A DNA stretch of 64,000 nt. Origin: a virus. The stretch spans positions 1 to 64,000 of the IMG/VR virus record IMGVR_UViG_3300042308_000168. One strand, 5' to 3'. Of the stretch, positions 1 to 64,000 are shown piece by piece (within the stretch, counting starts at the first letter, position 1; each line of letters starts with the position of its first letter). A program made the translations under genes and the position numbers. The notes beneath the pieces are model-generated. The model saw nothing but the letters and a program-made list of their open reading frames with translations. It made no database searches and had not been told where the DNA came from.

Positions 1-2
1 TT

Positions 3-1760
3 GGTGAAGATCGTGTAGCAGATTTTAAATCGCAACTAGGCAAGTATGTAAAGCCAAAGACGGCTAAAGACTTCAACCCCAAGATTCATTATCCATTCAA
101 GAAATTTCAGGTTGTATCATCTGGTGGACGCAAAGAAGGTATCTCTGGTACCGCACTAAGAGCAGCAGTCCGCAAGGGCGATTTCTCCACATTCGCTAAG
201 GCATCAGCGGCAAAAGACAAGTTGCTTGCTCGTAAGATTTTTAATGCCGCTAAAGCAAATCTCCAAGAACAATTCACATTGCTAGAAGAAAAGGGAATGT
301 CTCGTAAGGAGTTCGATAAGCTTCTACATTCATTCATTGACTTTACTTGTAAGCAATTAAATGTTAAAGAAAAGCCTGTCATCGAATATAAAGATGACAA
401 GGGAGATGGACAACCATCGTTCGGTGGATATGCACCACATTCAAAGACACTGATGGTCTATACAAAGAACCGTCATCCTATGGACATCTTTAGAACTGTA
501 GCACATGAGTTGGTGCATCATAAGCAGAATGAAGATGGTAGACTAGGTAAAGATATTGCCAAAGAGGGAGCAACTGGTTCTGATATTGAGAACGAAGCAA
601 ACTCAGAGGCTGGAAAGGTAATGAGATATTTTGGTAGAGAGAATCCTTTCTACTTTGATATGAACTATGTGCTAGAACACAAAGCAATATTACTAGGTGG
701 TGTGCCAGGGTCAGGAAAAGATAGAATACTAAAAGAAGCAATTGCACCACTCGGATATAAAGAAGTCTCACAAGAGAATTTCACAAAGTATAATGTTAAT
801 GGAGAAGGCATTGTCGTCAATGGCACAATGTCTAATTACGAACAGACAAATCAAATCAAAAACATTTTAGAAAGTCGTGGTTATAAGACCATGATGGTAT
901 TTGTTAATACATCTAACGAAGTTTCTAAGCAACGCAATGAAGCAAGAGCATTAACTGGCGCTCGTGTCATCAATGAGAATACTCGTTTCAGCAAGTGGCA
1001 ATCTGCACAGGTAAACACTGTAGAGTATTTACAACTATTCGAGAATTGTTATGTCATTGACAATAGTGCAGCCGCTCTTACAGAAGAACATAGAAACAAT
1101 CTACATTTTCTCAAAAAGGCATTACACAATTTCAGTCTTGGAGAAACAGACTATAACTTTGAGCGTATGATTAATGAAAATCATACAGATTTCTCCAAGA
1201 ACAATAGAAAGATATTAGTTGGTGGCGCTGGTAATTGGGGCACATCTAAACTAACTTCCAGATACCAGAAAGACACGCCCGGTCAAGATATCGGGTTTCA
1301 ACCTATGAAAGTTTTGACATTGACACAGAAATTTAAAAACAAAAAGATGAAGAAAGAAGAAAAGACAGTTAGAAGTCCATCAGGTGCACCTATCGGCGGC
1401 GATAGAATTGGACCTGAAATTGGTCTTCCTAAAGGTCCTGGTTTTGGTGATAATCAGTCTATTGACCTACTCGGTATTGATAGACAGATTGATAGATGGA
1501 TGGTGAAAGAAGAAACCAGAAAGAGATTTAAGCAAAAGTATGGTCAGTTGGGCGAACAGAAACTAAAAGAGACTGTCGCCAAACTGAAAAAAGAAAGTTT
1601 AACGGATCCATTTGACGGTTCTATGGGTGCTACACCTAACTCCGGTCAGATTGATAATGTTAGACAAGATCCAAATGCAGAGTTTGAGAAGCAAAAGATA
1701 TTCGGAAGAAAAAAACTAAATACTAGCAATAGCTATGTTAACAAATTAAAAGGAAACTAA
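3..1760 (+). CDS. Multidomain protein, 5'-truncated: nucleotidyltransferase-like, HExxH metalloprotease and P-loop kinase-like segments
   Basis: The frame is open from base 3 with no stop, so the start lies left of the window; about 585 residues remain. The first 75 residues contain SGTALRAA followed by basic helices, resembling the ISGTxxR end of NMN/cytidylyl-transferases. A second segment has AHELVHHKQ (about bases 495-521), an HExxH zinc-protease motif followed by acidic residues. A third starts with GGVPGSGKD (about 697-723), a Walker A loop as in zeta-toxin or adenylate kinase-like enzymes. The C-terminal third is basic, with G/P-rich linkers. Enzyme assignments are inferred from motifs only. 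A TTG at 222 is an internal codon, not the start. The gene is followed by 1762 after one base, suggesting one operon. Confidence 0.75.
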   Translation, partial: GEDRVADFKSQLGKYVKPKTAKDFNPKIHYPFKKFQVVSSGGRKEGISGTALRAAVRKGDFSTFAKASAAKDKLLARKIFNAAKANLQEQFTLLEEKGMSRKEFDKLLHSFIDFTCKQLNVKEKPVIEYKDDKGDGQPSFGGYAPHSKTLMVYTKNRHPMDIFRTVAHELVHHKQNEDGRLGKDIAKEGATGSDIENEANSEAGKVMRYFGRENPFYFDMNYVLEHKAILLGGVPGSGKDRILKEAIAPLGYKEVSQENFTKYNVNGEGIVVNGTMSNYEQTNQIKNILESRGYKTMMVFVNTSNEVSKQRNEARALTGARVINENTRFSKWQSAQVNTVEYLQLFENCYVIDNSAAALTEEHRNNLHFLKKALHNFSLGETDYNFERMINENHTDFSKNNRKILVGGAGNWGTSKLTSRYQKDTPGQDIGFQPMKVLTLTQKFKNKKMKKEEKTVRSPSGAPIGGDRIGPEIGLPKGPGFGDNQSIDLLGIDRQIDRWMVKEETRKRFKQKYGQLGEQKLKETVAKLKKESLTDPFDGSMGATPNSGQIDNVRQDPNAEFEKQKIFGRKKLNTSNSYVNKLKGN

Positions 1761-1761
1761 A

Positions 1762-4023
1762 ATGTTTGAGAACAAGTTTAATACCAAGAAGACTGATTCG
1801 CTTGTCGAGGCAGTCAAGCAAGCACAGGCTGACGGTGAACTTCGTCGTCAGGCAGAAGCCCTTGTTAATGAAGAATTTGGCGTTTATTCACGCAAGGCAG
1901 TCATTCGTGAAAATCTAGCCGCTTATGATGCTCGCCTTGAAGAAGCCTATAAGTGCATGAAAGAAGGCAATAGAGATAATAAAGAAAAGAAGAAAGAGCA
2001 TGAAGAAAAGACTGGTATGGAGCACATCAAAAAGATGGGCGGCTTCCCAGGACAGTCACCAAAGAGAACTGCTCGTGAACTAACAAAAGAAGAAAAGGCC
2101 GACAAGGATTATGACAAAGACGGTAAGGTCGAGTCACCAAAGGACGAAGTTTGGGGTTCTCGTCTTCGTGCTGCTAAACTCGCTGGCAAGCTAAAAGAAG
2201 GTATGGCCGATCCTAAGGATCCTTCATATCAGGGCGGCGGTGATGTTACATCAACACCAGCAAAGCATGTCAAGCCAACAAACCCAGAAAGAATTAAGTC
2301 TTTCAAAGACCCAAGAGATTCGTCAGTTCAGGGCGGCGGTGATGTTACAGTTGGTGGTAAGCCAGCAAGCATCAGAGAAGCACTCCGTGAAATGGTTGCA
2401 AGAAAGAAAGACATTGCCAAGGGTGGTGTAACTGCTCCTCAAGAGTTCAAGCAAGAGAGATTTGCCAACAAGGGTGCAGTAACAAAGGCACCAGTTCCTG
2501 GCGTTTCTATTGCAGAAGAAGAACAGGTTGATGAAGCCGCATATTCAGCCAAGGCTGCTCGTGCTGGTAAAGACATTGGTAAGTCAGGAAAGCAGTTCTC
2601 TAAGATTGCTAAGAAGGCTGGTGAGAAGTATGGTTCTGAGGAGCGTGGTAAGAAGGTAGCAGGTGCTATTCTCGCTAAGATTCGTGCCAAGCACATGAAG
2701 GAAGATTCATCTTTTAACGCCGCACAGGAAACTGGTAAGTCGGTCGATGAAGCTGTTGCAACTGCCGTTCCACCTACATATCAGCCAGCATCCACAGAGA
2801 TTGCTAGACCTGCTAGAGCAAGTGGTCCACAAAGATTGCAAGGAACACGCTTCTATCGTGGTATGAGTGCAAAAACATCTGGCACATCAACTGCAAAGTT
2901 TGGCGCTCAACAGACTGCTAGAGCAACTGGTCCTTCACCAAAGACCGGAACCTCACTAGTTCCATCAGGTGGTAATAGACTACCAGCCGTTTCAGGATCT
3001 TCAACAACAAAGCTTCCTGCAACTACTGGTTCTGGCGCCGGTGCTGCTGACACAGGTGCATCAAAGCTACCTGCACTAAGAGGTGGTAATAGCGTAACTG
3101 CTACAAAGGCTGCCGATGCTGGTAGATCAGGTGCTTTCACTTACTCTCGACTAGGTGATACAGCTATTACAAAGGCTGCTGGTCGCTCTGCTCTTGGTAC
3201 AGTTGCAAAGGTCGCTGCTAAGGCTGCTGGTCCTGCTTCTGCTATTGCTGATATCGTCACACCTTCTGGTAAGACTGAACCTGGTAATCCAGTGTTCCGT
3301 AAGACTGATGCTGGTAAGGGTGAGGTTGCAGGATATCGTTCTGCTACTACACCAAGAAAGACAGATGATAATACACAGAAGGGAATGGTAGGTGATATGT
3401 CTAGAAGAGGCAAGTTGGCTCCTTCTGTTCGTAATCAGGAACTACCAAGCAAGATTGCTCCAGTTAAGACAACCGAGCCAGGTACACTATCTGCACCTGC
3501 TGCTAAGCCTGCAACTACTTCAACCCCTGCACCAAAGTCATTTGGACAGGCATTCTCCACAGCTAGAAAAGAAGCTGAAACATCAGGAAATAAATCAACT
3601 GGTCAGTTCTCATTCAAGGGCAAGCAGTTCCAGACAAACATAAACCCTGCAAAGGGCGCTGAAAAGTATGTGCCTGCTTCACAGCAAAAGGTAACATCTG
3701 TTGGTAAGACACCAGCACCTGCTGCTACACCTTCACCAACTACACCTGGTTCAACTTCAATCTCTAAGCAGCCTGCACCTCCTGCATCTTCAACCACAGG
3801 AATTAGTTCAACTGCTGCTAAGGTTGGTATCCCACAGACACCAACTGGCATGAGTAAAGATTTTGCTATGGGTAAGGATTTATCAAATCCTCCTTCAGTA
3901 TCATCAACTCCGGCTGCTCCTAAGCCTTCTGCCCCACCACCAGCCATGTCAATGACTGATCCAAAAGCAAAGGCACTAAAAGAAGAAGTTCAGGTAGGTG
4001 AATATAAGTATAGGATCGTTTAA
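1762..4023 (+). CDS. Large low-complexity Ala/Pro/Ser/Thr-rich protein, probably virion-associated
   Basis: The product is 753 aa with no recognised enzymatic domain. Residues 1-70 form an ordered, charged, probably helical N-terminus. Most of the remainder (about 250-730) is dominated by A, P, S, T, G and K and is predicted to be disordered. A motif QGGGDVT occurs twice (near residues 156 and 190), and its DNA repeats 21 identical bases around 2231 and 2330. Segments of the type EEVDEAAYSAKAARAGKDIGKSG resemble linker modules seen in T4-like marine phage structural proteins. It starts one base after the stop of the previous gene and is directly followed by 4024. The function is unknown; a structural or packaged scaffold role is an inference from composition and neighbours. 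Confidence 0.7.
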   Translation: MFENKFNTKKTDSLVEAVKQAQADGELRRQAEALVNEEFGVYSRKAVIRENLAAYDARLEEAYKCMKEGNRDNKEKKKEHEEKTGMEHIKKMGGFPGQSPKRTARELTKEEKADKDYDKDGKVESPKDEVWGSRLRAAKLAGKLKEGMADPKDPSYQGGGDVTSTPAKHVKPTNPERIKSFKDPRDSSVQGGGDVTVGGKPASIREALREMVARKKDIAKGGVTAPQEFKQERFANKGAVTKAPVPGVSIAEEEQVDEAAYSAKAARAGKDIGKSGKQFSKIAKKAGEKYGSEERGKKVAGAILAKIRAKHMKEDSSFNAAQETGKSVDEAVATAVPPTYQPASTEIARPARASGPQRLQGTRFYRGMSAKTSGTSTAKFGAQQTARATGPSPKTGTSLVPSGGNRLPAVSGSSTTKLPATTGSGAGAADTGASKLPALRGGNSVTATKAADAGRSGAFTYSRLGDTAITKAAGRSALGTVAKVAAKAAGPASAIADIVTPSGKTEPGNPVFRKTDAGKGEVAGYRSATTPRKTDDNTQKGMVGDMSRRGKLAPSVRNQELPSKIAPVKTTEPGTLSAPAAKPATTSTPAPKSFGQAFSTARKEAETSGNKSTGQFSFKGKQFQTNINPAKGAEKYVPASQQKVTSVGKTPAPAATPSPTTPGSTSISKQPAPPASSTTGISSTAAKVGIPQTPTGMSKDFAMGKDLSNPPSVSSTPAAPKPSAPPPAMSMTDPKAKALKEEVQVGEYKYRIV

Positions 4024-4227
4024 ATGAAAACACCTAAACAGACTAAGAAGGGCGGTAGTAGATACCGCCCTGACACAAAGAAGATGGCAAAAGAAGATCG
4101 TCAGAAGGCTCTTAAAAAAGTAAATAATAGCAAAGCGAATAGAACTATGACGGGGCAGAATCCAGACATTATTGAAATGGATCCTGTAAAAGTTGATGCT
4201 ATCGGACAGAATCAAGGTTTAAACTAA
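4024..4227 (+). CDS. Small basic hypothetical protein
   Basis: 67 aa. The first 45 residues are strongly basic (GGSRYRPDTKKMAKEDRQKALKK), consistent with nucleic-acid or virion-interior binding; the C-terminus is neutral. The ATG follows the stop of 1762-4023 directly, so translation is probably coupled. I do not recognise the family. Confidence 0.6.
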   Translation: MKTPKQTKKGGSRYRPDTKKMAKEDRQKALKKVNNSKANRTMTGQNPDIIEMDPVKVDAIGQNQGLN

Positions 4228-4248
4228 CAAGAAAGAAGGATTACTAAA

Positions 4249-4869
4249 ATGCCACTATGGGGATCAGTAGATAACGCTGCAAACTCCGACATTGCAGTTC
4301 TAATGCAGTATAACAAGCCAACAGATACAACCGAACAGGCTGTGCTATTTGGCAATACTACATCAGGCGCTTTTGTCACAAACGAAACAGTCGGCCAGTT
4401 CGGTGTTGATTCGGATGAAATCACCGCTGCTCGTGCCGCTGGTGCAGCAAAGCCAGCACATGCTGGTTGGAACATTCGTCACGAAGGAACTGGCCTAAAG
4501 GCTGGTCGTGTATGGTACGAAACAGTTGTTGCCATGGGCTCAATGTCAGGCGACGCCGAAGATACAGTCTTCCCAGACACAACAATTAGAATTACAACTC
4601 AGCCTGTAAGTGCTAACGGCGCTGGCAATGTTACTCTATCAGTTGTTGCTACATCAACACCAACAAAGACACTATCTTATGCATGGCAGCGTAACGCTGG
4701 TGCTGGTTGGGTTTCAGTTAGCAACCTTACTGGTGTTTATTTCAATGCTACATCCGCTTCACTTACTGCAAACGCAGAGATTGCATCAGGAAATACATTC
4801 CGTGTCACCGTTTCTGCTACAGGCGCAGTAAGCGTAGTATCTGCAAACGCAGCCGTAACGACACCATAA
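4249..4869 (+). CDS. Virion protein with C-terminal Ig-like domain
   Basis: 206 aa, preceded by a good ribosome site (AAGAAGGA). The N-terminal half, starting MPLWGSVDNAANSD, resembles the MPLWGN-type structural proteins of T4-like cyanophages. Residues about 115-206 form a Thr/Ser/Ala-rich beta domain with TITTQPVSAN-like entry, a YAWQR core tryptophan and a repeated SVVATST/VTVSATG pattern. This is typical of bacterial Ig-like (Big/PKD-type) decoration domains. Such domains on phage capsids bind glycans or surfaces weakly. The position among structural genes supports a virion location. The exact role (capsid decoration, head or tail) is not decidable from sequence. Confidence 0.72.
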   Translation: MPLWGSVDNAANSDIAVLMQYNKPTDTTEQAVLFGNTTSGAFVTNETVGQFGVDSDEITAARAAGAAKPAHAGWNIRHEGTGLKAGRVWYETVVAMGSMSGDAEDTVFPDTTIRITTQPVSANGAGNVTLSVVATSTPTKTLSYAWQRNAGAGWVSVSNLTGVYFNATSASLTANAEIASGNTFRVTVSATGAVSVVSANAAVTTP

Positions 4870-4879
4870 GGAGAGTTTT

Positions 4880-6487
4880 ATGAAAACTTTCCGTGATCAT
4901 CTTAAAGAGGAAGTCGTACCTACCGCTCTTAGTAACGGTAGCGTAGACATTAAAAATCCAGCAGTCAGAGCCGAACTTAACGGCATTCTGGCTGCTATTG
5001 CCACTCGTTCATGCATTACACCATATATTGCTCTAACAAAGATGCGTAAGGCTCTTTCTTATTTTCATATTGAGTTGCCAAGCAAAGTCTATATGGAAGG
5101 CAATCATGGTGTAGAAGTATGGGAGATCCATCAGTTTGGACACAAGATGGGTATGACAGATCAGGGTGAGTTCGTAAAAGAAGTTCCCTGTGACTATTAC
5201 CTATTCTTCCATTATCATCTATTCGGCTCAATGTTCATGATTGATGCTAGAGTAGTTGATAAGGACGATCTTGACAAGAGACTAAGTGCCGCCGAAGCAA
5301 TGATCAAAGAAGATGCAGCAGCAATGAAACATCTTCAAAGAGCATTAGCCCCTAAAGAGAAGATGCATTCTGCACTAGGAGATTGTGATTGTAGCCAGGG
5401 CGATTCCCCAAGCACTAAATCTGCTGTTGATGTTTCTATGCGCCGTAAGGACAAGAAACTATCTGCCGATTCGCTTGATGAGGGATGGGTAGCAATTGCT
5501 CCACGTGGACAGAGCGTCTATGACAAGTTCGGCGATGCTAATCCAAACGCAAAGTGGTATGGTCGTAAACCTCCAAAGGCAAACAAGCCAGGTGATGCTG
5601 AACCAGGTGCTGGAGATACCTACAAGGGTTCAAAACAGGGTGGTAAGACACGCTTTGCTAAGAAAACTGTCAAGGAAGAAAACCTTGACGAAGTATCTCT
5701 AGGCAAACTTGTTGCTTATAAGAACAAGGCTGGTGAAGGTCGTGAAAAGGGTGTTGCTCTTGCTGATAAGAAGATGAAAGGTAAAGCAAAGGTTGGTGCC
5801 TCTGCTCCTAAGCATCCTTACATGGAAGAGACTGTTGAAGAAGGTAAAAAAGTCAAGATCAAACTTAACCCAGAAAAAAAGATTGGTTACACAGTTCATG
5901 ACGTTGGACCTGGTGGAAAGAAAACTCTTGTAAAATCTGGAGAAACAAAAGTCAAGGACATAAAAGAAGGCCGTATGCCTGCTTCTGTTATCAAGCACAA
6001 GCAGAAACTCGCTGGTATGACTGATGCTGAAAAGAAGGCAAAGTTTGCTGGTAAGTCAGAAGCAGAACTAAAGGCAATGGCTCGTCGTCATGGTCATGGC
6101 CCAGACAGCAACGAGTATTCTAAGCATGGTTCTTATGAAAAGAAACAGATTGATGAACTTTCATATGAAACAGTAGCCAGATATCATAGAAAGGCTGCCG
6201 ACAGATATCAGACTGGTGAAGAACCATATGAGAAAAGAAAGAAGGGTCGTGAGTTAGCCACTAGAAAACGTGCTGGCGGCATGATGGGTATTCCAAAGGC
6301 CAAAGTAATGGCTAAGGAAGAAACCATCAATGAAAAACTAACCAAGAGAATGAAGGTTTCTGATGTTATCTCTGACTTTGTTCATTCCGATGATCCAAAG
6401 TTCAAGGGTAAATCAAAGAAAGAGCGCATGAAGATGGCTCTAGGTGCCTATTATGGTATGCATCCGGAGAAGTCTCGTAAAGAATAA
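4880..6487 (+). CDS. Conserved T4-like phage protein with MALGAYY C-terminal motif
   Basis: 535 aa. Residues 1-185 are an ordered domain that includes ALGDCDCSQGDSPSTKSAVD, a phrase I associate with conserved hypothetical proteins of marine T4-like phages. The middle is Lys-rich and linker-like. The C-terminus (about 490-535) has DFVHSDDPKFKGKSKKERMKMALGAYYG in short form, a module recurring at the C-termini of several T4-like phage proteins. SD GGAGAG lies 8 nt before the ATG. It overlaps the next gene at ATG/TAA (6487). It may be virion-associated like its neighbours; function unknown. Confidence 0.68.
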   Translation: MKTFRDHLKEEVVPTALSNGSVDIKNPAVRAELNGILAAIATRSCITPYIALTKMRKALSYFHIELPSKVYMEGNHGVEVWEIHQFGHKMGMTDQGEFVKEVPCDYYLFFHYHLFGSMFMIDARVVDKDDLDKRLSAAEAMIKEDAAAMKHLQRALAPKEKMHSALGDCDCSQGDSPSTKSAVDVSMRRKDKKLSADSLDEGWVAIAPRGQSVYDKFGDANPNAKWYGRKPPKANKPGDAEPGAGDTYKGSKQGGKTRFAKKTVKEENLDEVSLGKLVAYKNKAGEGREKGVALADKKMKGKAKVGASAPKHPYMEETVEEGKKVKIKLNPEKKIGYTVHDVGPGGKKTLVKSGETKVKDIKEGRMPASVIKHKQKLAGMTDAEKKAKFAGKSEAELKAMARRHGHGPDSNEYSKHGSYEKKQIDELSYETVARYHRKAADRYQTGEEPYEKRKKGRELATRKRAGGMMGIPKAKVMAKEETINEKLTKRMKVSDVISDFVHSDDPKFKGKSKKERMKMALGAYYGMHPEKSRKE

Positions 6488-6873
6488 TGCTTGATCTTAA
6501 TGATGGTAATTTTTTGATATACGCCGCTAAATCATACGAAAGTCCTCATCTGCTCCAATCAGAGTTTGATGAGGACTTGAAGCGGATCAAGTATATCAAA
6601 AGATTGTTACGCAAATACAGAATGGATGGTGAGTGTAAAGAGAGATTGATACTCAACCACATCATTATTCTATCCAACATGTTTGGAGTAGAAGCGACGG
6701 TGAACATGCTGTTTCTAAAGGTTGAACCTGATGATTATCCCACACTTAAAACATTTCTTTTATTTCTTAACTATATGCCCGAAAAGTTAAGTGTCACGAT
6801 TAATAAATACACAGTGAACCAAAAAGAGATTATGGTAGATTTATCCATAGCAGACAGATTGAGGAAGATATGA
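6487..6873 (+). CDS. Conserved T4-like phage protein (DUF7207-like)
   Basis: 128 aa, all-helical by appearance. It contains a run similar to the T4-like family recalled as DUF7207: FDEDLKRIKYIKRLLRKY, then ERLILNHIIILSNMFGVEAT and a FLKVEPDDYPTLKTFLLFLNYMP stretch. It overlaps the upstream gene by one base and the downstream gene by four, so it is translationally coupled. No catalytic motif was found. The family is widespread in T4-like phages of cyanobacteria and alphaproteobacteria; its role is unknown to me. Confidence 0.7.
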   Translation: MLDLNDGNFLIYAAKSYESPHLLQSEFDEDLKRIKYIKRLLRKYRMDGECKERLILNHIIILSNMFGVEATVNMLFLKVEPDDYPTLKTFLLFLNYMPEKLSVTINKYTVNQKEIMVDLSIADRLRKI

Positions 6874-7271
6874 TTGACGAAGATGCGCCAACAGTAAACA
6901 TAGGCTCAGGTCAGATTCCCGGCGCTGGTGTTACATCACCAGGAAAGCCAGCGAACTTCGGCGATACAATCGTAAATCCCGGTGCTGCTAAAAGATGGAA
7001 GAAGATAAACGCCACCCAGACTGGCGGTATTCTTCGAAGAAAGAAGCCGCTTATGGAAGACTCATTCGCTGGTGCTATGGTCTTTGAAGTTAATTCAAAA
7101 CTATTTCATAGCCTAACATTGAGCAAGCGCAAAGGCAAACATTGGCGAACATATCTTGAAGAAGATGATTGCTATGCTGAAATTCGTGAATGGGCTAATA
7201 AGAATAAAGGTCCTATTGTTGTAAGAAATGAAGCAACAGGCGAAATGAGATATATCAGATATAAAAATTAA
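6870..7271 (+). CDS. Conserved phage hypothetical protein
   Basis: 133 aa. The N-terminus is flexible (GSGQIPGAGVTSPGKPANFGD) and the C-terminal half is a compact alpha/beta segment with KRKGKHWRTYLEEDD and IVVRNEATGEMRYIRYK. The start ATGA overlaps the preceding stop. No known domain is recognised with certainty. It sits in the same transcription unit as the upstream structural genes. Confidence 0.62.
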   Translation: MIDEDAPTVNIGSGQIPGAGVTSPGKPANFGDTIVNPGAAKRWKKINATQTGGILRRKKPLMEDSFAGAMVFEVNSKLFHSLTLSKRKGKHWRTYLEEDDCYAEIREWANKNKGPIVVRNEATGEMRYIRYKN

Positions 7272-7287
7272 CACAAGGACGAAAGGA

Positions 7288-7632
7288 ATGGAACTATCCA
7301 TGTCAGACAAAGACTCCCACGACTTCGAGAATGGAGTTGGCGAGGTAGTATCAAGAATGCCACCAATTATCACCACCATCATTGCTGTTGGAGGATTAGT
7401 GGCGGCTTACTTTATGACAATTGGTGAGTTCAAAGTTAAGGATATGGAACTACAGCAGAAAGTTCAATATCTTGAACAGAAGGTTGACCGCATAGAGGAA
7501 ACGATGGATACTATCAAACTAAAACTAGACGCTCGTTTTCCAATTGTAGATAATGAAAGACAAGACCTTCGTAGGGAAATTGATAGTCTAAAGGAAGTCA
7601 TTCAGCAGATGAAGCCGCTACTTAAAAGATAA
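7288..7632 (+). CDS. Single-pass membrane protein with coiled coil
   Basis: 114 aa. Residues about 25-47 (PPIITTIIAVGGLVAAYFM) form one transmembrane helix. Residues 55-110 are a heptad-patterned coiled coil (LQQKVQYLEQKVDRIEETMDTIKLKL, then LRREIDSLKEVIQQM). SD AAGGACGAAAGG is close upstream. The topology fits a membrane-anchored accessory such as a lysis regulator or i-spanin-like protein, but no holin signature is present and this is only a possibility. Confidence 0.6.
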   Translation: MELSMSDKDSHDFENGVGEVVSRMPPIITTIIAVGGLVAAYFMTIGEFKVKDMELQQKVQYLEQKVDRIEETMDTIKLKLDARFPIVDNERQDLRREIDSLKEVIQQMKPLLKR

Positions 7633-7635
7633 CAC

Positions 7636-7664
7636 TTGACATTTGTTTAAGTGAATGATAATAT
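7636..7664 (+). promoter_or_regulatory. Sigma70-like promoter upstream of primase
   Basis: TTGACA at 7636-7641 is followed by an AT-rich region with GATAAT (7657-7662) or TAATAT (7659-7664), giving a 15-17 base spacer. It lies in the only gap between the structural block and the primase gene at 7691, so it likely starts the replication transcription unit. Confidence 0.55.
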
Positions 7665-7690
7665 GCATATTCATTATGATCAGGTGACTT

Positions 7691-8701
7691 ATGGCGGTAT
7701 ATATTGATAAGAAATACATTTCTCTCCTCGCTCCTAAACTATCATTGTTCAAGCAGCGGGGAGAGTTTTTATGGAACTTCCGTTGTCCCGTATGCGGAGA
7801 TTCCCATAAGAACAAGATCAAAGCAAGAGGATACATTTACAAGCGAAAGGAACACTTTGGCTTTATGTGCCACAATTGCGGCACAACCATGGGTCTGGGT
7901 AAGTTTATCAAGTATGTTGATCCTGGTTTGTATAATGATTATCAGTTGGAGTCGTTTGTTCAATCTAACACACAGACAAAGGTTGATGTTACGGAGTTTG
8001 TGACAAATCCGACATTCTCTAAGCCAAAGAGTATTCTATATACTGATGCAGAACGCATTATAGGATTGAATCCTTATCATCCTGCAAGGAAATATCTTGA
8101 AGATAGAAAAGTTCCTATTGATAGCCTTTTCTATGTCGAAGACTTTGCCAAGTTTGTTAAGGATTTGTTTCCTGAAAATGCAAAAACACTATATAAGGAA
8201 CCACGCATTGTAATACCCTTCTATGATAAGGAAGGTAATCTCTTAGGAATACAAGGACGATCACTTGACAGACATTCGAAGATCAAATACATCACAATCA
8301 AAAGCACTGAAACTAACCCTAAGATTTTTGGATGGGATAGACTGGATGCATTGCAAACTGTGTATGTGGTTGAGGGACCCATCGATTCTCTTTTCCTTAC
8401 TAATAGTGTGGCTACTATGGATGCAGCACTCTTTTCTGCTCCTCACATCTTAGGACTTGACCTAGAGTATGTTTTCGTATATGATAACGAACCTCGTAAT
8501 AAGCAGATAGTTTCCAACATGCGGAAGACTATCGAAATGGGTAGAAAGATTTGTGTGTGGCCTTCCTATATCAAAGAGAAGGACATCAACGAAATGGTTC
8601 TGGTCAATATGCATCCGAGTGAGATTCAGCATATCATAGATAGAAATACGCATGAAGGAATTATGGCTACAATGAAACTGAACCAATGGAGTAGAATATG
8701 A
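7691..8701 (+). CDS. 61: DNA primase, T4 gp61-like
   Basis: 336 aa, close to T4 gp61 (342 aa). An N-terminal zinc-binding module is visible: CPVCGDS at residues 32-38 with C33/C36-type spacing, then FMCHNCG at 59-64. The TOPRIM-like catalytic part contains IVIPFYDKEGNLLGIQGR (acidic D) and VYVVEGPIDSLF with the conserved E-G-x-x-D. It synthesises RNA primers for lagging-strand replication with the gp41 helicase. The start is fixed by AGGTG five bases before the ATG and by the promoter at 7636. It overlaps the next ORF by four bases. Confidence 0.92.
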   Translation: MAVYIDKKYISLLAPKLSLFKQRGEFLWNFRCPVCGDSHKNKIKARGYIYKRKEHFGFMCHNCGTTMGLGKFIKYVDPGLYNDYQLESFVQSNTQTKVDVTEFVTNPTFSKPKSILYTDAERIIGLNPYHPARKYLEDRKVPIDSLFYVEDFAKFVKDLFPENAKTLYKEPRIVIPFYDKEGNLLGIQGRSLDRHSKIKYITIKSTETNPKIFGWDRLDALQTVYVVEGPIDSLFLTNSVATMDAALFSAPHILGLDLEYVFVYDNEPRNKQIVSNMRKTIEMGRKICVWPSYIKEKDINEMVLVNMHPSEIQHIIDRNTHEGIMATMKLNQWSRI

Positions 8702-8946
8702 GTATACCTACAAGATTCAATGTCATAACACCTAATAAAACATATAACAATCAAAGTATGTTCACTATCAGTTATGGTCGAGATCTGAACGACAGAAACG
8801 TATGGAAAGAAAGATTTCAGGAATATTTTGACTGTTCTTCAAACGAACAAAAAGAAAATTATTGCCCATGGTATTTTGAAGAAGATTTTATGATAGAGAT
8901 TAGTCCTGACATTACTCTTTTTAAAAAAGAGTTTCATAAATTATGA
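8698..8946 (+). CDS. Hypothetical protein
   Basis: 82 aa, starting in an ATGA overlap with the primase stop. It has aromatic and acidic patches (EENYCPWYFEEDFMIEI type) but no recognised motif. Coupling to primase suggests early expression; function unknown. Confidence 0.55.
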   Translation: MSIPTRFNVITPNKTYNNQSMFTISYGRDLNDRNVWKERFQEYFDCSSNEQKENYCPWYFEEDFMIEISPDITLFKKEFHKL

Positions 8947-8956
8947 GGAGAAAAAC

Positions 8957-9127
8957 ATGACCGATGAAGAAACAAATAAGCTAAAGAAGATTCTTTTTGT
9001 CTTAACTCTTATTAAAAATAAAGAATCTGATGAACGCAAGCTTGCATACTCAGAAGCAATTGAAGAAGCAATTGAAGAAGCAATTGAACATGCAAAAGAA
9101 CTTTTGGGAATAAAAGTTAAATTGTGA
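8957..9127 (+). CDS. Small acidic helical protein with EAIE repeats
   Basis: 56 aa, from ATG 8957 (SD GAGGAG at 8944-8949) to TGA 9127. The product is a charged helix. Residues 33-44 consist of three EAIE units encoded by an exact 12-base tandem repeat. The family is not recognised; the good SD and codon continuity support it being real. Confidence 0.55.
   Translation: MTDEETNKLKKILFVLTLIKNKESDERKLAYSEAIEEAIEEAIEHAKELLGIKVKL
9053..9088 (+). repeat. Three exact 12-bp tandem repeats inside a small gene
   Basis: The unit GAAGCAATTGAA occurs three times without change at 9053-9064, 9065-9076 and 9077-9088. Each unit contains the palindrome CAATTG. Being a multiple of three, copy-number change would add or remove EAIE units without breaking the frame. 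Confidence 0.9.
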
Positions 9128-9135
9128 GACAATTA

Positions 9136-9240
9136 ATGAGCGAAGAACAGTTTGTCAAATGTTATGTTGTTTTTGGCTGTGTATTTCTGATCTTAATAGT
9201 GATGGATATGTTTGGATTATGGGGGAACAGTGATGAATGA
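9136..9240 (+). CDS. Single-pass membrane micropeptide
   Basis: 34 aa, ATG 9136 to TGA 9240. Residues about 8-25 (KCYVVFGCVFLILIVMDMF) are hydrophobic and form one transmembrane segment. Its 3' end overlaps the start of the next gene by eight bases. Membrane micropeptides are common in early T4-type regions; no function is assigned. Confidence 0.45.
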   Translation: MSEEQFVKCYVVFGCVFLILIVMDMFGLWGNSDE

Positions 9241-9877
9241 CATTCATCAGCAGCAATTGAAGCAAGTAAGAGAAAGCGTATATGAGGAAAATCTGCGGCT
9301 TCGTGCCGAACTCGCCGCAGCCAATGAGTTTAAGAAGCATTACACTGATTTGATTTCAGTCAATGCTGAACTAATGGGAGCACCTAATGACGGATCGATT
9401 ACAGACTCAGTAGTTCAAATAGAGAAACTTGTAAAGAAACTTCGTGCCGACCTCGATGCCGCTAATGAGGAAGTCGAAAAATTACGGGAACGCCTTGGTC
9501 CACATGGACTAGTCGTCGTAGACATAGACAAGACGGGGCATTACGTGTCTGAGAAAGTTGCCGACGAAATCACCCGCCTCCGTACCGACCTTGCCGTAGC
9601 CAATGAGCGATGTGAGATGCTGACAAAGGAAGTCGTAGAGTGGCGTAGTCGCCCCGATGCTTTGCGGGCTGACAAAGCCGAAGCCGACCTCGATGCCGCC
9701 ATTTCAGAGCGTAATGGCCATTACGCTACATTGAAGCATGTGGCTAAAGAGCGTGACGAAGCCTTGCGTAATCAAGCAGAAACTCAATCTAAACTAGATG
9801 CTCTTGAAAAACTGTTTCAGATGACCTGTCAACAGTTTGAAGAAAAGCGCCAGCGTATTCTAGAGGTTCTTGACTAA
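9233..9877 (+). CDS. Coiled-coil protein built from repeated heptad modules
   Basis: About 214 aa from ATG 9233, chosen over a TTG at 9212 because GGGGGA sits just upstream of 9233. The protein is almost entirely coiled coil. A module of the form LRAELAAANE/LRADLDAANEEVEKL/LRTDLAVANERCEML recurs three to four times, and the corresponding DNA (around 9297, 9440, 9578, 9677) is unusually GC-rich relative to neighbours. Similar EAADEIERLR-type coiled coils occur in many phage hypotheticals. Function unknown. Confidence 0.65.
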   Translation: MNDIHQQQLKQVRESVYEENLRLRAELAAANEFKKHYTDLISVNAELMGAPNDGSITDSVVQIEKLVKKLRADLDAANEEVEKLRERLGPHGLVVVDIDKTGHYVSEKVADEITRLRTDLAVANERCEMLTKEVVEWRSRPDALRADKAEADLDAAISERNGHYATLKHVAKERDEALRNQAETQSKLDALEKLFQMTCQQFEEKRQRILEVLD

Positions 9878-9898
9878 TGACGAAGCATTGTGTATATT
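9870..9898 (+). promoter_or_regulatory. Sigma70-like promoter at the end of the coiled-coil gene
   Basis: TTGACT at 9870-9875, a 17-base spacer, and TATATT at 9893-9898 lie at the stop of the previous gene and 22 bases before the ATG at 9921. Position and spacing make it a plausible start for the small-gene cluster that follows. Confidence 0.5.
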
Positions 9899-9920
9899 TT
9901 TAGTGGAAAGGAGCCTACAC

Positions 9921-10226
9921 ATGACCAAGAATAAAGCAGAATCGGAGTATGTTATGATAAGGCGAAAGTGTGAAGATTCGGATATGGCAGAGTTAACATT
10001 CGCTAAGAATAACGAAAAACTTGACCTGACAGATTATAGGTGTATCCGAATGTTTTCAGAGACCACAGAGGAATGGGTTCATAAAGATGAATACGAGCAT
10101 TTCTATGAAGAGTATCGCAAATTCAATGGTCTGATGATGAGGCATGGTGCGATACTATCATATATAAGTGAACCGTGTGAAGAAAAGGCTGTCACCACTT
10201 TCTTGAGGATGAAGGCGAAAGACTGA
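9921..10226 (+). CDS. Hypothetical protein
   Basis: 101 aa from ATG 9921, chosen over upstream in-frame starts because GGAAAGGAG precedes it. The product is hydrophilic, alternating acidic and basic, with no recognised motif. It overlaps the next gene by one base. Unknown function. Confidence 0.55.
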   Translation: MTKNKAESEYVMIRRKCEDSDMAELTFAKNNEKLDLTDYRCIRMFSETTEEWVHKDEYEHFYEEYRKFNGLMMRHGAILSYISEPCEEKAVTTFLRMKAKD

Positions 10227-10480
10227 TGACCTATACGTGGAGTAAGTATCCTGATGCCAAACCTAACCGATCTGGATACTATTACACATACTATTTCAAT
10301 AACGAAATGAATGATTGTTTTTACAAAGCGATATACTATAATACTTCCGCAGACGAGTGGATCGGGTGGAGAAGAGGTATAGAACCTAAAGTTATAGGAT
10401 ATGTAGATAAGACGTATGCGAAGTTCTATGTTCCTTGTTTAGATTTGGTAACGCCAGACATAGGGAGTTTCTTGGAATGA
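10226..10480 (+). CDS. Tyr/Trp-rich hypothetical protein
   Basis: 84 aa beginning MTYTWSKYPDAKPNRSGYYYTYYF, rich in aromatic residues. This pattern resembles small DUF551-like phage proteins (W-x-x-x-D-x-x-P-x-x-x-G-x-Y), but the match is loose. The start overlaps the previous stop. Confidence 0.5.
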   Translation: MTYTWSKYPDAKPNRSGYYYTYYFNNEMNDCFYKAIYYNTSADEWIGWRRGIEPKVIGYVDKTYAKFYVPCLDLVTPDIGSFLE

Positions 10481-10755
10481 GTGAAGATATTGTGAAGCGA
10501 CTGCGTGAACCATGCTTTTTCAATGGATACGATCAGCAAACTTCTGAAGAAGCCGCTGATGAAATCGAGCGTCTTCGTAAGTATGAACAACTAGTCAATT
10601 TCATTGCTACGGACTATGTTGAACTCTCGCATGATAAGGTTCAAAATGAATATCTTCTTATCATAAAGAAGTGCCGAGAGTTGGTTAAGGAAGATATGGT
10701 AAAGATATTTGATGAATACCTTGAGGGTCTCAAAGACGTAAAGGATATTTTCTGA
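10477..10755 (+). CDS. Small phage protein with EAADEIERLR helix
   Basis: 92 aa from ATG 10477, overlapping the preceding TGA; upstream in-frame codons are ignored. It opens with MSEDIVKRLREPCFFNG and contains EEAADEIERLRKYEQ, a sequence type found repeatedly in phage early hypotheticals (DIVxRLR...EAADEIERLR). A C-terminal helix follows. Function unknown. Confidence 0.58.
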   Translation: MSEDIVKRLREPCFFNGYDQQTSEEAADEIERLRKYEQLVNFIATDYVELSHDKVQNEYLLIIKKCRELVKEDMVKIFDEYLEGLKDVKDIF

Positions 10756-10783
10756 TGGCCAGACAAATATAGAGGAGGTCAAC

Positions 10784-11077
10784 GTGGAGGAGATAGAAAT
10801 GACTGACGATGTATATGTGATTATTCTTTCGAATGGTAGAGCAGAGAACGTTCCACCATCATACAACTGGTATGATATTCTTATCCAAGCAGAAAGCGCT
10901 TGGAGACATAGTTGCAGTTCTTCGGCTATTCCTGAGAAGCTAATAAAGAACGGTAAGATCATTGTTGAAAAACAACTTTGGTATGTAGCAAGTAACTATG
11001 TTATAGAAAAAAATCATCTGGTAGATAAGGCTTACGAACAAGCGAAAGAAATGTTCCCAGAACCAAAAGGTGAGTGA
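10784..11077 (+). CDS. Hypothetical protein with two competing starts
   Basis: 97 aa if translation starts at GTG 10784, which has a perfect AGGAGGT five bases upstream; 92 aa if it starts at ATG 10799, which has GGAGGAG seven bases upstream. The product (DVYVIILSNGRAENVPPSYNWYDILIQAE in part) is not recognised. It overlaps 11077 at TGATG. Confidence 0.5.
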   Translation: MEEIEMTDDVYVIILSNGRAENVPPSYNWYDILIQAESAWRHSCSSSAIPEKLIKNGKIIVEKQLWYVASNYVIEKNHLVDKAYEQAKEMFPEPKGE

Positions 11078-11175
11078 TGAACTACTGCTTCATGTATGAC
11101 GGGATAGTTCTAGTGTTTCACAATGATCGATATGCTCATTGTTGGGACAAACAGTTTGTGACAGAGAACTGGTGA
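11077..11175 (+). CDS. Micropeptide ORF
   Basis: 32 aa (MNYCFMYDGIVLVFHNDRYA...), ATG 11077 overlapping the preceding TGA and ending TGA 11175. It fits tightly in the operon between two genes, but there is no family recognition and its reality is uncertain. Confidence 0.3.
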   Translation: MNYCFMYDGIVLVFHNDRYAHCWDKQFVTENW

Positions 11176-11183
11176 GAAAGATA

Positions 11184-11420
11184 ATGAAATACAATATTGA
11201 ACTAGACCATGACCAAACTGATGCTATTGTCATTGCTTCTCTAAAGGAGGCGTATCGTCTCAATGCTGATCCTCTTCCGGACGAAGGTGGAGAGAAATGG
11301 GTTGATGTCGAGTTTCTGGCTGCTATAGATCATGTCCTAGAATATTATCATAACTATGAGCAGAAGAAGTTATGGATTGTTGAAAAAGAATCGTTTAATA
11401 ATGGAAAGAGTAACAAATGA
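11184..11420 (+). CDS. Conserved small phage protein (DQTDAIVIASLK type)
   Basis: 78 aa from ATG 11184. The N-terminus IELDHDQTDAIVIASLKEAY and the late FLAAIDHVLEYY match a small protein seen in many T4-like and other phages. No enzymatic motif is present. It overlaps thyX by four bases (ATGA), so it is in the nucleotide-metabolism operon. Confidence 0.6.
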   Translation: MKYNIELDHDQTDAIVIASLKEAYRLNADPLPDEGGEKWVDVEFLAAIDHVLEYYHNYEQKKLWIVEKESFNNGKSNK

Positions 11421-12178
11421 ACAACGCTAAGATTATTGCAGTAACACAGCCGCTTATTGAATCGTATAAAGATTTGGCTAATAATCCTGTCTATATGACA
11501 CCCAATGAGTTTATCGCATACACCGCACGAGTATCAAATCCATCCAATCAGCATAACACACTAACATCAGAAAAACTCCTAAAGTATCTAATCGAACATA
11601 AGCATTGGTCACCTTTTGAAATGGTTTCTATCACAATGGAAATCAATACAACTCGTGATATCTCACACCAGATCATTCGCCATCGTTCGTTCTCATTCCA
11701 AGAGTTTAGCCAGCGTTATGCCGATCCTACTAAGGACATGTCGTTTGTAACGAGAGAAGCAAGACTACAGGACGCTAAGAACCGTCAGAATAGTATTGAG
11801 ACGGATGATGAAAGGCTGGAGAAAGATTGGTCAGAGATTCAGCGTAATCTGGCAAGTCGTATGCGTGTCAACTATAATTGGGCTATTGAAAAAGGCATTG
11901 CCAAAGAACAAGCCAGAGCAATTCTACCAGAAGGTCTAACCACAACCCGTCTATATATGTCAGGGACGCTTCGTTCTTGGATTCATTACATTGACGTTAG
12001 AGCCGAAGCAGGCACACAGAAAGAACACCGTCAGGTTGCTCTTGCTGCACAGGAAGAGATTCTAAAACACTTCCCGTCATTGAAAGAGTATTGGTATCCA
12101 GAGCCTTGGTTTCATGGTGTTCCTGTGAATAAGTCGGAAGAAGAACCTAAGTCATGGTGGTGGAAGTTTTGGTCATGA
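11417..12178 (+). CDS. thyX: Flavin-dependent thymidylate synthase ThyX
   Basis: 253 aa. The ThyX signature RHRX7S is present as RHRSFSFQEFSQRY at residues 88-101, followed by a DPTKDMSFVTREARLQD segment and ARAILPEGLTTTRLYMSG, the FAD/dUMP-binding region, then an RAEAGTQKEHR motif. It makes dTMP from dUMP with methylene-tetrahydrofolate and FADH2. It is coupled to the upstream ORF and followed by nrdJ after a small ORF, so dTTP and dNTP supply are encoded together. Length is normal for the family. Confidence 0.95.
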   Translation: MNNAKIIAVTQPLIESYKDLANNPVYMTPNEFIAYTARVSNPSNQHNTLTSEKLLKYLIEHKHWSPFEMVSITMEINTTRDISHQIIRHRSFSFQEFSQRYADPTKDMSFVTREARLQDAKNRQNSIETDDERLEKDWSEIQRNLASRMRVNYNWAIEKGIAKEQARAILPEGLTTTRLYMSGTLRSWIHYIDVRAEAGTQKEHRQVALAAQEEILKHFPSLKEYWYPEPWFHGVPVNKSEEEPKSWWWKFWS

Positions 12179-12303
12179 ATGACGAACTACAAGAATTATA
12201 TGAAAAACTATTGAAAGCACAACAACCACTTGGTGAAGAATTTGAAAAGGTTTTGTATGAAAACCTTTGGGAACTATACGTTACAGACAACGAGGAAGAA
12301 TAA
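12175..12303 (+). CDS. Small acidic protein between thyX and nrdJ
   Basis: 42 aa (MNDELQELYEKLLKAQQPLG...), ATG 12175 in an ATGA overlap with thyX and ending where nrdJ starts. It is a strongly acidic helix. The tight four-base and one-base overlaps suggest it is translated; function unknown. Confidence 0.45.
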   Translation: MNDELQELYEKLLKAQQPLGEEFEKVLYENLWELYVTDNEEE

Positions 12304-14198
12304 TGGACAGTTTATATCAGGAATTTATCTATAAGAGCAGATACTCACGCTATCTGCCAGAACAAAATCGCCGTGAGAATTGGGAAGAGACTATCAATCG
12401 TTATCTTGACTTTATGTATATGCACCTGCATACAAAACATAGTTATGATATAACACCTGATCTCCGTAAGAGACTATTTGATCATATCCATGACATGAAG
12501 GTCATGCCATCTATGCGAGCCTTGATGACATCGGGCCTTGCGTTGAACCGTGATAACACTTGTGGTTATAACTGTTCATTCCTACCTATCGATGATCCAA
12601 AGGCTTTTGACGAAGCCATGTTTATTCTTCTATGTGGTACTGGTGTTGGATTCTCTGTTGAACGTCAGTTCATCAATCAACTACCAGAGATTCCAGAGAA
12701 GATGTTTGATTCTGAAACTATCATATCTGTCCGTGATAGTAAGGAAGGATGGGCCAAGGCTTTGCGTATGCTTATCGCATTGCTATACACGGGTGAGATT
12801 CCCAAGTGGGATCTGACAAAGGTTCGACCAGCAGGTGCTCCTCTAAAGACATTTGGTGGTCGTTCGTCAGGTCCTGGCCCGCTTTCAGAATTGTTTAAGT
12901 TTGTTGTTAAGATGTTTAAGAACGCACATGGTCGACGCCTCACATCCCTTGAGTGCCATGACATCATGTGTAAGATAGGCGAGGTCGTAGTAGTCGGAGG
13001 CGTTCGTCGCTCCGCAATGATCAGCCTATCTAACTTATCAGATGACCGTATGCGTCATGCTAAAGCAGGTGCTTGGTGGGAAGCAAATCCACAGCGAGCC
13101 CTATCAAACAATAGTGCTGTGTATAATGAGAAGCCAGAAGTCGGCACATTCATGCAGGAATGGGTTTCACTATACGAAAGCAAATCAGGAGAGAGAGGAT
13201 TATTTAGTCGTGAAGCATGTCAGAAAATTGCCAAAAGAAACGGAAGACGCAATCATGATCAGTTATTCGGCACAAATCCGTGTAGCGAAATCATCCTTAG
13301 ACCATATGGATTTTGCAACCTCACGGAAGTGGTTATCAGAGCCGCAGACACCATTGAACAGATTAAAGAAAAGATTGAGGTTGCTACTATTCTCGGTACT
13401 TTCCAATCTACTCTCACTGATTTCCCGTATCTAAGAAAGATTTGGGTTAAGAACGCCGAAGAAGAAAGACTACTTGGTGTTTCTCTTACAGGCATCTATG
13501 ACTCCAAACTATTCAACAATCCAGAGGACAAGGGCATCAAAGAACGCCTTGCTTCTCTCCGTGACTATGCTGTTGAGGTAAACAATGTTCTCGCTGATAA
13601 ACTTGGGATTAATCCTGCTGCTGCTATTACTTGTGTTAAGCCCTCTGGAACAGTATCTCAGTTATGTGACTCGGCTTCTGGTATTCATCCTCGCCATAGC
13701 CAATATTATATTCGTCGTGTCCGTGCTGATAACAAGGATCCACTAACACAGTTCATGAAGGACAAGGGTGTGCCATGGGAGCCAGATGTTATGAAGCCAG
13801 ACTCCACAACTGTATTCTCTTTCCCAATGAAAGCACCAAAGGGTGCAGTTGTTCGTGATGATATTGACGCTATCAAGCACCTGGAACTATGGGCCGTCTA
13901 TCAGGAAGCATGGGCAGAACATAAGCCATCTGTTACCATCAATGTCAAAGAAGAAGAATGGATGAAGGTCGGTGCTTGGGTTTACGAACACTTTGATGAA
14001 ATGTCCGGCGTTTCGTTCTTACCTTATGATGGAGGCAGTTACCGCCAGGCACCCTATGAAGAAATCAGTAAAGACCTTTACGAAGCAATGTTGCCAACTA
14101 TCCCAACCCATTTGGACTGGGACACTCTCCAAGAGTTTGAGGATGAGACGGAAGGCGTGCAAAACCTGGCTTGTTCGGCAGGAGGGTGTGACATCTAA
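12303..14198 (+). CDS. nrdJ: Adenosylcobalamin-dependent (class II) ribonucleotide reductase
   Basis: 631 aa from ATG 12303 with GAGGAAG upstream. Class II monomeric features are visible: RPAGAPLKTFGGRSSGPGPL, an RRLTSLECHDIM...VGGVRRSA stretch, NPCSEI with the active Cys at about residue 327, CVKPSGTVSQL, and a C-terminal CX4C pair (C624, C629) that would regenerate the active-site disulfide. It reduces ribonucleotides to deoxyribonucleotides using a B12-derived thiyl radical, with no partner subunit, and is oxygen-independent. Electrons could come from host thioredoxin or the glutaredoxin at 17196. Class II rather than class I/III enzymes are typical of phages of B12-using marine and rhizobial hosts. 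Confidence 0.93.
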   Translation: MDSLYQEFIYKSRYSRYLPEQNRRENWEETINRYLDFMYMHLHTKHSYDITPDLRKRLFDHIHDMKVMPSMRALMTSGLALNRDNTCGYNCSFLPIDDPKAFDEAMFILLCGTGVGFSVERQFINQLPEIPEKMFDSETIISVRDSKEGWAKALRMLIALLYTGEIPKWDLTKVRPAGAPLKTFGGRSSGPGPLSELFKFVVKMFKNAHGRRLTSLECHDIMCKIGEVVVVGGVRRSAMISLSNLSDDRMRHAKAGAWWEANPQRALSNNSAVYNEKPEVGTFMQEWVSLYESKSGERGLFSREACQKIAKRNGRRNHDQLFGTNPCSEIILRPYGFCNLTEVVIRAADTIEQIKEKIEVATILGTFQSTLTDFPYLRKIWVKNAEEERLLGVSLTGIYDSKLFNNPEDKGIKERLASLRDYAVEVNNVLADKLGINPAAAITCVKPSGTVSQLCDSASGIHPRHSQYYIRRVRADNKDPLTQFMKDKGVPWEPDVMKPDSTTVFSFPMKAPKGAVVRDDIDAIKHLELWAVYQEAWAEHKPSVTINVKEEEWMKVGAWVYEHFDEMSGVSFLPYDGGSYRQAPYEEISKDLYEAMLPTIPTHLDWDTLQEFEDETEGVQNLACSAGGCDI

Positions 14199-14748
14199 CA
14201 CACTCGGTATGTCCCTCAAAATGATGTAGAGGTTCATAAGAAATGTGTCTGTTAGAGTTCTTGTAATCTACGCAAGCGGATTCTAAAAGAAAGGCATCAT
14301 ACAGACACATTTTCTTTTCTTCTATTACTTCATACTTGTATTGTCTAAACCGGCCTTTGTATCTTGTTTTGGCGTCGTGTATGGTAATACCAAACTTATA
14401 AAATGATTCCGTATCATTATAAACTCTAATGATGTAGAATGTGGCAGGTTTGTCTTTTAGATATGGTCGTTTGCGGAAAATACTTTCACTATACTTTCCA
14501 TTCCTTTTGTTAAACTTTGGAGTATTCCGTAATGCCAAGTCAATCTGTTGCTGTTTGGTTTTCTTTACACCAAACTTTTTACACCAGTTGTCTATTGTAC
14601 CTTTATGAACTTTGTAGTATAATGCTAACTCTTGTCGGGATTTGTTTTGGTCTTGGTATAGGTGGAGGAACTCTTCCTTGCTTGGAAGAGGAATCATACC
14701 GTTCGGTTGATTTAGACGCTGTGGTTGATGGGATCTATAAATAGACAT
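14098..14748 (-). CDS. GIY-YIG/MUG113-type homing endonuclease with N-terminal HTH
   Basis: 216 aa on the opposite strand, tail to tail with nrdJ. Residues about 22-62 look like a helix-turn-helix (SRQELALYYKVHKGTIDNWCKKFG). Residues 104-165 have a GIY-YIG-like nuclease core (FYIIRVYND, YKFGIT, then ALLES-type FLLESACVD). A C-terminal TEC motif (residues 181-183) normally closes this family. Residues after about 184 are antisense to the last 100 bases of nrdJ, so the reading frame appears to run past its original end into the flanking gene. This suggests insertion exactly at the nrdJ stop. Late or early expression is unclear. Confidence 0.75.
   Translation of the reverse strand: MSIYRSHQPQRLNQPNGMIPLPSKEEFLHLYQDQNKSRQELALYYKVHKGTIDNWCKKFGVKKTKQQQIDLALRNTPKFNKRNGKYSESIFRKRPYLKDKPATFYIIRVYNDTESFYKFGITIHDAKTRYKGRFRQYKYEVIEEKKMCLYDAFLLESACVDYKNSNRHISYEPLHHFEGHTECVRCHTLLPNKPGFARLPSHPQTLGECPSPNGLG
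14736..14743 (+). promoter_or_regulatory. T4-type late promoter TATAAATA
   Basis: An exact TATAAATA on the plus strand, within the first codons of the divergent endonuclease gene. A transcript would start near 14749 and lead into 14835 and the L,D-transpeptidase at 15106, which would make those late genes. Confidence 0.6.
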
Positions 14749-14773
14749 GCTGGCGCTCCAAGTTAGCGTTAGA

Positions 14774-14804
14774 GTAGGTGAGGGTATGCGGCCCTGTGAC
14801 CTAC
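14774..14804. promoter_or_regulatory. Strong hairpin in the divergent intergenic region
   Basis: GTAGGT (14774-14779) pairs with ACCTAC (14799-14804), and an inner AGGG (14781-14784) pairs with CCCT (14792-14795). There is no T-run on either side, so it is not a standard terminator. It would lie in the 5' leader of both the plus-strand late transcript and the minus-strand endonuclease transcript. Confidence 0.6.
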
Positions 14805-14834
14805 ACCTCTATTTAGCAAACATAGGATTTACAA

Positions 14835-15083
14835 ATGTCCGATATCAAAGAAAGTTTCATAGAAAAGTTCCGTTCTCTTAGGGAAGAAAGTTTAGATGAA
14901 GAATCTAAGTCGATTACAGATTCTAATGATAGAAGAAAATATATTTCTCTTAGAAATATGGAAGCAAATAGACTCGCTAAAGCAAAGGGCACTAAGAGTC
15001 CTATATCTCAGGATCACCACAGAAAAATGGCTCAACAACATAACGATGATGCCAATGCAATTATGGACAAATATCGTAAATAG
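14835..15083 (+). CDS. Small charged hypothetical protein
   Basis: 82 aa, highly charged and helical (ESFIEKFRSLREESLDEESK, then HHRKMAQQHNDDANAIMDKYRK). No family is recognised. It is the first gene after the late promoter at 14736 and precedes the transpeptidase by 22 bases, so probably a late gene. Confidence 0.55.
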   Translation: MSDIKESFIEKFRSLREESLDEESKSITDSNDRRKYISLRNMEANRLAKAKGTKSPISQDHHRKMAQQHNDDANAIMDKYRK

Positions 15084-15105
15084 AGAAGAAAATGGAGAAA
15101 GTGAA

Positions 15106-15504
15106 ATGAAGAAACTACTTATTGCAGCAATGCTACTAACAACACCAGCTATGGCACAGACAGATATCACCATCAGCAAGTCTCACCAGTTGATGCAGGT
15201 TGATAGTGATTATGGGTCGTATCAATGGCCCGTCTCAACTGCCCGCCGAGGTTATTATACACCTACTGGAACTTTCCGCCCCTACTCCCTTCAACTAATG
15301 CACTACTCAAAGAAGTTCGACAATGCCCCAATGCCTCACTCTATCTTTTTTAGCGGTGGTTATGCAATTCACGCTACTCCTCATGTTGGTGCTTTGGGCA
15401 GACCCGCTTCTCACGGCTGCGTTCGCCTTTCTCCAGGGAATGCTGCTACTCTATATCAGATCGTAAAGCAGGATCCCGATACAACAATTAGGATTGTACC
15501 ATGA
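15106..15504 (+). CDS. Secreted L,D-transpeptidase (YkuD domain)
   Basis: 132 aa from ATG 15106 (SD GGAG upstream; the longer frame is spurious). Residues 1-18 are a signal peptide (MKKLLIAAMLLTTPAMAQ, cleavage after AMA). The catalytic motif is intact: H89 in YAIHATP and SHGCVRLS with Cys105. YkuD enzymes form 3-3 crosslinks in peptidoglycan or exchange D-amino acids in the periplasm. The protein is a minimal single-domain form. The start overlaps nothing, but the stop overlaps the next gene. Possible roles: remodelling wall during infection, helping lysis, or blocking superinfection. Rhizobiales rely heavily on L,D-crosslinks, so it fits that host type. Confidence 0.88.
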   Translation: MKKLLIAAMLLTTPAMAQTDITISKSHQLMQVDSDYGSYQWPVSTARRGYYTPTGTFRPYSLQLMHYSKKFDNAPMPHSIFFSGGYAIHATPHVGALGRPASHGCVRLSPGNAATLYQIVKQDPDTTIRIVP

Positions 15505-15857
15505 CATGGAAACAAAAATTGCGTGATTGGGTAACTCTAAATGCTATTATGAATGGCGTCAATGAGGAAACCCATTACCGTGATGACCTTTTACAAAGAA
15601 AGCAAGAGATACTTGCCGAAGATGGCAGGCATCTTCTCTCGCAATATCAGAATGGTCTTGCAGACCTAGGTGAAAAGGTTGACTTGAACCGAATAGTTTC
15701 TCTGGCGGAACAAAAGATTACTGATACAGACAAAATCATCCAAATGGTGATAGCTCTTTCAGAGGCATATATGCAAGAGTATCGTTCGCAGAAGAACTAT
15801 GAAGTTTCAGACAAATTTAGAAAGATTCTTTTTACACTAAAGGGGCAGAACCAATGA
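15501..15857 (+). CDS. Hypothetical helical protein
   Basis: 118 aa, all-helical and charged, coupled (ATGA) to the transpeptidase. The C-terminal SDKFRKILFTLKG resembles the end of small phage helical proteins, but no family can be named. Confidence 0.55.
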   Translation: MTWKQKLRDWVTLNAIMNGVNEETHYRDDLLQRKQEILAEDGRHLLSQYQNGLADLGEKVDLNRIVSLAEQKITDTDKIIQMVIALSEAYMQEYRSQKNYEVSDKFRKILFTLKGQNQ

Positions 15858-16219
15858 ACCTATTTCAACTCGGCAAATTCACCTCACATGCTGGCAAGGA
15901 ACTTGATTGGAAGATTGAGTGTGACGCCTTGACAGATGAAGATTGGGAATGTCTTGCTAAGATGATTAGCGAACGCACCCAGTTTGGTCGTGTATATGGT
16001 ATTCCTCGTGGAGGAGAGAAGCTAGCCAAAGCATTAGAAAAGTATGCTGACCCTAAGAACCCTATTCGTCTGGTTGTTGACGATGTATGGACAACTGGCA
16101 CAAGCATGAATGAAGCAATGAGCAAGGGCGACTTTGGTTTCGTTGTATTCGCAAGAAACCGAATTGTGTTCGATGCTAACAAGTATGTTCGTGCATTATT
16201 CACAATGGACCTTTTATGA
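15854..16219 (+). CDS. Type I phosphoribosyltransferase-like protein
   Basis: 121 aa. The PRPP-binding loop is visible as RLVVDDVWTTGTS (residues 72-84: hydrophobics, two acidic residues, then TTGTS), preceded by YGIPRGG (48-54), the pyrophosphate loop. The short length suggests a minimal PRTase similar to orotate or hypoxanthine PRTase-like phage proteins; the substrate is not decidable. It may salvage nucleobases for dNTP supply. It is coupled on both sides by four-base overlaps. Confidence 0.78.
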   Translation: MNLFQLGKFTSHAGKELDWKIECDALTDEDWECLAKMISERTQFGRVYGIPRGGEKLAKALEKYADPKNPIRLVVDDVWTTGTSMNEAMSKGDFGFVVFARNRIVFDANKYVRALFTMDLL

Positions 16220-16560
16220 ATGAACTGGATGAAATTTTACATGAACAGTTGCATATTGCTAGACACTTAGCAAAGAAAATGAGAAAGGCAAGGAGGGTGA
16301 TGGGTCCTGATCCCACCTTGCTCACTCTACAAGTATTGAATGAAAAAAGAACACAATACATCGAGAATATGATAAGTGACAAAACATTATTACGAAAGAA
16401 ATTTAAACGAAAGAAAAAAGAAAAAGATCCAGACATACTGGCAAGGAGTACCACTCATATGTGGTACAGAAATATTTTGATGATAACCAACATCGGTTAT
16501 AATATAATGGTAGATTCGTTCCAAGCCTATATGTCCTATTTCAGAAAGGATAAAGACTGA
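16216..16560 (+). CDS. Hypothetical basic protein
   Basis: 114 aa with a Lys/Arg-rich stretch (KKFKRKKKEKDPD) and a hydrophobic C-terminal helix (NILMITNIGYNIMVDSFQAYM) that could be membrane-associated. Coupled to the PRTase gene. Unknown function. Confidence 0.5.
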   Translation: MNELDEILHEQLHIARHLAKKMRKARRVMGPDPTLLTLQVLNEKRTQYIENMISDKTLLRKKFKRKKKEKDPDILARSTTHMWYRNILMITNIGYNIMVDSFQAYMSYFRKDKD

Positions 16561-16778
16561 TGGCAGGAGAACGAGCCGCAATATTTGGACAGTTTATTGA
16601 ACAGTTAGTTGAAAGCGATGTTGGCATTCTAGAAAGGGAACAAGTCTATAGGGTTCTTTTAGAAGTGCTTGAGGAGTTTGATATCAAAGGCATGGACGGC
16701 TATCTTGATATCGATCCAGCATTTGATGAGGTGTTTAACGAGAAGTTTCCGCCTGAAATAGAAGACTACGAAGAATAA
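16560..16778 (+). CDS. Small acidic hypothetical protein
   Basis: 72 aa, acidic (net strongly negative C-terminus DPAFDEVFNEKFPPEIEDYEE), starting one base inside the preceding stop. Small acidic proteins of this kind in T4-like phages can be DNA mimics or inhibitors, but nothing here identifies a target. Confidence 0.5.
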   Translation: MAGERAAIFGQFIEQLVESDVGILEREQVYRVLLEVLEEFDIKGMDGYLDIDPAFDEVFNEKFPPEIEDYEE

Positions 16779-16785
16779 CTATATA

Positions 16786-16808
16786 CTCGTATGACATGGA
16801 CATACGAG
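16786..16808 (+). promoter_or_regulatory. Inverted repeat enclosing the start codon of an endonuclease
   Basis: CTCGTATG (16786-16793) and CATACGAG (16801-16808) form a perfect 8-bp stem with a 7-base loop. The ATG of the next gene (16791-16793) is in the 5' arm, so an RNA hairpin would hide the start codon. No obvious SD precedes this start. Confidence 0.6.
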
Positions 16809-17189
16809 AACAAACCCTTAGAAGAAATCCCAGAAGGCTATCAAGCTTTCGTATATTGCATCACCTGTGTTCCTACAGGGCGAAAATATATTGGGAAGAA
16901 ACTATTCAAATTCACTCGCACTACCAAGAAGAAAGGTAAGCGAGTAAAGAAGCAGGTCGACTCCGATTGGCAGGATTACTATGGCAGCAATAAAGAACTT
17001 TTACACCACGTGGAAATCTTCGGTAAGGAGAAGTTCACCCGAGAAATCATCCGTCTATGTAAGAGCAAAGGCGAAGCGTCGTATTATGAGGCTAAGGAAC
17101 AGTTTGATAGGGATGCGCTAATCTCCGAGCAATACTATAACGAATGGATTATGGTGCGAGTTAGAAAGTCCCATGTGAAAAAGAAGTGA
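16791..17189 (+). CDS. GIY-YIG endonuclease-like protein (Seg-like)
   Basis: 132 aa. The N-terminal GIY-YIG core is recognisable: AFVYCITCVPTGRKYIGKK (residues about 19-37), followed by a basic insert, DWQDYYGSN and KEKFTREIIRLCKSKGEASYYEAKEQF with the catalytic-type Glu. Proteins of this exact plan are common in T4-like cyanophages and are annotated as putative endonucleases. It probably cleaves DNA of related phages. The start lies in a hairpin, implying controlled translation. Confidence 0.75.
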   Translation: MTWTYENKPLEEIPEGYQAFVYCITCVPTGRKYIGKKLFKFTRTTKKKGKRVKKQVDSDWQDYYGSNKELLHHVEIFGKEKFTREIIRLCKSKGEASYYEAKEQFDRDALISEQYYNEWIMVRVRKSHVKKK

Positions 17190-17195
17190 GGAAGA

Positions 17196-17423
17196 ATGAT
17201 TACAGTGTATTCAAAAGACCAGTGTGTGTTTTGCGATAAAGCGAGAACACTACTGAAACTAAAGGCCAAGGAATTTACTGAGTATAAACTCGGTAAGGAT
17301 TTTGATCGGGATACTATCCTGGAAATGTTTCCTGACGCTCGAACTTTCCCAATAATAACACTTGACAAAAAGTATATTGGGGGCTATAATGAGTTAGAAA
17401 AATTGTTCAGCGAAGGAAACTAA
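17196..17423 (+). CDS. Glutaredoxin
   Basis: 75 aa, with the redox motif CVFC (residues 11-14) right after the first beta strand (MITVYSKDQ), the cis-proline region ARTFPIITLD and the GGYNEL glutathione-binding end. It fits T4 NrdC-type glutaredoxins and could supply electrons to nrdJ. The 3' end of the gene also contains a consensus promoter. Confidence 0.9.
   Translation: MITVYSKDQCVFCDKARTLLKLKAKEFTEYKLGKDFDRDTILEMFPDARTFPIITLDKKYIGGYNELEKLFSEGN
17362..17390 (+). promoter_or_regulatory. Consensus sigma70 promoter inside the glutaredoxin gene
   Basis: TTGACA (17362-17367), exactly 17 bases, TATAAT (17385-17390): a full 12/12 match. It lies 37 bases upstream of the ATG at 17427 and would drive the cluster of small genes after glutaredoxin. 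Confidence 0.7.
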
Positions 17424-17426
17424 AGC

Positions 17427-17654
17427 ATGTGGGTATCCGAACTCGAATCTGCTATGTTAGGCACTGTTAGAATTGGAACTTATCCGTCATATGCTGATGC
17501 ATGTGTCGGTACCGATAAATGGTTGCGTGAAACGAAAGTTTCCGATGGAGAAACCGAAACGACCATGCTCGAAATGGTAAACGAAGATTTTTCCTGTGAT
17601 GTTTATGTCTATGAAGCAGATGAAGATTATGAGTGGGAGAAAGAAGATGATTGA
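17427..17654 (+). CDS. Small acidic hypothetical protein
   Basis: 75 aa with a very acidic C-terminus (YEADEDYEWEKEDD). The first gene after the internal promoter at 17362. Not recognised; overlaps the next start by eight bases. Confidence 0.5.
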   Translation: MWVSELESAMLGTVRIGTYPSYADACVGTDKWLRETKVSDGETETTMLEMVNEDFSCDVYVYEADEDYEWEKEDD

Positions 17655-17919
17655 TAAGTATGCTCTAAAGGAAGACCTAAAGAACGGTGTTGTTACCGTT
17701 GTTTTTGAAAAGGCAGACGGAACGGAACGCACTATGCGAGCCACACTTTCCGATCTATATGTTCCGCAGGTTGAGCCTGCTATGCTTTCCGAGTATGATG
17801 GTCAGGTACCAAAGAATGCTCGGCAGCTAAATGACAATGTGCAAGCAGTATGGGATATCGATGCAGGTGGCTGGCGCTCCTTTCGTCTTGATTCCGTGAA
17901 GCAACTATTGAAGGAGTGA
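17647..17919 (+). CDS. SH3-like beta-barrel phage protein (DUF2693/WYL_2-like)
   Basis: 90 aa from ATG 17647. The pattern VVTVVFEKADGTERTMRATL, then NVQAVWDIDAGGWRSFRLDSVKQLL, matches small phage and plasmid proteins recalled as DUF2693 with a WYL/Sm-like barrel. These often occur in T4-like cyanophages. The role is unknown; WYL-type barrels generally bind nucleic acid or ligands. The in-frame extension upstream is ignored because it overlaps the preceding gene completely. Confidence 0.65.
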   Translation: MIDKYALKEDLKNGVVTVVFEKADGTERTMRATLSDLYVPQVEPAMLSEYDGQVPKNARQLNDNVQAVWDIDAGGWRSFRLDSVKQLLKE

Positions 17920-17922
17920 TAT

Positions 17923-18021
17923 ATGCCGTGGCCACATAAGAATAGACCTCGCAAGGGTCGTCGTAAGGTAGGATCTACAAAGCGCAAGATGCGTCGGACT
18001 AAAGGTCAAAAGAGGAAGTAA
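17923..18021 (+). CDS. Extremely basic micropeptide
   Basis: 32 aa with 18 Lys/Arg (MPWPHKNRPRKGRRKVGS...). The ATG at 17923 is preceded by AAGGAG, a good ribosome site, and the gap between neighbours is just this ORF, so it is probably translated. The composition suggests RNA, DNA or ribosome binding. No family recognised. Confidence 0.5.
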   Translation: MPWPHKNRPRKGRRKVGSTKRKMRRTKGQKRK

Positions 18022-18025
18022 TTAG

Positions 18026-18262
18026 ATGAACATGAACAAGCTAGAAAATGTGCGAGTGATTAATCTGAGCCCAAGTCAGGCACCTGTGAATTTCATGGAT
18101 GCTCTTGCTCTACTGTTTATCGGTCTTAAACTAACTGGCCATCTTGATGACTGGACCTGGGTAGCGGCTCTATCGCCGCTTTGGGCACCTTTCATGCTAC
18201 ATTGGCTCTTCCGTCTGGTTATCTTCACCTTTTTCTCTAATCATCTTCCGGAGGAAGAATAA
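18026..18262 (+). CDS. Small membrane protein (LKLTG..DWTW type)
   Basis: 78 aa with two hydrophobic segments (about 24-38 and 43-70). GLKLTGHLDDWTWVAALSPLW resembles small phage membrane proteins with the LKLTGxIDWSWWWVLxPLW motif. A second possible start (M3) lies close by. Its role in the phage is unknown. Confidence 0.6.
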   Translation: MNMNKLENVRVINLSPSQAPVNFMDALALLFIGLKLTGHLDDWTWVAALSPLWAPFMLHWLFRLVIFTFFSNHLPEEE

Positions 18263-18555
18263 TGTCTGCTGATAACGGAATCTATGTCCTTTTCACCGAG
18301 AGTGAAAAGGGTCCCGAATATCGGGTAGCTTATGCTCATGCTATCGATTCCATTTACGGTAAGTTTAATGAGGAAACTTTCCGTTATGATGGCGACATTC
18401 AGACAATCAAATCCGTCTTTGAAAAATCAGAAGTGTTCTTTTCCTTAAATGAGGCTCTTGACAAGGCCGAGGAAATGGGCTATGATTATGGATACCTTGA
18501 AGACGGAATTTGTGTTATCAACGAGTTCAAGGACTATGGCTACATCTTCGGATAA
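18262..18555 (+). CDS. Conserved phage protein (MSADNGIYxL family)
   Basis: 97 aa. MSADNGIYVLFTESEKGPEYRVAYAHAIDSIYG is the hallmark opening of a widespread phage hypothetical family. The rest is consistent with it (ALDKAEEMGYDYGYLEDGICVI). Overlaps the preceding stop by one base. No molecular function known to me. Confidence 0.65.
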   Translation: MSADNGIYVLFTESEKGPEYRVAYAHAIDSIYGKFNEETFRYDGDIQTIKSVFEKSEVFFSLNEALDKAEEMGYDYGYLEDGICVINEFKDYGYIFG

Positions 18556-18565
18556 GGAGAAAAAA

Positions 18566-19687
18566 GTGAAAAAGGCTACCGCTGTTCGCCGCCCCAAGTT
18601 CACTGATGAAAAGTATCTCGGTCCCGAACCGAGCCTTACTGAGGACTCTACACAGGTGGAGTTATCTAATGCCTACACCTGGTTTAACTACTTCTATTCT
18701 TCCGAGGATTCTCTCAAGTTCGCTATCTCCTACCTCAAGTCTATCAAGTATGATAAAGAAATCATTACCAAACTCTCCCGAGTCAAGCCCCATGAGTTCA
18801 ACAACTGGATCGGATGGAACTGCCGACTCCTTGAAGCAGGGTCCACTCTCCCTGATAATCTCTGGGACACAACGATTGAGCGTATTCGATCCTTCGCATC
18901 CTCGGCATCAGGAAGCGATGAAGTGGTTGAAGGAGAGGAAGCGCCCGTCACGAAGGTAATCTCGATCCAAGATCGTATCAATCACAAGGCATCCGATCTT
19001 ATCGGTGAACTGGAAGAACAACTGGATGTCTTCTTTCAAGAAGGAGTTATTCAGTTTGATGTTAAGAAGTGGACCCTTGAGAAGGGAATTAAACCGCAAA
19101 TTGCGAAGAGGATTGCAGAACACTTCCGTCCTCAATACGAAGAAATCTGTCAGGCCATCGAAGGCAAAGACAAAGAACTGGCTGACTCGTATAAGCACTG
19201 GCGTAAGCCGGTTCTTAAGATCATGGTTCTATTCATAAAGCGTATCATTGATCATATGGTTGAACTGGATTCTGCGGGTCAGGCTGTTCGCAAGCCCCGT
19301 AAGAAGAAGGTGAAGCCTGCCCATGTTCTAGTGGCTAAAATGAGTTATTGTGTCGAACACGAGGATTGTCTATATGCTAAGAGTGTCGATCCCAAGACTA
19401 TTATTGGTGCTGAACAACTTTGGGTGTTCAATGTTAAAACTCGCAATCTATCTGTGTATAATGCCGTGGGTCATTCGGGCCTTAGTGTCCGAGGGACTAC
19501 CATTACGGGATATGATGAAGCTACTTCTATCACCAAAAAACTTCGTAAACCCGAAGCAGTAATCAAGCCTCTGCTTGAAGGTGGTAAGATTTATCTTCGC
19601 AAGGTTATGGACAATATCACAACAAAAGAAGCTAAGGCTAACGGTCGTATCAACATGGATACAATCCTACTGCGGGTGGTGAAATGA
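18566..19687 (+). CDS. Large conserved T4-like phage protein
   Basis: 373 aa from GTG 18566, chosen because AAGGAG lies eight bases upstream and the upstream in-frame region overlaps the previous gene. Features: NAYTWFNYFYSSEDSLKFAISYLK near the start, VISIQDRINHKASDLIGELEEQLD in the middle, a basic RKPRKKKVKP stretch, then QLWVFNVKTRNLSVYNA. This organisation is that of a conserved hypothetical of T4-like cyanophages and pelagiphages. No catalytic motif. Possibly DNA-associated because of the basic segment. Confidence 0.68.
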   Translation: MKKATAVRRPKFTDEKYLGPEPSLTEDSTQVELSNAYTWFNYFYSSEDSLKFAISYLKSIKYDKEIITKLSRVKPHEFNNWIGWNCRLLEAGSTLPDNLWDTTIERIRSFASSASGSDEVVEGEEAPVTKVISIQDRINHKASDLIGELEEQLDVFFQEGVIQFDVKKWTLEKGIKPQIAKRIAEHFRPQYEEICQAIEGKDKELADSYKHWRKPVLKIMVLFIKRIIDHMVELDSAGQAVRKPRKKKVKPAHVLVAKMSYCVEHEDCLYAKSVDPKTIIGAEQLWVFNVKTRNLSVYNAVGHSGLSVRGTTITGYDEATSITKKLRKPEAVIKPLLEGGKIYLRKVMDNITTKEAKANGRINMDTILLRVVK

Positions 19688-19824
19688 TCATTGATTGCAT
19701 CTGGTTTATGATCTATCTTGGTATGGCTACCGGTGTCATCACCGTTGGCCTTATCTTGTATGGTACATACATAGAAATAAGGAATAAAAATGACAGACAA
19801 GGTAATAGAATTTCCAAAGAATAA
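19684..19824 (+). CDS. Small membrane protein
   Basis: 46 aa, ATG 19684 overlapping the preceding TGA. Residues 2-30 are a single hydrophobic helix (IWFMIYLGMATGVITVGLILYG) followed by a polar tail that overlaps the next gene by 35 bases. Likely a micro membrane protein; function unknown. Confidence 0.45.
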   Translation: MIIDCIWFMIYLGMATGVITVGLILYGTYIEIRNKNDRQGNRISKE

Positions 19825-20191
19825 GGTCGTTCGTGAAGTGCCCGAGGAGCATCTAAAGGCTCGGCAGGCGAAGGCAGATCAAAAGCTGGCCGATACAATT
19901 GTGGATGAAATTACAGGTCTTATCATTACAGAACTGGATAACTACTATGTCGAGGTACAGGACAAACAGTTTGCTAAAGACTTTATCCTAGTTGTGGATG
20001 CACTAAAGGCAGCCGTATATAGACAGTTTGATATCGACCATCACCTGCACGATTTTGTTGATAAGAACATTACCGTAATCGAGGGTGATCTAGAGGATAT
20101 GTCTAAGGAAGACCTCCGTGAACGGATTGAAACGGTGATAAAAGAACTTTCCGAAGCAAAGGAAAGTCTTGACACCGAAGAGGAAGAGTGA
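19790..20191 (+). CDS. Conserved helical phage protein
   Basis: 133 aa. It opens MTDKVIEFPKNKVVRE and is mostly helical and acidic, with a VVDALKAAVYRQFDIDHHLHDFVDKNI segment seen in T4-like cyanophage hypotheticals. Its 3' end contains a promoter for the RNase H gene. Function unknown. Confidence 0.6.
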   Translation: MTDKVIEFPKNKVVREVPEEHLKARQAKADQKLADTIVDEITGLIITELDNYYVEVQDKQFAKDFILVVDALKAAVYRQFDIDHHLHDFVDKNITVIEGDLEDMSKEDLRERIETVIKELSEAKESLDTEEEE

Positions 20192-20197
20192 TAGAAT
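20169..20197 (+). promoter_or_regulatory. Sigma70-like promoter for RNase H
   Basis: TTGACA (20169-20174), 17 bases, TAGAAT (20192-20197; 5 of 6). It overlaps the stop of the preceding gene and sits 27 bases before the RNase H ATG at 20225. Confidence 0.6.
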
Positions 20198-20224
20198 AAA
20201 TCTACGCTCAAAAAGGAATATATT

Positions 20225-21085
20225 ATGTCTTACATGTTTGTAGACCTCAATCAGGTTCTAATCTCAAACTTGATGCAGCACCTCAAGTTTGCTACAAAAG
20301 AAAACGAAATGAATGAGGCATTGATTCGCCATATGTGCATCAATACCATTCGCTCAAATGTGCGCCAGTTCAAGTCTAAGTATCCTAATGTGGTGCTTTG
20401 CTGTGACTCTAAGCATTACTGGCGTCGTGACTATTTTCCCTTCTATAAGTCGCAGCGTAAGGTCGACCGTGAGGCTTCGGGCCTTGATTGGGGTTTGATC
20501 TTCGATACTCTCAATCGTATCCGTGACGAACTAAAAGAATATTTCCCCTACAGGGTTATCGATGTTGATGGTGCCGAGGCTGACGATGTGATTGCAGTCC
20601 TATCGGCTCGTTATGCAAACCATGATCAGGTCCTCATTCTTTCAAGTGACAAGGACTTCGGTCAGTTGCAGAAGTATCCCAATGTCACCCAGTATTCTCC
20701 TATTCTAAAGCGGTTCATCAAGATTGATAATCCCTCCGTGTTTATCAAGGAGCATATCATTAAGGGTGATCGTGGCGATGGCATTCCTAACTTTCTATCT
20801 GCTGACAATACATTCGCTGCTGGTGAAAGACAGAAGCCCATAAATAGCAAAAAGCTTAACGAATGGGTGCAGAAGGATGCCACTGAGTTTTGCACTACGG
20901 ATGATATGCTTCGTGGTTATAAGCGTAATCAGATGTTGGTTGATTTTGACTATATACCTAATGAGATACAGGCGAAGATTGTAGAGGCCTTTGATAACGC
21001 TAAGCCTGCGTCAAAAGAGAAGATGCTTAATTACTTTATTGACAAAGGCCTTAAAGTGATGATTGAAAGCATAAACGATTTTTAG
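20225..21085 (+). CDS. rnh: RNase H / 5'-3' exonuclease, T4 Rnh-like
   Basis: 286 aa (T4 RNase H is 305). FEN/PIN-type acidic residues are visible: D7 in MFVDLNQ, VLCCDS near 59-61, VDGAEADDVIAVL (112-124), and LSSDKDFGQLQ (139-149), then GDRGDGIPNFLS (178-189), the helical H3TH region. The enzyme removes RNA primers and flaps from lagging-strand fragments. AAGGAATAT precedes the ATG. In T4 rnh lies next to genes 33-59-32; here those are 17 kb downstream. Confidence 0.9.
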   Translation: MSYMFVDLNQVLISNLMQHLKFATKENEMNEALIRHMCINTIRSNVRQFKSKYPNVVLCCDSKHYWRRDYFPFYKSQRKVDREASGLDWGLIFDTLNRIRDELKEYFPYRVIDVDGAEADDVIAVLSARYANHDQVLILSSDKDFGQLQKYPNVTQYSPILKRFIKIDNPSVFIKEHIIKGDRGDGIPNFLSADNTFAAGERQKPINSKKLNEWVQKDATEFCTTDDMLRGYKRNQMLVDFDYIPNEIQAKIVEAFDNAKPASKEKMLNYFIDKGLKVMIESINDF

Positions 21086-21093
21086 AGGAAACA

Positions 21094-21528
21094 ATGGCAA
21101 TCAAAAATATCTATGAAGTCCTAGATGACTTTCGCAATGTTAAGACAAAGCAGGATAGGATCGATGTTCTCCGTAAGAATGACTCCTATGCACTACGAAA
21201 TGTATTGCTAGGCACATTCAACCCAGACATTCAATATACTGTGACTGAGATTCCTGCATTCAAGCGTGAACAAATGCCTGCTGGCATGTCTTACGGACAT
21301 ATGACTGAGGCTTTATCACGGGTATATCTTTTCGTTAAGGGTAACCCACGAGTGTCGCCTGACCTAACCGATAAGAGAAAGACTGAAATTCTAATTCAGA
21401 TTTTGGAGTCTCTTGAGGAAAAGGAAGCCGATGTGTTTGCTGGTATGCTCAAGAAAGATTTAAATGTTCCATATCTAACCCCGTTGTTGGTCAATGAAGC
21501 GTTCCCCGGACTACTACCACAATCGTAA
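21094..21528 (+). CDS. Conserved T4-like phage protein (DUF6433-like)
   Basis: 144 aa. IYEVLDDFRNVKTKQDRIDVLRKNDSYALRNVL, RVYLFVKGNPRVSP and LLVNEAFPGLLP fit a family recalled as DUF6433 in T4-like phages. All-helical. The 3' end overlaps the SprT gene by 35 bases. Molecular role unknown. Confidence 0.68.
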   Translation: MAIKNIYEVLDDFRNVKTKQDRIDVLRKNDSYALRNVLLGTFNPDIQYTVTEIPAFKREQMPAGMSYGHMTEALSRVYLFVKGNPRVSPDLTDKRKTEILIQILESLEEKEADVFAGMLKKDLNVPYLTPLLVNEAFPGLLPQS

Positions 21529-21898
21529 ACTTCTAAAGGAGTTGGCGTATGACAGTACCAAATACCGCCCAACAATTGGTGACATCAAAGAATGGTTCGT
21601 CATACTTAATCAACAAATTTTCGGCAACAAACTATCCGAGTTCGATGAAATACGTATTGGTCGACCGAGGGGGGTCCATGCTCTTTTTCTCTACTGGCCA
21701 GGAGATAAAGAAAAAGGATCGATCCTAGTAATGACAAAGGTGTTTAGTAGCAAGAAGGAGTTTGTAGAAATTCTAGCACATGAAATGATACACTTATTCC
21801 AACATACATTCAATGAACCACTCGGACATGGTCCGTCATTCCGAGCCTGGAGTGATAACCTTCAACTTAAAGGACTTAAACTTTATAGGGTTGCATGA
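21494..21898 (+). CDS. SprT-like zinc metalloprotease
   Basis: 134 aa. The zinc site is HEMIH (96-100) with GHGPSF (111-116) supplying the third His, the SprT/Spartan arrangement HExxHxxQ...GHG. A G-R-P-R/LFLYWP strand pair precedes it. SprT-type enzymes cut proteins crosslinked to DNA or other chromatin targets; the phage substrate is unknown. Start ATG 21494 lies within the previous gene, so translation is coupled. Confidence 0.8.
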   Translation: MKRSPDYYHNRKLLKELAYDSTKYRPTIGDIKEWFVILNQQIFGNKLSEFDEIRIGRPRGVHALFLYWPGDKEKGSILVMTKVFSSKKEFVEILAHEMIHLFQHTFNEPLGHGPSFRAWSDNLQLKGLKLYRVA

Positions 21899-21899
21899 T

Positions 21900-22097
21900 A
21901 TGAAAAACAAGTCTCCTAGTTTCAAGCACGATCCTCTATATGCCGAACTATATGAGGAAGATAAGAAGTATGGTGGTAAGCGACTCGAAAGGCCGCAAAC
22001 CGATGTTAACAAAAAGCGTCCCATCAAGAACCTCAAGAAAGCCTGGATGGAACACACGGATGACTTCGATGAGGTTGATGATTTTTATGAGCATTGA
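21900..22097 (+). CDS. Small charged hypothetical protein
   Basis: 65 aa, Lys-rich with an acidic C-terminus (DDFDEVDDFYEH). The start follows the SprT stop by one base. Unknown function. Confidence 0.5.
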   Translation: MKNKSPSFKHDPLYAELYEEDKKYGGKRLERPQTDVNKKRPIKNLKKAWMEHTDDFDEVDDFYEH

Positions 22098-22115
22098 TTG
22101 ACAACAAAAAAGTCC

Positions 22116-22143
22116 TTGACATTCCTTTTCCTTAGTGTATAAT
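22116..22143 (+). promoter_or_regulatory. Consensus sigma70 promoter of the restriction-modification-like unit
   Basis: TTGACA (22116-22121), a 16-base spacer, TATAAT (22138-22143): both hexamers perfect. The arms of a 12-bp inverted repeat, CCTTTTCCTTAG (22124-22135) and CTGAGGAAAAGG (22158-22169, one mismatch), flank the -10 box, so a repressor operator is plausible. The right arm also contains the SD for the next gene. Confidence 0.75.
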
Positions 22144-22177
22144 AGAAGTTATAGTCGCTGAGGAAAAGGAATAAGTC

Positions 22178-22831
22178 ATGGCTTATTTACGGAATAACAA
22201 GGCTTATCTAAAGTTCTCGCCTGTCCATAAGTTCGATATGGACAAGCTTGAGAAAGTCTTAAACAAATCACACGCCATATTTAAAGATGCCTACAAAAAG
22301 CGGCATAAGTATGATCCTGCGAACTATGTTCCGATGAGAAATATCTCGGGCGGGATTGGCGAAGCATTTGCACAAATGTTGGTCGATGAATCGGATGACT
22401 TGAAGACGAATCCCCATCCGGATGGCTATCCCGACATTCTTCCCAATACAAAAGAAGCTAAAAAGTGGCTAGAGTCTCCTACATTAGAAGACTTTAAGAA
22501 GGGTGGCTTTGATGTTAAATCAAAGTTCATTGCCGAAGATGCTAAGATTGATACGAATGCATCTGCTCACCATGTCTATACGACCTCTGTTTTGAATGTC
22601 ATATGGATGTGGAAGAATGGTGTGCCGTTCATTGTTGGCATTACATACACTGACAAGCTAACCGAAAACGATTGGCCGAAGCCGTCTGCTGGCAAAGCTG
22701 GTTCAAAGACCACACCCTCATGCTCTATCAATAAGACGGGTAAGATCAAGCTGAGAAGCAATTGGCTGTTTCTTGACGAAGAAACTGTTAGAAACAATGG
22801 CCTGAACAACCATAAGGATTGGAACATATGA
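22178..22831 (+). CDS. Putative PD-(D/E)XK restriction endonuclease
   Basis: 217 aa. A nuclease-like core is visible: GGIGEAFAQMLV with Glu62, NPHPDGYPDIL with PD at 85-86, then GGFDVKSKF giving D112-x-K114, the spacing expected for a PD-D-x-K centre. This NPHPxGYPD...DVKS arrangement is like several type II restriction enzymes, but I cannot name a subfamily. It is coupled (ATGA) to the methyltransferase at 22828 behind a strong promoter and before a terminator. Alternatives: a host-DNA-degrading nuclease protected by the methylase, or a homing-type enzyme. Confidence 0.6.
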   Translation: MAYLRNNKAYLKFSPVHKFDMDKLEKVLNKSHAIFKDAYKKRHKYDPANYVPMRNISGGIGEAFAQMLVDESDDLKTNPHPDGYPDILPNTKEAKKWLESPTLEDFKKGGFDVKSKFIAEDAKIDTNASAHHVYTTSVLNVIWMWKNGVPFIVGITYTDKLTENDWPKPSAGKAGSKTTPSCSINKTGKIKLRSNWLFLDEETVRNNGLNNHKDWNI

Positions 22832-23370
22832 GAAAGAGAGACCGTGCAGACCGTGACTTTTACAGAACACCGGTTGATGCGGTATTACTGGCAAAGGATC
22901 TAATGGACCCAAACCTTAGATGGTGGGAGCCATGCGCTGGCGATGGTGCTATTAGCAAAAACTTGTCGGGTGTGTCATATGCATCTGACATTTATCCTAT
23001 GTGTGATGGTATCGATAAGCTGGATATGCTCACATGCGATAAGCCAGCGAATATCGATGCTGTTGTGACCAACCCTCCTTTCTTTGCCCAATATGAATTG
23101 CTGGATCGTTGTCTATATGAATGGAAGATCCCTGCTCTCCTGCTGATTAGAATTGAGCCTTTGTCCACGCAAAAGCGCAATGCATATACCAAACAACTAT
23201 CCAAACTGCATATCGTTAGCAGCCTGATCAAGTTCGAAACCGAAGACGGTAGAATTGTAAATGGTAACGGCACCGTAAGATGTGGATGGTGCCTCTTTAC
23301 GCCAGAGAAGGTCGAAACGACCGAAACTCGGTGGGTGACATTTCAGCGGAATAGTCTACCAATTTTGTAG
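22828..23370 (+). CDS. Putative DNA methyltransferase (amino-MTase, NPPF motif)
   Basis: 180 aa. SAM-binding motif I is EPCAGDGAI (34-42), and catalytic motif IV is NPPF (82-85) in IDAVVTNPPFFAQ, typical of N6-adenine or N4-cytosine enzymes. DFYRTPVDAV near the N-terminus is the usual opening of small phage adenine methylases. There is little room for a target-recognition domain. The start in an ATGA overlap with the nuclease gene supports a paired function: methylation of phage DNA at the sites cut by 22178. Specificity cannot be deduced. Confidence 0.75.
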   Translation: MRKRDRADRDFYRTPVDAVLLAKDLMDPNLRWWEPCAGDGAISKNLSGVSYASDIYPMCDGIDKLDMLTCDKPANIDAVVTNPPFFAQYELLDRCLYEWKIPALLLIRIEPLSTQKRNAYTKQLSKLHIVSSLIKFETEDGRIVNGNGTVRCGWCLFTPEKVETTETRWVTFQRNSLPIL

Positions 23371-23442
23371 AGATTGACATAGATCAATCCTAAGCAAAAT
23401 CAAGCACTTACAGAAATCTCTAATAAAATCAAAGACTTAGAG

Positions 23443-23467
23443 GTGCGACATCTTGTCGCACTTTTTT
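23443..23467 (+). terminator. Rho-independent terminator, cassette 1
   Basis: GTGCGACA (23443-23450), 3-base loop, TGTCGCAC (23454-23461), six T (23462-23467). Perfect 8-bp stem. It ends the restriction-modification-like unit. Related hairpins recur at 24167, 26866 and 27775. Confidence 0.88.
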
Positions 23468-23470
23468 CGC

Positions 23471-23499
23471 TTGACTTCCGTTCCGTTTTGTCCTATTAT
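23471..23499 (+). promoter_or_regulatory. Sigma70-like promoter of cassette 1
   Basis: TTGACT (23471-23476), 17 bases, TATTAT (23494-23499), with TGTCC directly before the -10. It starts three bases after the terminator T-run and about seven bases before ATG 23506. Confidence 0.7.
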
Positions 23500-23505
23500 A
23501 TGAGC

Positions 23506-23826
23506 ATGATCAAGAAACGCAAACGCCGCAGCGACACGAATCACATAATCTATAGCTTGGCTATTGGCAAGCGGGAATATATCGGGGTCACGATTGTTAA
23601 TGATCGTTCCCCGTCTAAGTCCCTTAAGCGCCGCTGGCAGAAACATGTCCAGCGGGCCATGTCAGAAGATAAAGCGTGGAAATTGTCGCTTGCAATTCGC
23701 AAGTATGGCCCTGAGGCATTCACTGTTGAGGTGGTTCAAATCGTTCGTGGCAAATCAAATGCTCATGAAATTGAGCGTGAATTGATCCGCACTCGTAAAC
23801 CGAAACTTAACACGGATGTTCGATAA
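23506..23826 (+). CDS. Small GIY-YIG nuclease-like protein
   Basis: 106 aa from ATG 23506 (another ATG at 23500 lies inside the promoter region). HIIYSLAIGKREYIGVT has the GIY-YIG strand pair, RRWQKHVQRA the conserved Arg helix, and SNAHEIERELIRTRKP the C-terminal catalytic-type Glu region. The small size means no separate DNA-binding domain. The predicted transcription start coincides with the start codon, so the mRNA may be leaderless. Possibly a homing or defence nuclease. Confidence 0.65.
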   Translation: MIKKRKRRSDTNHIIYSLAIGKREYIGVTIVNDRSPSKSLKRRWQKHVQRAMSEDKAWKLSLAIRKYGPEAFTVEVVQIVRGKSNAHEIERELIRTRKPKLNTDVR

Positions 23827-23918
23827 TGAAACATCGCTTCTATATTCTAATAATCGAAAATGCGGAGTCATTTTCTGACTTCGTAGCATTTCAAGCCGCA
23901 TTCAAACTGGGAGTTTAA
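23826..23918 (+). CDS. Micropeptide ORF
   Basis: 30 aa (MKHRFYILIIENAESFSDFV...), starting in overlap with the preceding stop and ending one base before the sigma-4-like gene. Too short to assign; low certainty that it is expressed. Confidence 0.3.
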   Translation: MKHRFYILIIENAESFSDFVAFQAAFKLGV

Positions 23919-23919
23919 A

Positions 23920-24162
23920 ATGTCTAATCCCATCTTTGTCGATCTTATCAATATGCACGAAATGGACCTTAAGATTGTCCTTAAAGAGGCAATTGAAAGT
24001 CTCGAACCCCGCCAGCGTTTTGTCGCTGTTAGGCGCTTCTATCAAAACCAGACTTTGGGCGCTATCGCTGAGGAAATCGGTATATCTGACCATAGGGTAT
24101 GGCAAATCGAGGCAAAAATCCTCCGCTTGCTTAAGCGGGGCCTTAGCAGTAAGAGACTGTGA
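23920..24162 (+). CDS. Sigma70 region 4-only protein
   Basis: 80 aa. From residue 22 it reads as sigma70 region 4: AIESLEPRQRFVAVRRFY, then TLGAIAEEIGISDHRVWQIEAKILRLLKRG. The last part is very close to the region 4.2 helix-turn-helix (sxxRVRQIExKALRKLR) of housekeeping sigma factors. Regions 1-3 are absent, so it cannot open promoters alone. It could bind the RNA polymerase beta flap and -35 elements, redirecting host polymerase, in the way gp33 mimics sigma 4 in T4 late transcription. It sits between cassette 1 and cassette 2. The bound partner is an inference. Confidence 0.78.
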   Translation: MSNPIFVDLINMHEMDLKIVLKEAIESLEPRQRFVAVRRFYQNQTLGAIAEEIGISDHRVWQIEAKILRLLKRGLSSKRL

Positions 24163-24166
24163 CAGG

Positions 24167-24185
24167 GTGCGACAACATGTCGCAT
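24167..24185 (+). promoter_or_regulatory. Hairpin/operator-like palindrome, cassette 2
   Basis: GTGCGACA (24167-24174), loop ACA, TGTCGCA (24178-24184) closing with a G.T pair at 24185. No T-run follows, so it may be an operator or a degenerate terminator. It abuts the -35 of the next promoter. Confidence 0.6.
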
Positions 24186-24213
24186 AGACAAATCGGTTCC
24201 GTTCCTGTATGAT
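24185..24213 (+). promoter_or_regulatory. Sigma70-like promoter of cassette 2
   Basis: TAGACA (24185-24190, 5/6), 17 bases, TATGAT (24208-24213, 5/6). It leads into ATG 24246. Confidence 0.55.
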
Positions 24214-24245
24214 ATACCCATAATCGAGAAACAAAGGAAAACATC

Positions 24246-24413
24246 ATGTCTAATGCTCGCTTCGTTAACAAGGGTCTCCTCAAGTCCGACCTGGCCACTC
24301 TCAATGCTCTCATTAACTATTTTGAAAAGGGTGGCACTATTAAAGTGGCTAAGCCCGCTAAACGCCCCAAGAGCGGCATTACCCGTGGCAAGTCTATCAA
24401 TGTGAAAGGATAA
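24246..24413 (+). CDS. Small basic protein
   Basis: 55 aa, ATG 24246 with AAAGGAAA upstream. The first half is helical (KSDLATLNALINYFEKGG) and the second basic (KVAKPAKRPKSGITRGKS), resembling small DNA-binding phage peptides. Not recognised. It is the first gene after promoter cassette 2. Confidence 0.55.
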   Translation: MSNARFVNKGLLKSDLATLNALINYFEKGGTIKVAKPAKRPKSGITRGKSINVKG

Positions 24414-24417
24414 TCTT

Positions 24418-24624
24418 ATGCAAGTTTTCGGATTGTGGTACGCTGTTGATGCTTATGAGGGTTGTGATATCTGCTTAGGCATATATTCCGACTATGCAAA
24501 GGCTCGTGAAGCTGAAATCAGCTATTTGTCTGATAACTCGTCCGATGAAGTGTATATCACGAAGATCGGAATCGATGTGAATGAGTTTGATAACTATGGT
24601 GATGCAATAGGAGAGGTTGTATAA
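24418..24624 (+). CDS. Small hypothetical protein
   Basis: 68 aa (MQVFGLWYAVDAYEGCDICL...), mixed alpha/beta, with no known motif. Good spacing with neighbours in the cluster. Confidence 0.5.
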   Translation: MQVFGLWYAVDAYEGCDICLGIYSDYAKAREAEISYLSDNSSDEVYITKIGIDVNEFDNYGDAIGEVV

Positions 24625-24707
24625 TGACAGACCTTATAATGTTTATAATCCTGTTTGGCGTTCCCAGCATTCTCGCCCTTGTCGCACTCTTGAACATGGA
24701 GGACTAA
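24624..24707 (+). CDS. Transmembrane micropeptide
   Basis: 27 aa: residues 3-24 are one hydrophobic helix (LIMFIILFGVPSILALVALL), ending MEED-like. ATG 24624 overlaps the preceding stop. GGAGG near 24700 in its end is the SD for the next ORF. Confidence 0.38.
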   Translation: MTDLIMFIILFGVPSILALVALLNMED

Positions 24708-24708
24708 T

Positions 24709-24813
24709 ATGATTGATGATTCAAAGTTTGTGCAGATTGTCGCTCTTATGACACTCACGGTCGGTCTTACAATCGGCGTCCTGTTTATCGCTTATCTTGA
24801 TGGGATGAACTAA
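24709..24813 (+). CDS. Transmembrane micropeptide
   Basis: 34 aa with one hydrophobic helix (FVQIVALMTLTVGLTIGVLF). It follows the previous micropeptide after one base and is preceded by GGAGGA. The pairing of two single-pass peptides suggests a membrane function, but nothing more can be said. Confidence 0.4.
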   Translation: MIDDSKFVQIVALMTLTVGLTIGVLFIAYLDGMN

Positions 24814-25041
24814 ATGAAAAATGCTTTACACTTTGTCGGTTTCAAAGATGACCGTTACAATAATGCCGTCAAAGTGTTTGGCAAACCAGACTTTATTCAT
24901 AGGTTCTGGGACCGTAGGGCACAGCGAGAGATTGCGGAAGGTGATGTGATTGTCTTTGCTAAAGGTGATGAGTCGCAGGCATTCGGTCCTAATGGTAATG
25001 ATATTAACGAATTTACATACGATGACTCGGCTCACTTCTAA
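24814..25041 (+). CDS. Hypothetical protein
   Basis: 75 aa. MKNALHFVGFKDDRYNNAVKVFGKPDFIHRFWDRRAQREIAEGD resembles a small phage family with a conserved HFVGF and FxHRxWDxRAxxE pattern. No function known to me. Confidence 0.55.
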   Translation: MKNALHFVGFKDDRYNNAVKVFGKPDFIHRFWDRRAQREIAEGDVIVFAKGDESQAFGPNGNDINEFTYDDSAHF

Positions 25042-25053
25042 AGGAGATATATA

Positions 25054-25206
25054 ATGGCTAATGTGCAGACTTTCAATCTGACAATCTATATGGGTGCTAA
25101 TAAGGATATTGTCTTTCGAGGCATTTCCAGAGTAGCTGTTAAACGCTATATAAATTACTACCTTCTTAAGTCTGGTTATAGTGGCAATTGTGTGGAGGTT
25201 CGGTAA
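25054..25206 (+). CDS. Small hypothetical protein
   Basis: 50 aa from ATG 25054 with a strong AAGGAGATATATA leader. It is beta then helical (VAVKRYINYYLLKSGY). Overlaps the next start by one base. Confidence 0.45.
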   Translation: MANVQTFNLTIYMGANKDIVFRGISRVAVKRYINYYLLKSGYSGNCVEVR

Positions 25207-25388
25207 TGAGATATCGTATCTTTCTTTTAGAGTCGGAACGTGGTTGGGGACAAGAGTATTGGACCGAAGAATACAATACTTATGAAGAAGCAAAATCTCG
25301 TATTAAGTTTGTAAACGAACAGAATGTTAGCGATACTGCACCTGATTGGTATATGCAGGCAGAAGATAGAGTTGAAGTTATAGAATAA
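25206..25388 (+). CDS. Small hypothetical protein
   Basis: 60 aa (MRYRIFLLESERGWGQEYWTEEY...). ATG 25206 chosen over an upstream TTG/GTG because it overlaps the preceding stop (TAATG). Resembles small phage proteins that precede enzymes in early operons; unknown. Confidence 0.45.
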   Translation: MRYRIFLLESERGWGQEYWTEEYNTYEEAKSRIKFVNEQNVSDTAPDWYMQAEDRVEVIE

Positions 25389-25403
25389 ACAAGGAGAAAT
25401 TAA

Positions 25404-26627
25404 ATGGCATATCAGTATGTGGATGGCGCTCGTGGTGGGCGTTTAAAGATGTGGTGCGAGGGTGTTGAGGTCGAGGCTGATGCTCGTACCCAGTTAGATA
25501 ACATTGCGTCACTCCCGTTTATTGCGGGCCATGTTGCTGTTATGCCGGACGTCCATCTTGGCAAGGGTGCAACGGTTGGGTCGGTTATTCCGACGGTTGG
25601 TGCAGTTGTGCCGGCTGCTGTTGGTGTTGATATCGGTTGTGGTATGATGGCTGTTCGTCTGTCATTGACGGCGAACGATCTACCGGACAACCTTCACTCG
25701 CTGCGTTCTCATATCGAGTCCGTGGTTCCGCATGGTCGTACCGACAACGGTGGTAAGAATGATCGTGGTACCTGGCTTGATATGCCGCTGAATGTTGCTG
25801 GTGCATGGAACATTCTGGCGGATCGCTATGCGAAGATCGTTGAGAAGCACCCGAAGATCAAGTCCCATAAGGATGTTGAGTTCCTGGGTACCCTGGGAAC
25901 GGGCAACCACTTTATCGAACTGTGTCTTGATGAGGATGACTATGTGTGGGTAATGCTGCACTCCGGGTCCCGTGGTGTAGGTAACAAGATTGGTCAGTAT
26001 TTCATTGATGCTGCAAAGCGTGAAATGGAACGCTATCATATCCTGCCGTATCTACCGGATCAGGACTTGTCCTATCTTGTAGAACATACGGAACTGTTCG
26101 ATGATTATGTAGAGGCTGTATCTTGGGCACAGGAGTTTGCTGCTCTTAACCGTCAGTTAATGATGGATGCCGTGCTAAAGGTTCTTCGTGAGCGTTTACC
26201 GGCTTTCGTTGTTTCTGATGAAAAGGCTGTGAACTGTCACCACAACTATATTGCTAAGGAGAACCACTTTGGCAAGAATGTGTGGGTGACCCGTAAGGGT
26301 GCGGTTCGTGCCCGTAAGGACGATCTGGGTATTATCCCGGGTTCGATGGGTACGGGTTCGTTCATTGTCCGTGGTCTTGGTAACCAGGATTCGTTTTGTT
26401 CGTGTTCTCATGGTGCTGGTCGTCGTATGTCCCGCAATGCGGCTCGTAAGGCAATCACGCTGGATGATCATATCAAGGCGACCGAGGGTATCGAATGCCG
26501 TAAGGACGCTGATGTAATTGACGAGTCACCGGCTGCCTACAAGGACATTGGTGCGGTCATGGCTGCACAGGATGACCTTGTGGAAATCGTGCATCGTCTC
26601 CGTCAGGTGCTAAATGTGAAGGGTTAA
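25404..26627 (+). CDS. rtcB: RNA-splicing ligase RtcB
   Basis: 407 aa with AAGGAGAA upstream. Family motifs: MPDVHLGKGATVGSVIP (47-63), GVDIGCGM with Mn-binding Cys79, LGTGNHFIEL, LHSGSRGVG, and SHGAGRRMSR with the guanylated His336. It joins RNA ends bearing 2',3'-cyclic phosphate or 3'-phosphate to 5'-OH using GTP. In a phage this would repair tRNAs cut by host anticodon nucleases or toxins. By eye the third codon positions are richer in G/C than in surrounding genes, suggesting acquisition from a host. A hairpin follows at 26658. Confidence 0.95.
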   Translation: MAYQYVDGARGGRLKMWCEGVEVEADARTQLDNIASLPFIAGHVAVMPDVHLGKGATVGSVIPTVGAVVPAAVGVDIGCGMMAVRLSLTANDLPDNLHSLRSHIESVVPHGRTDNGGKNDRGTWLDMPLNVAGAWNILADRYAKIVEKHPKIKSHKDVEFLGTLGTGNHFIELCLDEDDYVWVMLHSGSRGVGNKIGQYFIDAAKREMERYHILPYLPDQDLSYLVEHTELFDDYVEAVSWAQEFAALNRQLMMDAVLKVLRERLPAFVVSDEKAVNCHHNYIAKENHFGKNVWVTRKGAVRARKDDLGIIPGSMGTGSFIVRGLGNQDSFCSCSHGAGRRMSRNAARKAITLDDHIKATEGIECRKDADVIDESPAAYKDIGAVMAAQDDLVEIVHRLRQVLNVKG

Positions 26628-26657
26628 TCCCTTCACCTTGAACTTAACCATATAGAA

Positions 26658-26694
26658 TATGGCCCAGCTTAAGTCGATCTTGGACTGGGCCATA
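26658..26694 (+). other. 10-bp inverted repeat after rtcB
   Basis: TATGGCCCAG (26658-26667) and CTGGGCCATA (26685-26694) form a stem with a 17-base loop. No T-run follows, so termination is uncertain; it could stabilise the rtcB mRNA end. Confidence 0.55.
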
Positions 26695-26716
26695 CCAACG
26701 ACCGAGGAGCGTCGAT

Positions 26717-26893
26717 ATGTCAAAAAGCGGGGGTACCACGAGCCAGCGGGGCAAACGCACCACCGGTGCTGCCAACCCCGTGGCTTTTGCGCTCAAAAAT
26801 GGGCAATTCAGGCAACGAATAGTCAAGTCCAAGGTCAAATACGACCGTAAGCGTGGCCATAAGGGGTGCGACAATCTGTCACACCTCTTTTAG
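26717..26893 (+). CDS. Small basic protein (DUF7230-like)
   Basis: 58 aa from ATG 26717 with GAGGAG seven bases upstream. NPVAFALKNGQFRQRIVKSKVKYDRKRGHK matches, in pattern, small basic phage/bacterial proteins recalled as DUF7230 (NPVAKAL...VVKxKKxYxRK). Its last codons form the hairpin of cassette 3, so gene and terminator overlap. Possible RNA or ribosome binding; unproven. Confidence 0.6.
   Translation: MSKSGGTTSQRGKRTTGAANPVAFALKNGQFRQRIVKSKVKYDRKRGHKGCDNLSHLF
26866..26891 (+). terminator. Terminator hairpin, cassette 3
   Basis: GTGCGACA (26866-26873), loop ATC, TGTCACAC (26877-26884, one mismatch), then CTCTTTT. Same family as the hairpin at 23443. It overlaps the 3' end of the preceding small gene. 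Confidence 0.65.
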
Positions 26894-26904
26894 TCGTTTT
26901 CCTA

Positions 26905-26933
26905 TTGACTCTTGACGGAATATGTCCTATGAT
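26905..26933 (+). promoter_or_regulatory. Sigma70-like promoter of cassette 3
   Basis: TTGACT (26905-26910), 17 bases ending TGTCC, TATGAT (26928-26933). Drives 26962 onward. Confidence 0.65.
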
Positions 26934-26961
26934 ATGTTCAACAATGAGGAAAGGAAATTAA

Positions 26962-27195
26962 ATGCTTCGTGCTGCTTCTATCGGTTCAAATCAGATTGAA
27001 ATCCGTCATGGCGAGAATGCCTTTCTCGTTTCATATAAGACGCCTGTTGCTGCTTATGTCAAAGGCAAGTTTTATCGCACCTCCACTAAATTCTCTCGCA
27101 CTACCTCAAAGCATATCAACAAGTGGCTTGATGGTGCTGTGGCTGTTGAAGTGTCACAGAATCAGATTGAAGACTGGATGGGTTGGAACGCCTAA
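26962..27195 (+). CDS. Small conserved protein (DUF8033-like)
   Basis: 77 aa with AGGAAAGGAAA upstream. SYKTPVAAYVKGKFYRTSTKFSRTTSKHINKWL follows the pattern of a small family (YxTPVA...FYxTxxxxSxTTSxHINxWL) common on phages and plasmids, recalled as DUF8033. Function unknown. Confidence 0.62.
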   Translation: MLRAASIGSNQIEIRHGENAFLVSYKTPVAAYVKGKFYRTSTKFSRTTSKHINKWLDGAVAVEVSQNQIEDWMGWNA

Positions 27196-27320
27196 TGACA
27201 ATCGTAATCCCCAAAGGCTGGCCAGCTTATGCATTCTTTCCTGAATGGGCTACGGTCGCCTTTTTGTTCGCCGCTCTTATCGTGACTATGATCATATCTA
27301 AGTTTGGGAGAATAATATAA
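27195..27320 (+). CDS. Small membrane protein
   Basis: 41 aa with one hydrophobic helix (TVAFLFAALIVTMIISKF). ATG 27195 overlaps the preceding stop (TAATG) and its own stop overlaps the next start. Confidence 0.45.
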   Translation: MTIVIPKGWPAYAFFPEWATVAFLFAALIVTMIISKFGRII

Positions 27321-27529
27321 TGCGCTCTTATACGAATAAGATCATCGAAATGGTCGATGAAGGTATGCTGGATCGTGATACTCTTATCCGTGAATTGCTC
27401 TGCTGGATGAGCGAGTCCGATGTGGAAGAGTTTTATGACGTCAATCTGTCTGACGAGGACGGGGAAGATGATTATGATGGCCAGCCTGATGAAATGCAGG
27501 AGTGGCATGATTTTGACCCCGATTGCTGA
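27320..27529 (+). CDS. Small acidic protein (MSESDVEEF type)
   Basis: 69 aa: IIEMVDEGMLDRDTLIRELLCWMSESDVEEF, a helix pair seen in small phage proteins, then a very acidic tail (SDEDGEDDYDGQPDE). Unknown function; the acidic tail could mimic DNA. Confidence 0.55.
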   Translation: MRSYTNKIIEMVDEGMLDRDTLIRELLCWMSESDVEEFYDVNLSDEDGEDDYDGQPDEMQEWHDFDPDC

Positions 27530-27545
27530 TTGAAGGAGGAATAAT

Positions 27546-27767
27546 ATGTCTCGCATGTCTGATGCTTATACCGAAATCGTGGAACTCGTGGGCGATGCTA
27601 TTGAAGCTGGCGCTTATTATCTCGGCGATGTGGTCGAGTATGTAAACGCCCGGTCCGCTCTCAAGGTCGACCGTGACATGGTCGGGGGGATTATCGATTC
27701 CCTGTATTATGACATGGACGACCGGTATGGCCCAGTCCAAGCCTTGAATAGTCTACCTAATCGATAG
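27546..27767 (+). CDS. Hypothetical protein
   Basis: 73 aa with GAAGGAGGAATA upstream, a very strong SD. Small alpha-helical protein, unrecognised. Ends before terminator cassette 4. Confidence 0.5.
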   Translation: MSRMSDAYTEIVELVGDAIEAGAYYLGDVVEYVNARSALKVDRDMVGGIIDSLYYDMDDRYGPVQALNSLPNR

Positions 27768-27774
27768 ACTAGGG

Positions 27775-27798
27775 GTGCGTCATCATGTCGCACTTTTT
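27775..27798 (+). terminator. Rho-independent terminator, cassette 4
   Basis: GTGCGTCA (27775-27782), loop TCA, TGTCGCAC (27786-27793, one mismatch), TTTTT (27794-27798). Confidence 0.82.
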
Positions 27799-27812
27799 CG
27801 GGCATTTTTCCC

Positions 27813-27841
27813 TTGCAAGGGGTCCCAAACTGTCCTATAAT
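27813..27841 (+). promoter_or_regulatory. Sigma70-like promoter of cassette 4
   Basis: TTGCAA (27813-27818), 17 bases ending TGTCC, TATAAT (27836-27841). Leads into ATG 27874. Confidence 0.65.
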
Positions 27842-27873
27842 AGAGCATAAATCAAAAAAGCGAGGTCTTAACT

Positions 27874-28461
27874 ATGGCAAATCTGACTATCTCTCCTACT
27901 GTTGTCAAGGTCCTTCAGGTTATCAAGATGAATGTTCCCGTTACCCCGGCCGAGATTAATGCTCATGTCGGCGATGGCGATTATGCGTCTAAGCATGTCT
28001 GGTACCTCGGCAAGCTTGGCTTTACCATCACTAAGCAAAAAGACGGTCGCCAGGTTGCGTCTTATACGCTAATCGCTGAACCCTCTAACGCTGAGGCTAT
28101 TCGTAACACTGTCCACGGCGCTGCCCGTAAGGCTGCTGCTCCGAAGGCTGCTAAGGCTCCCAAGCAAAAGACTGTTAAGCTTTCTACGATTGTCGCAAAG
28201 ACCAGCAAGGAATTTGCTGCTAAGAAGGCTGCTGCGGCTGCTCCTAAGAAGGTCGCTGCTAAAAAGTCCGTTGCTGATATCAAGGCAGCTAACCTTGCAA
28301 AGCTCAAGGCAGTCGGTGCTAAGTTCAAGCCCAAGAATGTCCGTGAATTTGACGATGTGACCGAGACTTTCGGCACTAGCGGTGAAGTTGGCACTTCGTT
28401 CAACATTGATCGTGATTGGGACTCGATTGAAGGCCTTGACCTCAAGGCTCTTGGCATTTAA
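27874..28461 (+). CDS. Winged-helix-like protein with Ala/Lys-rich histone-like linker
   Basis: 195 aa. Residues 1-68 look like a winged helix (SPTVVKVLQVIK...VTPAEINAHVGDGDYASKHVWYLGKLGFTITKQKDGRQVASYTL). Residues 85-145 are Ala/Lys/Pro repeats (KAAAPKAAKAPKQK, AAKKAAAAAPKKVAAKK) like histone H1 or HU tails. An acidic, ordered C-terminus follows (REFDDVTETFGTSGE...DWDSIEGLDL). It likely binds DNA and could act as regulator or nucleoid protein. It is the first gene of its own promoter, which implies strong early expression. Confidence 0.65.
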   Translation: MANLTISPTVVKVLQVIKMNVPVTPAEINAHVGDGDYASKHVWYLGKLGFTITKQKDGRQVASYTLIAEPSNAEAIRNTVHGAARKAAAPKAAKAPKQKTVKLSTIVAKTSKEFAAKKAAAAAPKKVAAKKSVADIKAANLAKLKAVGAKFKPKNVREFDDVTETFGTSGEVGTSFNIDRDWDSIEGLDLKALGI

Positions 28462-28475
28462 TTTCGGAGTGCCAT

Positions 28476-28835
28476 ATGGCGTATCTAAAATTAAAATATC
28501 GAAGTGCTATGTGTGACTATCCACACATAGCAACTTACCGTTACCCCAAAGAAGTAGTATATATGGGCTGGGTAGTGCCTCGTCAATCATGGCTATCCGA
28601 GAATGAGTTCTTTCTAACAACTGGAGATATGGATGCACCGGTCCGCATACTTGATAAGCGAAACATTATCCAAGCATGGGTCGACAGGTCAAATGTTAGT
28701 GATAATGTTAAAATCGTGGATAGCAAATATGTCGTAACTGCGGGTCCGCTGAATCGTTATTCATGCACCTGCACGGCATACAAATATCGCAATCACTGTT
28801 CTCATATAGACGGAGTTAAAAATGCGTCACTTTGA
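28476..28835 (+). CDS. SWIM-type zinc-finger protein
   Basis: 119 aa. The C-terminal YSCTCTAYKYRNHCSHIDGV has the CxC...CxH arrangement of SWIM fingers, which bind DNA or proteins. The N-terminal 90 residues are beta-rich and not recognised. The 3' end overlaps the next gene by 14 bases. Confidence 0.62.
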   Translation: MAYLKLKYRSAMCDYPHIATYRYPKEVVYMGWVVPRQSWLSENEFFLTTGDMDAPVRILDKRNIIQAWVDRSNVSDNVKIVDSKYVVTAGPLNRYSCTCTAYKYRNHCSHIDGVKNASL

Positions 28836-29031
28836 TTGGTTCTTCGCCTTCCTCTGCCTTCTTTTTGCGGTCATGTTCGGCTGCATTATATTTGGCGCTT
28901 GGTATGATTTTCAGTTGAAAATGGATTGTGTGAATAGTGGTGACATGAAAAGTCAGGCTTGTTTCAAATATAATGTTATGACTGATAACTTCCGCAATAA
29001 CAATGTCGATCTGAACCTGAAAGGTGAGTAA
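28822..29031 (+). CDS. Membrane-anchored small protein
   Basis: 69 aa. One N-terminal transmembrane helix (WFFAFLCLLFAVMFGCIIFGAW, 6-27) followed by a polar domain with two Cys, probably periplasmic. Unknown function. Confidence 0.5.
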   Translation: MRHFDWFFAFLCLLFAVMFGCIIFGAWYDFQLKMDCVNSGDMKSQACFKYNVMTDNFRNNNVDLNLKGE

Positions 29032-29447
29032 TGAAAATCCATAATGAATGCACCTTTCTAAAGCCTGATGGCATTGCTAAGGTTGAGAATATGTATAAGG
29101 CTACATTCGTTATGGAGTCTTGTATCAAAGGCAAGCATGGCTGGGCCAACTTTCCTGCTGCTATCTTTTATACAGAAGAAGCACACCCGCAGGGTTCAAA
29201 CTACTTTGCCTTGTATAATAATGGTGAACAGTTTATGATCACCAATGGTATCTCTGCCACTGAACCTTTCGAGGGCATTCAGATTGGTGATGATGTATAT
29301 TATTCTCGTTATCGTCACGATTATCGGGAGTGCGGCCCAGTTGCTATTGATGGTGGTCGTGACTATACGAAATTGAGTGGTGATATCAATGCTGCTAAGA
29401 AAGTGACATTGAAAGTAAATAAAGATAAACTAGAGGTGGTAGAATGA
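29031..29447 (+). CDS. Hypothetical protein
   Basis: 138 aa, mostly beta (GWANFPAAIFYTEEAHPQGSNYFALY, FEGIQIGDDVYYSRYRHDYRE). The start overlaps the preceding stop by one base. No known family. Confidence 0.55.
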   Translation: MKIHNECTFLKPDGIAKVENMYKATFVMESCIKGKHGWANFPAAIFYTEEAHPQGSNYFALYNNGEQFMITNGISATEPFEGIQIGDDVYYSRYRHDYRECGPVAIDGGRDYTKLSGDINAAKKVTLKVNKDKLEVVE

Positions 29448-29650
29448 CAGAGTTTCTAACTAAAAGCGCCGATGTGGCACTAATCGAAATCAAAGAAAAG
29501 ATTTATAATAGACTAGCCGATCTGCGGCGTATCAAACATGATTTTGCCCAGACTGCAAAGATTGATCCTGTGTGGGAAGGTATTGTCGGTCAGTGTAGTC
29601 AAGAGGAACGTTTCCTAACTAATCTACTTGACTTAATCGAACGGAGTTGA
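29444..29650 (+). CDS. Small helical protein
   Basis: 68 aa, all-helical, starting in an ATGA overlap. Unrecognised. Confidence 0.5.
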   Translation: MTEFLTKSADVALIEIKEKIYNRLADLRRIKHDFAQTAKIDPVWEGIVGQCSQEERFLTNLLDLIERS

Positions 29651-29654
29651 TATA

Positions 29655-30026
29655 ATGTCCAAACTTGTCCTAGTCGAAACTGTTTCCACATTCCGCCACA
29701 CATATGTTGTGCGACTACCTGATAGTGAGCCAAATGATTATGCTCTTGATGATGTGACCGACGCTATTACAGCCGGAACTTATCAAGACAAACTAGAAGA
29801 AGTATCACAGAATCATATTGCGGAAGATATCTTTTCCCATCGTGTTATCACGGAGAAAGAATATCTGGAACTATTTGATCGTGAAAACGCTTATCTAAGT
29901 TTCTGGCCAACAGAAAACAAGTTGCGTTTTATCTTCGATAGTGTTAAACATCGGGAAGATCAGGTAAGCAAGGAAGTAAATTGGGGTCCTGATGTTGGCC
30001 GTGAAATCTTATCGGAGGATTGCTAG
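29655..30026 (+). CDS. Conserved T4-like phage protein
   Basis: 123 aa: VLVETVSTFRHTYVVRL, HALDEV-like YALDDVTDAIT, HRVITEKEYLELFDRENAYLSFWPTENKL. This is a conserved hypothetical of T4-like cyanophages. Function unknown. Confidence 0.6.
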   Translation: MSKLVLVETVSTFRHTYVVRLPDSEPNDYALDDVTDAITAGTYQDKLEEVSQNHIAEDIFSHRVITEKEYLELFDRENAYLSFWPTENKLRFIFDSVKHREDQVSKEVNWGPDVGREILSEDC

Positions 30027-30048
30027 ATAAGATTGAAAGGAGTCAATC

Positions 30049-30876
30049 ATGAACCCACTTAACTACATTCTTCCATACTTCTCTAACATCATCAAACCCA
30101 ACTGGACAGTTTATAAGGATATCCCATATGGTGTGTCGAAATCGGAGACCGCTGACCTCTATCTCCTTAATCGAGGGGTTCGTCCTGTGGTTGTGTTTAT
30201 CCACGGTGGTGGTTGGTCTGCTGGTGATAAATCCGCATACGAGGGCCGTGCTAGACGCTATGCTCTGGCCGGTTTTCATGTCATTGCAATAAACTACCGT
30301 CTTGCCACATATGAGGACAAGACAACGCAATGGCCAGCCCAGTTTCAAGATGTTCAAAATGCCATTAGATGGGTAAGATCCAATGCTGTCAACTTTCGTA
30401 TCGATCCTAATCGCATTGGAGTTGGAGGTGATTCTGCCGGTGGTCATTTGGCGCTTATGGTTGGTGCTAATCCTAATACTATCCCCGGCGATAGGAGTCA
30501 TTTACATTCTAATTTTAGCCCTAGTGCAAGTTGCATTCTTGATGTTTTCGGCCCTTGCGACCTTGGCGGAGCAAAGATGAAAGACCTTATTGGTGTTTTG
30601 CCGCTGTTCAACAATACAACATATGAGCAAAACCCCGGACTGTATCAATCTGCTTCGCCCATCTATGCAGTCACCGCTTTGTTCCCTCCAACTTGTATCA
30701 TACACGGAACAAAAGATGATATTGTGCCTTATGCACAGTCTGTTATGGTGGCAACAAAGTTGAATCAACTCGGTGTATATCACAAGTTCTATACATTCGA
30801 CGGCGGCCACGAACTAAAAGATACGAGCCTTGAAATGAAAGGTCTCGACTTTATGCGTAGTGTCCTGAAACCATAA
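30049..30876 (+). CDS. Alpha/beta hydrolase, esterase-like
   Basis: 275 aa. Oxyanion motif HGGGW (52-56), nucleophile elbow GDSAGG with Ser129, Asp224 in GTKDDIVP and His254 in GGHEL complete a catalytic triad, in the order of the HSL/BD-FAE carboxylesterase group. No signal peptide is evident, so it acts in the cytoplasm or is packaged. Possible substrates: acetylated sugars or host metabolites. SD AAAGGAG is seven bases before the ATG. Such a full-length esterase in a replication/accessory region is unusual for a T4-type phage. Confidence 0.85.
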   Translation: MNPLNYILPYFSNIIKPNWTVYKDIPYGVSKSETADLYLLNRGVRPVVVFIHGGGWSAGDKSAYEGRARRYALAGFHVIAINYRLATYEDKTTQWPAQFQDVQNAIRWVRSNAVNFRIDPNRIGVGGDSAGGHLALMVGANPNTIPGDRSHLHSNFSPSASCILDVFGPCDLGGAKMKDLIGVLPLFNNTTYEQNPGLYQSASPIYAVTALFPPTCIIHGTKDDIVPYAQSVMVATKLNQLGVYHKFYTFDGGHELKDTSLEMKGLDFMRSVLKP

Positions 30877-30885
30877 GAGGATAAT

Positions 30886-32004
30886 ATGAAAGCCACCCAG
30901 AAACTTTACAAGATTGACTCTAAAGGTAACACCCGTGTGTGGTGGATGGAGTATGACGATACAAAGTATCGCACTCATTCCGGCATCAAAGATGGCAAGA
31001 TTGTAGTTTCTGGGTGGAAGTATCCAGAGGCCAAGAATGTCGGTCGTGCTAACGCAACCACTGTGAAAGAACAGGTTGAGTTAGAAGTGCTTTCTGAAAT
31101 CACAAAGAAAGAATATCAAGGCAAGTATCATCAGACTACCACTTGGGCTAAGAATGGTGCCAAGTTCGTTGAGTGTATGCTTGCCGACAAATATAACCCT
31201 GCAAAGCATAACAAGTTCCCTTATTACTCGCAGCCGAAACTTGATGGTGTTCGTTGTCTCGTATCAAAAGACGGTATGCAGTCACGCAACGGCAAGCCTA
31301 TTCTTTCTGCGCCTCATATTCATGAAGCACTCGAACCGTTCTTTCGGGAATATCCCGAAATTGTTCTTGATGGAGAACTGTATAATCATGAACTAAAAAA
31401 CGACTTTGAGAAGATTATTTCTCTTGCTCGTAAGACTAAACCGACTGTTGATGATCTGGAAGAGTCCAGAAAGACGATCCAATATCATGTTTATGATATG
31501 ATTGATTATGATCGCAATTGGACTTTTATGAACCGTAAAGAATTTTTAGGTGCTGTTTTGTTGGAAGATCATCCTTCTCCATGTATCCGTTTTGTAGAAT
31601 CTACAATTGCAGAAAGCGAAGAACAAATTATGGAAAATCTTTCTTGGAACCTTGAAGAAGGATATGAAGGTCAAATGCTTCGTGTTCCTGACTCTCTTTA
31701 TGAAGGTAAGCGTTCAAAGAACCTTATCAAGCATAAGGAATTTGAGGACGATGAATTTGAAATCGTTTCTATGGAAGAAGGTAAAGGCAATTGGGCAGGT
31801 GCTGTCAAGCGGATTGAAATCCGTTTGAAAGACGGAACCACACAGTTTGCAGGAGTGCGTGGGAAGTTTGACTTCCTTAAAGACCTATTGTATAATGATT
31901 ATGGTTATACAAGCGTAACGGTACGGTATCAGAACAAAACGGAAGACGGCAAACTCCGCTTCCCCGTTGTCGTTGCTTTCTGGAAAGGTAAGAGAGACCT
32001 ATGA
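30886..32004 (+). CDS. ATP-dependent DNA ligase
   Basis: 372 aa. N-terminal residues 1-80 resemble a WGR-like module (RVWWMEYDD...YRTHSGIKDGK). The nucleotidyltransferase motif I is PKLDGVR with Lys118, the AMP-accepting lysine; DGELYNH is motif III and EGQMLR with later KHKEFEDDEFEI motifs IV-V. It seals nicks in DNA during replication and repair. Different in plan from T4 gp30, closer to cyanophage and eukaryote-virus ligases. Coupled to the next ORF. Confidence 0.9.
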   Translation: MKATQKLYKIDSKGNTRVWWMEYDDTKYRTHSGIKDGKIVVSGWKYPEAKNVGRANATTVKEQVELEVLSEITKKEYQGKYHQTTTWAKNGAKFVECMLADKYNPAKHNKFPYYSQPKLDGVRCLVSKDGMQSRNGKPILSAPHIHEALEPFFREYPEIVLDGELYNHELKNDFEKIISLARKTKPTVDDLEESRKTIQYHVYDMIDYDRNWTFMNRKEFLGAVLLEDHPSPCIRFVESTIAESEEQIMENLSWNLEEGYEGQMLRVPDSLYEGKRSKNLIKHKEFEDDEFEIVSMEEGKGNWAGAVKRIEIRLKDGTTQFAGVRGKFDFLKDLLYNDYGYTSVTVRYQNKTEDGKLRFPVVVAFWKGKRDL

Positions 32005-32159
32005 CCGACGAACTAAAACAAATTGCCTACAATGAAGGTTGTGAGGCTTATTTTGAAGATGGCATCAATCTAGTGGATAATCCATACGATGGTGTAAGTC
32101 TCGCTCTCGCCAATTATTGGGATCAAGGTTACTGGGATATGTTTTATGATGATGTATAA
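32001..32159 (+). CDS. Small acidic protein, RMF-like pattern
   Basis: 52 aa (MTDELKQIAYNEGCEAYFEDG, then NPYDGVSLALANYWDQGYW). The G-x3-A...NPY...A..W..GY pattern resembles small phage proteins related to ribosome modulation factor. The match is loose. ATGA overlap with the ligase stop. Confidence 0.45.
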   Translation: MTDELKQIAYNEGCEAYFEDGINLVDNPYDGVSLALANYWDQGYWDMFYDDV

Positions 32160-32538
32160 ACTCTATCTGGATGACCTGCGCAATCTGCCTGATCTTGATT
32201 CAGATTGGCGCCTGGCACGGAACTATCATGATGCTGTTTGGTATGTGAAGAACTATGGTCTTCCGTATCATGTATCGTTCGATCATGACCTTGCAGATGT
32301 TCATTACAATCTGGAGTCTGCATACGGTCCTATGGACGAGTATATGGACGGTGCACCTCGCACTGGTGCGCCTCGTGAGTTTACCGGGTATGACTTCGCC
32401 AAGTGGCTGTGCGATTGGATCATGGAGAATGTTGACAACCTAGATGGCTTCTCGTATAATGTTCACAGTGCCAATCCTATCGGTGCGGCAAATATCCGTC
32501 ACTACATGGAAAACTTTCTAAAGGATCGTTATGCCTGA
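32146..32538 (+). CDS. Cyclic-phosphate-processing receiver-domain protein
   Basis: 130 aa (ATG at 32146, 32149 or 32152). MYKLYLDDLRNLP gives the DD acidic pair, then YHVSFDHDLAD with further acidic/His residues, GYDFAKWL, and YNVHSANPIGAANI. This is the layout of the cyclic-phosphate processing Receiver domain (cPR), predicted by Burroughs and Aravind to act on RNA termini with cyclic phosphates. Presence with rtcB in the same region suggests an RNA-repair function. Biochemical activity is an inference. Confidence 0.75.
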   Translation: MMMYKLYLDDLRNLPDLDSDWRLARNYHDAVWYVKNYGLPYHVSFDHDLADVHYNLESAYGPMDEYMDGAPRTGAPREFTGYDFAKWLCDWIMENVDNLDGFSYNVHSANPIGAANIRHYMENFLKDRYA

Positions 32539-32749
32539 GATTCGTAAAATTGATGTTGAACTTGACAAACGAGTAGAGACCGGTCCGACCCAGATTGGTG
32601 ATGACTGGCCCGGCGTGTTCATTCGTGGTGATAATGCAGCCTATTATGCCATGAACCTTCACAATCTTTTAAATGGTAACGAAGATGCCTTTACACGGGC
32701 TGTTCTAAATGGTTTACTCTCCGACCTAAAAGGATGTATCGTAAGATGA
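32531..32749 (+). CDS. Conserved small phage protein
   Basis: 72 aa. VETGPTQIGDDWPGVFIRGDNAAYYAMNLHNLL matches a small phage family with the TGPTQF..DWPGxFIRGDNA phrase. Overlaps the upstream and downstream genes. Function unknown. Confidence 0.55.
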   Translation: MPEIRKIDVELDKRVETGPTQIGDDWPGVFIRGDNAAYYAMNLHNLLNGNEDAFTRAVLNGLLSDLKGCIVR

Positions 32750-33291
32750 ATATCTTTTATATTCACTCTGATCCTAAAATGTGCGCCCAGTGGGCTGTTG
32801 ATCGTCATGTCGTCAAGATGATTCTTGAGGCTGCACAGTTGCTTTCTACTGCTCACCGTGTTATTGACGGCGTTCAATATACCGACAAAACGAAGACCGG
32901 TCGGAGTGTCAAAAGATGGCGTTTATCTGATAGTCGTGAGACTTCTTTGTATTCTGCCACGCATATCAATCACCCGTCGGCCGTTTGGGCTCGTGAGTCC
33001 AATAACAACTACAACTGGCTGTGGTGTTATCTAGATGAGCATTGTCGTGAATACACTCGCCGTTATGGCAAGGTACATAAGATCGAAGAAAGCGGTCTTA
33101 AAGGCATCCTCGCTGCTCTGCCAAATAACATTCCTGTTGGCTATAAGACACAACCTCCAAGTGCCATGGATGCTAAATACATCATATCGGAAGACGCAGT
33201 TGTGAACTATCGCAACTACTACAAGGTAGGCAAGGCACACCTTCATTCATGGAAAGCGCCAGCTACCGCACCAGACTGGATTATGGAGTAA
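32746..33291 (+). CDS. Conserved T4-like phage protein with HVVKMILEAAQLL motif
   Basis: 181 aa from ATG 32746 (ATGA overlap; an upstream in-frame ATG is at 32734). NIFYIHSDPKMCAQWAVDRHVVKMILEAAQLLSTAH, HPSAVWARESNNNYNWLW, RYGKVHKI and NYRNYYKVGKAHLHSWK are landmarks of a conserved T4-like phage hypothetical. The N-terminus loosely recalls pyrimidine dimer glycosylase-annotated proteins, but I would not claim that activity. Confidence 0.65.
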   Translation: MNIFYIHSDPKMCAQWAVDRHVVKMILEAAQLLSTAHRVIDGVQYTDKTKTGRSVKRWRLSDSRETSLYSATHINHPSAVWARESNNNYNWLWCYLDEHCREYTRRYGKVHKIEESGLKGILAALPNNIPVGYKTQPPSAMDAKYIISEDAVVNYRNYYKVGKAHLHSWKAPATAPDWIME

Positions 33292-33293
33292 CA

Positions 33294-33494
33294 ATGCCAA
33301 CTTATTCGTTTCGTGATAAGCAAACCGGGGAGACATTTGATGTTTTCATGTCTGTCTCCGAACTGGATGAGTTTCTAACAAACCATCCTGAACTAGAAAA
33401 ACTGTTATCAGCACCTATGTTTCTCGGTGCTAACATGAACGGTGGAATAAACAACAATAAATTTTATGATCCAAAGGACAATGTTGATGCCTAA
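33294..33494 (+). CDS. FmdB-like small protein without zinc cysteines (copy 1)
   Basis: 66 aa: PTYSFRDKQTGETFDVFMSVSELDEFLTNHPELEKLL. Same fold pattern as FmdB-type zinc-ribbon proteins but lacking Cys pairs. It overlaps and is paralogous to the next gene. Confidence 0.6.
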   Translation: MPTYSFRDKQTGETFDVFMSVSELDEFLTNHPELEKLLSAPMFLGANMNGGINNNKFYDPKDNVDA

Positions 33495-33750
33495 TTACAC
33501 ATGGGAAAATAAAGAGACTGGTGAGGAGTTCACCAACACAATGACCATTGCCGAGCGTGATGAGTTTGAAAAGAATAATCCCCAACTTCGTCAAGTGCTA
33601 CGCAACTTTACAATGGTTGATCCGGTGAATGTCGGTATCACAAAGCCGCCAGCAGATTTTCAAAAGTATGTTCTCGGTCGAATCAAGTCCGCTGTGCCAG
33701 AGGCATCTGCCGTTGCAAGCAAGCGTTGGGACATTCCCAAGGAGATTTAA
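33487..33750 (+). CDS. FmdB-like small protein (copy 2)
   Basis: 87 aa from ATG 33487. PNYTWENKETGEEFTNTMTIAERDEFEKNNPQLRQVL aligns residue by residue with the preceding gene (PTYSFRDKQTGETFDVFMSVSELDEF), so the two arose by tandem duplication. The C-terminus is longer here. T4-like cyanophages carry similar proteins; role unknown. Confidence 0.6.
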   Translation: MPNYTWENKETGEEFTNTMTIAERDEFEKNNPQLRQVLRNFTMVDPVNVGITKPPADFQKYVLGRIKSAVPEASAVASKRWDIPKEI

Positions 33751-33781
33751 CCTGACAACAGAACATCACAGTAAAAAGTTT

Positions 33782-33820
33782 AGAGGTCGTGCCCGTAAAA
33801 AGGCATCGACCTCTTTTGTT
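33782..33820 (+). terminator. Rho-independent terminator
   Basis: AGAGGTCG (33782-33789) pairs with CGACCTCT (33807-33814); an inner TGCC/GGCA extends the stem; TTTTGTTT follows. It separates the ligase-region operon from phoH. Confidence 0.85.
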
Positions 33821-33859
33821 TATGGAGATGTGAATAACGATAACAATAAGGTAAAATAT

Positions 33860-34576
33860 ATGTCAAGAAAGTCGAAAAGAAATAACCAACAACAGCATCA
33901 GCCTCAAAATCAGGCTGAGAGAAACCACTTCGAACTTCGTCACATTAAGCCACTCACTGTCAATCAACAGAGAGTATGGGACGCCTACGAAGCCGGTTCA
34001 AATCTCATGCTACATGGTTATGCCGGCACCGGTAAAACTTTTCTATCATCATATCTTGCACTAAGGGAGGTGCTAATCGAGGAGACATATAAGAGGGTCG
34101 TTATCATCCGTTCGGTAGTTCCATCAAGAGACATGGGCTTCTTGCCCGGTTCGGAAAAACAGAAAGCGGAAGTTTACGAACAACCCTATCAGGAAATTTG
34201 TGACGATCTATTTGGTCGTGGTGATGGTTGGAAGATACTAAAGATGAAAAGAATGGTCGAGTTCACCACTACATCGTTCCTCCGTGGTACGACCTTCAAT
34301 GATTCCATTATCATCGTTGACGAATGTAACAACATGAACTTCCAAGAAATCGATACTGTTATGACCCGTATAGGTACCAACTCTCGTATCGTCTTTTGTG
34401 GTGATTACCGTCAGAGTGATCTACACAAACCACATGACAAGACTGGTATTAGAGAACTGATGGCAATAACTCGCCGTATGTCATCATTCGACCATATCGA
34501 ATTTGGTATTGAAGACATTGTTCGTTCTGGTACAGTTAAAGAATATATCATTCAAAAAACTGAAATGGGACTATGA
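33860..34576 (+). CDS. phoH: PhoH-like ATPase
   Basis: 238 aa from ATG 33860; the long upstream open frame crosses a terminator and other genes and is not coding. Walker A is GYAGTGKT (53-60) after LTVNQQRVWDAYEAG. IIIVDECNNM is Walker B, RIVFCGDYRQSD the sensor region. PhoH proteins are P-loop ATPases related to the helicase RecD-like fold and are abundant in marine T4-like phages. Role in infection is unsettled. Confidence 0.9.
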   Translation: MSRKSKRNNQQQHQPQNQAERNHFELRHIKPLTVNQQRVWDAYEAGSNLMLHGYAGTGKTFLSSYLALREVLIEETYKRVVIIRSVVPSRDMGFLPGSEKQKAEVYEQPYQEICDDLFGRGDGWKILKMKRMVEFTTTSFLRGTTFNDSIIIVDECNNMNFQEIDTVMTRIGTNSRIVFCGDYRQSDLHKPHDKTGIRELMAITRRMSSFDHIEFGIEDIVRSGTVKEYIIQKTEMGL

Positions 34577-34590
34577 TAGTTTACATGTTA

Positions 34591-34598
34591 TATAAATA
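34591..34598 (+). promoter_or_regulatory. T4-type late promoter TATAAATA
   Basis: Exact TATAAATA in the gap after phoH, 28 bases before ATG 34627. Consistent with late expression of a virion protein. Confidence 0.8.
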
Positions 34599-34626
34599 GA
34601 AGTAAATTACACCAGGAGTTTCTACA

Positions 34627-35199
34627 ATGTCAAATGTTACCTTCAAAATGTTCGCTGCCCATATGGGCGGAACCCAGGCCACCGAATACATCGGAAGACC
34701 CGGTGAAATATTCTATGATACAGATGGTCAGACACCTCTCCGACTTTCGGATGGAGAGACTCCTGGTGGTATTCCTTTTAGTATACTTTCTATCAATCAA
34801 ACTTTTGATCCTCAATTTACAGCAAATGGTGCCAACGTTCCTGGTGTAGTTACTACAGGGTCTTATGTAAAGCAAGGTCTTATTACACACTTTAGAATTA
34901 ATGTAGATTTTGCTAATTGTAATGCCGCATCTTTCAATGTTGGTGGGCAGTATCAGATTGTTTTGCCAGCGCCTTCTGTCGCAACAATAACGGTTAGAGC
35001 CGGTACATTACATCAAGCAAATGGTGATGCCAAATATCATATTGCTGGTATCACTGATATAGACACAAGCAACACAGTTATGAAACTCTACTATTCAGGT
35101 AGTACCACAGATTTGGCCTGGAAAAATACCACACCAGTTGGAGCGACATCAAACACAAGTCATTTTGATCTCTCCGGTGCTTATCAAACAATAAGTTAA
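34627..35199 (+). CDS. Putative virion/tail fibre-type protein with Mtd_N-like motif
   Basis: 190 aa. EYIGRPGEIFYDTDGQTPLRLSDGETPGG matches the short beta motif (xxGxxGExxxDTxxxxLxxxDGxTxGG) found at N-termini of tail-fibre and tropism-determinant proteins. The remainder is Thr/Ser/Asn-rich beta sequence. Served by the late promoter at 34591 with CCAGGAG SD. It is isolated from the main structural block, suggesting an accessory fibre or decoration protein. Confidence 0.68.
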   Translation: MSNVTFKMFAAHMGGTQATEYIGRPGEIFYDTDGQTPLRLSDGETPGGIPFSILSINQTFDPQFTANGANVPGVVTTGSYVKQGLITHFRINVDFANCNAASFNVGGQYQIVLPAPSVATITVRAGTLHQANGDAKYHIAGITDIDTSNTVMKLYYSGSTTDLAWKNTTPVGATSNTSHFDLSGAYQTIS

Positions 35200-35203
35200 A
35201 AGG

Positions 35204-35232
35204 TTGACAATGTTGGTAAAACCGCATATAAT
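35204..35232 (+). promoter_or_regulatory. Consensus sigma70 promoter
   Basis: TTGACA (35204-35209), 17 bases, TATAAT (35227-35232): perfect hexamers. Starts about five bases after the stop of the late gene and drives 35325 onward. The roughly 85-base leader (35240-35324) contains no ORF. Confidence 0.8.
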
Positions 35233-35324
35233 GTAAAAGATGCTCCATTCCAAACGGAATTTAATCCAAGGAAACCATCCGCTAATAGGCCGAAATTCAC
35301 CACCAAATGATGTGAGGTATTGTT

Positions 35325-35588
35325 ATGAACACTGTGGAAAATAACATCAATCTTCTAATCGCCGAACTAAATAAATCAAATCTGACCAAGGAACAATCTC
35401 TTGATTACCTTGGTCATGTCTTTCGCACTACGACAAAGAAAGTCGTGTCAAACTCAGATAGATCATATGTCGCTCTTTCTGTAGATGAATATCTAAAGAA
35501 GGCACGTGCGGGTGACTTTAGATATGCAAGTGGATTTTTTGGCAATTGGGCCAAGCACCATGAAGAAGATCAAGATGTAGGCTGTTGA
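35325..35588 (+). CDS. Hypothetical protein
   Basis: 87 aa, helical. Contains RSYVALSVDEYLKKARAGDFRYASGFFGNWAKHH, unrecognised. First gene of a sigma70-type transcription unit. Confidence 0.55.
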   Translation: MNTVENNINLLIAELNKSNLTKEQSLDYLGHVFRTTTKKVVSNSDRSYVALSVDEYLKKARAGDFRYASGFFGNWAKHHEEDQDVGC

Positions 35589-36262
35589 AAACATTTACAC
35601 ATATAAACAATGACCCAGTGTTAGTGAATCTGAAAAGAGAAGAATATAATGGAAAACGATATTATGTCTCGCCAAATGGTGTTAAACTCCCGTCGGTTAC
35701 TACTTTTCTATCTCATTTCAAAGGTGACTCGATCCAAAAGTGGAGAAAGAAAGTCGGCGAAGAAGAAGCGAACAAAATCTCGGCACGAGCAAGCCGCCGA
35801 GGTACAAAATTCCATTCTCTTATGGAATCTTATATATCTAACGAGAAAGGGTTTCTCACCGAAGAAGATGTAATGCCAGACATGCAACATGCATTTCTGG
35901 ATATCAGACCTACTATTGACAGGATTGATAATGTCCATTACTTGGAAACTATGCTTTATAGTGAAATTCTTGGTCTTGCTGGTCAGGTGGATTGTATTGC
36001 CGAGTTTGATGGCGTCCCTTCTATTATTGACTTTAAAACATCTTTAAAGCCTAAGAAGGAAGAATGGATTCTAAACTACTTTGAACAATGTACCTGTTAC
36101 TCTTTGATGTATGAAGAAATGACAGGCATCCAGTGCAAGCAAATTGTGGTATTAATCTCCGTCGATCACGAATCACCTCAAGTGTTCGTGCGCAATCGCA
36201 GGGATTATATTCCAGAGTTAGCACGAAAGGTGAAACAGTTTAGAGAGGAAACTGCAATATGA
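35585..36262 (+). CDS. RecB-like PD-(D/E)XK exonuclease
   Basis: 225 aa with a TTG start overlapping the preceding TGA. Features: LPSVTTFLSHFK, SARASRRGTKFHSLMESYI, and the catalytic core GLAGQVDCIAEFDGVPSIIDFKTSLKPK with D and D-F-K in the expected order, then QCTCYSLMYEEMTG. This is the MGME1/RecB-nuclease layout common in T4-like cyanophages. It may trim DNA ends in recombination or replication. Confidence 0.82.
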   Translation: MKTFTHINNDPVLVNLKREEYNGKRYYVSPNGVKLPSVTTFLSHFKGDSIQKWRKKVGEEEANKISARASRRGTKFHSLMESYISNEKGFLTEEDVMPDMQHAFLDIRPTIDRIDNVHYLETMLYSEILGLAGQVDCIAEFDGVPSIIDFKTSLKPKKEEWILNYFEQCTCYSLMYEEMTGIQCKQIVVLISVDHESPQVFVRNRRDYIPELARKVKQFREETAI

Positions 36263-36432
36263 AATCTTTGCATATTGGAAACGTAGCGGGTCAGACTAAC
36301 CTCAAAGGCAAAAAGTATAAACTCTTATCATGTAAATGTTGTGTCGTTCGAGACCTTAGAGATAAGGAGCGAACAAAAGAAGCAAAGAAAGATTTGAATG
36401 ATAAAATGGTTTTGCAAAATCTTTGGTCATAA
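36259..36432 (+). CDS. Small Cys-containing protein
   Basis: 57 aa, ATG 36259 in overlap with the preceding stop. Basic, with KLLSCKCCVVRDLRDK, a possible half zinc knuckle. The 3' end overlaps the next ORF in another frame by 35 bases. Confidence 0.45.
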   Translation: MKSLHIGNVAGQTNLKGKKYKLLSCKCCVVRDLRDKERTKEAKKDLNDKMVLQNLWS

Positions 36433-36526
36433 CTATTATAGGGTTGAACCTTTTCTTAAGAGCAATCCTATAGATCATTGGAAACGATGTAAACGATGTG
36501 GACATGTAGAAAGGGTGTATAAATGA
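36398..36526 (+). CDS. Small zinc-ribbon-like protein
   Basis: 42 aa: MIKWFCKIFGHNYYRVEP, then WKRCKRCGHVERVYK. The CKIFGH...CxxCG arrangement is like the small DUF1660-type phage proteins. Overlaps both neighbours. Confidence 0.5.
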   Translation: MIKWFCKIFGHNYYRVEPFLKSNPIDHWKRCKRCGHVERVYK

Positions 36527-36726
36527 AACGGTTGAGCGATACAGTTTTTCATTCCGATGATCGTAAGGTGGTCTGTGCAATGACATATACAGGTCAATTT
36601 GCGTATATGGAAAATGATCCGCAAGGTGTCAAACTATTGAAGATGTGTGATACATTAAAAGAAGCAAAAGAAATGATTGCCGGTTACGAAAAGGCAATGA
36701 ACCAGTTTTGGGAGGTATTCAAATGA
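36523..36726 (+). CDS. Hypothetical protein
   Basis: 67 aa: TVFHSDDRKVVCAMTYTGQFAYMENDPQG, then KEAKEMIAGYEKAM. Beta then helical; unrecognised. Confidence 0.5.
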   Translation: MKRLSDTVFHSDDRKVVCAMTYTGQFAYMENDPQGVKLLKMCDTLKEAKEMIAGYEKAMNQFWEVFK

Positions 36727-36842
36727 AGAAAGTATATCTAGCAATCGCATTGGTGTTTCTTAGTTTGGGCTTGTCTGGTTGTCTGGTGGCGACCGTCGGT
36801 GAGTGCATTATACGGGACACGACTAGTAAGCCATGCAACTAA
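36723..36842 (+). CDS. Small lipoprotein
   Basis: 39 aa. Signal MKKVYLAIALVFLSLGLSGC with lipobox LSGC and the lipidated Cys at 20, leaving a 20-residue peptide with two further Cys. It could be an outer-membrane-spanin-like (o-spanin) or superinfection-immunity lipoprotein. It overlaps the secreted protein at 36833. Confidence 0.6.
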   Translation: MKKVYLAIALVFLSLGLSGCLVATVGECIIRDTTSKPCN

Positions 36843-37147
36843 AGAACCCCCGGTCCCTCTCATTGAGGATTTTGAAAATACTCTTGATACTGAGTAACAC
36901 ACCAGCATTGGCGTCAGAAGATGTTTCATGTGAAAAGAAAGTTAGTGATAGTCATATCATCCACTGTAAAGCGAAGAAGGTGATTGATGTTTCGTTGGCT
37001 AGTATTAATGGTGGTGAGTGTAATGCTCCTTCATTTCACAGGCATGGTAGCGGTGAGTTCTCCATTCCTGGAACCAAAGAGTGTGGCTATGTCCGTTCCA
37101 TAACTCTATCAATAGACGGACATAATAAAACTTTTGCACCACTTTAG
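36833..37147 (+). CDS. Secreted periplasmic protein
   Basis: 104 aa. Signal peptide about residues 1-28 (basic start, then ILKILLILSNTPALA). The mature part has four Cys, probably two disulfides, and an ITLSIDGHNKTF end. It is paired with the lipoprotein by overlap. Similar secreted small proteins exist in T4-like phages; function unknown. Confidence 0.55.
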   Translation: MQLKNPRSLSLRILKILLILSNTPALASEDVSCEKKVSDSHIIHCKAKKVIDVSLASINGGECNAPSFHRHGSGEFSIPGTKECGYVRSITLSIDGHNKTFAPL

Positions 37148-37149
37148 TC

Positions 37150-37180
37150 TTGACAAAAAACTCACCGTATGTTATAAATA
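37150..37180 (+). promoter_or_regulatory. Promoter of the permuted tmRNA gene
   Basis: TTGACA (37150-37155), 17 bases, TATAAA (37173-37178). The same stretch reads TATAAATA (37173-37180), a T4 late element, so the RNA could be made both early by sigma70 and late. Confidence 0.72.
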
Positions 37181-37185
37181 ATATG

Positions 37186-37251
37186 CTTAGATCGTTGAGA
37201 GACGGAATATAGGCTTCTTGGACGTGGGGGCAGTTCCCACCCGGTCCACCA
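37186..37251 (+). ncRNA. ssrA: tmRNA acceptor piece (permuted ssrA)
   Basis: The 3' half of a two-piece tmRNA, encoded first. It ends CCGGTCC-A-CCA (37241-37251), a 7-base acceptor strand with encoded CCA. The strand pairs with GGGCCGG at 37744-37750 with a G.U at position 3, the G3.U70 alanine identity element. Immediately 5' is a T-arm: GTGGG (37224-37228), a 7-base loop and CCCAC (37236-37240). The loop reads GGCAGTT, not the usual TTCRANN, which is odd. CTTCTTG before it can pair with CAGTAAG of the coding piece (P2 helix, one mismatch). The 5' boundary is approximate. Confidence 0.82.
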
Positions 37252-37267
37252 TAAGGAAATGTGAAAA

Positions 37268-37301
37268 CTTGTCGATTTATAAATAGTAATATCGACAGGA
37301 G
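37268..37301 (+). promoter_or_regulatory. Late promoter inside a Shine-Dalgarno-sequestering hairpin
   Basis: CTTGTCGAT (37268-37276) pairs with ATCGACAGG (37291-37299) over 9 bp with one G.U. The 3' arm includes part of the AGGAG Shine-Dalgarno (37297-37301) of the HNH gene. The loop carries TATAAATA (37278-37285), whose expected start is near 37291, just at the 3' arm. Transcripts from upstream would be untranslatable; late transcripts lack the 5' arm and free the SD. Confidence 0.8.
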
Positions 37302-37307
37302 ATTATT

Positions 37308-37742
37308 ATGAAACATAAGCACCATATCATTCCTAAACATATGGGTGGGAATGATGAACCAGAAAATATCGTTGAACTCACTATAGAGGAACATGCCGAA
37401 GCGCATAAGAAACTATATGAGGAACATGGACACTGGCAAGATTTGATTGCTTGGAAAGGTTTGTTGGGATTACTAACTTCCGATGAATGTTCTTTTATCG
37501 CAATCAATGAAGGCGCCAAAAAAGGAGCAGAACTTACGAACACTCTTAGATGGGCAAACCATTCAAAGAAAGAGAGAAAGTATCCTACGGGAACTGATGG
37601 TCGTAAGATTAGAACTCAAAGATATTGGTTCAATGATGGCTACGCTGAAGGTCAGTTTTCTTTGAATGAACATCCTGTAGGATGGTGGAGAGGCAGATTG
37701 AAATCTGTAATGAAGAAAACCAATCCTCATGTTTCTTTATGA
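37308..37742 (+). CDS. HNH homing endonuclease in the tmRNA intervening segment
   Basis: 144 aa. HNH signature: HHIIPKHMGG (5-14), N20, then LTIEEHAEAHKKLYEEHG (24-41) with His29 and His33. The C-terminal QRYWFNDGYAEGQFSLNEHPVGWWRGR is the WFNDG..P.GW..GR DNA-binding module of phage HNH enzymes. The gene lies wholly between the mature 3' end of the tmRNA acceptor piece (37251) and the 5' end of the coding piece (37744); its TGA ends one base before the coding piece. It would cleave ssrA alleles lacking the insertion in co-infecting phages. Expression is gated by the hairpin/late promoter upstream. Confidence 0.88.
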   Translation: MKHKHHIIPKHMGGNDEPENIVELTIEEHAEAHKKLYEEHGHWQDLIAWKGLLGLLTSDECSFIAINEGAKKGAELTNTLRWANHSKKERKYPTGTDGRKIRTQRYWFNDGYAEGQFSLNEHPVGWWRGRLKSVMKKTNPHVSL

Positions 37743-37743
37743 T

Positions 37744-37895
37744 GGGCCGGATTCAGGTTCGACAGGATTCAGTAAGGTCGTAAGGAGATCGAAAGCAAAT
37801 CGTAAATGCAAACGACAACAATGCATATGAGGCTTTCGCTCTAGCAGCGTAATCCTTTGGGTATGGGCTCCACCTCGAAACAGAACGGGCCCGCT
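37744..37895 (+). ncRNA. ssrA: tmRNA coding piece with tag ANDNNAYEAFALAA
   Basis: Starts GGGCCGG (37744-37750), the 5' acceptor strand, followed by the tmRNA D-loop signature ATTCAGGTTCGACAGGATT. The resume codon GCA is at 37808 after the usual AAT-rich leader; the tag reading frame runs to TAA at 37850-37852 and encodes ANDNNAYEAFALAA. The AND start and ALAA end are typical of alphaproteobacterial tags and of ClpXP substrates. A hairpin GGGCTC (37865-37870)/GGGCCC (37887-37892) follows and probably ends the RNA. It rescues stalled ribosomes. The 3' boundary is approximate. Confidence 0.9.
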
Positions 37896-37914
37896 TTCAT
37901 GAAAGGATTATATT

Positions 37915-38109
37915 ATGAGTGAGAAAGACAAATACACTGGTATGCGTGAGTTTAACTTTGCTCTAAGCACCAATGTCTATATCTGTGCCTTCGCTGGTTT
38001 GTTTCTAGGTTCTATTCTTGGTTATTGGGCAACAGGAGTAATCGAAATCACTATCGCCTCTGCTATCACAATCTCCCTTCTCTCTGGCATCTTTGGTATG
38101 TTTGTATGA
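37915..38109 (+). CDS. Small two-helix membrane protein
   Basis: 64 aa with two transmembrane segments (about 20-40 and 43-62; the second IEITIASAITISLLSGIFGMF). A CTTTCATGAAAG palindrome containing part of the SD precedes it (37894-37905). Overlaps the gp33 gene by four bases. Unknown; a holin-like role is possible but unsupported. Confidence 0.55.
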   Translation: MSEKDKYTGMREFNFALSTNVYICAFAGLFLGSILGYWATGVIEITIASAITISLLSGIFGMFV

Positions 38110-38330
38110 ACGCCGAAGATATCAATCGCTTTTCTATGGCCATTGAAGAAATGGTCTATATGAAAGACATACCTTATATCGATGCAATCTGTATGTATTG
38201 CGACGAAAACGGTTTTGAGGTAGAAGTAGCCGCTAAGTTAGTCTCTGGTGTTCTTAAATCCAAAATCAAACTAGAAGCCGAAAATCTACACTTCCTCAAG
38301 AAATCGGATACCTCCCAACTCCCTCTTTAA
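38106..38330 (+). CDS. 33: Late-promoter transcription accessory protein gp33-like
   Basis: 74 aa from ATG 38106. YIDAICMYCDENGFEVEVAAKLVSGVLKSKIKLEAENLHFLKKSDTSQLPL matches the cyanophage gp33 pattern (EVxxAAKLxxxxLKxKIxxEAExLxxLxKSxTxxLP). In T4, gp33 binds the beta flap of RNA polymerase and the gp45 clamp to activate late promoters read by gp55. It fits the TATAAATA elements in this window. In T4 it is also next to gene 59, as here. Confidence 0.82.
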   Translation: MNAEDINRFSMAIEEMVYMKDIPYIDAICMYCDENGFEVEVAAKLVSGVLKSKIKLEAENLHFLKKSDTSQLPL

Positions 38331-38339
38331 TATGGTGAC

Positions 38340-39176
38340 ATGATGTTTAGTGATAATGAAAAGTATGATATTGAAGAATCCAAAAGAGCAATCAAATCTC
38401 TAATCAAAACACGAAATCTCTTATCGGGTCTGTATGGCAATAATGTTGTGATTGCTGGTGGATTCTTTACAAATGTCCTAAAGAATATTAAGTTCAAGGA
38501 CATTGATATCTTTGTATTGAATAATGATGTTGGTGTTTATAACCACCTGACAGAAGGTTTCAAGAAGCAGAGTGAAAGAGAAGAAGCGGCGAAAAAGGCA
38601 ATGGCGGCCGCCTACAATCCTATCACACCTATCAATTCAATCTTTGATGATGTTCCTTTTGCAGACACGGAATGGTCACGTTCCGAAATGATGTCTTATA
38701 TGCACAATACAAACATTGTTGATGTGATCAATAATCATAGAACGCAGGCACAGTATATTCTCACCAAGTATCAGACTCGTGAGGAACTACTAGCACACTT
38801 TGATTATAAGCATTGCAAGGTGTCATATGATCCTCTAGAGGATAAACTCTATATCAACCGTGAGACCTTTGACTGTATCAAGAATAAGGTCCTCAAGTGG
38901 AACCATAAACAACTTGAACACCCAAATCAGATATACCGTAAGAACAAGTTCCTCAATGAAGGTTGGGTGTTAGAAACACCTAATGAGCCGTATTCAAATC
39001 TAAGAGGTCTCACATCTGATATGATCAAGGATTCTTATAATAAGATAAAAGAAGAAATGGCAGCCAAGATGTTAGACTCATATGGTCTTCCTCCAATGCA
39101 GCAGCAGTCCCAAGGTTTCGTAGCACAGACCGTTGATGAAGTAATGAACATTGATCCTTACCTACAGACTCGATGA
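38340..39176 (+). CDS. Nucleotidyltransferase-fold protein
   Basis: 278 aa (ATG 38340 or 38343). NNVVIAGGFFTNVLKNIKFKDIDIFVLNND (residues 33-62) has the GG...D-x-D core of the pol-beta/CCA-adding nucleotidyltransferase fold. The remainder has HKYQT-like and FDYKHCKVSYD segments but no complete second domain. Similar proteins lie between genes 33 and 59 of T4-like cyanophages. The substrate is unknown; activity on RNA ends would fit the RNA-handling theme but is speculative. Confidence 0.65.
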   Translation: MMFSDNEKYDIEESKRAIKSLIKTRNLLSGLYGNNVVIAGGFFTNVLKNIKFKDIDIFVLNNDVGVYNHLTEGFKKQSEREEAAKKAMAAAYNPITPINSIFDDVPFADTEWSRSEMMSYMHNTNIVDVINNHRTQAQYILTKYQTREELLAHFDYKHCKVSYDPLEDKLYINRETFDCIKNKVLKWNHKQLEHPNQIYRKNKFLNEGWVLETPNEPYSNLRGLTSDMIKDSYNKIKEEMAAKMLDSYGLPPMQQQSQGFVAQTVDEVMNIDPYLQTR

Positions 39177-39790
39177 AACATTTCACAGGCTATGGGTCCT
39201 ATTTGCTATTCTTGGCACTTAGGACTCATTTCACCAGTCAAAAGTATGACTTCTTTCAAATGAACGGTAAACTCCGTGCAAACAAGGAGTCATATCTAAA
39301 ACGAAATGACAAATGGTTCTATGAGAAACTAGCCAAAGAATACAATGCAGAAGAATTGCGTGATCACTATGTTGCCAATCTTCTAGATGACAAGCATTAC
39401 ATATTAGAGTTTGCAAGCGAAGAAGCAAATGATGTTCATACTGCCTATACAAGACGGAGACAGAGTTTGTCTTATCTCTTTGCCGATGACATACAAAAGG
39501 TCTTCAAAGAAGATGATCCGAGAGTGTCCTTCAATGTGAGTAATGATAGATATCCAGATATTGTGATTCTATTTCTACGCAAGTCAATCTCAATTGAGAC
39601 GATGACAATTCTAAATGACTTCACAGGATATGCTGATAAGTTTGATAAATACTATGACAATGATGTGATTTGGCCTAAGGTTTCACTCAAGGTGAAAAAG
39701 TATAGACCATTTCTAAAGTATGATAAGGAGAAATTCAAACACATACTGAAGGAGAAGGTCGATGAAAACACTAGAGGGAAACGCATCTGA
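39173..39790 (+). CDS. 59: Helicase loader gp59-like
   Basis: 205 aa (T4 gp59 is 217). FTGYGSYLLFLALRTHFTSQKYDFFQMNGKLRANKESYLKRNDKWFYEKLAKEYN is the helicase-loader N-terminal pattern of T4-like phages, and HRRQSLSYLFADDIQ-like text follows. It loads gp41 helicase onto gp32-coated forks. Context between gp33 and gp32 agrees. Start ATG overlaps the preceding TGA. Confidence 0.88.
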   Translation: MKHFTGYGSYLLFLALRTHFTSQKYDFFQMNGKLRANKESYLKRNDKWFYEKLAKEYNAEELRDHYVANLLDDKHYILEFASEEANDVHTAYTRRRQSLSYLFADDIQKVFKEDDPRVSFNVSNDRYPDIVILFLRKSISIETMTILNDFTGYADKFDKYYDNDVIWPKVSLKVKKYRPFLKYDKEKFKHILKEKVDENTRGKRI

Positions 39791-39947
39791 TATCCTAAAA
39801 GCTTGGGTCGATGGACAATACGAAGTCTTCTATAAGTATGACGGTGTGAGAGTTTCACAGATTGAAATATATGAAAGGGAGAATGGTCTAAGTTATCTGC
39901 CAAACGAAGAAACAGAATACTTCTTGGAGATTATCCTGAATGAGTAA
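39762..39947 (+). CDS. Small hypothetical protein
   Basis: 61 aa overlapping the end of gene 59 by 29 bases, with GGAGAAGG upstream. Acidic, alpha/beta, unrecognised. Confidence 0.5.
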   Translation: MKTLEGNASDILKAWVDGQYEVFYKYDGVRVSQIEIYERENGLSYLPNEETEYFLEIILNE

Positions 39948-40251
39948 AGAAAAGAGACAGAAAAGATTTCAACAAAAGAAGCGACACATCGATAGACAAG
40001 TCAAGGTGAAAAAGTCATCATACTGGTTCAATAAGTATGGAGATACTATTCAGCCACATCGCTTTCATAAGATGGATGCAATGGATTGTGGTGTATCTGG
40101 ATGTATTTGGTGTGGTAATCCTCGCCGTGTATGGGGAGATAAGACATGGCAAGAGATTCGCTTTGAATGCTCCGCAGTTGAGCAGACAAACCGAGACTCT
40201 ATCGGCAAATGGGAATGGGAGGATCTAAATGATCCTCGCATGGAGTGGTGA
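39940..40251 (+). CDS. Conserved Cys-containing phage protein
   Basis: 103 aa. Basic N-terminus, then HRFHKMDAMDCGVSGCIWCGNPRRVWGDKTWQE, where CGxxGCxxCGNPRR is a conserved short motif in T4-like phage hypotheticals, probably metal-binding. Unknown function. A small hairpin overlaps its stop. Confidence 0.6.
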   Translation: MSKEKRQKRFQQKKRHIDRQVKVKKSSYWFNKYGDTIQPHRFHKMDAMDCGVSGCIWCGNPRRVWGDKTWQEIRFECSAVEQTNRDSIGKWEWEDLNDPRMEW

Positions 40252-40262
40252 CTAAATACCAC

Positions 40263-40291
40263 TTGACAGGACGAGATTGTTCTGTTACAAT
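40263..40291 (+). promoter_or_regulatory. Sigma70-like promoter of gene 32
   Basis: TTGACA (40263-40268), 17 bases, TACAAT (40286-40291; 5/6). Followed by a roughly 55-base leader before ATG 40355. In T4 gene 32 also has its own promoters and translational autoregulation. Confidence 0.75.
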
Positions 40292-40354
40292 ACACTTCTT
40301 ATATGATGATAATGTGGATAAGAAACTATACAACGCTAATACAAGGAACATACA

Positions 40355-41305
40355 ATGAATTTTGCAAACCTCAAGAAACAGTCCAAGTCCTTCGACAATC
40401 TCCTCAAGGAAGTGGACAAGCTCAATAACCCCACATACGAAAAAGACGACACAACCGATCTTTATTGGAAGCCAACTCCAGACAAGTCAGGCAATGCACT
40501 TGCTGTTATTCGTTTCCTTCCCGGTCCTGCCGTCGATGGTGACGATGCTCTTCCCTGGGTTCGTTACTGGGATCACGGCTTTCAGAACAAGGCTACCGGT
40601 AAGTGGTATATTGAGAAGTCACTAACGACCTTTGATGAGAAGGATCCTGTTTCTGAGTATAACTCAAAACTCTGGAACTCAACACAGGATGAGAATGCAC
40701 CAGAGCGTAAGCAGGCTCGTGATCAGAAGCGCCGTCTGCATTATGTTTCTGTCATTCAGGTTATCAATGACCCACAGAACAAGGGTGCAGAAGGTAAGAT
40801 TTTCTATTTCAAGTTTGGTAAGAAAATCTTTGATAAGATCACTAAGATGATGAATCCTGATCTTGAGTCCGAACAGAAGGTCAATCCATTTGATCTTTGG
40901 AATGGCGCTAACTTCAAGTTGAAGATGACTCGTCAGAATGTCAATATTGGTGGACGCAATGTTAGCTTCCCCAACTATGATGAGTCTGTATTCCTAGCAC
41001 CTGCTCCTCTATCTGATGATGACTCCGAGCTAGAGAACATCTGGAAGTCAGAGCCATCGTTGAAGGAGATTGTTGATCGCAAGCATTTCAAGACTTACGA
41101 GGAACTAAAGCGTAAGCTGGATGATGTTTGTGGTGTTAGTGAGGCCCCTGTTGCTCGTCGTAAGGTAGCAGATACTTTTGAAGAGGAAGTGGAAGAAACT
41201 CCATTTACCGAGTCTAAGCCTGTTGCCAAGAAGGCTCCTGCGCCAGTTGCGGATGAGGACGAAGATGAAGACCTCAAGATGTTCCGTGATCTAGTAGATG
41301 ACTGA
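40355..41305 (+). CDS. 32: Single-stranded DNA-binding protein gp32
   Basis: 316 aa (T4 gp32 is 301). N-terminal FANLKKQSKSFDNLLKE is the LAST-like self-association segment; WKPTPDKSGNALAVIRFLP and LPWVRYWDHGFQNKATGKWYIEKSLTTF form the OB core; VIQVINDPQNKGAEGKIFYFKFGKKIFDKI follows. The C-terminus is very acidic (ADEDEDEDLKMFRDLVDD), the partner-protein tail. Usual zinc Cys/His ligands of T4 gp32 are not evident. It coats ssDNA in replication and recombination. Confidence 0.95.
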   Translation: MNFANLKKQSKSFDNLLKEVDKLNNPTYEKDDTTDLYWKPTPDKSGNALAVIRFLPGPAVDGDDALPWVRYWDHGFQNKATGKWYIEKSLTTFDEKDPVSEYNSKLWNSTQDENAPERKQARDQKRRLHYVSVIQVINDPQNKGAEGKIFYFKFGKKIFDKITKMMNPDLESEQKVNPFDLWNGANFKLKMTRQNVNIGGRNVSFPNYDESVFLAPAPLSDDDSELENIWKSEPSLKEIVDRKHFKTYEELKRKLDDVCGVSEAPVARRKVADTFEEEVEETPFTESKPVAKKAPAPVADEDEDEDLKMFRDLVDD

Positions 41306-41312
41306 TAATACA

Positions 41313-41338
41313 GGGGAGCAGAAATGCTCCCCTTTTTT
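41313..41338 (+). terminator. Rho-independent terminator between convergent units
   Basis: GGGGAGC (41313-41319), loop AGAAAT, GCTCCCC (41326-41332), six T (41333-41338). It ends gene 32 transcription at the boundary with the minus-strand tail genes. Confidence 0.93.
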
Positions 41339-43910
41339 ATCCGTTTTTGTTACCGAAATTAAAGTGATTTGAAGGCTGCCCATCATTTGCAGTTCTGACC
41401 GCTCTTTCAAATGCAGGGTTCAGATATGGCGTTCTAGTCATATCATGCAAGTTATTAATCATGTTGCCTGTGTCCGACATACCAGGTCTAATCTGCATTG
41501 GTGTAGGCGCTGGAGTGCTGTTAAGTCTCGCCATCATATCATTTCTAAGTGAGTTGATGCTATTCATGACTTCTGAATTATCACCAGTCGTTTGAGAAGG
41601 CTGTTGTCCTCTCATATCACCTTTTGCTTTCAAGCTAGGATCAATCTTCACTTTATTCTGTGAAGGATCAAAAGATGCAGCTTCCTTATCATTCATAGTG
41701 AATAGTGGCTTTTGATTCTTATCGACAACTAGAGTATTGTCTTTACCTTCCATAGCACGATAAGCGGTTAGACCACCATCAGGAACATTAAAGTTACCAC
41801 CTCTAGCAGCACCCTTAAGTGGCTTGAGGAACTTACTGACATTCATATCAGGCATGGCTTCCTGTAGCTTCTTATAATCACCAATCTTCACTGTGCCTGA
41901 TGCAGCATCATATGTTGATCCAGTGTCTTTCATAATCTTTTGAGTGCGGGCATCATTAAAGAAGCCTTCATAGATCATGCTATCTGTAGCAAGTGAAGAT
42001 CCAAAAGTGTTCTTAAATTCATCGGTGTTTCTAATAGCAGAAATCAATTCATTTCTATTGAGCATGTATGAACTAGGACCTTTTTCAGCAGGCTTAGCAA
42101 CTTCGGCCGTCTTTGCTGTATCTTGTGTGGCAGGCTGAGCCTGTTCTGTCTTCTCAACAACGGCAGTCTTGTTTGCTTCCTGTGCTTGCTGTTTTGCATC
42201 AGCCGCAGGTGCATTAGATACAGGAGTAGGGTCTTGCTTCTCAGTAGTTTTAGGAACAGTATTAGTTGCCTCTGTTACCTGCTTCACCTCTTGAACAGGT
42301 GCGGTTGATTGTGCTGTAGGTGCTTTGCCAGCTAGTGAATCGCTAATAGCTGTCTTCTCGATATCATTGGCACTGCCCATAGCCATATGAACGGCTTGCA
42401 TTGAGCGTGGTGTTGGCTGTCCACCAGGCACAAGTCCCCACTTCTCACCATTATAGTTGTGAATGTTTACCTTATGAATCTGTGCGGCACGACCGGCAGA
42501 CTGATCTAGAATAAGAACATTGCCTTGAGCATCTGGTGCAGATAGAGCAATACCTGTATGATAGTGGCTGCGATGATCAGGCATTGTTCTAGCCATCTTA
42601 CCACCAGAGCCATCGTTATATGATGTAGTAGCAATGACAGAACCAGGCTTGATACCTGAGCCAGAAGAATCGTAATTGATTTTCCAGCTAGAGGCAGGAC
42701 CTACTTGTGGCGCAAAGTGCTTAGATAGTGCCACACATTGTTGAGATTCGCCATAGAACCCGCCGATGACGCTACCAGGAACACGGGCAGCACCAGATGA
42801 TGTAGCTCCTGGAGGAACTTGAACACCTTGACCCTGTAGAACATTGGCAAGTTGCTGACGGCGTGCTGCATCTTTTTCTTGATTGAGTTGTGATATCATT
42901 TCTGCAATCTGCTTGTCAGAATATTGTCCGTTTGGTCCTTCGGGTTTTGTAGGTGTAGCAGAAGAAGCGTGGGTTCTCCATTCATTGGAACCTATCTGAG
43001 AAATTCTCTCAATGCCGCCGTTGTCTTTAACAGACATCCACTCATGAACACGACCATTCTTAATCTGATCGATAGCGAACATACCTTGTTCTTTCCAATG
43101 TGCAGAATCCATTGGAATACCTTTTTTGAGAAAATCATTTCCCATTCTGTGAACAGTTGTACCAACATTTAATTGGAAATCGCCATATGCAGTACCGGGC
43201 TTACCAGACTTCGATGGATCATCGTTTGCCCATCTTTGCATTCTATTCTTGGTGCCACCACCTTCTCTCATAACGATACCCGTTACTAGGTCAGGATCAA
43301 CACCTTTTGATGCAGCATATTGTCTATAAAACGCCAGGCGCTCGCCGATAGATGCACCTGATCCGCCAGATGTTTGCAGTCTGCTAACAGCCTCTTCTCT
43401 TGTAGAGACGGGAGCAGTATAATGTAATACCTCTTCACCCTTTTCATTTTTGGTCTTTGTAATACCCACGGAGGCAAGTTTTTCGTTATCTAAAGAGGCA
43501 AACATTTTACCCTGTTCGGAATTAACAGGAACATCAGCCGTTCTAATTGTATTATATGCCGCCTCTTGCTCTGGTGATAGCTTAGGTAATTCTTTTGCTC
43601 TAGCTACACCTAGCTTTTCCATACCCTGTCTTAATTCAGAGTTGGTTGATTCTAGGCTAGCCAATCTTTCTTGTAACTGTCCGTCGGCCTTTTGCTGTTG
43701 CTCTCTAGTTCTTTTTGTTACGGCTAACTGAAAGCCTTCAACATCAGGCAATGCTCTCTGATAATACTTTGGGAACAACTCGGCAAATTGAGTAGGAGTC
43801 AATGCAGATAGAAGGCTTGCACCTGCATCAGGACTTTGAGCAAGATCCATTCTTTTCTGAATAGGCAATATCTTAAACAACTGAAAAGATATTGATTGTG
43901 ACTTAAGCAT
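41337..43910 (-). CDS. Tail/baseplate-associated peptidoglycan hydrolase, two candidate catalytic domains
   Basis: 857 aa on the minus strand. A helical N-terminal part (1-115) with coiled coil may anchor it to the tail. Residues about 185-290 look like a lytic transglycosylase/lysozyme: VTGIVMREGGG with Glu216 and GDFQLN (243-248). Residues about 384-500 match an NlpC/P60- or BPSL0067-like amidase: QQCVALSKHF with Cys392, SVIATTSY, SHYHTGIAL with His. An Ala/Pro/Gln/Lys-rich linker (535-620) and a further C-terminal domain follow. It could replace the missing gp5 lysozyme, opening the wall during DNA entry. It is co-directional with gp26, gp54 and gp48. Confidence 0.75.
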   Translation of the reverse strand: MLKSQSISFQLFKILPIQKRMDLAQSPDAGASLLSALTPTQFAELFPKYYQRALPDVEGFQLAVTKRTREQQQKADGQLQERLASLESTNSELRQGMEKLGVARAKELPKLSPEQEAAYNTIRTADVPVNSEQGKMFASLDNEKLASVGITKTKNEKGEEVLHYTAPVSTREEAVSRLQTSGGSGASIGERLAFYRQYAASKGVDPDLVTGIVMREGGGTKNRMQRWANDDPSKSGKPGTAYGDFQLNVGTTVHRMGNDFLKKGIPMDSAHWKEQGMFAIDQIKNGRVHEWMSVKDNGGIERISQIGSNEWRTHASSATPTKPEGPNGQYSDKQIAEMISQLNQEKDAARRQQLANVLQGQGVQVPPGATSSGAARVPGSVIGGFYGESQQCVALSKHFAPQVGPASSWKINYDSSGSGIKPGSVIATTSYNDGSGGKMARTMPDHRSHYHTGIALSAPDAQGNVLILDQSAGRAAQIHKVNIHNYNGEKWGLVPGGQPTPRSMQAVHMAMGSANDIEKTAISDSLAGKAPTAQSTAPVQEVKQVTEATNTVPKTTEKQDPTPVSNAPAADAKQQAQEANKTAVVEKTEQAQPATQDTAKTAEVAKPAEKGPSSYMLNRNELISAIRNTDEFKNTFGSSLATDSMIYEGFFNDARTQKIMKDTGSTYDAASGTVKIGDYKKLQEAMPDMNVSKFLKPLKGAARGGNFNVPDGGLTAYRAMEGKDNTLVVDKNQKPLFTMNDKEAASFDPSQNKVKIDPSLKAKGDMRGQQPSQTTGDNSEVMNSINSLRNDMMARLNSTPAPTPMQIRPGMSDTGNMINNLHDMTRTPYLNPAFERAVRTANDGQPSNHFNFGNKNG

Positions 43911-43913
43911 TTA

Positions 43914-44153
43914 TTACCTTACCCTGTTCTTTGCAGGTTGCATATTGACCCTGCTGACATTCTGATTTGTTCTCGCCTGTGCTTCATAATCTCTTTGTTT
44001 GGCGTCTTCTTCTTTAATGTGCTGTTCCAATAGATCGATATAAACATATCTTTCCCATGGCATCATACTTTCTATTTCATTCAATCCCCACTTATGATGC
44101 TGCATTAGAGCAAAGTTGGTTCTAAACAAAGTAGAAAGACTGTCTTGCCCCAT
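43914..44153 (-). CDS. Small baseplate hub assembly-type protein
   Basis: 79 aa: FRTNFALMQHHKWGLNEIESMMPWERYVYIDLLEQHIKEE. The short NFALMQHHKxxLxExxxMxPWERxxY pattern occurs next to gene 26 in T4-like phages and recalls tail-assembly chaperone motifs. It lies two bases after the gp26 stop and three before the hydrolase start. Assembly role inferred from context. Confidence 0.6.
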   Translation of the reverse strand: MGQDSLSTLFRTNFALMQHHKWGLNEIESMMPWERYVYIDLLEQHIKEEDAKQRDYEAQARTNQNVSRVNMQPAKNRVR

Positions 44154-44155
44154 AA

Positions 44156-44878
44156 TTAGAAAAAAAAATCATAGAAGTCTTTGTACCTCACATTATGCTC
44201 AAAGCCACATTTGGTGCATTTCTCTTTAAGTTCTACAGCAAACGATGGAAAGTTATCAACATACTTTTCCAAGACTCTAAACTTTTCTTCTGTTAGTCCT
44301 TCAACAAATTCTTTTAGCTGTTCGAACTTGTAATCGGAAGACTTATACACACCCTTTTCATCGTATATGCTTTCGATACTAGCGGCGATGATGCTTGACT
44401 TAACATCTACCGAGTTATTAGATTCCATTCTTTTCATAACATCGTATGTTGGATAGGTCATCTTAACACCGGTAGTATTTGTCAGTTCTATCTTATTACT
44501 GATACTATCATCCTTCTCTATAACAGCATTGGCAATGTTGAGTTTTGCAGGAAACACATTCCCACATTCAACACCATCAACCACATTCTTACATGTCAGA
44601 TTGATATCTACGCTATCACCCATAGACTTTGCTCTAAGATAGATAAACAAAAAGTCTACATCATAGAAAGGTGCTTTGTTAACATCAAACTTGCCAGACA
44701 CGATACAGTTATTGATAATCTGTTTGACTGTTTGAATAATCTCGTTTGGGTTCTTTGACTCTACAGCCATCAGCAAAAGCTTTTCTTCTTTTACAGTGAA
44801 TGGCCTGACTTTAATCTCTTTACCAGTTGATGGTATTTTCACATCATATGTTGGCAAATCAATCTTAGGTAACTCCAT
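44156..44878 (-). CDS. 26: Baseplate hub protein gp26-like (T4_baseplate family)
   Basis: 240 aa (T4 gp26 is 208). LPTYDVKIPSTGKEIKVRPFTVKEEKLLLMA is the family N-terminus; a CxxC...CxxC metal-like set is split between CKNVVDGVECGN and CTKCGFEHN. The ending KDFYDFFF is typical. It belongs to the central hub assembly pathway in T4. Neighbours gp54/gp48 support the call. Confidence 0.82.
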   Translation of the reverse strand: MELPKIDLPTYDVKIPSTGKEIKVRPFTVKEEKLLLMAVESKNPNEIIQTVKQIINNCIVSGKFDVNKAPFYDVDFLFIYLRAKSMGDSVDINLTCKNVVDGVECGNVFPAKLNIANAVIEKDDSISNKIELTNTTGVKMTYPTYDVMKRMESNNSVDVKSSIIAASIESIYDEKGVYKSSDYKFEQLKEFVEGLTEEKFRVLEKYVDNFPSFAVELKEKCTKCGFEHNVRYKDFYDFFF

Positions 44879-44894
44879 AATAAATCTCCATTAA

Positions 44895-45560
44895 TTAAAC
44901 ATTCGGTGGTCTAGGTTCTGGTGCGTTTGTCTCTCCGGCATATTCACCTGTGATTGCTGCAACATCACCGTAATCCCAATAACGATATGTGAACTCTACT
45001 TCTAAGAATAGAAAGTCGGTATCCATCCATGTCACTGGCTGAGGCTTTACAAGAGACGGCCAGGCTTTTCTGAGTGTCCATGCATAGTTCAATTGTAATT
45101 CAGATGAATTTTGTGGTCTATTAGGTTCGCCAATTTCTGAATAATGATACATGACAATATCACTGTAATAGCTATTAGGATACTCAAAATTAAAGGTCGT
45201 CGTTGGATTGATGATACTCTGCCAATCGTCAAACACCTGTCTTTCTAGGCTGTTGTTGCGGCAGATAAAAGAGAATGCCGCTGTGCCATACTTAGAGTTG
45301 ATAGGAAATGTCTGAGGTGCACCGTAATATCTGGTTGATAATAGATCAAAGCCTCTGCCAGGAAATTCTGTGGCGTAACATGCATAGAGAAGATTGTTTA
45401 ACTGGCTATAATACGGACGACTAGTCAATCTGTTTGACCCGATAGGCTTAATCTGAACCGCAAAGCGAGCGAGTTTTGAAATACCACCCATATCATTCAA
45501 TGAAGACTGGAAGTAATCTAGTCCTAGTCTGGTAGGTTTATTGGGAAAATTAATAGCCAT
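44895..45560 (-). CDS. 54: Baseplate tail-tube initiator gp54-like
   Basis: 221 aa (T4 gp54 is 320, so shorter). CYATEFPGRGFDLLSTRYYGAPQTFPINSKYGTAAFSFICRNNSLERQVFDDWQSIINPTT and the ending DTDFLFLEVEFTYRYW follow the tube-type fold of gp54/gp19. It forms the layer on which the tail tube polymerises. The overlap of 11 bases with the upstream gp48 gene is consistent with T4 order 48-54. Confidence 0.75.
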   Translation of the reverse strand: MAINFPNKPTRLGLDYFQSSLNDMGGISKLARFAVQIKPIGSNRLTSRPYYSQLNNLLYACYATEFPGRGFDLLSTRYYGAPQTFPINSKYGTAAFSFICRNNSLERQVFDDWQSIINPTTTFNFEYPNSYYSDIVMYHYSEIGEPNRPQNSSELQLNYAWTLRKAWPSLVKPQPVTWMDTDFLFLEVEFTYRYWDYGDVAAITGEYAGETNAPEPRPPNV

Positions 45561-46266
45561 CGTTGATCATTCTCTTGTCGATAATTCTTGTTTCTTTGAA
45601 ACTGATAGCCATTTCTACTGCAACGGGGTAACCGTTCGAGAATGTGCTATACAGTCCTTCAGCGGGAGCATAGTTGACACCAATAGCATCAATGTAACCT
45701 TCGTATATCTTTGGTAGTTTGGGTGTGCCAGATGTATCATTTCTTTCCCATCTACCATTGACCAATACATTATAGTCAATTTTAAATTTTGATGGTGATG
45801 CAGCGAACCAACCCTGTCTAGCACCAGTAGTACCGCCACCTAGAATTTCAGGTGCAGCATGGAATCTCATTCTTCTACAGATATTTTCTACTGCAATTGA
45901 TTCTTGTTCTGTTTCTGGTGCAAATAGAAAAGCGAATGTGAACTCTCTGAGGTTTGTGCTTTCGTAAATAACTTCAATTGCAGGGTTTAGAGGTGCGCCT
46001 AGCAATGATGCGGTTGTTTCAATAGCGTCTGCATAGCCGCTCATACCCATCATACCTAGTGCAACTCGTGACAACTTAACATCGCCATAAGTATGTCTCT
46101 GCTTATATGAGTAACTATCTTTTCCCATAGGCATAGGCAATACAAATGTATCAGCTTGCGCCGGATTAAATGTTGATCCTGATATAGCGCCAGGCGTAGC
46201 AGTAATACGCATGTAATGCCCGTTTCTATCATCATAAAGATGTGACGGAAACTCATATATGGCCAT
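45550..46266 (-). CDS. 48: Baseplate tail-tube cap protein gp48-like
   Basis: 238 aa. NPAIEVIYESTNLREFTFAFLFAPETEQESIAVENICRRMRFHAAPEIL and the C-terminal FSNGYPVAVEMAISFKETRIIDKRMINDGY match T4-like gp48. Shorter than T4's 364 aa. A CTAAATAA-like, weak late element lies upstream on the minus strand near 46290, in the 45-base divergent gap before gene 4. Confidence 0.78.
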   Translation of the reverse strand: MAIYEFPSHLYDDRNGHYMRITATPGAISGSTFNPAQADTFVLPMPMGKDSYSYKQRHTYGDVKLSRVALGMMGMSGYADAIETTASLLGAPLNPAIEVIYESTNLREFTFAFLFAPETEQESIAVENICRRMRFHAAPEILGGGTTGARQGWFAASPSKFKIDYNVLVNGRWERNDTSGTPKLPKIYEGYIDAIGVNYAPAEGLYSTFSNGYPVAVEMAISFKETRIIDKRMINDGY

Positions 46267-46311
46267 TTATTGTCTCCTAGTAAACTACATATTATTTAGT
46301 GAGGTATATAG

Positions 46312-46761
46312 ATGGCAAGAGAATACAAACAAGGCTTCTTCAAACCAATGTTTCCCAAAAAGTATAGAGGTGACCCAACCAATATCGTATATCGTTCTGG
46401 TTGGGAGAAGCAAGTAATGAAAAATCTAGATGAGAACTCTAGTATCGTAGCATGGTCTTCGGAAGAAATAGTAATACCATATAGATCACCAGTTGACGGT
46501 AGACTACACAGATACTTTGTCGATTTCTATGTGGAAGCTATGTTGCCTGATGGATCGATAAAGACTATGCTATTAGAGGTTAAACCCAAGGCACAAACAT
46601 TAGAGCCTAAGGTGCCTAAGAGACGCACTAAAAGATTTATCTCTGAGGTTATGACCTATGGCGTTAATCAAGCCAAGTGGAAAGCGGCTAGAGAGTATTG
46701 TGAGTTTAAAGGTTGGGAATTTCAGATTATAACAGAAACGGAACTGTTTGGCAAAAAGTAA
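46312..46761 (+). CDS. 4: Head completion nuclease gp4-like
   Basis: 149 aa, same length class as T4 gp4/50 (150). GDPTNIVYRSGWEKQVMKNLDENSSIVAWSSEEIVIPYRSPVDGRLHRYFVDFYVEA with E and D and LLEVKPKAQ (E-x-K) forms a TnsA/PD-(D/E)XK-like nuclease core. In T4 gp4 completes DNA-filled heads before tail joining. GAGGT lies upstream of the start. Confidence 0.9.
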   Translation: MAREYKQGFFKPMFPKKYRGDPTNIVYRSGWEKQVMKNLDENSSIVAWSSEEIVIPYRSPVDGRLHRYFVDFYVEAMLPDGSIKTMLLEVKPKAQTLEPKVPKRRTKRFISEVMTYGVNQAKWKAAREYCEFKGWEFQIITETELFGKK

Positions 46762-46775
46762 GATAAATAACCTTT

Positions 46776-47288
46776 ATGGCAACAAAACAATATACATCGG
46801 ACGAACTATCTGATTGGTTAGAAGAAAAGGCACTAAGCGCACAACCTTATGTTGCCAGAAGAAATCTAATCACATCTGATGAACGCAGCAGAAGTTCCAC
46901 GATTATAGGTCGTATGTATTTCTTTAAGTATGATCCTAAGGGCAAAGCATATCTGCCCAAGTATGATAAGTTTCCTATGTGCATACCATTTAAGATGGTT
47001 CCTAACGGCTTCATAGGATTGAATCTACATTATCTTAGTGTCGGTGAGAGAACTGCATTGCTAGCCAGTTTGTCTAGATTTAGAAATAATGATCGTTATG
47101 ATGAGTCGACCAGATTTGTTATTAATTATGATTTGCTGCAATCAACATATGGTATTGAGTCGTTATCTAAACCTTGTATTCATAGGTATATGTTTAGTCA
47201 TTGTAAGTCGAGATTTGTTGAAATATATTCTTATGAATACGAAAAAGCAATACAGCTACCAGTAGAAGATTGGGTATTTAAAAGGTAA
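46776..47288 (+). CDS. Conserved T4-like structural/assembly protein
   Basis: 170 aa. STIIGRMYFFKYDPKGKAYLPKYDKFPMCIPFKMVPNGFIGLNLHYLS and HRYMFSHCKSRFVEIYSYEYEKAIQLPVEDW are typical of a conserved protein located between genes 4 and 53 in T4-like marine phages. I recognise the family but not a proven function. Confidence 0.7.
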   Translation: MATKQYTSDELSDWLEEKALSAQPYVARRNLITSDERSRSSTIIGRMYFFKYDPKGKAYLPKYDKFPMCIPFKMVPNGFIGLNLHYLSVGERTALLASLSRFRNNDRYDESTRFVINYDLLQSTYGIESLSKPCIHRYMFSHCKSRFVEIYSYEYEKAIQLPVEDWVFKR

Positions 47289-47293
47289 TCTAA

Positions 47294-48133
47294 ATGGCAT
47301 CTAATAGACAATCAAAGTTCTTTGATGTATTTCCTACGATTAAGTATGATATCAATAAGAACAGAATATATGAACAGACTGAGAATGTAACCAACATTTT
47401 CTTTCGTATAGGCATTCTTAAGAAGGTTATCAATAACCTATCTACATATTATACTTACACTGTTGAAGATAATGAAACACCAGAGATTATAGCGGAGAAG
47501 GTCTATGGTGATACTGGGGCTGGTTGGATCATATTATATACCAATCAGATTTTCGATCCACAATTCGATTGGCCTCTAGGCTATACTGCATTCAATTCAT
47601 ATATTGAAGCCAAGTATGGATCTTCCCAAGCAGCCGTTCAGACTGTCCATCATGTCGAAAAGGTTGTCACTAGACATAATCTAACATGGGATACTGTTAC
47701 TGAATCGAGATATATCATTTCACCTCGTCGCTTTACAGATTATCCTGCTGGTAAGCCATTTGATTATTATGTCTGGGATCAGGCACTAGTTCCTTATCCA
47801 GACGGACCAGATCAAGACCTAACAAGTCTGACCGATGATACCACTCTTACTCGCATTGATACTATTAGTAGAAAGTTTACAGCCGACCGTGATTCCGTAA
47901 GAACAGAAGGTGGTCTATCGGTTACTGGCGTTAGAGAGTATGAGGTCATTGACGGTGATACTATTGTTATTGATACTCGTGCCGATGTTATCACCAACTA
48001 TGACTATGAAAACGAATTGAACGATAAGAAAAAGCAAATCAAAATTATTAAGCCTATGTATTATTCTCAGATCATGTTGGAGTTTAATACTCTAACTGGT
48101 CACAAGGAAGATTTTGTTAGAAGGCTAATCTAA
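47294..48133 (+). CDS. 53: Baseplate wedge protein gp53-like
   Basis: 279 aa (T4 gp53 196). KKVINNLSTYYTYTVEDNETPEIIAEKVYGDTGAGWIILYTNQIFDPQFDWPL is the gp53 signature with a LysM-like element. The C-terminal half is larger than in T4. It links wedge proteins to the hub. Overlaps the next gene by one base. Confidence 0.88.
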   Translation: MASNRQSKFFDVFPTIKYDINKNRIYEQTENVTNIFFRIGILKKVINNLSTYYTYTVEDNETPEIIAEKVYGDTGAGWIILYTNQIFDPQFDWPLGYTAFNSYIEAKYGSSQAAVQTVHHVEKVVTRHNLTWDTVTESRYIISPRRFTDYPAGKPFDYYVWDQALVPYPDGPDQDLTSLTDDTTLTRIDTISRKFTADRDSVRTEGGLSVTGVREYEVIDGDTIVIDTRADVITNYDYENELNDKKKQIKIIKPMYYSQIMLEFNTLTGHKEDFVRRLI

Positions 48134-49395
48134 TGGCATTTTCAAAAAATTCGCAATACAAAGATCAGTTTCGTGTATCGATAAAAGGTAGTATTGGCTC
48201 TTTCAAGATGGATGACACCACTGTAAAGGAAGTCATTCTGGGCGAGAGTATTTTAAATCCTAGTGTGCAAACTGCCATAACATTCAACCGATATCTCTAT
48301 ACACCTGTGCAAAGTCTAGACACCATGAAGGGTGAGAAATTAAATCTTACCTTGTCTAGTTCATTGACACAATCTTTTGGTGCATCTGGATTGAATATGA
48401 CGGTTAATAATACCGTATATCGCCTAGATAATCGTCGTTTGATTAGCCAGAGTCCTTCTGCCGTCGAAGAATTTACTATTCATGCCTGTGACGAATCATT
48501 GCTAGAAGACGCAAAACATCTGATGAGTAAGTCATGGAAATGTGTAACTCCTAATGAGATTGTCAATGCGGCTCTCGATTGCGTTAAACACCAAGGCTCT
48601 AGAGAAATTAGCCAGTGTGAGCCGCAGAGAGATTATATTGCAGAAAATATTCATCCATTCCGTGTCATTGCACAGCAAGCAAATATGGCATTAGACGGTG
48701 ATGATCCATCGTTCGTTCACTTTATGACATATGAAAACGGCGGTCAGACCAAGCATAACTTTAAATCACTCAAAGAACTAATCAATCAAGGTTCATCGAT
48801 GACCTATTATTATTCTGAGGGTGGTGAAACCGATTCAACATCGTCAACCACACCTGCTAATCCATATCCTATTATGATTACCTTTCCTTGTGACTTTGAT
48901 TATCTCACTGATCTATTGAATGGTGTTAATAAGTCTGGTCAGAATATCAATACAGGAACATTTCTCAATCTAGTTAATATGGGTATGAATTTTCTTGGTC
49001 AAGGTGGAGGCGGTGCTGTTCAAGGTATTGCTGGTGGTCTAAATGGCTGCTTCGAGGGCGGCAATATGAAACAATCATGGACCAATAAAGGCAATTCACA
49101 CCAAGATTATGGATGCGAAACAGATGTTGAGAGATATCTATTGAAGCGTCAAGCAAGAATGGCTCTACTAGATAGAGACAAAGTGGCTCTAAGAATGGTC
49201 ACAGCATGGAACCCATACATGCATGTCGGTCAAGTGATCGAACTTAAATGGGAGAACAAGCAAGATGGTGGTCTAGTATATGGCTCAGGTCAGTATCTAG
49301 TCACAGAATTAATGCATAAGGTTCAACTCGGTGGTTATTCAACAACCACTATGGATTGTGTATCAAAAGATGTATTGCAAGGGGTAATGAATTAA
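48133..49395 (+). CDS. 27: Baseplate hub protein (gp27-like)
   Basis: 420 aa. It begins with beta sequence of tube-domain type, then NIHPFRVIAQQANMALDGDDPSFVHFMTYENGG, a phrase found in T4-like hub proteins, a Gly/Gln-rich loop, and DRDKVALRMVTAWNPYMHVGQVIELKWENKQDGG with GGYSTTTMDCVSKD at the end. Position directly before the gp5-like genes matches a trimeric hub that holds the spike. The gp27 number is inferred from role. Confidence 0.75.
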   Translation: MAFSKNSQYKDQFRVSIKGSIGSFKMDDTTVKEVILGESILNPSVQTAITFNRYLYTPVQSLDTMKGEKLNLTLSSSLTQSFGASGLNMTVNNTVYRLDNRRLISQSPSAVEEFTIHACDESLLEDAKHLMSKSWKCVTPNEIVNAALDCVKHQGSREISQCEPQRDYIAENIHPFRVIAQQANMALDGDDPSFVHFMTYENGGQTKHNFKSLKELINQGSSMTYYYSEGGETDSTSSTTPANPYPIMITFPCDFDYLTDLLNGVNKSGQNINTGTFLNLVNMGMNFLGQGGGGAVQGIAGGLNGCFEGGNMKQSWTNKGNSHQDYGCETDVERYLLKRQARMALLDRDKVALRMVTAWNPYMHVGQVIELKWENKQDGGLVYGSGQYLVTELMHKVQLGGYSTTTMDCVSKDVLQGVMN

Positions 49396-50816
49396 TGGCT
49401 GATCCAAATAATTTTCCTGGTCCTCTAGGACAATTTCAAGTATGTGTAGTTGGTTCGGGTGGTGATCCTGAAAAGAAAGGCACCGAAGATGGTGATTTTC
49501 CTACAGATCAATCATGCACATCTAAACTATATTCGCCTATGGATCACAGTGGTCAGGTTGATTTAGGTCATCTAAACTTCTCACCACTAAGCATGACACC
49601 TACACAGTTCGGACAACAATCGTTTCCTGGTGTTATGGACCCTGGCACACCTGTTCTCGTATTAAAGACACAAGGTGCGGCTTCTGGTATCGTATTAGGG
49701 CAGCTTAATGCTCTACAGAATCCTTCTACTGGTTCTGGTGGTGGCAGTCTTATGGGCCAAAACTCTACATTTGGTAAACTGAAACAAAGAAAGTTGGGCA
49801 TCAAAGTTCCACCAGAAGTCAAAGAAGGACAGGCAGAAGACGGAACAAAGATCAGAGAGATTAAAGAAAAGAACGAAGAACACCGCTTTGAACTATTAGA
49901 AGGACTGCCTATTCACGGTGCTTTGTTTGATATGGCTGGATTTAAATTGCCAGAGATTAGTAGCGTACCTACTGCTAAACAGACAAACGATAGCATGATG
50001 ACAACTGATATGCTGCAAGGTCTAATGGGCCAAGTCATGTCAATGAGTCAGATGTTTCAAGGTCTCATGGGTAATCGTGGTGGTTCAGGACAAGGCGGTG
50101 GTGGTTACGGTAATGTTCCACCAGCAACTAATACTGGCAATAATAGAATTGAATATATCACACAGCAATATGAAAGACAGAATAGACCAGAACTAGCCGC
50201 TGCTCTACAAAATCTTAGTATTCTATGTCAGGGCTATGATATTGGTGATAGTGGTTCTGCATACTTTGTCAATAAAGTAGTCGATCCAAACACATACTTA
50301 CAACAGGCAGAAAGTCTATTGCTACAGTGTGAGACATTAGATGACATGATGACAACGCTAAACCGTTTGCAGTATGATACTACTCTATTTGGTAGAGAAA
50401 ATCTTAGAAACTATGAAATAGCCATTGATACTGCCTGGGGCGCAGCGAAACAGGTAATTGATTTCGAAGGCGAGATTTCTATTCTATATGATGCAAACAC
50501 TCTGAATAACATTAATACATTTGCCAATACAATCACAAGTAATAATACCAGTCCGGGTATCGGTTCTATGCCATATGGTGGTTCTGGTAGTGGTTCTGGA
50601 GGAGGTGGCGGTGGTTCTGGCAATATGTTCGGTCAGTCATCAGGACAGATTATGGAAATGATGAAGCGTCTAGCTCCACAAGGCGAACAAAACGCCAAAG
50701 ATATGCACGAGAAACTAAACACCGACCAAGACTCGAATAAACTATTTGAGATTGTTAAGAAGACTATTAACGGTGGTAACCCACTTGATCCATCACTATT
50801 CAAGGGCATGATGTAA
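49395..50816 (+). CDS. 5: Hub/spike OB-fold protein (gp5 N-terminal-like), no lysozyme domain
   Basis: 473 aa from ATG 49395. FPGPLGQFQVCVVGSGGDPEKKG...LYSPMDHSGQVDLGHLNFSPLSM, then FPGVMDPGTPVLVLKTQGAASGIVLGQL is OB-fold gp5/VgrG-like. No E-x8-D/T-x5-T lysozyme segment is seen; instead there are Gly/Met/Gln-rich linkers and helical regions (residues about 130-470). The beta-helix is on the next gene, so T4 gp5 is divided here. Confidence 0.68.
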   Translation: MADPNNFPGPLGQFQVCVVGSGGDPEKKGTEDGDFPTDQSCTSKLYSPMDHSGQVDLGHLNFSPLSMTPTQFGQQSFPGVMDPGTPVLVLKTQGAASGIVLGQLNALQNPSTGSGGGSLMGQNSTFGKLKQRKLGIKVPPEVKEGQAEDGTKIREIKEKNEEHRFELLEGLPIHGALFDMAGFKLPEISSVPTAKQTNDSMMTTDMLQGLMGQVMSMSQMFQGLMGNRGGSGQGGGGYGNVPPATNTGNNRIEYITQQYERQNRPELAAALQNLSILCQGYDIGDSGSAYFVNKVVDPNTYLQQAESLLLQCETLDDMMTTLNRLQYDTTLFGRENLRNYEIAIDTAWGAAKQVIDFEGEISILYDANTLNNINTFANTITSNNTSPGIGSMPYGGSGSGSGGGGGGSGNMFGQSSGQIMEMMKRLAPQGEQNAKDMHEKLNTDQDSNKLFEIVKKTINGGNPLDPSLFKGMM

Positions 50817-51880
50817 TGGCAACAAAAAAGTTTAATCCTAACTCAGAGCGCAAGACTACGCCCAAGAAATATAAAGTGCCTAAAGATGTCCGTGAAGAAG
50901 AAGGCGCTGGTAAATATCCTAATTATTGGTCTTACAAGTCTCGCTCAGGACATAATATCATCATGGACGACTCTAAAGATCATGAGTCGGTAACTATTCA
51001 GCATCGTTCTGGTTCTGCTATTCAAATGCGGCCAGATGGTTCTGTGCATTTCACTACACACAATGGTAAGTATGAAGTTATCTTTGGTGAAGATCGTATT
51101 ACAGTATCGGGCGCACAAGATATTACCGTGAAAGGTGATGCATCGCTTAGAGTATTTGGTGACTACAATGTTACCTGTCACAAGAATTATAATCTAACTG
51201 TCATGGGTGATTATAATTTCACAGCCAAGAACCTAAACAGAATGGTTCGTGGTAATATCGATACACAAGCCAAGAATGAAACAAAGAAACTAGAAGGTTC
51301 TTCTGGTATGATGGCACATGGTGCTATTGCTCATGTTGCTAAAGGCGCAGCATCGTTTATTTCTCATGGTGACCAAGTTCATGTTGGTGGTGGAGGTGGC
51401 ACTAATCTTCACATGCCTGGCGAAGACGGTCAATTGACAGTCTATAATAACAAAGGCGCTACACATATCGAGAATAAAGACGGCAAACTAGACATGAAGG
51501 TAACCGATGGCGAACAAAAAGTTTCTCTTGTCGCTTCTGGCGGCAGTCTTCATACGCAAGCAGATAAGGATATTCAAACAGAAGCCCAAGAAAATGTTAA
51601 GGTAGAAGCACAGAATACCGCTAAATTCAAAGGTGGATCATCTGCTGCGCTTGAAGGCGCCACTACACATGTTTCTGGTACCACAGTTCATGTTAAAGGT
51701 GATACAACGACACATGTTGATGGTGGCACAGTTAATCTTGCAGGCGGACAAGCAACGCAACTAGACTTTAATTTTGCTGAAATGATTTCTGCTGCTGGTC
51801 TTCCTTCTATTAATTCTGGTATGGCAAATCAACCAATTGCAGAAGCATCTTCGGAAGAATGGCTCAGTAAACTAGCCTAA
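50816..51880 (+). CDS. 5: Tail spike beta-helix protein (gp5 C-terminal-like)
   Basis: 354 aa. From residue 40 it is an 8-residue-repeat beta-prism: SVTIQHRSGSAIQMRPDGSVHFTTHNGKYEVIFGEDRITVSGAQDITVKGDASLRVFGDYN (in shorter units VxGDxxxxV), then VEAQNTAKFKGGSSAALEG..THVSGTTVHVKGDT. This matches the membrane-piercing needle of gp5/VgrG. It starts in overlap with the OB-fold gene, supporting a split spike. Confidence 0.85.
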   Translation: MATKKFNPNSERKTTPKKYKVPKDVREEEGAGKYPNYWSYKSRSGHNIIMDDSKDHESVTIQHRSGSAIQMRPDGSVHFTTHNGKYEVIFGEDRITVSGAQDITVKGDASLRVFGDYNVTCHKNYNLTVMGDYNFTAKNLNRMVRGNIDTQAKNETKKLEGSSGMMAHGAIAHVAKGAASFISHGDQVHVGGGGGTNLHMPGEDGQLTVYNNKGATHIENKDGKLDMKVTDGEQKVSLVASGGSLHTQADKDIQTEAQENVKVEAQNTAKFKGGSSAALEGATTHVSGTTVHVKGDTTTHVDGGTVNLAGGQATQLDFNFAEMISAAGLPSINSGMANQPIAEASSEEWLSKLA

Positions 51881-51903
51881 ATATAACAAATAGGGTTCTA
51901 TAA

Positions 51904-52317
51904 ATGGCAGATCAAAGCGTACCGTATATTTCAAGAGTACCAGACTATTGCGATATAGATTTGGATTTCATGAAACATCCAAAGACGAATCAGCTTATTC
52001 TTAAACACGGTAGGGATGCTGTTATTAGATCAGTTCGCAATCTAGTATTCACTAACTACTATGAGAGACCTTTTAAATCTGGTATTGGTTCCAATATCAG
52101 AGCATTGCTATTTGAGAACTTCACACCGACAACTCTACTCGTCCTTCAAGATGAAATACGCCGTGTATTAAATGAATTTGAGCCTAGAATTGAGGTTCAA
52201 GATATTAGAGCCAGCGAAGATATAGACAGAAATGGTTTTGATATAACCATTGAATTTGTTATTCTAAATAGAAATGAGCCAGTTGTCACGACGGTATTCC
52301 TAGAAAGGATTAGATAA
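51904..52317 (+). CDS. 25: Baseplate wedge protein gp25
   Basis: 137 aa (T4 gp25 132). DLDFMKHPKTNQLILKHGRDAVIRSVRNLVFTNYYERPFKSGIGSNIRALLFENFTPTT has the GPW/gp25 pattern ending ...ERPF.P..GS.ir..LFE. It is the sheath-initiating wedge component shared by contractile systems. Confidence 0.93.
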   Translation: MADQSVPYISRVPDYCDIDLDFMKHPKTNQLILKHGRDAVIRSVRNLVFTNYYERPFKSGIGSNIRALLFENFTPTTLLVLQDEIRRVLNEFEPRIEVQDIRASEDIDRNGFDITIEFVILNRNEPVVTTVFLERIR

Positions 52318-52322
52318 TAGCT

Positions 52323-54404
52323 ATGGCATCCGCAAATTCAAACGCAGCACTAAGAGTCACAGAATTAGACTTTACATCGATTAGAGAGAATCTTAAGGAA
52401 TATCTTCGTTCACAAGATACCTTTCAAGATTATGACTTCGAAGGTTCTGGTCTTGCTGTTCTATTAGACATGCTTGCCTATAACACTTATTACAATGCTT
52501 TCTATATGAACATGCTTGCCAATGAGTCTTTTCTAGATACTGCACAGATCCGTCAGAACATTCTATCACATTCTAAGGCTATTGGATATGTGCCTGCTTC
52601 CGCTCGTGGTTCACAGGCAGTTATCGATGTTTATGTTAAGCCAACCAGAAATGAAATAACAACTATTCCTACAATCACACTAGAGAAATATACTAGACTT
52701 CTAGGCACAGATGTTAATGGTATTAATTATCCTTTCGTAACAGTTAACTCAAATACTGTTTCAAAGTTTGCCTCCGCATTCACCTTTTCTAATGTCGTTA
52801 TTAAGCAAGGCGAGGCAATTACTCAGCAGTTTAAGGTAGATGCATCTAATCCATACAGAAGATTTGAATTGCCTTCTGCTAATGTCGATACATCAACCCT
52901 TACTGTTCTAGTATTCGAGTCATCAAGTAATTCATACAGTGAAGAATATTCACTAGCAAATGACTTGACAGAACTATCACCAGACTCATTCGTATATTTC
53001 GTAGAAGAAAACGAAAATCTTAATTGGACTGTTTACTTTGGCGATGGTGTTCTAGGTTATAAGCCTAAGAACGGCAACATTGTTCAAATCACCTATCTCG
53101 ATACAACAGGAGCAGCCGCTAATAATATCGGTGGCTTTAAGTTCGTTCAGCCAGTTGGTGGTTATTATCGTGAAGATGTTAGAGTTACCACTAGACAGGC
53201 ATCAAGAGGTGCGGTGGATAAGGAAGATATCGAAACAATTCGTATTCGTGCGCCTAATTTCTATACTGCACAAAATCGTGCTGTTACAACAACCGATTAT
53301 GAATCAACTCTTGTTAAGAATTATCCAAATATCGACGCCGTTTCTGTTTGGGGCGGTGAAGATAATGTTCCTATTCAATATGGCAAAGTCTTTATGTCAT
53401 TTAAGACCAAAGGCTATTACAAGCTATCTGATCAGGACAAAGAAATAATCAAGCGTGACTATGTTAGAAATAAGAATGTTGTCACTGTTACACCAGAGAT
53501 TGTCGATCCAGATTATGTATTCGTTGTATTGACTGGTAGAGTAACATACGATCCTAACAGAACATCAAAAACAGCTAATGAGATTAGAGAAATCGTAAGG
53601 GCTGCTATTCTTAAGTATAATAACGATGAGTTGAATACCTTTAAGTCAACTTTCCGTAAGTCTAAGTTGCAGCAGTATATTGAAGGATCAGATCCTGCCA
53701 TTACAGGTTCAGATATCGATGTTTATGTCCAGAAAAGAGTTGATATGATCGTTGATGAGTTGAGAAGATACATCATCAACTATAACATGCCTCTAATGAA
53801 AAGCGATGCATACAATCGTTTCAATTCATATCCATGGATCAAAGTAATCGATACCGCTCTAAATCAGAGAAATGTTTATTTTGAAGAAGATCCAGGTGCT
53901 AACTCTGGTATCAATTCTGTCACTATGATTAATGGTGGTGACGGCTATACAGAACTTCCTAAAGTCACAATCACCGGTGACGGTGTTGGTGCTACTGCTA
54001 CCGCTGTTGTGGTAGATGAAAAGGTTATCAAGATCAATGTAACCAACAAGGGTCGCAACTATACTAGAGCGCAGGTGCAGATTACAGGTCTTGGTGAAGG
54101 TGCTGCGGCAGTTCCAGTTCTAGAGACTAATCTAGGAACAGTTCGCACATATTACACCACATCAACTGGTGATCAGGTAATTGTAGATAACAACGCAGGA
54201 ACGATCTATTATGACCGTGGCCAGGTTGTGCTAAATTATATTAGACCAGTAGATGTTGCCAACAATTCATTCTATGATACAGATGTTGTATCTTTCAGTG
54301 CGGTACCTGCACAGGAAATTATCAAGCCATCTAGAAATAGAATCCTAGCTATCGATGTGGATAATCCACAGAGTATTCAATTCGACGTTATTGCAGAGAC
54401 ATAA
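52323..54404 (+). CDS. 6: Baseplate wedge protein gp6
   Basis: 693 aa (T4 gp6 660). ALRVTELDFTSIRENLKEYLRSQDTFQDYDFEGSGLAVLLDMLAYNTYYNAFYMNMLANESFLDTAQIRQNILSHSKAIGYVPASARGS is the hallmark start. A GGDGYTELPKVTITGDGVGATATAVVV repeat near residue 540 is an added GxGY module as in marine T4-like phages. It forms the baseplate inner ring. Confidence 0.93.
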   Translation: MASANSNAALRVTELDFTSIRENLKEYLRSQDTFQDYDFEGSGLAVLLDMLAYNTYYNAFYMNMLANESFLDTAQIRQNILSHSKAIGYVPASARGSQAVIDVYVKPTRNEITTIPTITLEKYTRLLGTDVNGINYPFVTVNSNTVSKFASAFTFSNVVIKQGEAITQQFKVDASNPYRRFELPSANVDTSTLTVLVFESSSNSYSEEYSLANDLTELSPDSFVYFVEENENLNWTVYFGDGVLGYKPKNGNIVQITYLDTTGAAANNIGGFKFVQPVGGYYREDVRVTTRQASRGAVDKEDIETIRIRAPNFYTAQNRAVTTTDYESTLVKNYPNIDAVSVWGGEDNVPIQYGKVFMSFKTKGYYKLSDQDKEIIKRDYVRNKNVVTVTPEIVDPDYVFVVLTGRVTYDPNRTSKTANEIREIVRAAILKYNNDELNTFKSTFRKSKLQQYIEGSDPAITGSDIDVYVQKRVDMIVDELRRYIINYNMPLMKSDAYNRFNSYPWIKVIDTALNQRNVYFEEDPGANSGINSVTMINGGDGYTELPKVTITGDGVGATATAVVVDEKVIKINVTNKGRNYTRAQVQITGLGEGAAAVPVLETNLGTVRTYYTTSTGDQVIVDNNAGTIYYDRGQVVLNYIRPVDVANNSFYDTDVVSFSAVPAQEIIKPSRNRILAIDVDNPQSIQFDVIAET

Positions 54405-57352
54405 TGCCATTTATTTCAAATAACAGAACATCAGTATTAATTGATCAACAGGTTCCGGGGTTCGTCAGAGAAGAACACGAAATCTTCTTGGAGTTTGTTA
54501 GAAGCTATTATAGATTTCTAGAAACTCCAAGTTATATCAAGCCAGTCACTTCTAATCTGACAATCAGTACCGTAATTGGTGCGACAACACCATATGGCGT
54601 AGATTATACGAACACTGTGGTTGTAAGTCTTCCTGTTGGTAGATCAAATGTTGCTATCGCTAACGGTACCAAGATTAGAATAGCCAATACAGATGTTGGT
54701 GCTTATGCAGCTAATGTCGTACCAGGCAGCAACACCTTCAATATCACAGGTAATAGTTACCCAGTGCGTTTGGTTGGTGAAAGATTTTTCGTTTACAAAA
54801 CTGTTGCTAATGCACCCGGTGCCGATCTAACAAACATTATGAAGAATTTCGGTCGTTATATGGATGTCGATAACGCTCGTGATAATGATCAGATCCTTCA
54901 AACACTCTATAACAATTATATCAAGCTACTTCCCAAGAATATGTTGGCTGATAAGAACCTTGTGCTGAAACACGCCAAGGATTTCTATAGATCAAGAGGC
55001 TCGGAAAAGTCTATTCGTTTCTTGATGAGAGCCTTATATAATACAACTGCCGAGGTTTATTATCCTAAGCAAGATGTTCTTAGAGCGTCAGACGGTAAGT
55101 GGTATGTTGAAAGAGCATTAAGAGTCCAGAACGGCGCTATTAACAATGTTGCCAACTCTATGGTCTATTCATATTTTCAGAATAAAGAAGTTAAAGGCTT
55201 GACTTCTAAAGCAACTGCACTAGTCGAGGCAGTTAATGTATTCTATGATAACAATACACTTGTTACCGAACTAAGAATTTCAAACTCTAATAAGCCATTT
55301 CTATCTGACGAATCAATCTATGCACTATTCGAAGAAGACGGACAAGTAAAATATGCTACTGCTCGTATCTTCGGCGGTCAGATTGTCGATATTGATATTG
55401 TTAATGGTGGTACTGGTTATGTTGAAGGTACTACTGTTCCAATTATTCCAGTAAATGGTTCTGGTACTGGCGGTCTAGTAAGAATTTCAAGAGTATCTGC
55501 CGGTGGTATTGAAAGAATCTTTATTGAAGGTTCATTGCCAGATAATGGTGGTGCAGGCTATCGTGGTCGTATAGAAGACGGTCCAGAAGCTAGAGGAGGC
55601 GATTTTATTACTGTATCTGGCGGTGGTGGTATCGGTGCTCTAGGTGAAGTAGAAAGCGTTTGGGAAAACATTTATCATCCCAATCAATATAATATTTGTA
55701 ACACTAGAATTTCAGATGTTGCTAATGTTAGATGCGACATGTATGGCTTTGCTACAGAGGTCGCTAACGGTGGTTTGACTGTTGATGGTGCTTCTACAGT
55801 AGGCGAAACTGTTATTGCAGATGCCGTTGGTTACTGGTCATATTCAAATACCGGTGCAGCTAAATTTTGTTTCGTTGTCGAACCTGGTGAGAGTTATTTC
55901 GGTACACCTACATTTACCATTCAAGCAAATACAATCGTCCAAGAAATGGGCATCATCGGCAAACTAAAGATACTCAATCCTGGTCTAAATTATCAGGTCA
56001 ATGATGTTATCGAGTTCCACAATAGAAACGAAGCAAATAGTTTCGGATCAGGTGCGGCTGCCAGAGTAAGCGTAGTCAATGCTGCTGGCGCTATTATGAA
56101 TGTTGCATGGGTTCAAATTTCTGGTCACTATATTGGTGGTGAGGGATACGATTATACAATGATGCCTTATTGTGTAATTAAGTCAGCAACAGGAACCGGC
56201 GCTAATGTTCAGCCAATGACCACACTGGGCCGTGGTGGTTCATTTACATTCACAACAGAAGATATTGGTATCATCAGAAGATTTACTATTGTTAACCCAG
56301 GAACTGGTTACACTGTTCCACCTATTCTTGACCTAACAACAGGTCATACAGGTAATGTCGCTGTCGTTAATACTTCGGTTGTTACAGGTATCTATTCATA
56401 CCCAGGTCGTTATATTAATGACGATGGCTTTATCAGCGCCCAGAATTACCTACAGAATAGAGATTATTATCAGAACTTCTCTTATGTCGTTAGAACTGAC
56501 AAGCCTCTATCAAAGTATAGAAACACACTTAAGTCGCTAACACATCCTGCCGGCATGAAGATGTTTGGTCAGTATGAAAAGGAAGATATTGAAGCAACAA
56601 ATATAAACGGCGCACAAGTATTCAGTAGCAGCCATTACCCAGACCTAGTAAAGACTGGTCTAATATTCCATATGTCGGCTGCTAATACTGGAACAACTAC
56701 AGCAGGTAGAATTGCTAACCTCATTAATACAAGTTATGAAGGTGAAATGCTCAATGGTGTTTCTGTAACTAATGGTCTTATTCGCTTTGACGGCTTAAAT
56801 GATGTTATTAGATTCCCAAATAGCACAACTCTTGATCTACAGAATTTGACACTAGAAACTTGGATCAATGTTCCTTCTACATTCCAGAATGCTGTAATTT
56901 TCCAGAAGGGTGCCAACGGAAGTCAATACTCACTAGAATTTAATCTATTGGGTGATCTAGTATTCAATGCTAAGATTAATGGTGTATGGCAACAGGCGGC
57001 CTCACTAACAGCAACTAGAGTGCCACCTCCTGGCTATGCGGCTGTTCGTCCAGGCTTTAATGCAGAAGACTATATTAGAAGCAATAGATGGACACACATT
57101 GCGCTAACATATACCTCAGGCGCACAAAGACTATATGTCAATAATACTCTAGTTGCTTCGTCAGCACTGGCAGGAACTATTGCTACAAATAATAGTGGTG
57201 TATCTGTCGGTGCATCTGGTGCATATAACGACATTTATCGTTGGAGCTATCTAATCGGTAGAATTTCAATCATGAGAGTTTATAACCGTGTGCTATCGGC
57301 AGCCGAAGTTAAACGAAACTTCAATACTGATAGAGAAAGATTTGGTGTATAA
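54404..57352 (+). CDS. 7: Baseplate wedge protein gp7-like with C-terminal LamG domain
   Basis: 982 aa (T4 gp7 1032). The N-terminus VPGFVREEHEIFLEFVRSYYRFLETP follows the T4-like gp7 start; LPKNMLADKNLVLKHAKDFYRSRGSEKSIRFLMRALY is a second conserved block. Several GxGY beta modules occur in the middle (IVNGGTGYVEG, IVNPGTGYTVPP). Residues about 745-975 are a LamG/concanavalin-like jelly-roll (LIRFDGLNDVIRFPNSTTLDLQNLTLETWINV; RWTHIALTYTSGAQRLYVNNTLV), a glycan-binding fold. That suggests host-surface contact by the baseplate. Overlaps gp6 by one base. Confidence 0.8.
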   Translation: MPFISNNRTSVLIDQQVPGFVREEHEIFLEFVRSYYRFLETPSYIKPVTSNLTISTVIGATTPYGVDYTNTVVVSLPVGRSNVAIANGTKIRIANTDVGAYAANVVPGSNTFNITGNSYPVRLVGERFFVYKTVANAPGADLTNIMKNFGRYMDVDNARDNDQILQTLYNNYIKLLPKNMLADKNLVLKHAKDFYRSRGSEKSIRFLMRALYNTTAEVYYPKQDVLRASDGKWYVERALRVQNGAINNVANSMVYSYFQNKEVKGLTSKATALVEAVNVFYDNNTLVTELRISNSNKPFLSDESIYALFEEDGQVKYATARIFGGQIVDIDIVNGGTGYVEGTTVPIIPVNGSGTGGLVRISRVSAGGIERIFIEGSLPDNGGAGYRGRIEDGPEARGGDFITVSGGGGIGALGEVESVWENIYHPNQYNICNTRISDVANVRCDMYGFATEVANGGLTVDGASTVGETVIADAVGYWSYSNTGAAKFCFVVEPGESYFGTPTFTIQANTIVQEMGIIGKLKILNPGLNYQVNDVIEFHNRNEANSFGSGAAARVSVVNAAGAIMNVAWVQISGHYIGGEGYDYTMMPYCVIKSATGTGANVQPMTTLGRGGSFTFTTEDIGIIRRFTIVNPGTGYTVPPILDLTTGHTGNVAVVNTSVVTGIYSYPGRYINDDGFISAQNYLQNRDYYQNFSYVVRTDKPLSKYRNTLKSLTHPAGMKMFGQYEKEDIEATNINGAQVFSSSHYPDLVKTGLIFHMSAANTGTTTAGRIANLINTSYEGEMLNGVSVTNGLIRFDGLNDVIRFPNSTTLDLQNLTLETWINVPSTFQNAVIFQKGANGSQYSLEFNLLGDLVFNAKINGVWQQAASLTATRVPPPGYAAVRPGFNAEDYIRSNRWTHIALTYTSGAQRLYVNNTLVASSALAGTIATNNSGVSVGASGAYNDIYRWSYLIGRISIMRVYNRVLSAAEVKRNFNTDRERFGV

Positions 57353-57603
57353 TGGAAGATAGAAACTATCTGATACTACCTGTTTCAGAATTAAAGAAAG
57401 TTGATTTCGAGCAAATTCTGGAAACATCTGTTGAACATCTAAGATACACTAAAGACCTCAAAAAGACATTTATCAAATGGATTGGCGATCAACCAGACTT
57501 CGTATCTAAACTAAAGAATACCGATGGTCCTTATACTCATGAAGAAATGCTAGAGATAGTAAAAGATGAGGAATGGGACCCTCCGACAAATGATGCTAAA
57601 TAA
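57352..57603 (+). CDS. Small conserved structural-region protein
   Basis: 83 aa: NYLILPVSELKKVDFEQILETSVEHLRYTKDLKKTFIKWIGDQPDFVSKL and GPYTHEEMLEIVKDEEW. A small protein with this pattern sits near gp7/gp8 in T4-like marine phages. Unknown role. Confidence 0.65.
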   Translation: MEDRNYLILPVSELKKVDFEQILETSVEHLRYTKDLKKTFIKWIGDQPDFVSKLKNTDGPYTHEEMLEIVKDEEWDPPTNDAK

Positions 57604-57630
57604 TACAATTAAATTAATAAGAGAATAGTA

Positions 57631-58953
57631 ATGCCATCTTCACATTCAAAAGACCTTGAAATTCATAATGCCAAGATGTTCAAAACATCTGTGGCTCAGA
57701 ATGTTACCAATTTATACATGACAATTGGCAAAACATCTCCATGGCCATCTGATACTAATCCACCTGTTCCAACCACTTCCGTTTCAAGTATTGTTGATAT
57801 CTATAAGAACATGCTTGGTGGTAAGAAAGTCACTGGTAATGATATCAGACATTGTATTCCTAGATATAACTGGACTCCAAATGAAATCTGGAATCAGTAT
57901 GAAGACTTTTGGGATTCATCGGCTCTAACTGCCGCTAACAATAAATTCTATGTTGTGACAGACGATTTTCATGTCTATAAATGTTTGTCTAACAACTATG
58001 GTGGTATTTCTACCGTAAAGCCTGCTGGCACTCCTACTTCTCTACCATTCACTACTTCCGACAAGTATGTTTGGAAGTATATGTATTCTATTAGTGCAGA
58101 AGAACAGACACAGTTCACTACCGCAAACTTTATTCCAGTTAAGACTCTAACAATTGCCGACGGCTCTACACAGTGGTCAGTGCAGACTAATACCATCGAA
58201 GGAACTATTAGTAACATTAGAGTTGTTACCCGAGGTGCTAATTATACCTCATCTAATATCAATGTTCGTATTATTGGTGACGGCTTCAATGCTAATGCTT
58301 TTGCTGTTAGAAATACAACTGCTAATAATATTTCAGAAATCGTTATCGATGATCCTGGATACGGATACAGCAGAGCAAGCGTAGTAATCAGTGGCGGCGG
58401 TGGTCAGGGCGCATTTGCTAGAGCAGTTATTCCTCCACCAGGTGGACACGGATCAGACCCAGTAACAGAACTAGGCGGTTCTTATCTTATCATTTCTGTT
58501 AAACTCGCTGCATCTGAAAATAACAAGCTAACAGTTGCTAACGACTTTAGACAAGTTGCTATTATTGCCGATCCAACAAAAAGACTATCAACTACTCCGT
58601 TTACGAATACTACATTCTCACAAGTAACAACCGTTTCTGTTTCTGGTGTTTCTGTAAACTATGAAAAGGACGAGTTTGTCTATCAGGGGTTGTCTTTCAC
58701 AGCCTCATCATTCAGAGGTATCGTATCAGATTGGGATGGCTTTAATACTCTTAGACTATACGGTATTGAAGGTCTACCTACAAACGATAGATTGATAGGC
58801 TATTCATCAGCCGCTGTTCGTCAGCTAATCACCGTAACACAACAGCCTGAACTGGAAACCAATTCAGGTAAACTATTATACATAGATAATATAGAACCAG
58901 TTCAACGAGATCCGAACCAGACCGAGAACTTCAAGATCGTATTAAGTTTCTAA
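57631..58953 (+). CDS. 8: Baseplate wedge protein gp8
   Basis: 440 aa (T4 gp8 334). NVTNLYMTIGKTSPWPSDTNPPVPTTSVSSIVDIYKNMLGGKKVTGNDIRHCIPRYNWTPNEIWNQYEDFW, then FYVVTDDFHVYKCLSNNYGGISTVKPAGT match gp8. A GxGY-type insert is near residues 190-275. Wedge component in the outer baseplate. Confidence 0.9.
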   Translation: MPSSHSKDLEIHNAKMFKTSVAQNVTNLYMTIGKTSPWPSDTNPPVPTTSVSSIVDIYKNMLGGKKVTGNDIRHCIPRYNWTPNEIWNQYEDFWDSSALTAANNKFYVVTDDFHVYKCLSNNYGGISTVKPAGTPTSLPFTTSDKYVWKYMYSISAEEQTQFTTANFIPVKTLTIADGSTQWSVQTNTIEGTISNIRVVTRGANYTSSNINVRIIGDGFNANAFAVRNTTANNISEIVIDDPGYGYSRASVVISGGGGQGAFARAVIPPPGGHGSDPVTELGGSYLIISVKLAASENNKLTVANDFRQVAIIADPTKRLSTTPFTNTTFSQVTTVSVSGVSVNYEKDEFVYQGLSFTASSFRGIVSDWDGFNTLRLYGIEGLPTNDRLIGYSSAAVRQLITVTQQPELETNSGKLLYIDNIEPVQRDPNQTENFKIVLSF

Positions 58954-58968
58954 AAGGAAAAGAACAAA

Positions 58969-61900
58969 ATGGCAGCCAATACTGTATTGACAACTAACTT
59001 CAATGTAAGTCCTTACTATGATGATTATGATTTCAATAAAGATTTTTATCGCATTCTATTCAAGCCTGGTTATGCCGTCCAGGCTCGTGAGCTAACACAG
59101 CTACAGACTATCCTTCAAGAACAGGTTACTCGGTTCGGTCGTCACATGTTCCGTGAGGGTTCTATTGTTCTTCCTGGTGGGTTCTCAGTTCAGACAAGTG
59201 AAGGCTTCGCATCTGGTGGTTCGGCTGTCGATTATGTTAAGATCAAAGACCTTAATACTCTAAACAATACAGTAAATGTCAATAACTTTAAGAATGTTGT
59301 TCTAACTGGTGCCACAACTGGTATTCAGGCAATTGTTATTGATGTTCTAGATGGTGTTCAAACATCAACTAACACCAAGACTCTTTATGTTCGTTACACT
59401 AGAGCATCAACCAACTCAGCACTTAAAGTATTTCAGCCAAACGAAGTTCTTAATTCAAGTGTAGGAACTGCCGTTGCTCTTGCTTCTAGTCCAACTGGCT
59501 TCGGTTCAAGATTTCAGATTGAAGAAGGTGTTATATTCGCTAAGAACCATTTCATCAAGTTTCCAAAGCAGTCTATCATTATTGAAAGATACAATAGAAA
59601 CCCATCAAAGATTGTAGGTATGCTTCTATCAGAGGAGATTGTAAGTTCTGAGGAAGATACTTCACTACTCGATCCTGCTCTTGAATCATCAAACTATGCC
59701 GCACCTGGTGCTGATAGATTTTCTATCTCACCAACTCTATACACATATAATCTAACAGATCAGATTGATCAGCAGGACTTTATTTCTCTTGTTAGAATTG
59801 AAAATGGTATCGTAACGGAAAGAAACGATAGACCAGAATACAATATTATTGCCGATGAAATGGCAAAGAGAACCTTTGATGAATCGGGCAACTATCTTGT
59901 AGGTGGTATGGCCGTTCAGATTAGAGAGCATGACAATACAGGCAGTAATTTCGGTCGTTACGATAACGGTAATAACCAGCTTCTAGCCGTTTCTGTATCA
60001 GCCGGTACTGCATATGTCAAAGGTTATGAAATCAATTATGAAACTACACAGGAACTTGTAACAAGAAAAGGTCTTGATGTAGCCAGCGATACTCATATCA
60101 TTACCACAACCATGGGTTCATATGTTGTGGTTAATGAAGTTATCGGTATGTGGGAGCAGAACAAGGGTGCTGTTATTTACCTTTATGATACCGCACAGAA
60201 CTCAATCACTGATAAGAAATTAGCAACTAGTGCCGCTGCCGGAACTCTAGTTGGTTATGCTAAAGTTCTATCACTAGAATATGTTGATGGCAGAGAGGGC
60301 TACGATGCTCAGTATAATCTTTATCTAACAGATGTGCAATATGTTTCTGGTTATGGTCCAGGTAATGTTCAATCGTTCTATATGCCTGCCACTGGCGCTA
60401 AGGCAGACATTGTAGGCAGTTCATTTGTTCTACAAGCACAGGATTCATATCTTCTTTACGATACTGGTTCACTATCAACCAAGAGCGTTAGAGATAAGGA
60501 TGATCCAACTACATCTGCAACATCATTCTCATTCTTAAAGACTGAGGGTATCGATAACACTGTTGCTATTGATACAACTGGTCTACTGTCAATTACTATA
60601 CCATCAGGTATTGAAACTCTACCTTATGGTACGACAACTCTTGCAAGTGCTGATAAGAGAGAAATCAAACTCGTATTGAAAGCCAATACAAACCTCAGCC
60701 TTCCAGGAACTGTAACCGGAACTGTGGGTGCAACCAGACTTCTTGGTGATCTAAGCACAAACTTCCTAACATTGAATGTTGGTGACAAGGTTAGATTCTC
60801 TGGCAACAGTTTGACTTATACTGTTACAACTGCATCTGCAAATAACAGAGATTTGATCGTCAGCCCAGGTATTCCTGCACTAGCAGGCAATACAGTAACC
60901 AAGGTTTATCTAGTTGGTGATATCATCGATCTAACAACTAAGGGTGCTAATACTGGCACTGTTAGATCAGTTACCACAACTCCATCATCATTGACAATCG
61001 ATCTTAAAGAAACATTCTCATCAACTGTAGCCGCTGCTGTTACATTCCCAGTAGCAAGAGTTACCGCTCGTGAAATGTCAAAGGTTCTTAGAACCAATAG
61101 ATATGTTAAGATCAATGCATCAACTCTACCTAATCTAACTGGTCCTATCAATCTAGGTTTCAGTGATATCTATAGAATTAAATCTATCAGAAAAGGCTCA
61201 GGTTCTTACCCAACATCTAATACTGGCGGAACAGATGTCACATCTTCGTTCATTTTCAACAATGGACAGACAGATAACATGTATGATCACGGTTATATTA
61301 GACCAAGATCAGCTATGGAAGCAACCGATAGACTTCTTATTGAGTTGGATTACTTTGATCATACCGCTACCGGTACTGGCGGTTACTTCTCTGTCGATTC
61401 TTATCCTATTCAGGACAATGATGCTCTATTCAATGCAGAGACAAATATTAGAACTGAGAATGTTCCAAGATACAGAACTGCAACCGGTAAGTTGATTGAT
61501 CTAAGAAATGTTCTAGACTTTAGACCTGTCAAGAATAACATTGCTACTGCGGCGGTTCTACCATCAGCAGCAACAGAAAATCCAGGTATTGCATATATAT
61601 CAACATATCCTAAGGCTGCTTGGGCAACATTTAAGTTTGTCAGTCAGGGCATCAAGATTCCTATGCCATCGAACCCTCTGACATTTGATGTTCAGAACTA
61701 TCTTGGTCGTATCGATCTTGTTACACTAGACAAGACTGGATCACTATCAGTTGTTGGTGGTGTTCCATCACTAACACCAATTACACCAAAGTTTGATCCA
61801 GATAAGTTGACTCTATCTGTATTGAAGATTCCTCCTTATCCATCACTATCACCAGCTTACGGTAATAGACTGGGCAGATCAGACTTATCATGTGCCTCCA

Positions 61901-64000
61901 AGGCATCTGCGATCAATAGATTTACGATGCGTGATATTGGTATTCTTCAAGATAGAATTGAGAATCTAGAATATTACACCACATTGAATGCTCTTGAAAA
62001 GGCAGCAACGACCGTAACAGTCCGTGACGAAGCCGGACTTGATAGATTTAAAAACGGTATCTTTGTTGACTCACTCAAAGACGATACACTTAGCATCAAC
62101 GGTAAATCAAGCCAGTGGTGTCTAGATCCAGTTGAACAGAGCTATAGACCAATCTATACCTCAGAATCATTCATGTTCGATTTGATTAGATCATCGGGCG
62201 TTGTTGCTAGAGATAGAATGGTTATTCTAAACTACTCTGAAATGCAATTTTTAAATCAGAATGTCGCAACATCTGAAAGAAATCTCGAAAGAGCCTCATA
62301 TCTATTCTTGGGACAGTTGAAACTAACTCCCGATAGAGATATCTGGACCGATACAACATTCCTAGCCGACGAAGTTCTAACAACTCCAGAGTTTGTTACA
62401 CAGCAAAATCTCGGTGGTACTTACACTAAGATTTCCACGACATGGAATGATTGGTATGTAACTAACAGAACTTATACCGTTCGTAACCCTGCTGGTGGTG
62501 GTATTGTCTATCAAGGCACCGACTACTCTACAGCTAGAAGAACTGCTGATCAGTATAACACAAATTCATCTGTTAATATTGCTATTGACATTGATTGGAA
62601 TAGAACAGGAACCGAATACGGAAGAAACAACCAGACTTCTTTCATTGTCCAGAACGCTACTGTTCGTGACGTTGAAATCGTTCCTTATATCAGACCTCAG
62701 GTCATTTACTGTGAAGCATCAAATCTAAAACCAAATGCAAGAATTTGGGTTTACTTTGATAACATTCCTGTATCTAATACTTGTCGCCCACTAACAGCCT
62801 CACAGTATAATACAGCATTGACCACATATAGATTTGGTTCATCAGGTCCTGTTAATCCAGGTGAGGCACTAAGTCAGGCAGTTGATGCTAACGGTGTATT
62901 CATTTCATCCATTAACATTACTGACAACCTCGTAACAGCAAGTCTTCCTGCTGCTTTAGGTAATCTTCCGGCAGAAGGAACACCTATTTTTGTTGGACTA
63001 GATGGAAAGTGCTTTTTCTCTTATAGAATACAGCAGGGACAGTTTAGAACTGGTGAAAGAAAGATGATTATCGGTGATAGCCGTGTTATTATTTCTGAAT
63101 CAGGCGTAAGTCTAGATGATCCATCAGAGTCTATTACTACTGGCGCATCAGCAACATTTACGGCTGCTGGACAAAAGATGATTAAACAAAGAACTGTTAT
63201 TAAGATTCCAACAGTTCAAAATGTAACCAAGCCTGTCGATGAACAGAGAAGAACATTTGATTCCGAAACAGTTCCAAGAGATCCACCACCACCTCCTCCA
63301 TTCCCATGGTGGCTTTTCATGGGCTCTTGCTCTGCCTATTCATTCTTGGCAAAAACACCAAACAACGAAGAAGGTATGTTCTTAACAAGCGCAACTATCT
63401 TCGTGGGAAGAAAGTCAACTTCAACCTCAAGAGGTATTTGGTTTGAAGTTAGAGAAATTGACTCTGGCGGCGGCATTACAAGAAATCAGGTACCTGGTTC
63501 AGAAAAGCATTTTGAAAATATTGAGATCCCGATTTCTACAAACGGAATCGATAATGGCTTGACAATAACTTTTAATCATCCTCTTTTCTTGTTCAATGAT
63601 ACACAATATGCATTCGTTGTTCACTCTGACGCAGCCGATCCAGATACTTATATCTGGACAGCCAAACTAGGCGAGGTTGATGTTAATACAGGTGCTAGAA
63701 GAACAAGCCGTCCATACACAGGAACATATTACACAACAAACAATAATATGAACTGGGATATGGAACCTGATGTTGATATGACCATTAGATTAAGACGAGC
63801 GGAGTTCGTTAGAAACTCACTTGGTACCGCAACACTAGGTAACAAGCCAATTGATAAGCTTAGACTTGTTTCGATGAGTAAAGAATTTACACCGGCTCTT
63901 GGTGATATGTTCCATATTCCTGATAGATTGGTTCTAGATAGCACAACTAACATTGTTCCTGGCGATATCATTAAGAAGTTGTCCGGTGCAACCGTTGTTG
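58969..64000 (+). CDS. Giant structural protein (DUF4815-like), 3'-truncated
   Basis: Open frame from ATG 58969 (AAAAGGAAA upstream) to the end, at least 1677 aa. NTVLTTNFNVSPYYDDYDFNKDFYRILFKPGYAVQARELTQLQTILQEQVTRFGRHMFREGSIVLPGG is the DUF4815-type N-terminus of T4-like cyanophage structural proteins. The central part is beta-rich, with FTMRDIGILQDRIENLEYYTTLNALEKAA. A Pro-rich stretch (PRDPPPPPPFPWW) is followed by a jelly-roll-like GMFLTSATIFVGRKSTSTSRGIWFEVREI region. Probably a baseplate/tail periphery protein. The stop is outside the window. Confidence 0.82.
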   Translation, partial: MAANTVLTTNFNVSPYYDDYDFNKDFYRILFKPGYAVQARELTQLQTILQEQVTRFGRHMFREGSIVLPGGFSVQTSEGFASGGSAVDYVKIKDLNTLNNTVNVNNFKNVVLTGATTGIQAIVIDVLDGVQTSTNTKTLYVRYTRASTNSALKVFQPNEVLNSSVGTAVALASSPTGFGSRFQIEEGVIFAKNHFIKFPKQSIIIERYNRNPSKIVGMLLSEEIVSSEEDTSLLDPALESSNYAAPGADRFSISPTLYTYNLTDQIDQQDFISLVRIENGIVTERNDRPEYNIIADEMAKRTFDESGNYLVGGMAVQIREHDNTGSNFGRYDNGNNQLLAVSVSAGTAYVKGYEINYETTQELVTRKGLDVASDTHIITTTMGSYVVVNEVIGMWEQNKGAVIYLYDTAQNSITDKKLATSAAAGTLVGYAKVLSLEYVDGREGYDAQYNLYLTDVQYVSGYGPGNVQSFYMPATGAKADIVGSSFVLQAQDSYLLYDTGSLSTKSVRDKDDPTTSATSFSFLKTEGIDNTVAIDTTGLLSITIPSGIETLPYGTTTLASADKREIKLVLKANTNLSLPGTVTGTVGATRLLGDLSTNFLTLNVGDKVRFSGNSLTYTVTTASANNRDLIVSPGIPALAGNTVTKVYLVGDIIDLTTKGANTGTVRSVTTTPSSLTIDLKETFSSTVAAAVTFPVARVTAREMSKVLRTNRYVKINASTLPNLTGPINLGFSDIYRIKSIRKGSGSYPTSNTGGTDVTSSFIFNNGQTDNMYDHGYIRPRSAMEATDRLLIELDYFDHTATGTGGYFSVDSYPIQDNDALFNAETNIRTENVPRYRTATGKLIDLRNVLDFRPVKNNIATAAVLPSAATENPGIAYISTYPKAAWATFKFVSQGIKIPMPSNPLTFDVQNYLGRIDLVTLDKTGSLSVVGGVPSLTPITPKFDPDKLTLSVLKIPPYPSLSPAYGNRLGRSDLSCASKASAINRFTMRDIGILQDRIENLEYYTTLNALEKAATTVTVRDEAGLDRFKNGIFVDSLKDDTLSINGKSSQWCLDPVEQSYRPIYTSESFMFDLIRSSGVVARDRMVILNYSEMQFLNQNVATSERNLERASYLFLGQLKLTPDRDIWTDTTFLADEVLTTPEFVTQQNLGGTYTKISTTWNDWYVTNRTYTVRNPAGGGIVYQGTDYSTARRTADQYNTNSSVNIAIDIDWNRTGTEYGRNNQTSFIVQNATVRDVEIVPYIRPQVIYCEASNLKPNARIWVYFDNIPVSNTCRPLTASQYNTALTTYRFGSSGPVNPGEALSQAVDANGVFISSINITDNLVTASLPAALGNLPAEGTPIFVGLDGKCFFSYRIQQGQFRTGERKMIIGDSRVIISESGVSLDDPSESITTGASATFTAAGQKMIKQRTVIKIPTVQNVTKPVDEQRRTFDSETVPRDPPPPPPFPWWLFMGSCSAYSFLAKTPNNEEGMFLTSATIFVGRKSTSTSRGIWFEVREIDSGGGITRNQVPGSEKHFENIEIPISTNGIDNGLTITFNHPLFLFNDTQYAFVVHSDAADPDTYIWTAKLGEVDVNTGARRTSRPYTGTYYTTNNNMNWDMEPDVDMTIRLRRAEFVRNSLGTATLGNKPIDKLRLVSMSKEFTPALGDMFHIPDRLVLDSTTNIVPGDIIKKLSGATVV

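Follow-up and report, generated by a model that had tools for sequence, protein, structure and literature searches.

An HNH homing endonuclease gene in the intervening segment of a permuted phage tmRNA gene

The tmRNA gene and its insert

The stretch of DNA analysed here (the window, 64,000 nt) belongs to a 174.5-kb virus contig of a T4-like myophage and carries genes for the gp59 helicase loader, PhoH, DNA ligase, RtcB and a baseplate wedge. The RtcB-type RNA ligase gene of this phage lies at 25404-26627. The plus strand of the window harbours a permuted gene of the alphaproteobacterial type for tmRNA, the ribosome-rescue RNA, in which the 3′ half of the tRNA-like domain, with its CCA, precedes the tag-bearing 5′ half. 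In cmscan searches of Rfam at the gathering threshold (GA), model RF04321 (tmRNA_permuted) matches positions 37190-37852 with 62.5 bits (GA 47, E 1.1e-9) and a second model, RF01849 (alpha_tmRNA), reaches 51.4 bits (GA 50, E 2.1e-11), both above threshold despite an insert of 492 nt. The original prediction, a two-piece permuted tmRNA with an HNH gene in its processed-out segment, is thus confirmed in all its coordinates by the sequence, Rfam and the ORF list.

The 3′ piece (37186-37251, with a nominal 5′ bound) comprises the T-arm GTGGG-GGCAGTT-CCCAC at 37224-37240, the 3′ strand of the acceptor stem at 37241-37247 and A73 with CCA at 37248-37251, and terminates in CCACCA at 37251. The 5′ (coding) piece, supported by cmscan and set at 37744-37895 together with its downstream helix (the 3′ bound is nominal), begins with the acceptor 5′ strand at 37744-37750 and contains the D-loop motif GGTTCGACAGG at 37756-37766 and the proteolysis tag frame ANDNNAYEAFALAA, closed by a stop codon, at 37808-37852; D-loop text and tag frame had both been read in this piece from the outset. 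The proposed pairing of CCGGTCC, followed by ACCA (37241-37251), with GGGCCGG (37744-37750) holds for 7/7 pairs and includes G37746.U37245 as G3.U70. Unlinked pieces pairing by chance are ruled out by the Rfam scores and by the recurrence and synteny of the locus. Upstream, a sigma70-like promoter (TTGACA, 17 nt, TATAAA(TA); 37150-37180) is available for putative use by the tmRNA gene and is overlapped by a late-type box, TATAAATA, at 37173-37180. The search for smpB in the 174.5-kb record found none, so the tmRNA would need the SmpB of the host.

Between the two pieces lies an intervening segment (IV) of 492 nt (37252-37743), predicted by cmscan and by the IVs of relatives to be absent from the mature RNA. 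It holds, as foreseen, an ORF that terminates one base 5′ of the coding piece (37308-37742, plus strand; G1 is 37744), and both Rfam models accommodate this ORF as an insertion within one and the same loop of the tmRNA. ARAGORN did not find the tmRNA in the window, presumably owing to the excessive length of the insert.

The ORF encodes an HNH homing endonuclease of 144 aa that matches phrog_655 ‘homing endonuclease’ (E 7e-13); the Pfam HNH score of 18.0 bits lies under the cut-off of 21.4. The HH...N...H motif is invariant across 15 aligned HNH relatives, and the modelled secondary structure (E3-6 E21-24 H26-40) has the beta-beta-alpha arrangement of the HNH catalytic motif. Foldseek comparison of the protein with the PDB gave weak matches, none of them significant. 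In the isolate phage collection, the nearest matches are cyanophage HNH endonucleases, and the protein is never covered over more than about half of its length. The related protein of contig L137 has its nearest isolate relatives among T4-type HNH endonucleases; these distant relatives, with about 31% identity to it, come from RB32/RB33-like phages.

Group I introns with LAGLIDADG homing endonuclease genes (HEGs) are known in the T-loop of other tmRNAs (PMC11915505), and a self-splicing intron could be imagined around the HEG of the window. This reading is practically eliminated, as it is contradicted by the sequence: Rfam yields no intron match and no group I or group II ribozyme core is found, the insert sits exactly in the natural IV and not in the T-loop, and the HEG is of the HNH type and fills the segment.

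Recurrence and empty alleles

Public viral contigs, gathered through similarity to the HNH protein or to the product of the adjacent gene, contain at least nine distinct lineages with a HEG in the IV: the window (also contigs L124 and L125), L127 (a group of 5), L131, L132 (a group of 3), L135, L137, L240 (a group of 3), L243 and L244. L124 and L125 come from separate datasets and carry identical HNH and neighbouring proteins with the same 492-nt IV; these matching copies, and lineages that span several contigs, rule out a chimeric assembly. HEG and tmRNA share the same orientation in all nine, and Rfam also calls a tmRNA at the HEG loci of L127, L131, L137, L240, L243 and L244. The HEG stop falls between 12 nt before G1 and 27 nt inside the coding piece, and in 6/9 lineages exactly one base before G1. 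A scan for the CCACCA pattern upstream of HNH starts returned only known contigs and one chance match at a structural-gene locus (L228); an occurrence of CCGGGAATCGATCTACG in L233 was likewise dismissed as chance. In a scan of genome contigs, a single HNH turned up, on an actinobacterial MAG contig, with no tmRNA in its inspected flanks.

The tmRNAs that carry the HEG appear sound, with 7/7 acceptor pairs and G3-U70 in 9/9 lineages whose sequences differ. This bears on the possibility that the HEG has killed the tmRNA and left a broken relic, as the record without smpB and the unusual D-loop of L127 could suggest. Such a relic is very improbable: the acceptor pairing with G3-U70 is intact and maintained by compensatory changes through nine lineages, the T-arm, tag frame and downstream part of the window are intact as well, and a phage that relies on host SmpB would not be expected to carry smpB itself.

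Alleles without the HEG exist at the same site. At the locus syntenic with that of the window, L070, L210-L213, L215, L217-L223 and L226 have empty IVs of 70-126 nt, and those of L213, L215 and L223 have an acceptor stem in common with the window. The comparison with related phages envisaged originally has produced alleles lacking the ORF, and syntenic relatives show the presence/absence polymorphism of a homing endonuclease. In a set of 107 tmRNAs resolved by way of a tag-region motif, the IVs are 70 nt long at the median and 499 nt at most, and this HNH is absent from every long IV of that set.

Purifying selection acts on the HNH gene (pN/pS 0.22-0.47), an observation that also counts in favour of the main reading given below. 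It could reflect a benefit to the phage, the endonuclease being a weapon against the tmRNA genes of rival phages through marker exclusion, with an unchanged mechanism. Free-standing T4 endonucleases are known for marker exclusion, SegG being an example cited in PMC2988022. We regard this benefit as unlikely, albeit worth consideration, since the patchy presence of the gene among close relatives fits a parasite equally well.

A predicted precursor stem that is also coding sequence

In the window, the leader that follows CCA pairs with the 3′ end of the HEG and adds 15 bp to the acceptor stem. The 5′ strand of this predicted extension is CATAAGGAAATGTGA (37250-37264) and the 3′ strand TCATGTTTCTTTATG (37727-37741), both on the plus strand and recognised by pairing and fold; the latter has a dual use, as it also provides the final HEG codons and most of the HEG stop codon. 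An unconstrained minimum-energy fold of 710 nt yields the acceptor stem with its extension (z -4.1).

Such pairing is near-universal in viral permuted tmRNAs, where the bases after CCA pair with those before G1 at an offset of two. Across 79 unique viral tmRNAs, the pairing of a leader with its own trailer scores 11.1 against 5.7 for swapped partners (2000 shuffles, sd 0.21, maximum 6.7), and in the nine HEG-bearing lineages, where the stem is kept and the sequences differ, own pairing exceeds all 20,000 shuffles; these statistics represent a strong signal and not exact probabilities, because related sequences are not independent. The idea that the IV is a safe harbour for the endonuclease gene gains support from this conserved paired stem, from the empty syntenic alleles and from the intact tRNA-like domain of nine lineages. 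In L137, L240, L243 and L244, bases of the leader could pair with the HEG ribosome-binding site (RBS) or, alternatively, with the trailer of the IV, which may constitute a switch.

Predicted control region of the endonuclease gene

A predicted RNA hairpin (37268-37299, plus strand; fold z -3.75), with a 9-bp base CUUGUCGAU/AUCGACAGG and an upper stem, covers the start of the HEG RBS, AGGAG (37297-37301). Its upper part contains a putative T4-type late promoter box, TATAAATA, at 37278-37285, 23-30 nt 5′ of the HEG start; across the window this box shows no enrichment (4 found, 4.0 expected). Like hairpins with the box occur in L132, L135, L137, L240, L243 and L244, hence in seven lineages including the window (z -2.0 to -6.9), and the leaders of L127 and L131, just 10-11 nt long, are too short for a hairpin or a D-loop copy. 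By predicted sequence and fold, the arrangement is that of a late promoter inside an RBS-blocking hairpin, of the I-TevI/mobE type. In I-TevI, segB and Aeh1 mobE, the hairpin closes the RBS on long transcripts and leaves it open on late ones that start from the promoter it contains (PMC2988022).

The same leader includes a copy of the tmRNA D-loop motif, whose consensus is AAATAGG(A/T)TCGACAGG. This copy, ATCGACAGG (37291-37299, plus strand), matches over 9 nt, a match reached by 0.5% of shuffles, overlaps the first bases of the RBS and is a candidate autorepressor operator. It is found again in L132, and the corresponding copies are AAATAGGAT in L135 and L137, AAATAGGATCGA in L240 and AAATAGGTTCGA in L243 and L244. 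The summed match of the leaders to the D-loop is 72 against 36.9 +/- 2.6 for shuffles, and at least 12/16 D-loop matches are present upstream of 11/20 tmRNA-linked HNH genes as opposed to 0/46 unlinked members; the resemblance is suggestive only, since its letters are partly shared with the late promoter and the RBS. In I-TevI, autorepression works through an operator that resembles the homing site and overlaps the late promoter (PMC2988022). By analogy, the significant D-loop likeness over the late promoter suggests that the target of the HEG may be the D-loop region of the tmRNA gene, about 12-22 bp from the insertion point, as a putative homing site.

One feature counts against D-loop targeting. 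Alleles with and without the HEG have the same right flank of the insertion, TTATGAT followed by GGG and the D-loop. The D-loop of the window is unchanged, and L127 alone has an altered one; a D-loop target would thus not by itself set the HEG's own allele apart. HNH nickases may not need to spare their own allele.

Signs of mobility in the HNH lineage

Ties to tmRNA extend beyond the IV. Among the 80 closest HNH relatives, 31 are tied to a tmRNA, with 13 loci inside an IV and the other 18 next to a tmRNA or tmRNA fragment. These tmRNA-linked HNHs are clustered on the protein tree (built without L240, L243 and L244), with 3 changes compared with 18.9 after shuffling. A sister clade lies beside phage tmRNAs, mostly in antisense orientation (L136, L139-L142, L146, L148-L152, L156, L164-L166, L176 and L196), and its loci often have a full tmRNA on one flank and on the opposite flank either a 3′ piece broken in the T-loop (ending in GGACGCGGGTTCGA) or a copy broken in the acceptor strand. 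This arrangement looks as if the gene had come in along with a replacement tmRNA. A second HNH fragment, in antisense, is found at L135:3834-4040, about 200 nt beyond the tmRNA of that contig.

L127 provides a further indication of movement. Set beside syntenic tmRNAs that are otherwise near-identical, it diverges mainly close to the HEG: identity is 53% over the 32 nt that precede the acceptor and 47% over the initial 36 nt of the coding piece, but 89-100% at greater distance. The tract flanking the HEG thus appears conversion-like, as co-conversion would be expected to leave. The HNH proteins of L127, L131 and L132 have 61%, 59% and 53% identity to that of the window, compared with 90%, 47% and 42% for the flanking exonuclease and 61%, 35% and 28% for gp59. 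Between the window and L131 or L132, the HNH is more alike than exonuclease and gp59. A fully non-syntenic spread of L131 and L132 is ruled out by their distant synteny (exonuclease, gp59), so the argument for horizontal transfer rests on relative divergence; as several of the HEG-in-IV phages are distantly syntenic, presence of the HEG may partly be vertical.

Other IVs also contain ORFs. Those of L016, L060 and L091 have an ORF of 57-58 aa (2281-2454 in L016) with a CxC...CCGTC cysteine pattern, which overlaps the coding piece and has no Pfam match. Small ORFs, partly membrane-like (e.g. L025, L052 and L106), are present in the 150-500 nt IVs of L025, L052, L095, L106, L080, L093, L114, L023, L005, L027 and L044, the last extending into the coding piece. 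In Sinorhizobium phage Phosso, a permuted tmRNA that lacks annotation (L001:2445-3047) contains an IV of 410 nt that shows no clear ORF, and extra T-arm-like hairpins (GGTTCGATTCC) are seen inside the IVs of L210 and L140. The phage tmRNA IV looks like a general cargo slot.

Unrelated small ORFs in other IVs show that the slot is permissive, and in many phages members of this HNH family stand alone between other genes. The HNH gene could then be passive cargo, one of many small ORFs in an IV that tolerates any insert, homing elsewhere or never. We judge this distinctly unlikely, given that two related HNH clades are specifically tied to tmRNA in varied orientations and positions, some members adjoining broken T-loops, and given the D-loop copy in the leader and the conversion-like tract in L127.

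Proposed mechanism

We consider it likely that the HNH gene is a tmRNA-targeting HEG lodged in an excised spacer, the host gene being spared by tRNA-end processing and not by splicing. The wider proposal, held with less assurance and still somewhat favoured, is that of a tmRNA-specialised lineage of mobile endonucleases for which the IV would be the equivalent of an intron, with tRNA-end maturation in place of splicing and with the final HEG codons also forming one strand of the precursor stem through which the host RNA stays functional. Sequence comparison establishes the gene structure and its recurrence, the existence of empty alleles, both stems, the copy of the D-loop and the tmRNA linkage of the sister clades; expression timing, processing, cleavage specificity, homing and autorepression are what we infer from them. 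The precursor stem, the late-promoter hairpin, the D-loop-like operator and the sister clade go beyond the original prediction.

The colonist of the spacer would be a small HNH HEG of a type that T4-like phages elsewhere carry as a free-standing gene. The sigma70-type promoter would act early in infection and produce a single precursor containing the 3′ tRNA half, the HEG and the tag-coding half. The acceptor stem with its 15-bp extension would fold this precursor, leaving the HEG as an open loop whose RBS is shut by the hairpin. Processing by RNase P and tRNA 3′-end enzymes is established for permuted tmRNA. Here, these enzymes would cut at G1 (37744) and after CCA (37251) and discard the HEG, so that the host gene is kept from harm by tRNA-end processing and not by RNA splicing. 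Late in infection, the promoter within the hairpin would give a shorter mRNA, free of the 5′ arm and open to translation. The HNH protein would then recognise the D-loop region of the tmRNA gene, adjoining the insertion point, and nick or cut HEG-free alleles of co-infecting phages, into which the HEG would be copied by recombination. It may also repress its own gene through the D-loop-like copy in the HEG promoter.

Relation to known systems and significance

Two-piece tmRNAs account for 53 of 133 unique tmRNA structures of phage genomes, mostly marine or aquatic (PMC9004378), and the 2025 tmRNA database holds 97,179 sequences, 79 of them from phages (PMC11915505). The locus resembles the permuted tmRNAs of Alphaproteobacteria and marine phages (Melnitz, PMC9004378; RF01849/RF04321) in piece order, CCACCA end, G3-U70, D-loop motif, tag frame and predicted IV removal, and differs from them in that their IVs are tens of nt long, whereas that of the window has 492 nt and an HNH gene. 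The tmRNA HEGs of the database paper are exclusively LAGLIDADG, in group I introns (36 of 883 intron forms; PMC11915505). These resemble the window in that an endonuclease is hosted in a tmRNA gene and removed from the RNA (as predicted here), but the window has no intron or ribozyme, relies on predicted tRNA-end processing and bears an HNH-type gene at another position. Inserts reported in permuted IVs are one tRNA gene (tRNA-Ala) and one repeat element (PMC11915505), also foreign DNA in an IV, although single cases without an endonuclease gene.

The predicted late promoter in an RBS-blocking hairpin is shared with I-TevI, segB and Aeh1 mobE, and the candidate operator resembling the homing site with I-TevI (PMC2988022). 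The HEGs of the T4 group and the Mob/Hef-type HNH genes lie in introns or between or within protein genes, none being described there in an RNA-processing spacer, and segB sits in a tRNA cluster, unlike the window HEG in its IV (PMC2988022). An endonuclease in the IV is not mentioned in the 2022 phage survey (PMC9004378) or the 2025 database paper (PMC11915505), and no description of an HNH gene in a tmRNA IV was found in the open-licence literature. The HEG in a tmRNA IV thus appears to be new; two-piece tmRNAs of phages, taken alone, are in the literature already (PMC9004378).

The locus comes with a series of naturally occurring tmRNA alleles that either have or lack the insert and offers a testable HEG target in the tmRNA D-loop region, and it shows that tmRNAs with long spacers can escape a standard finder, as the window escaped ARAGORN. 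It also contains one DNA stretch predicted to serve both as protein code and as RNA processing stem. Homing endonucleases are usually explained as hidden in introns, inteins and intergenic gaps. A spacer cut out by tRNA-processing enzymes would be another hiding place, one for which no splicing machinery of its own is needed.
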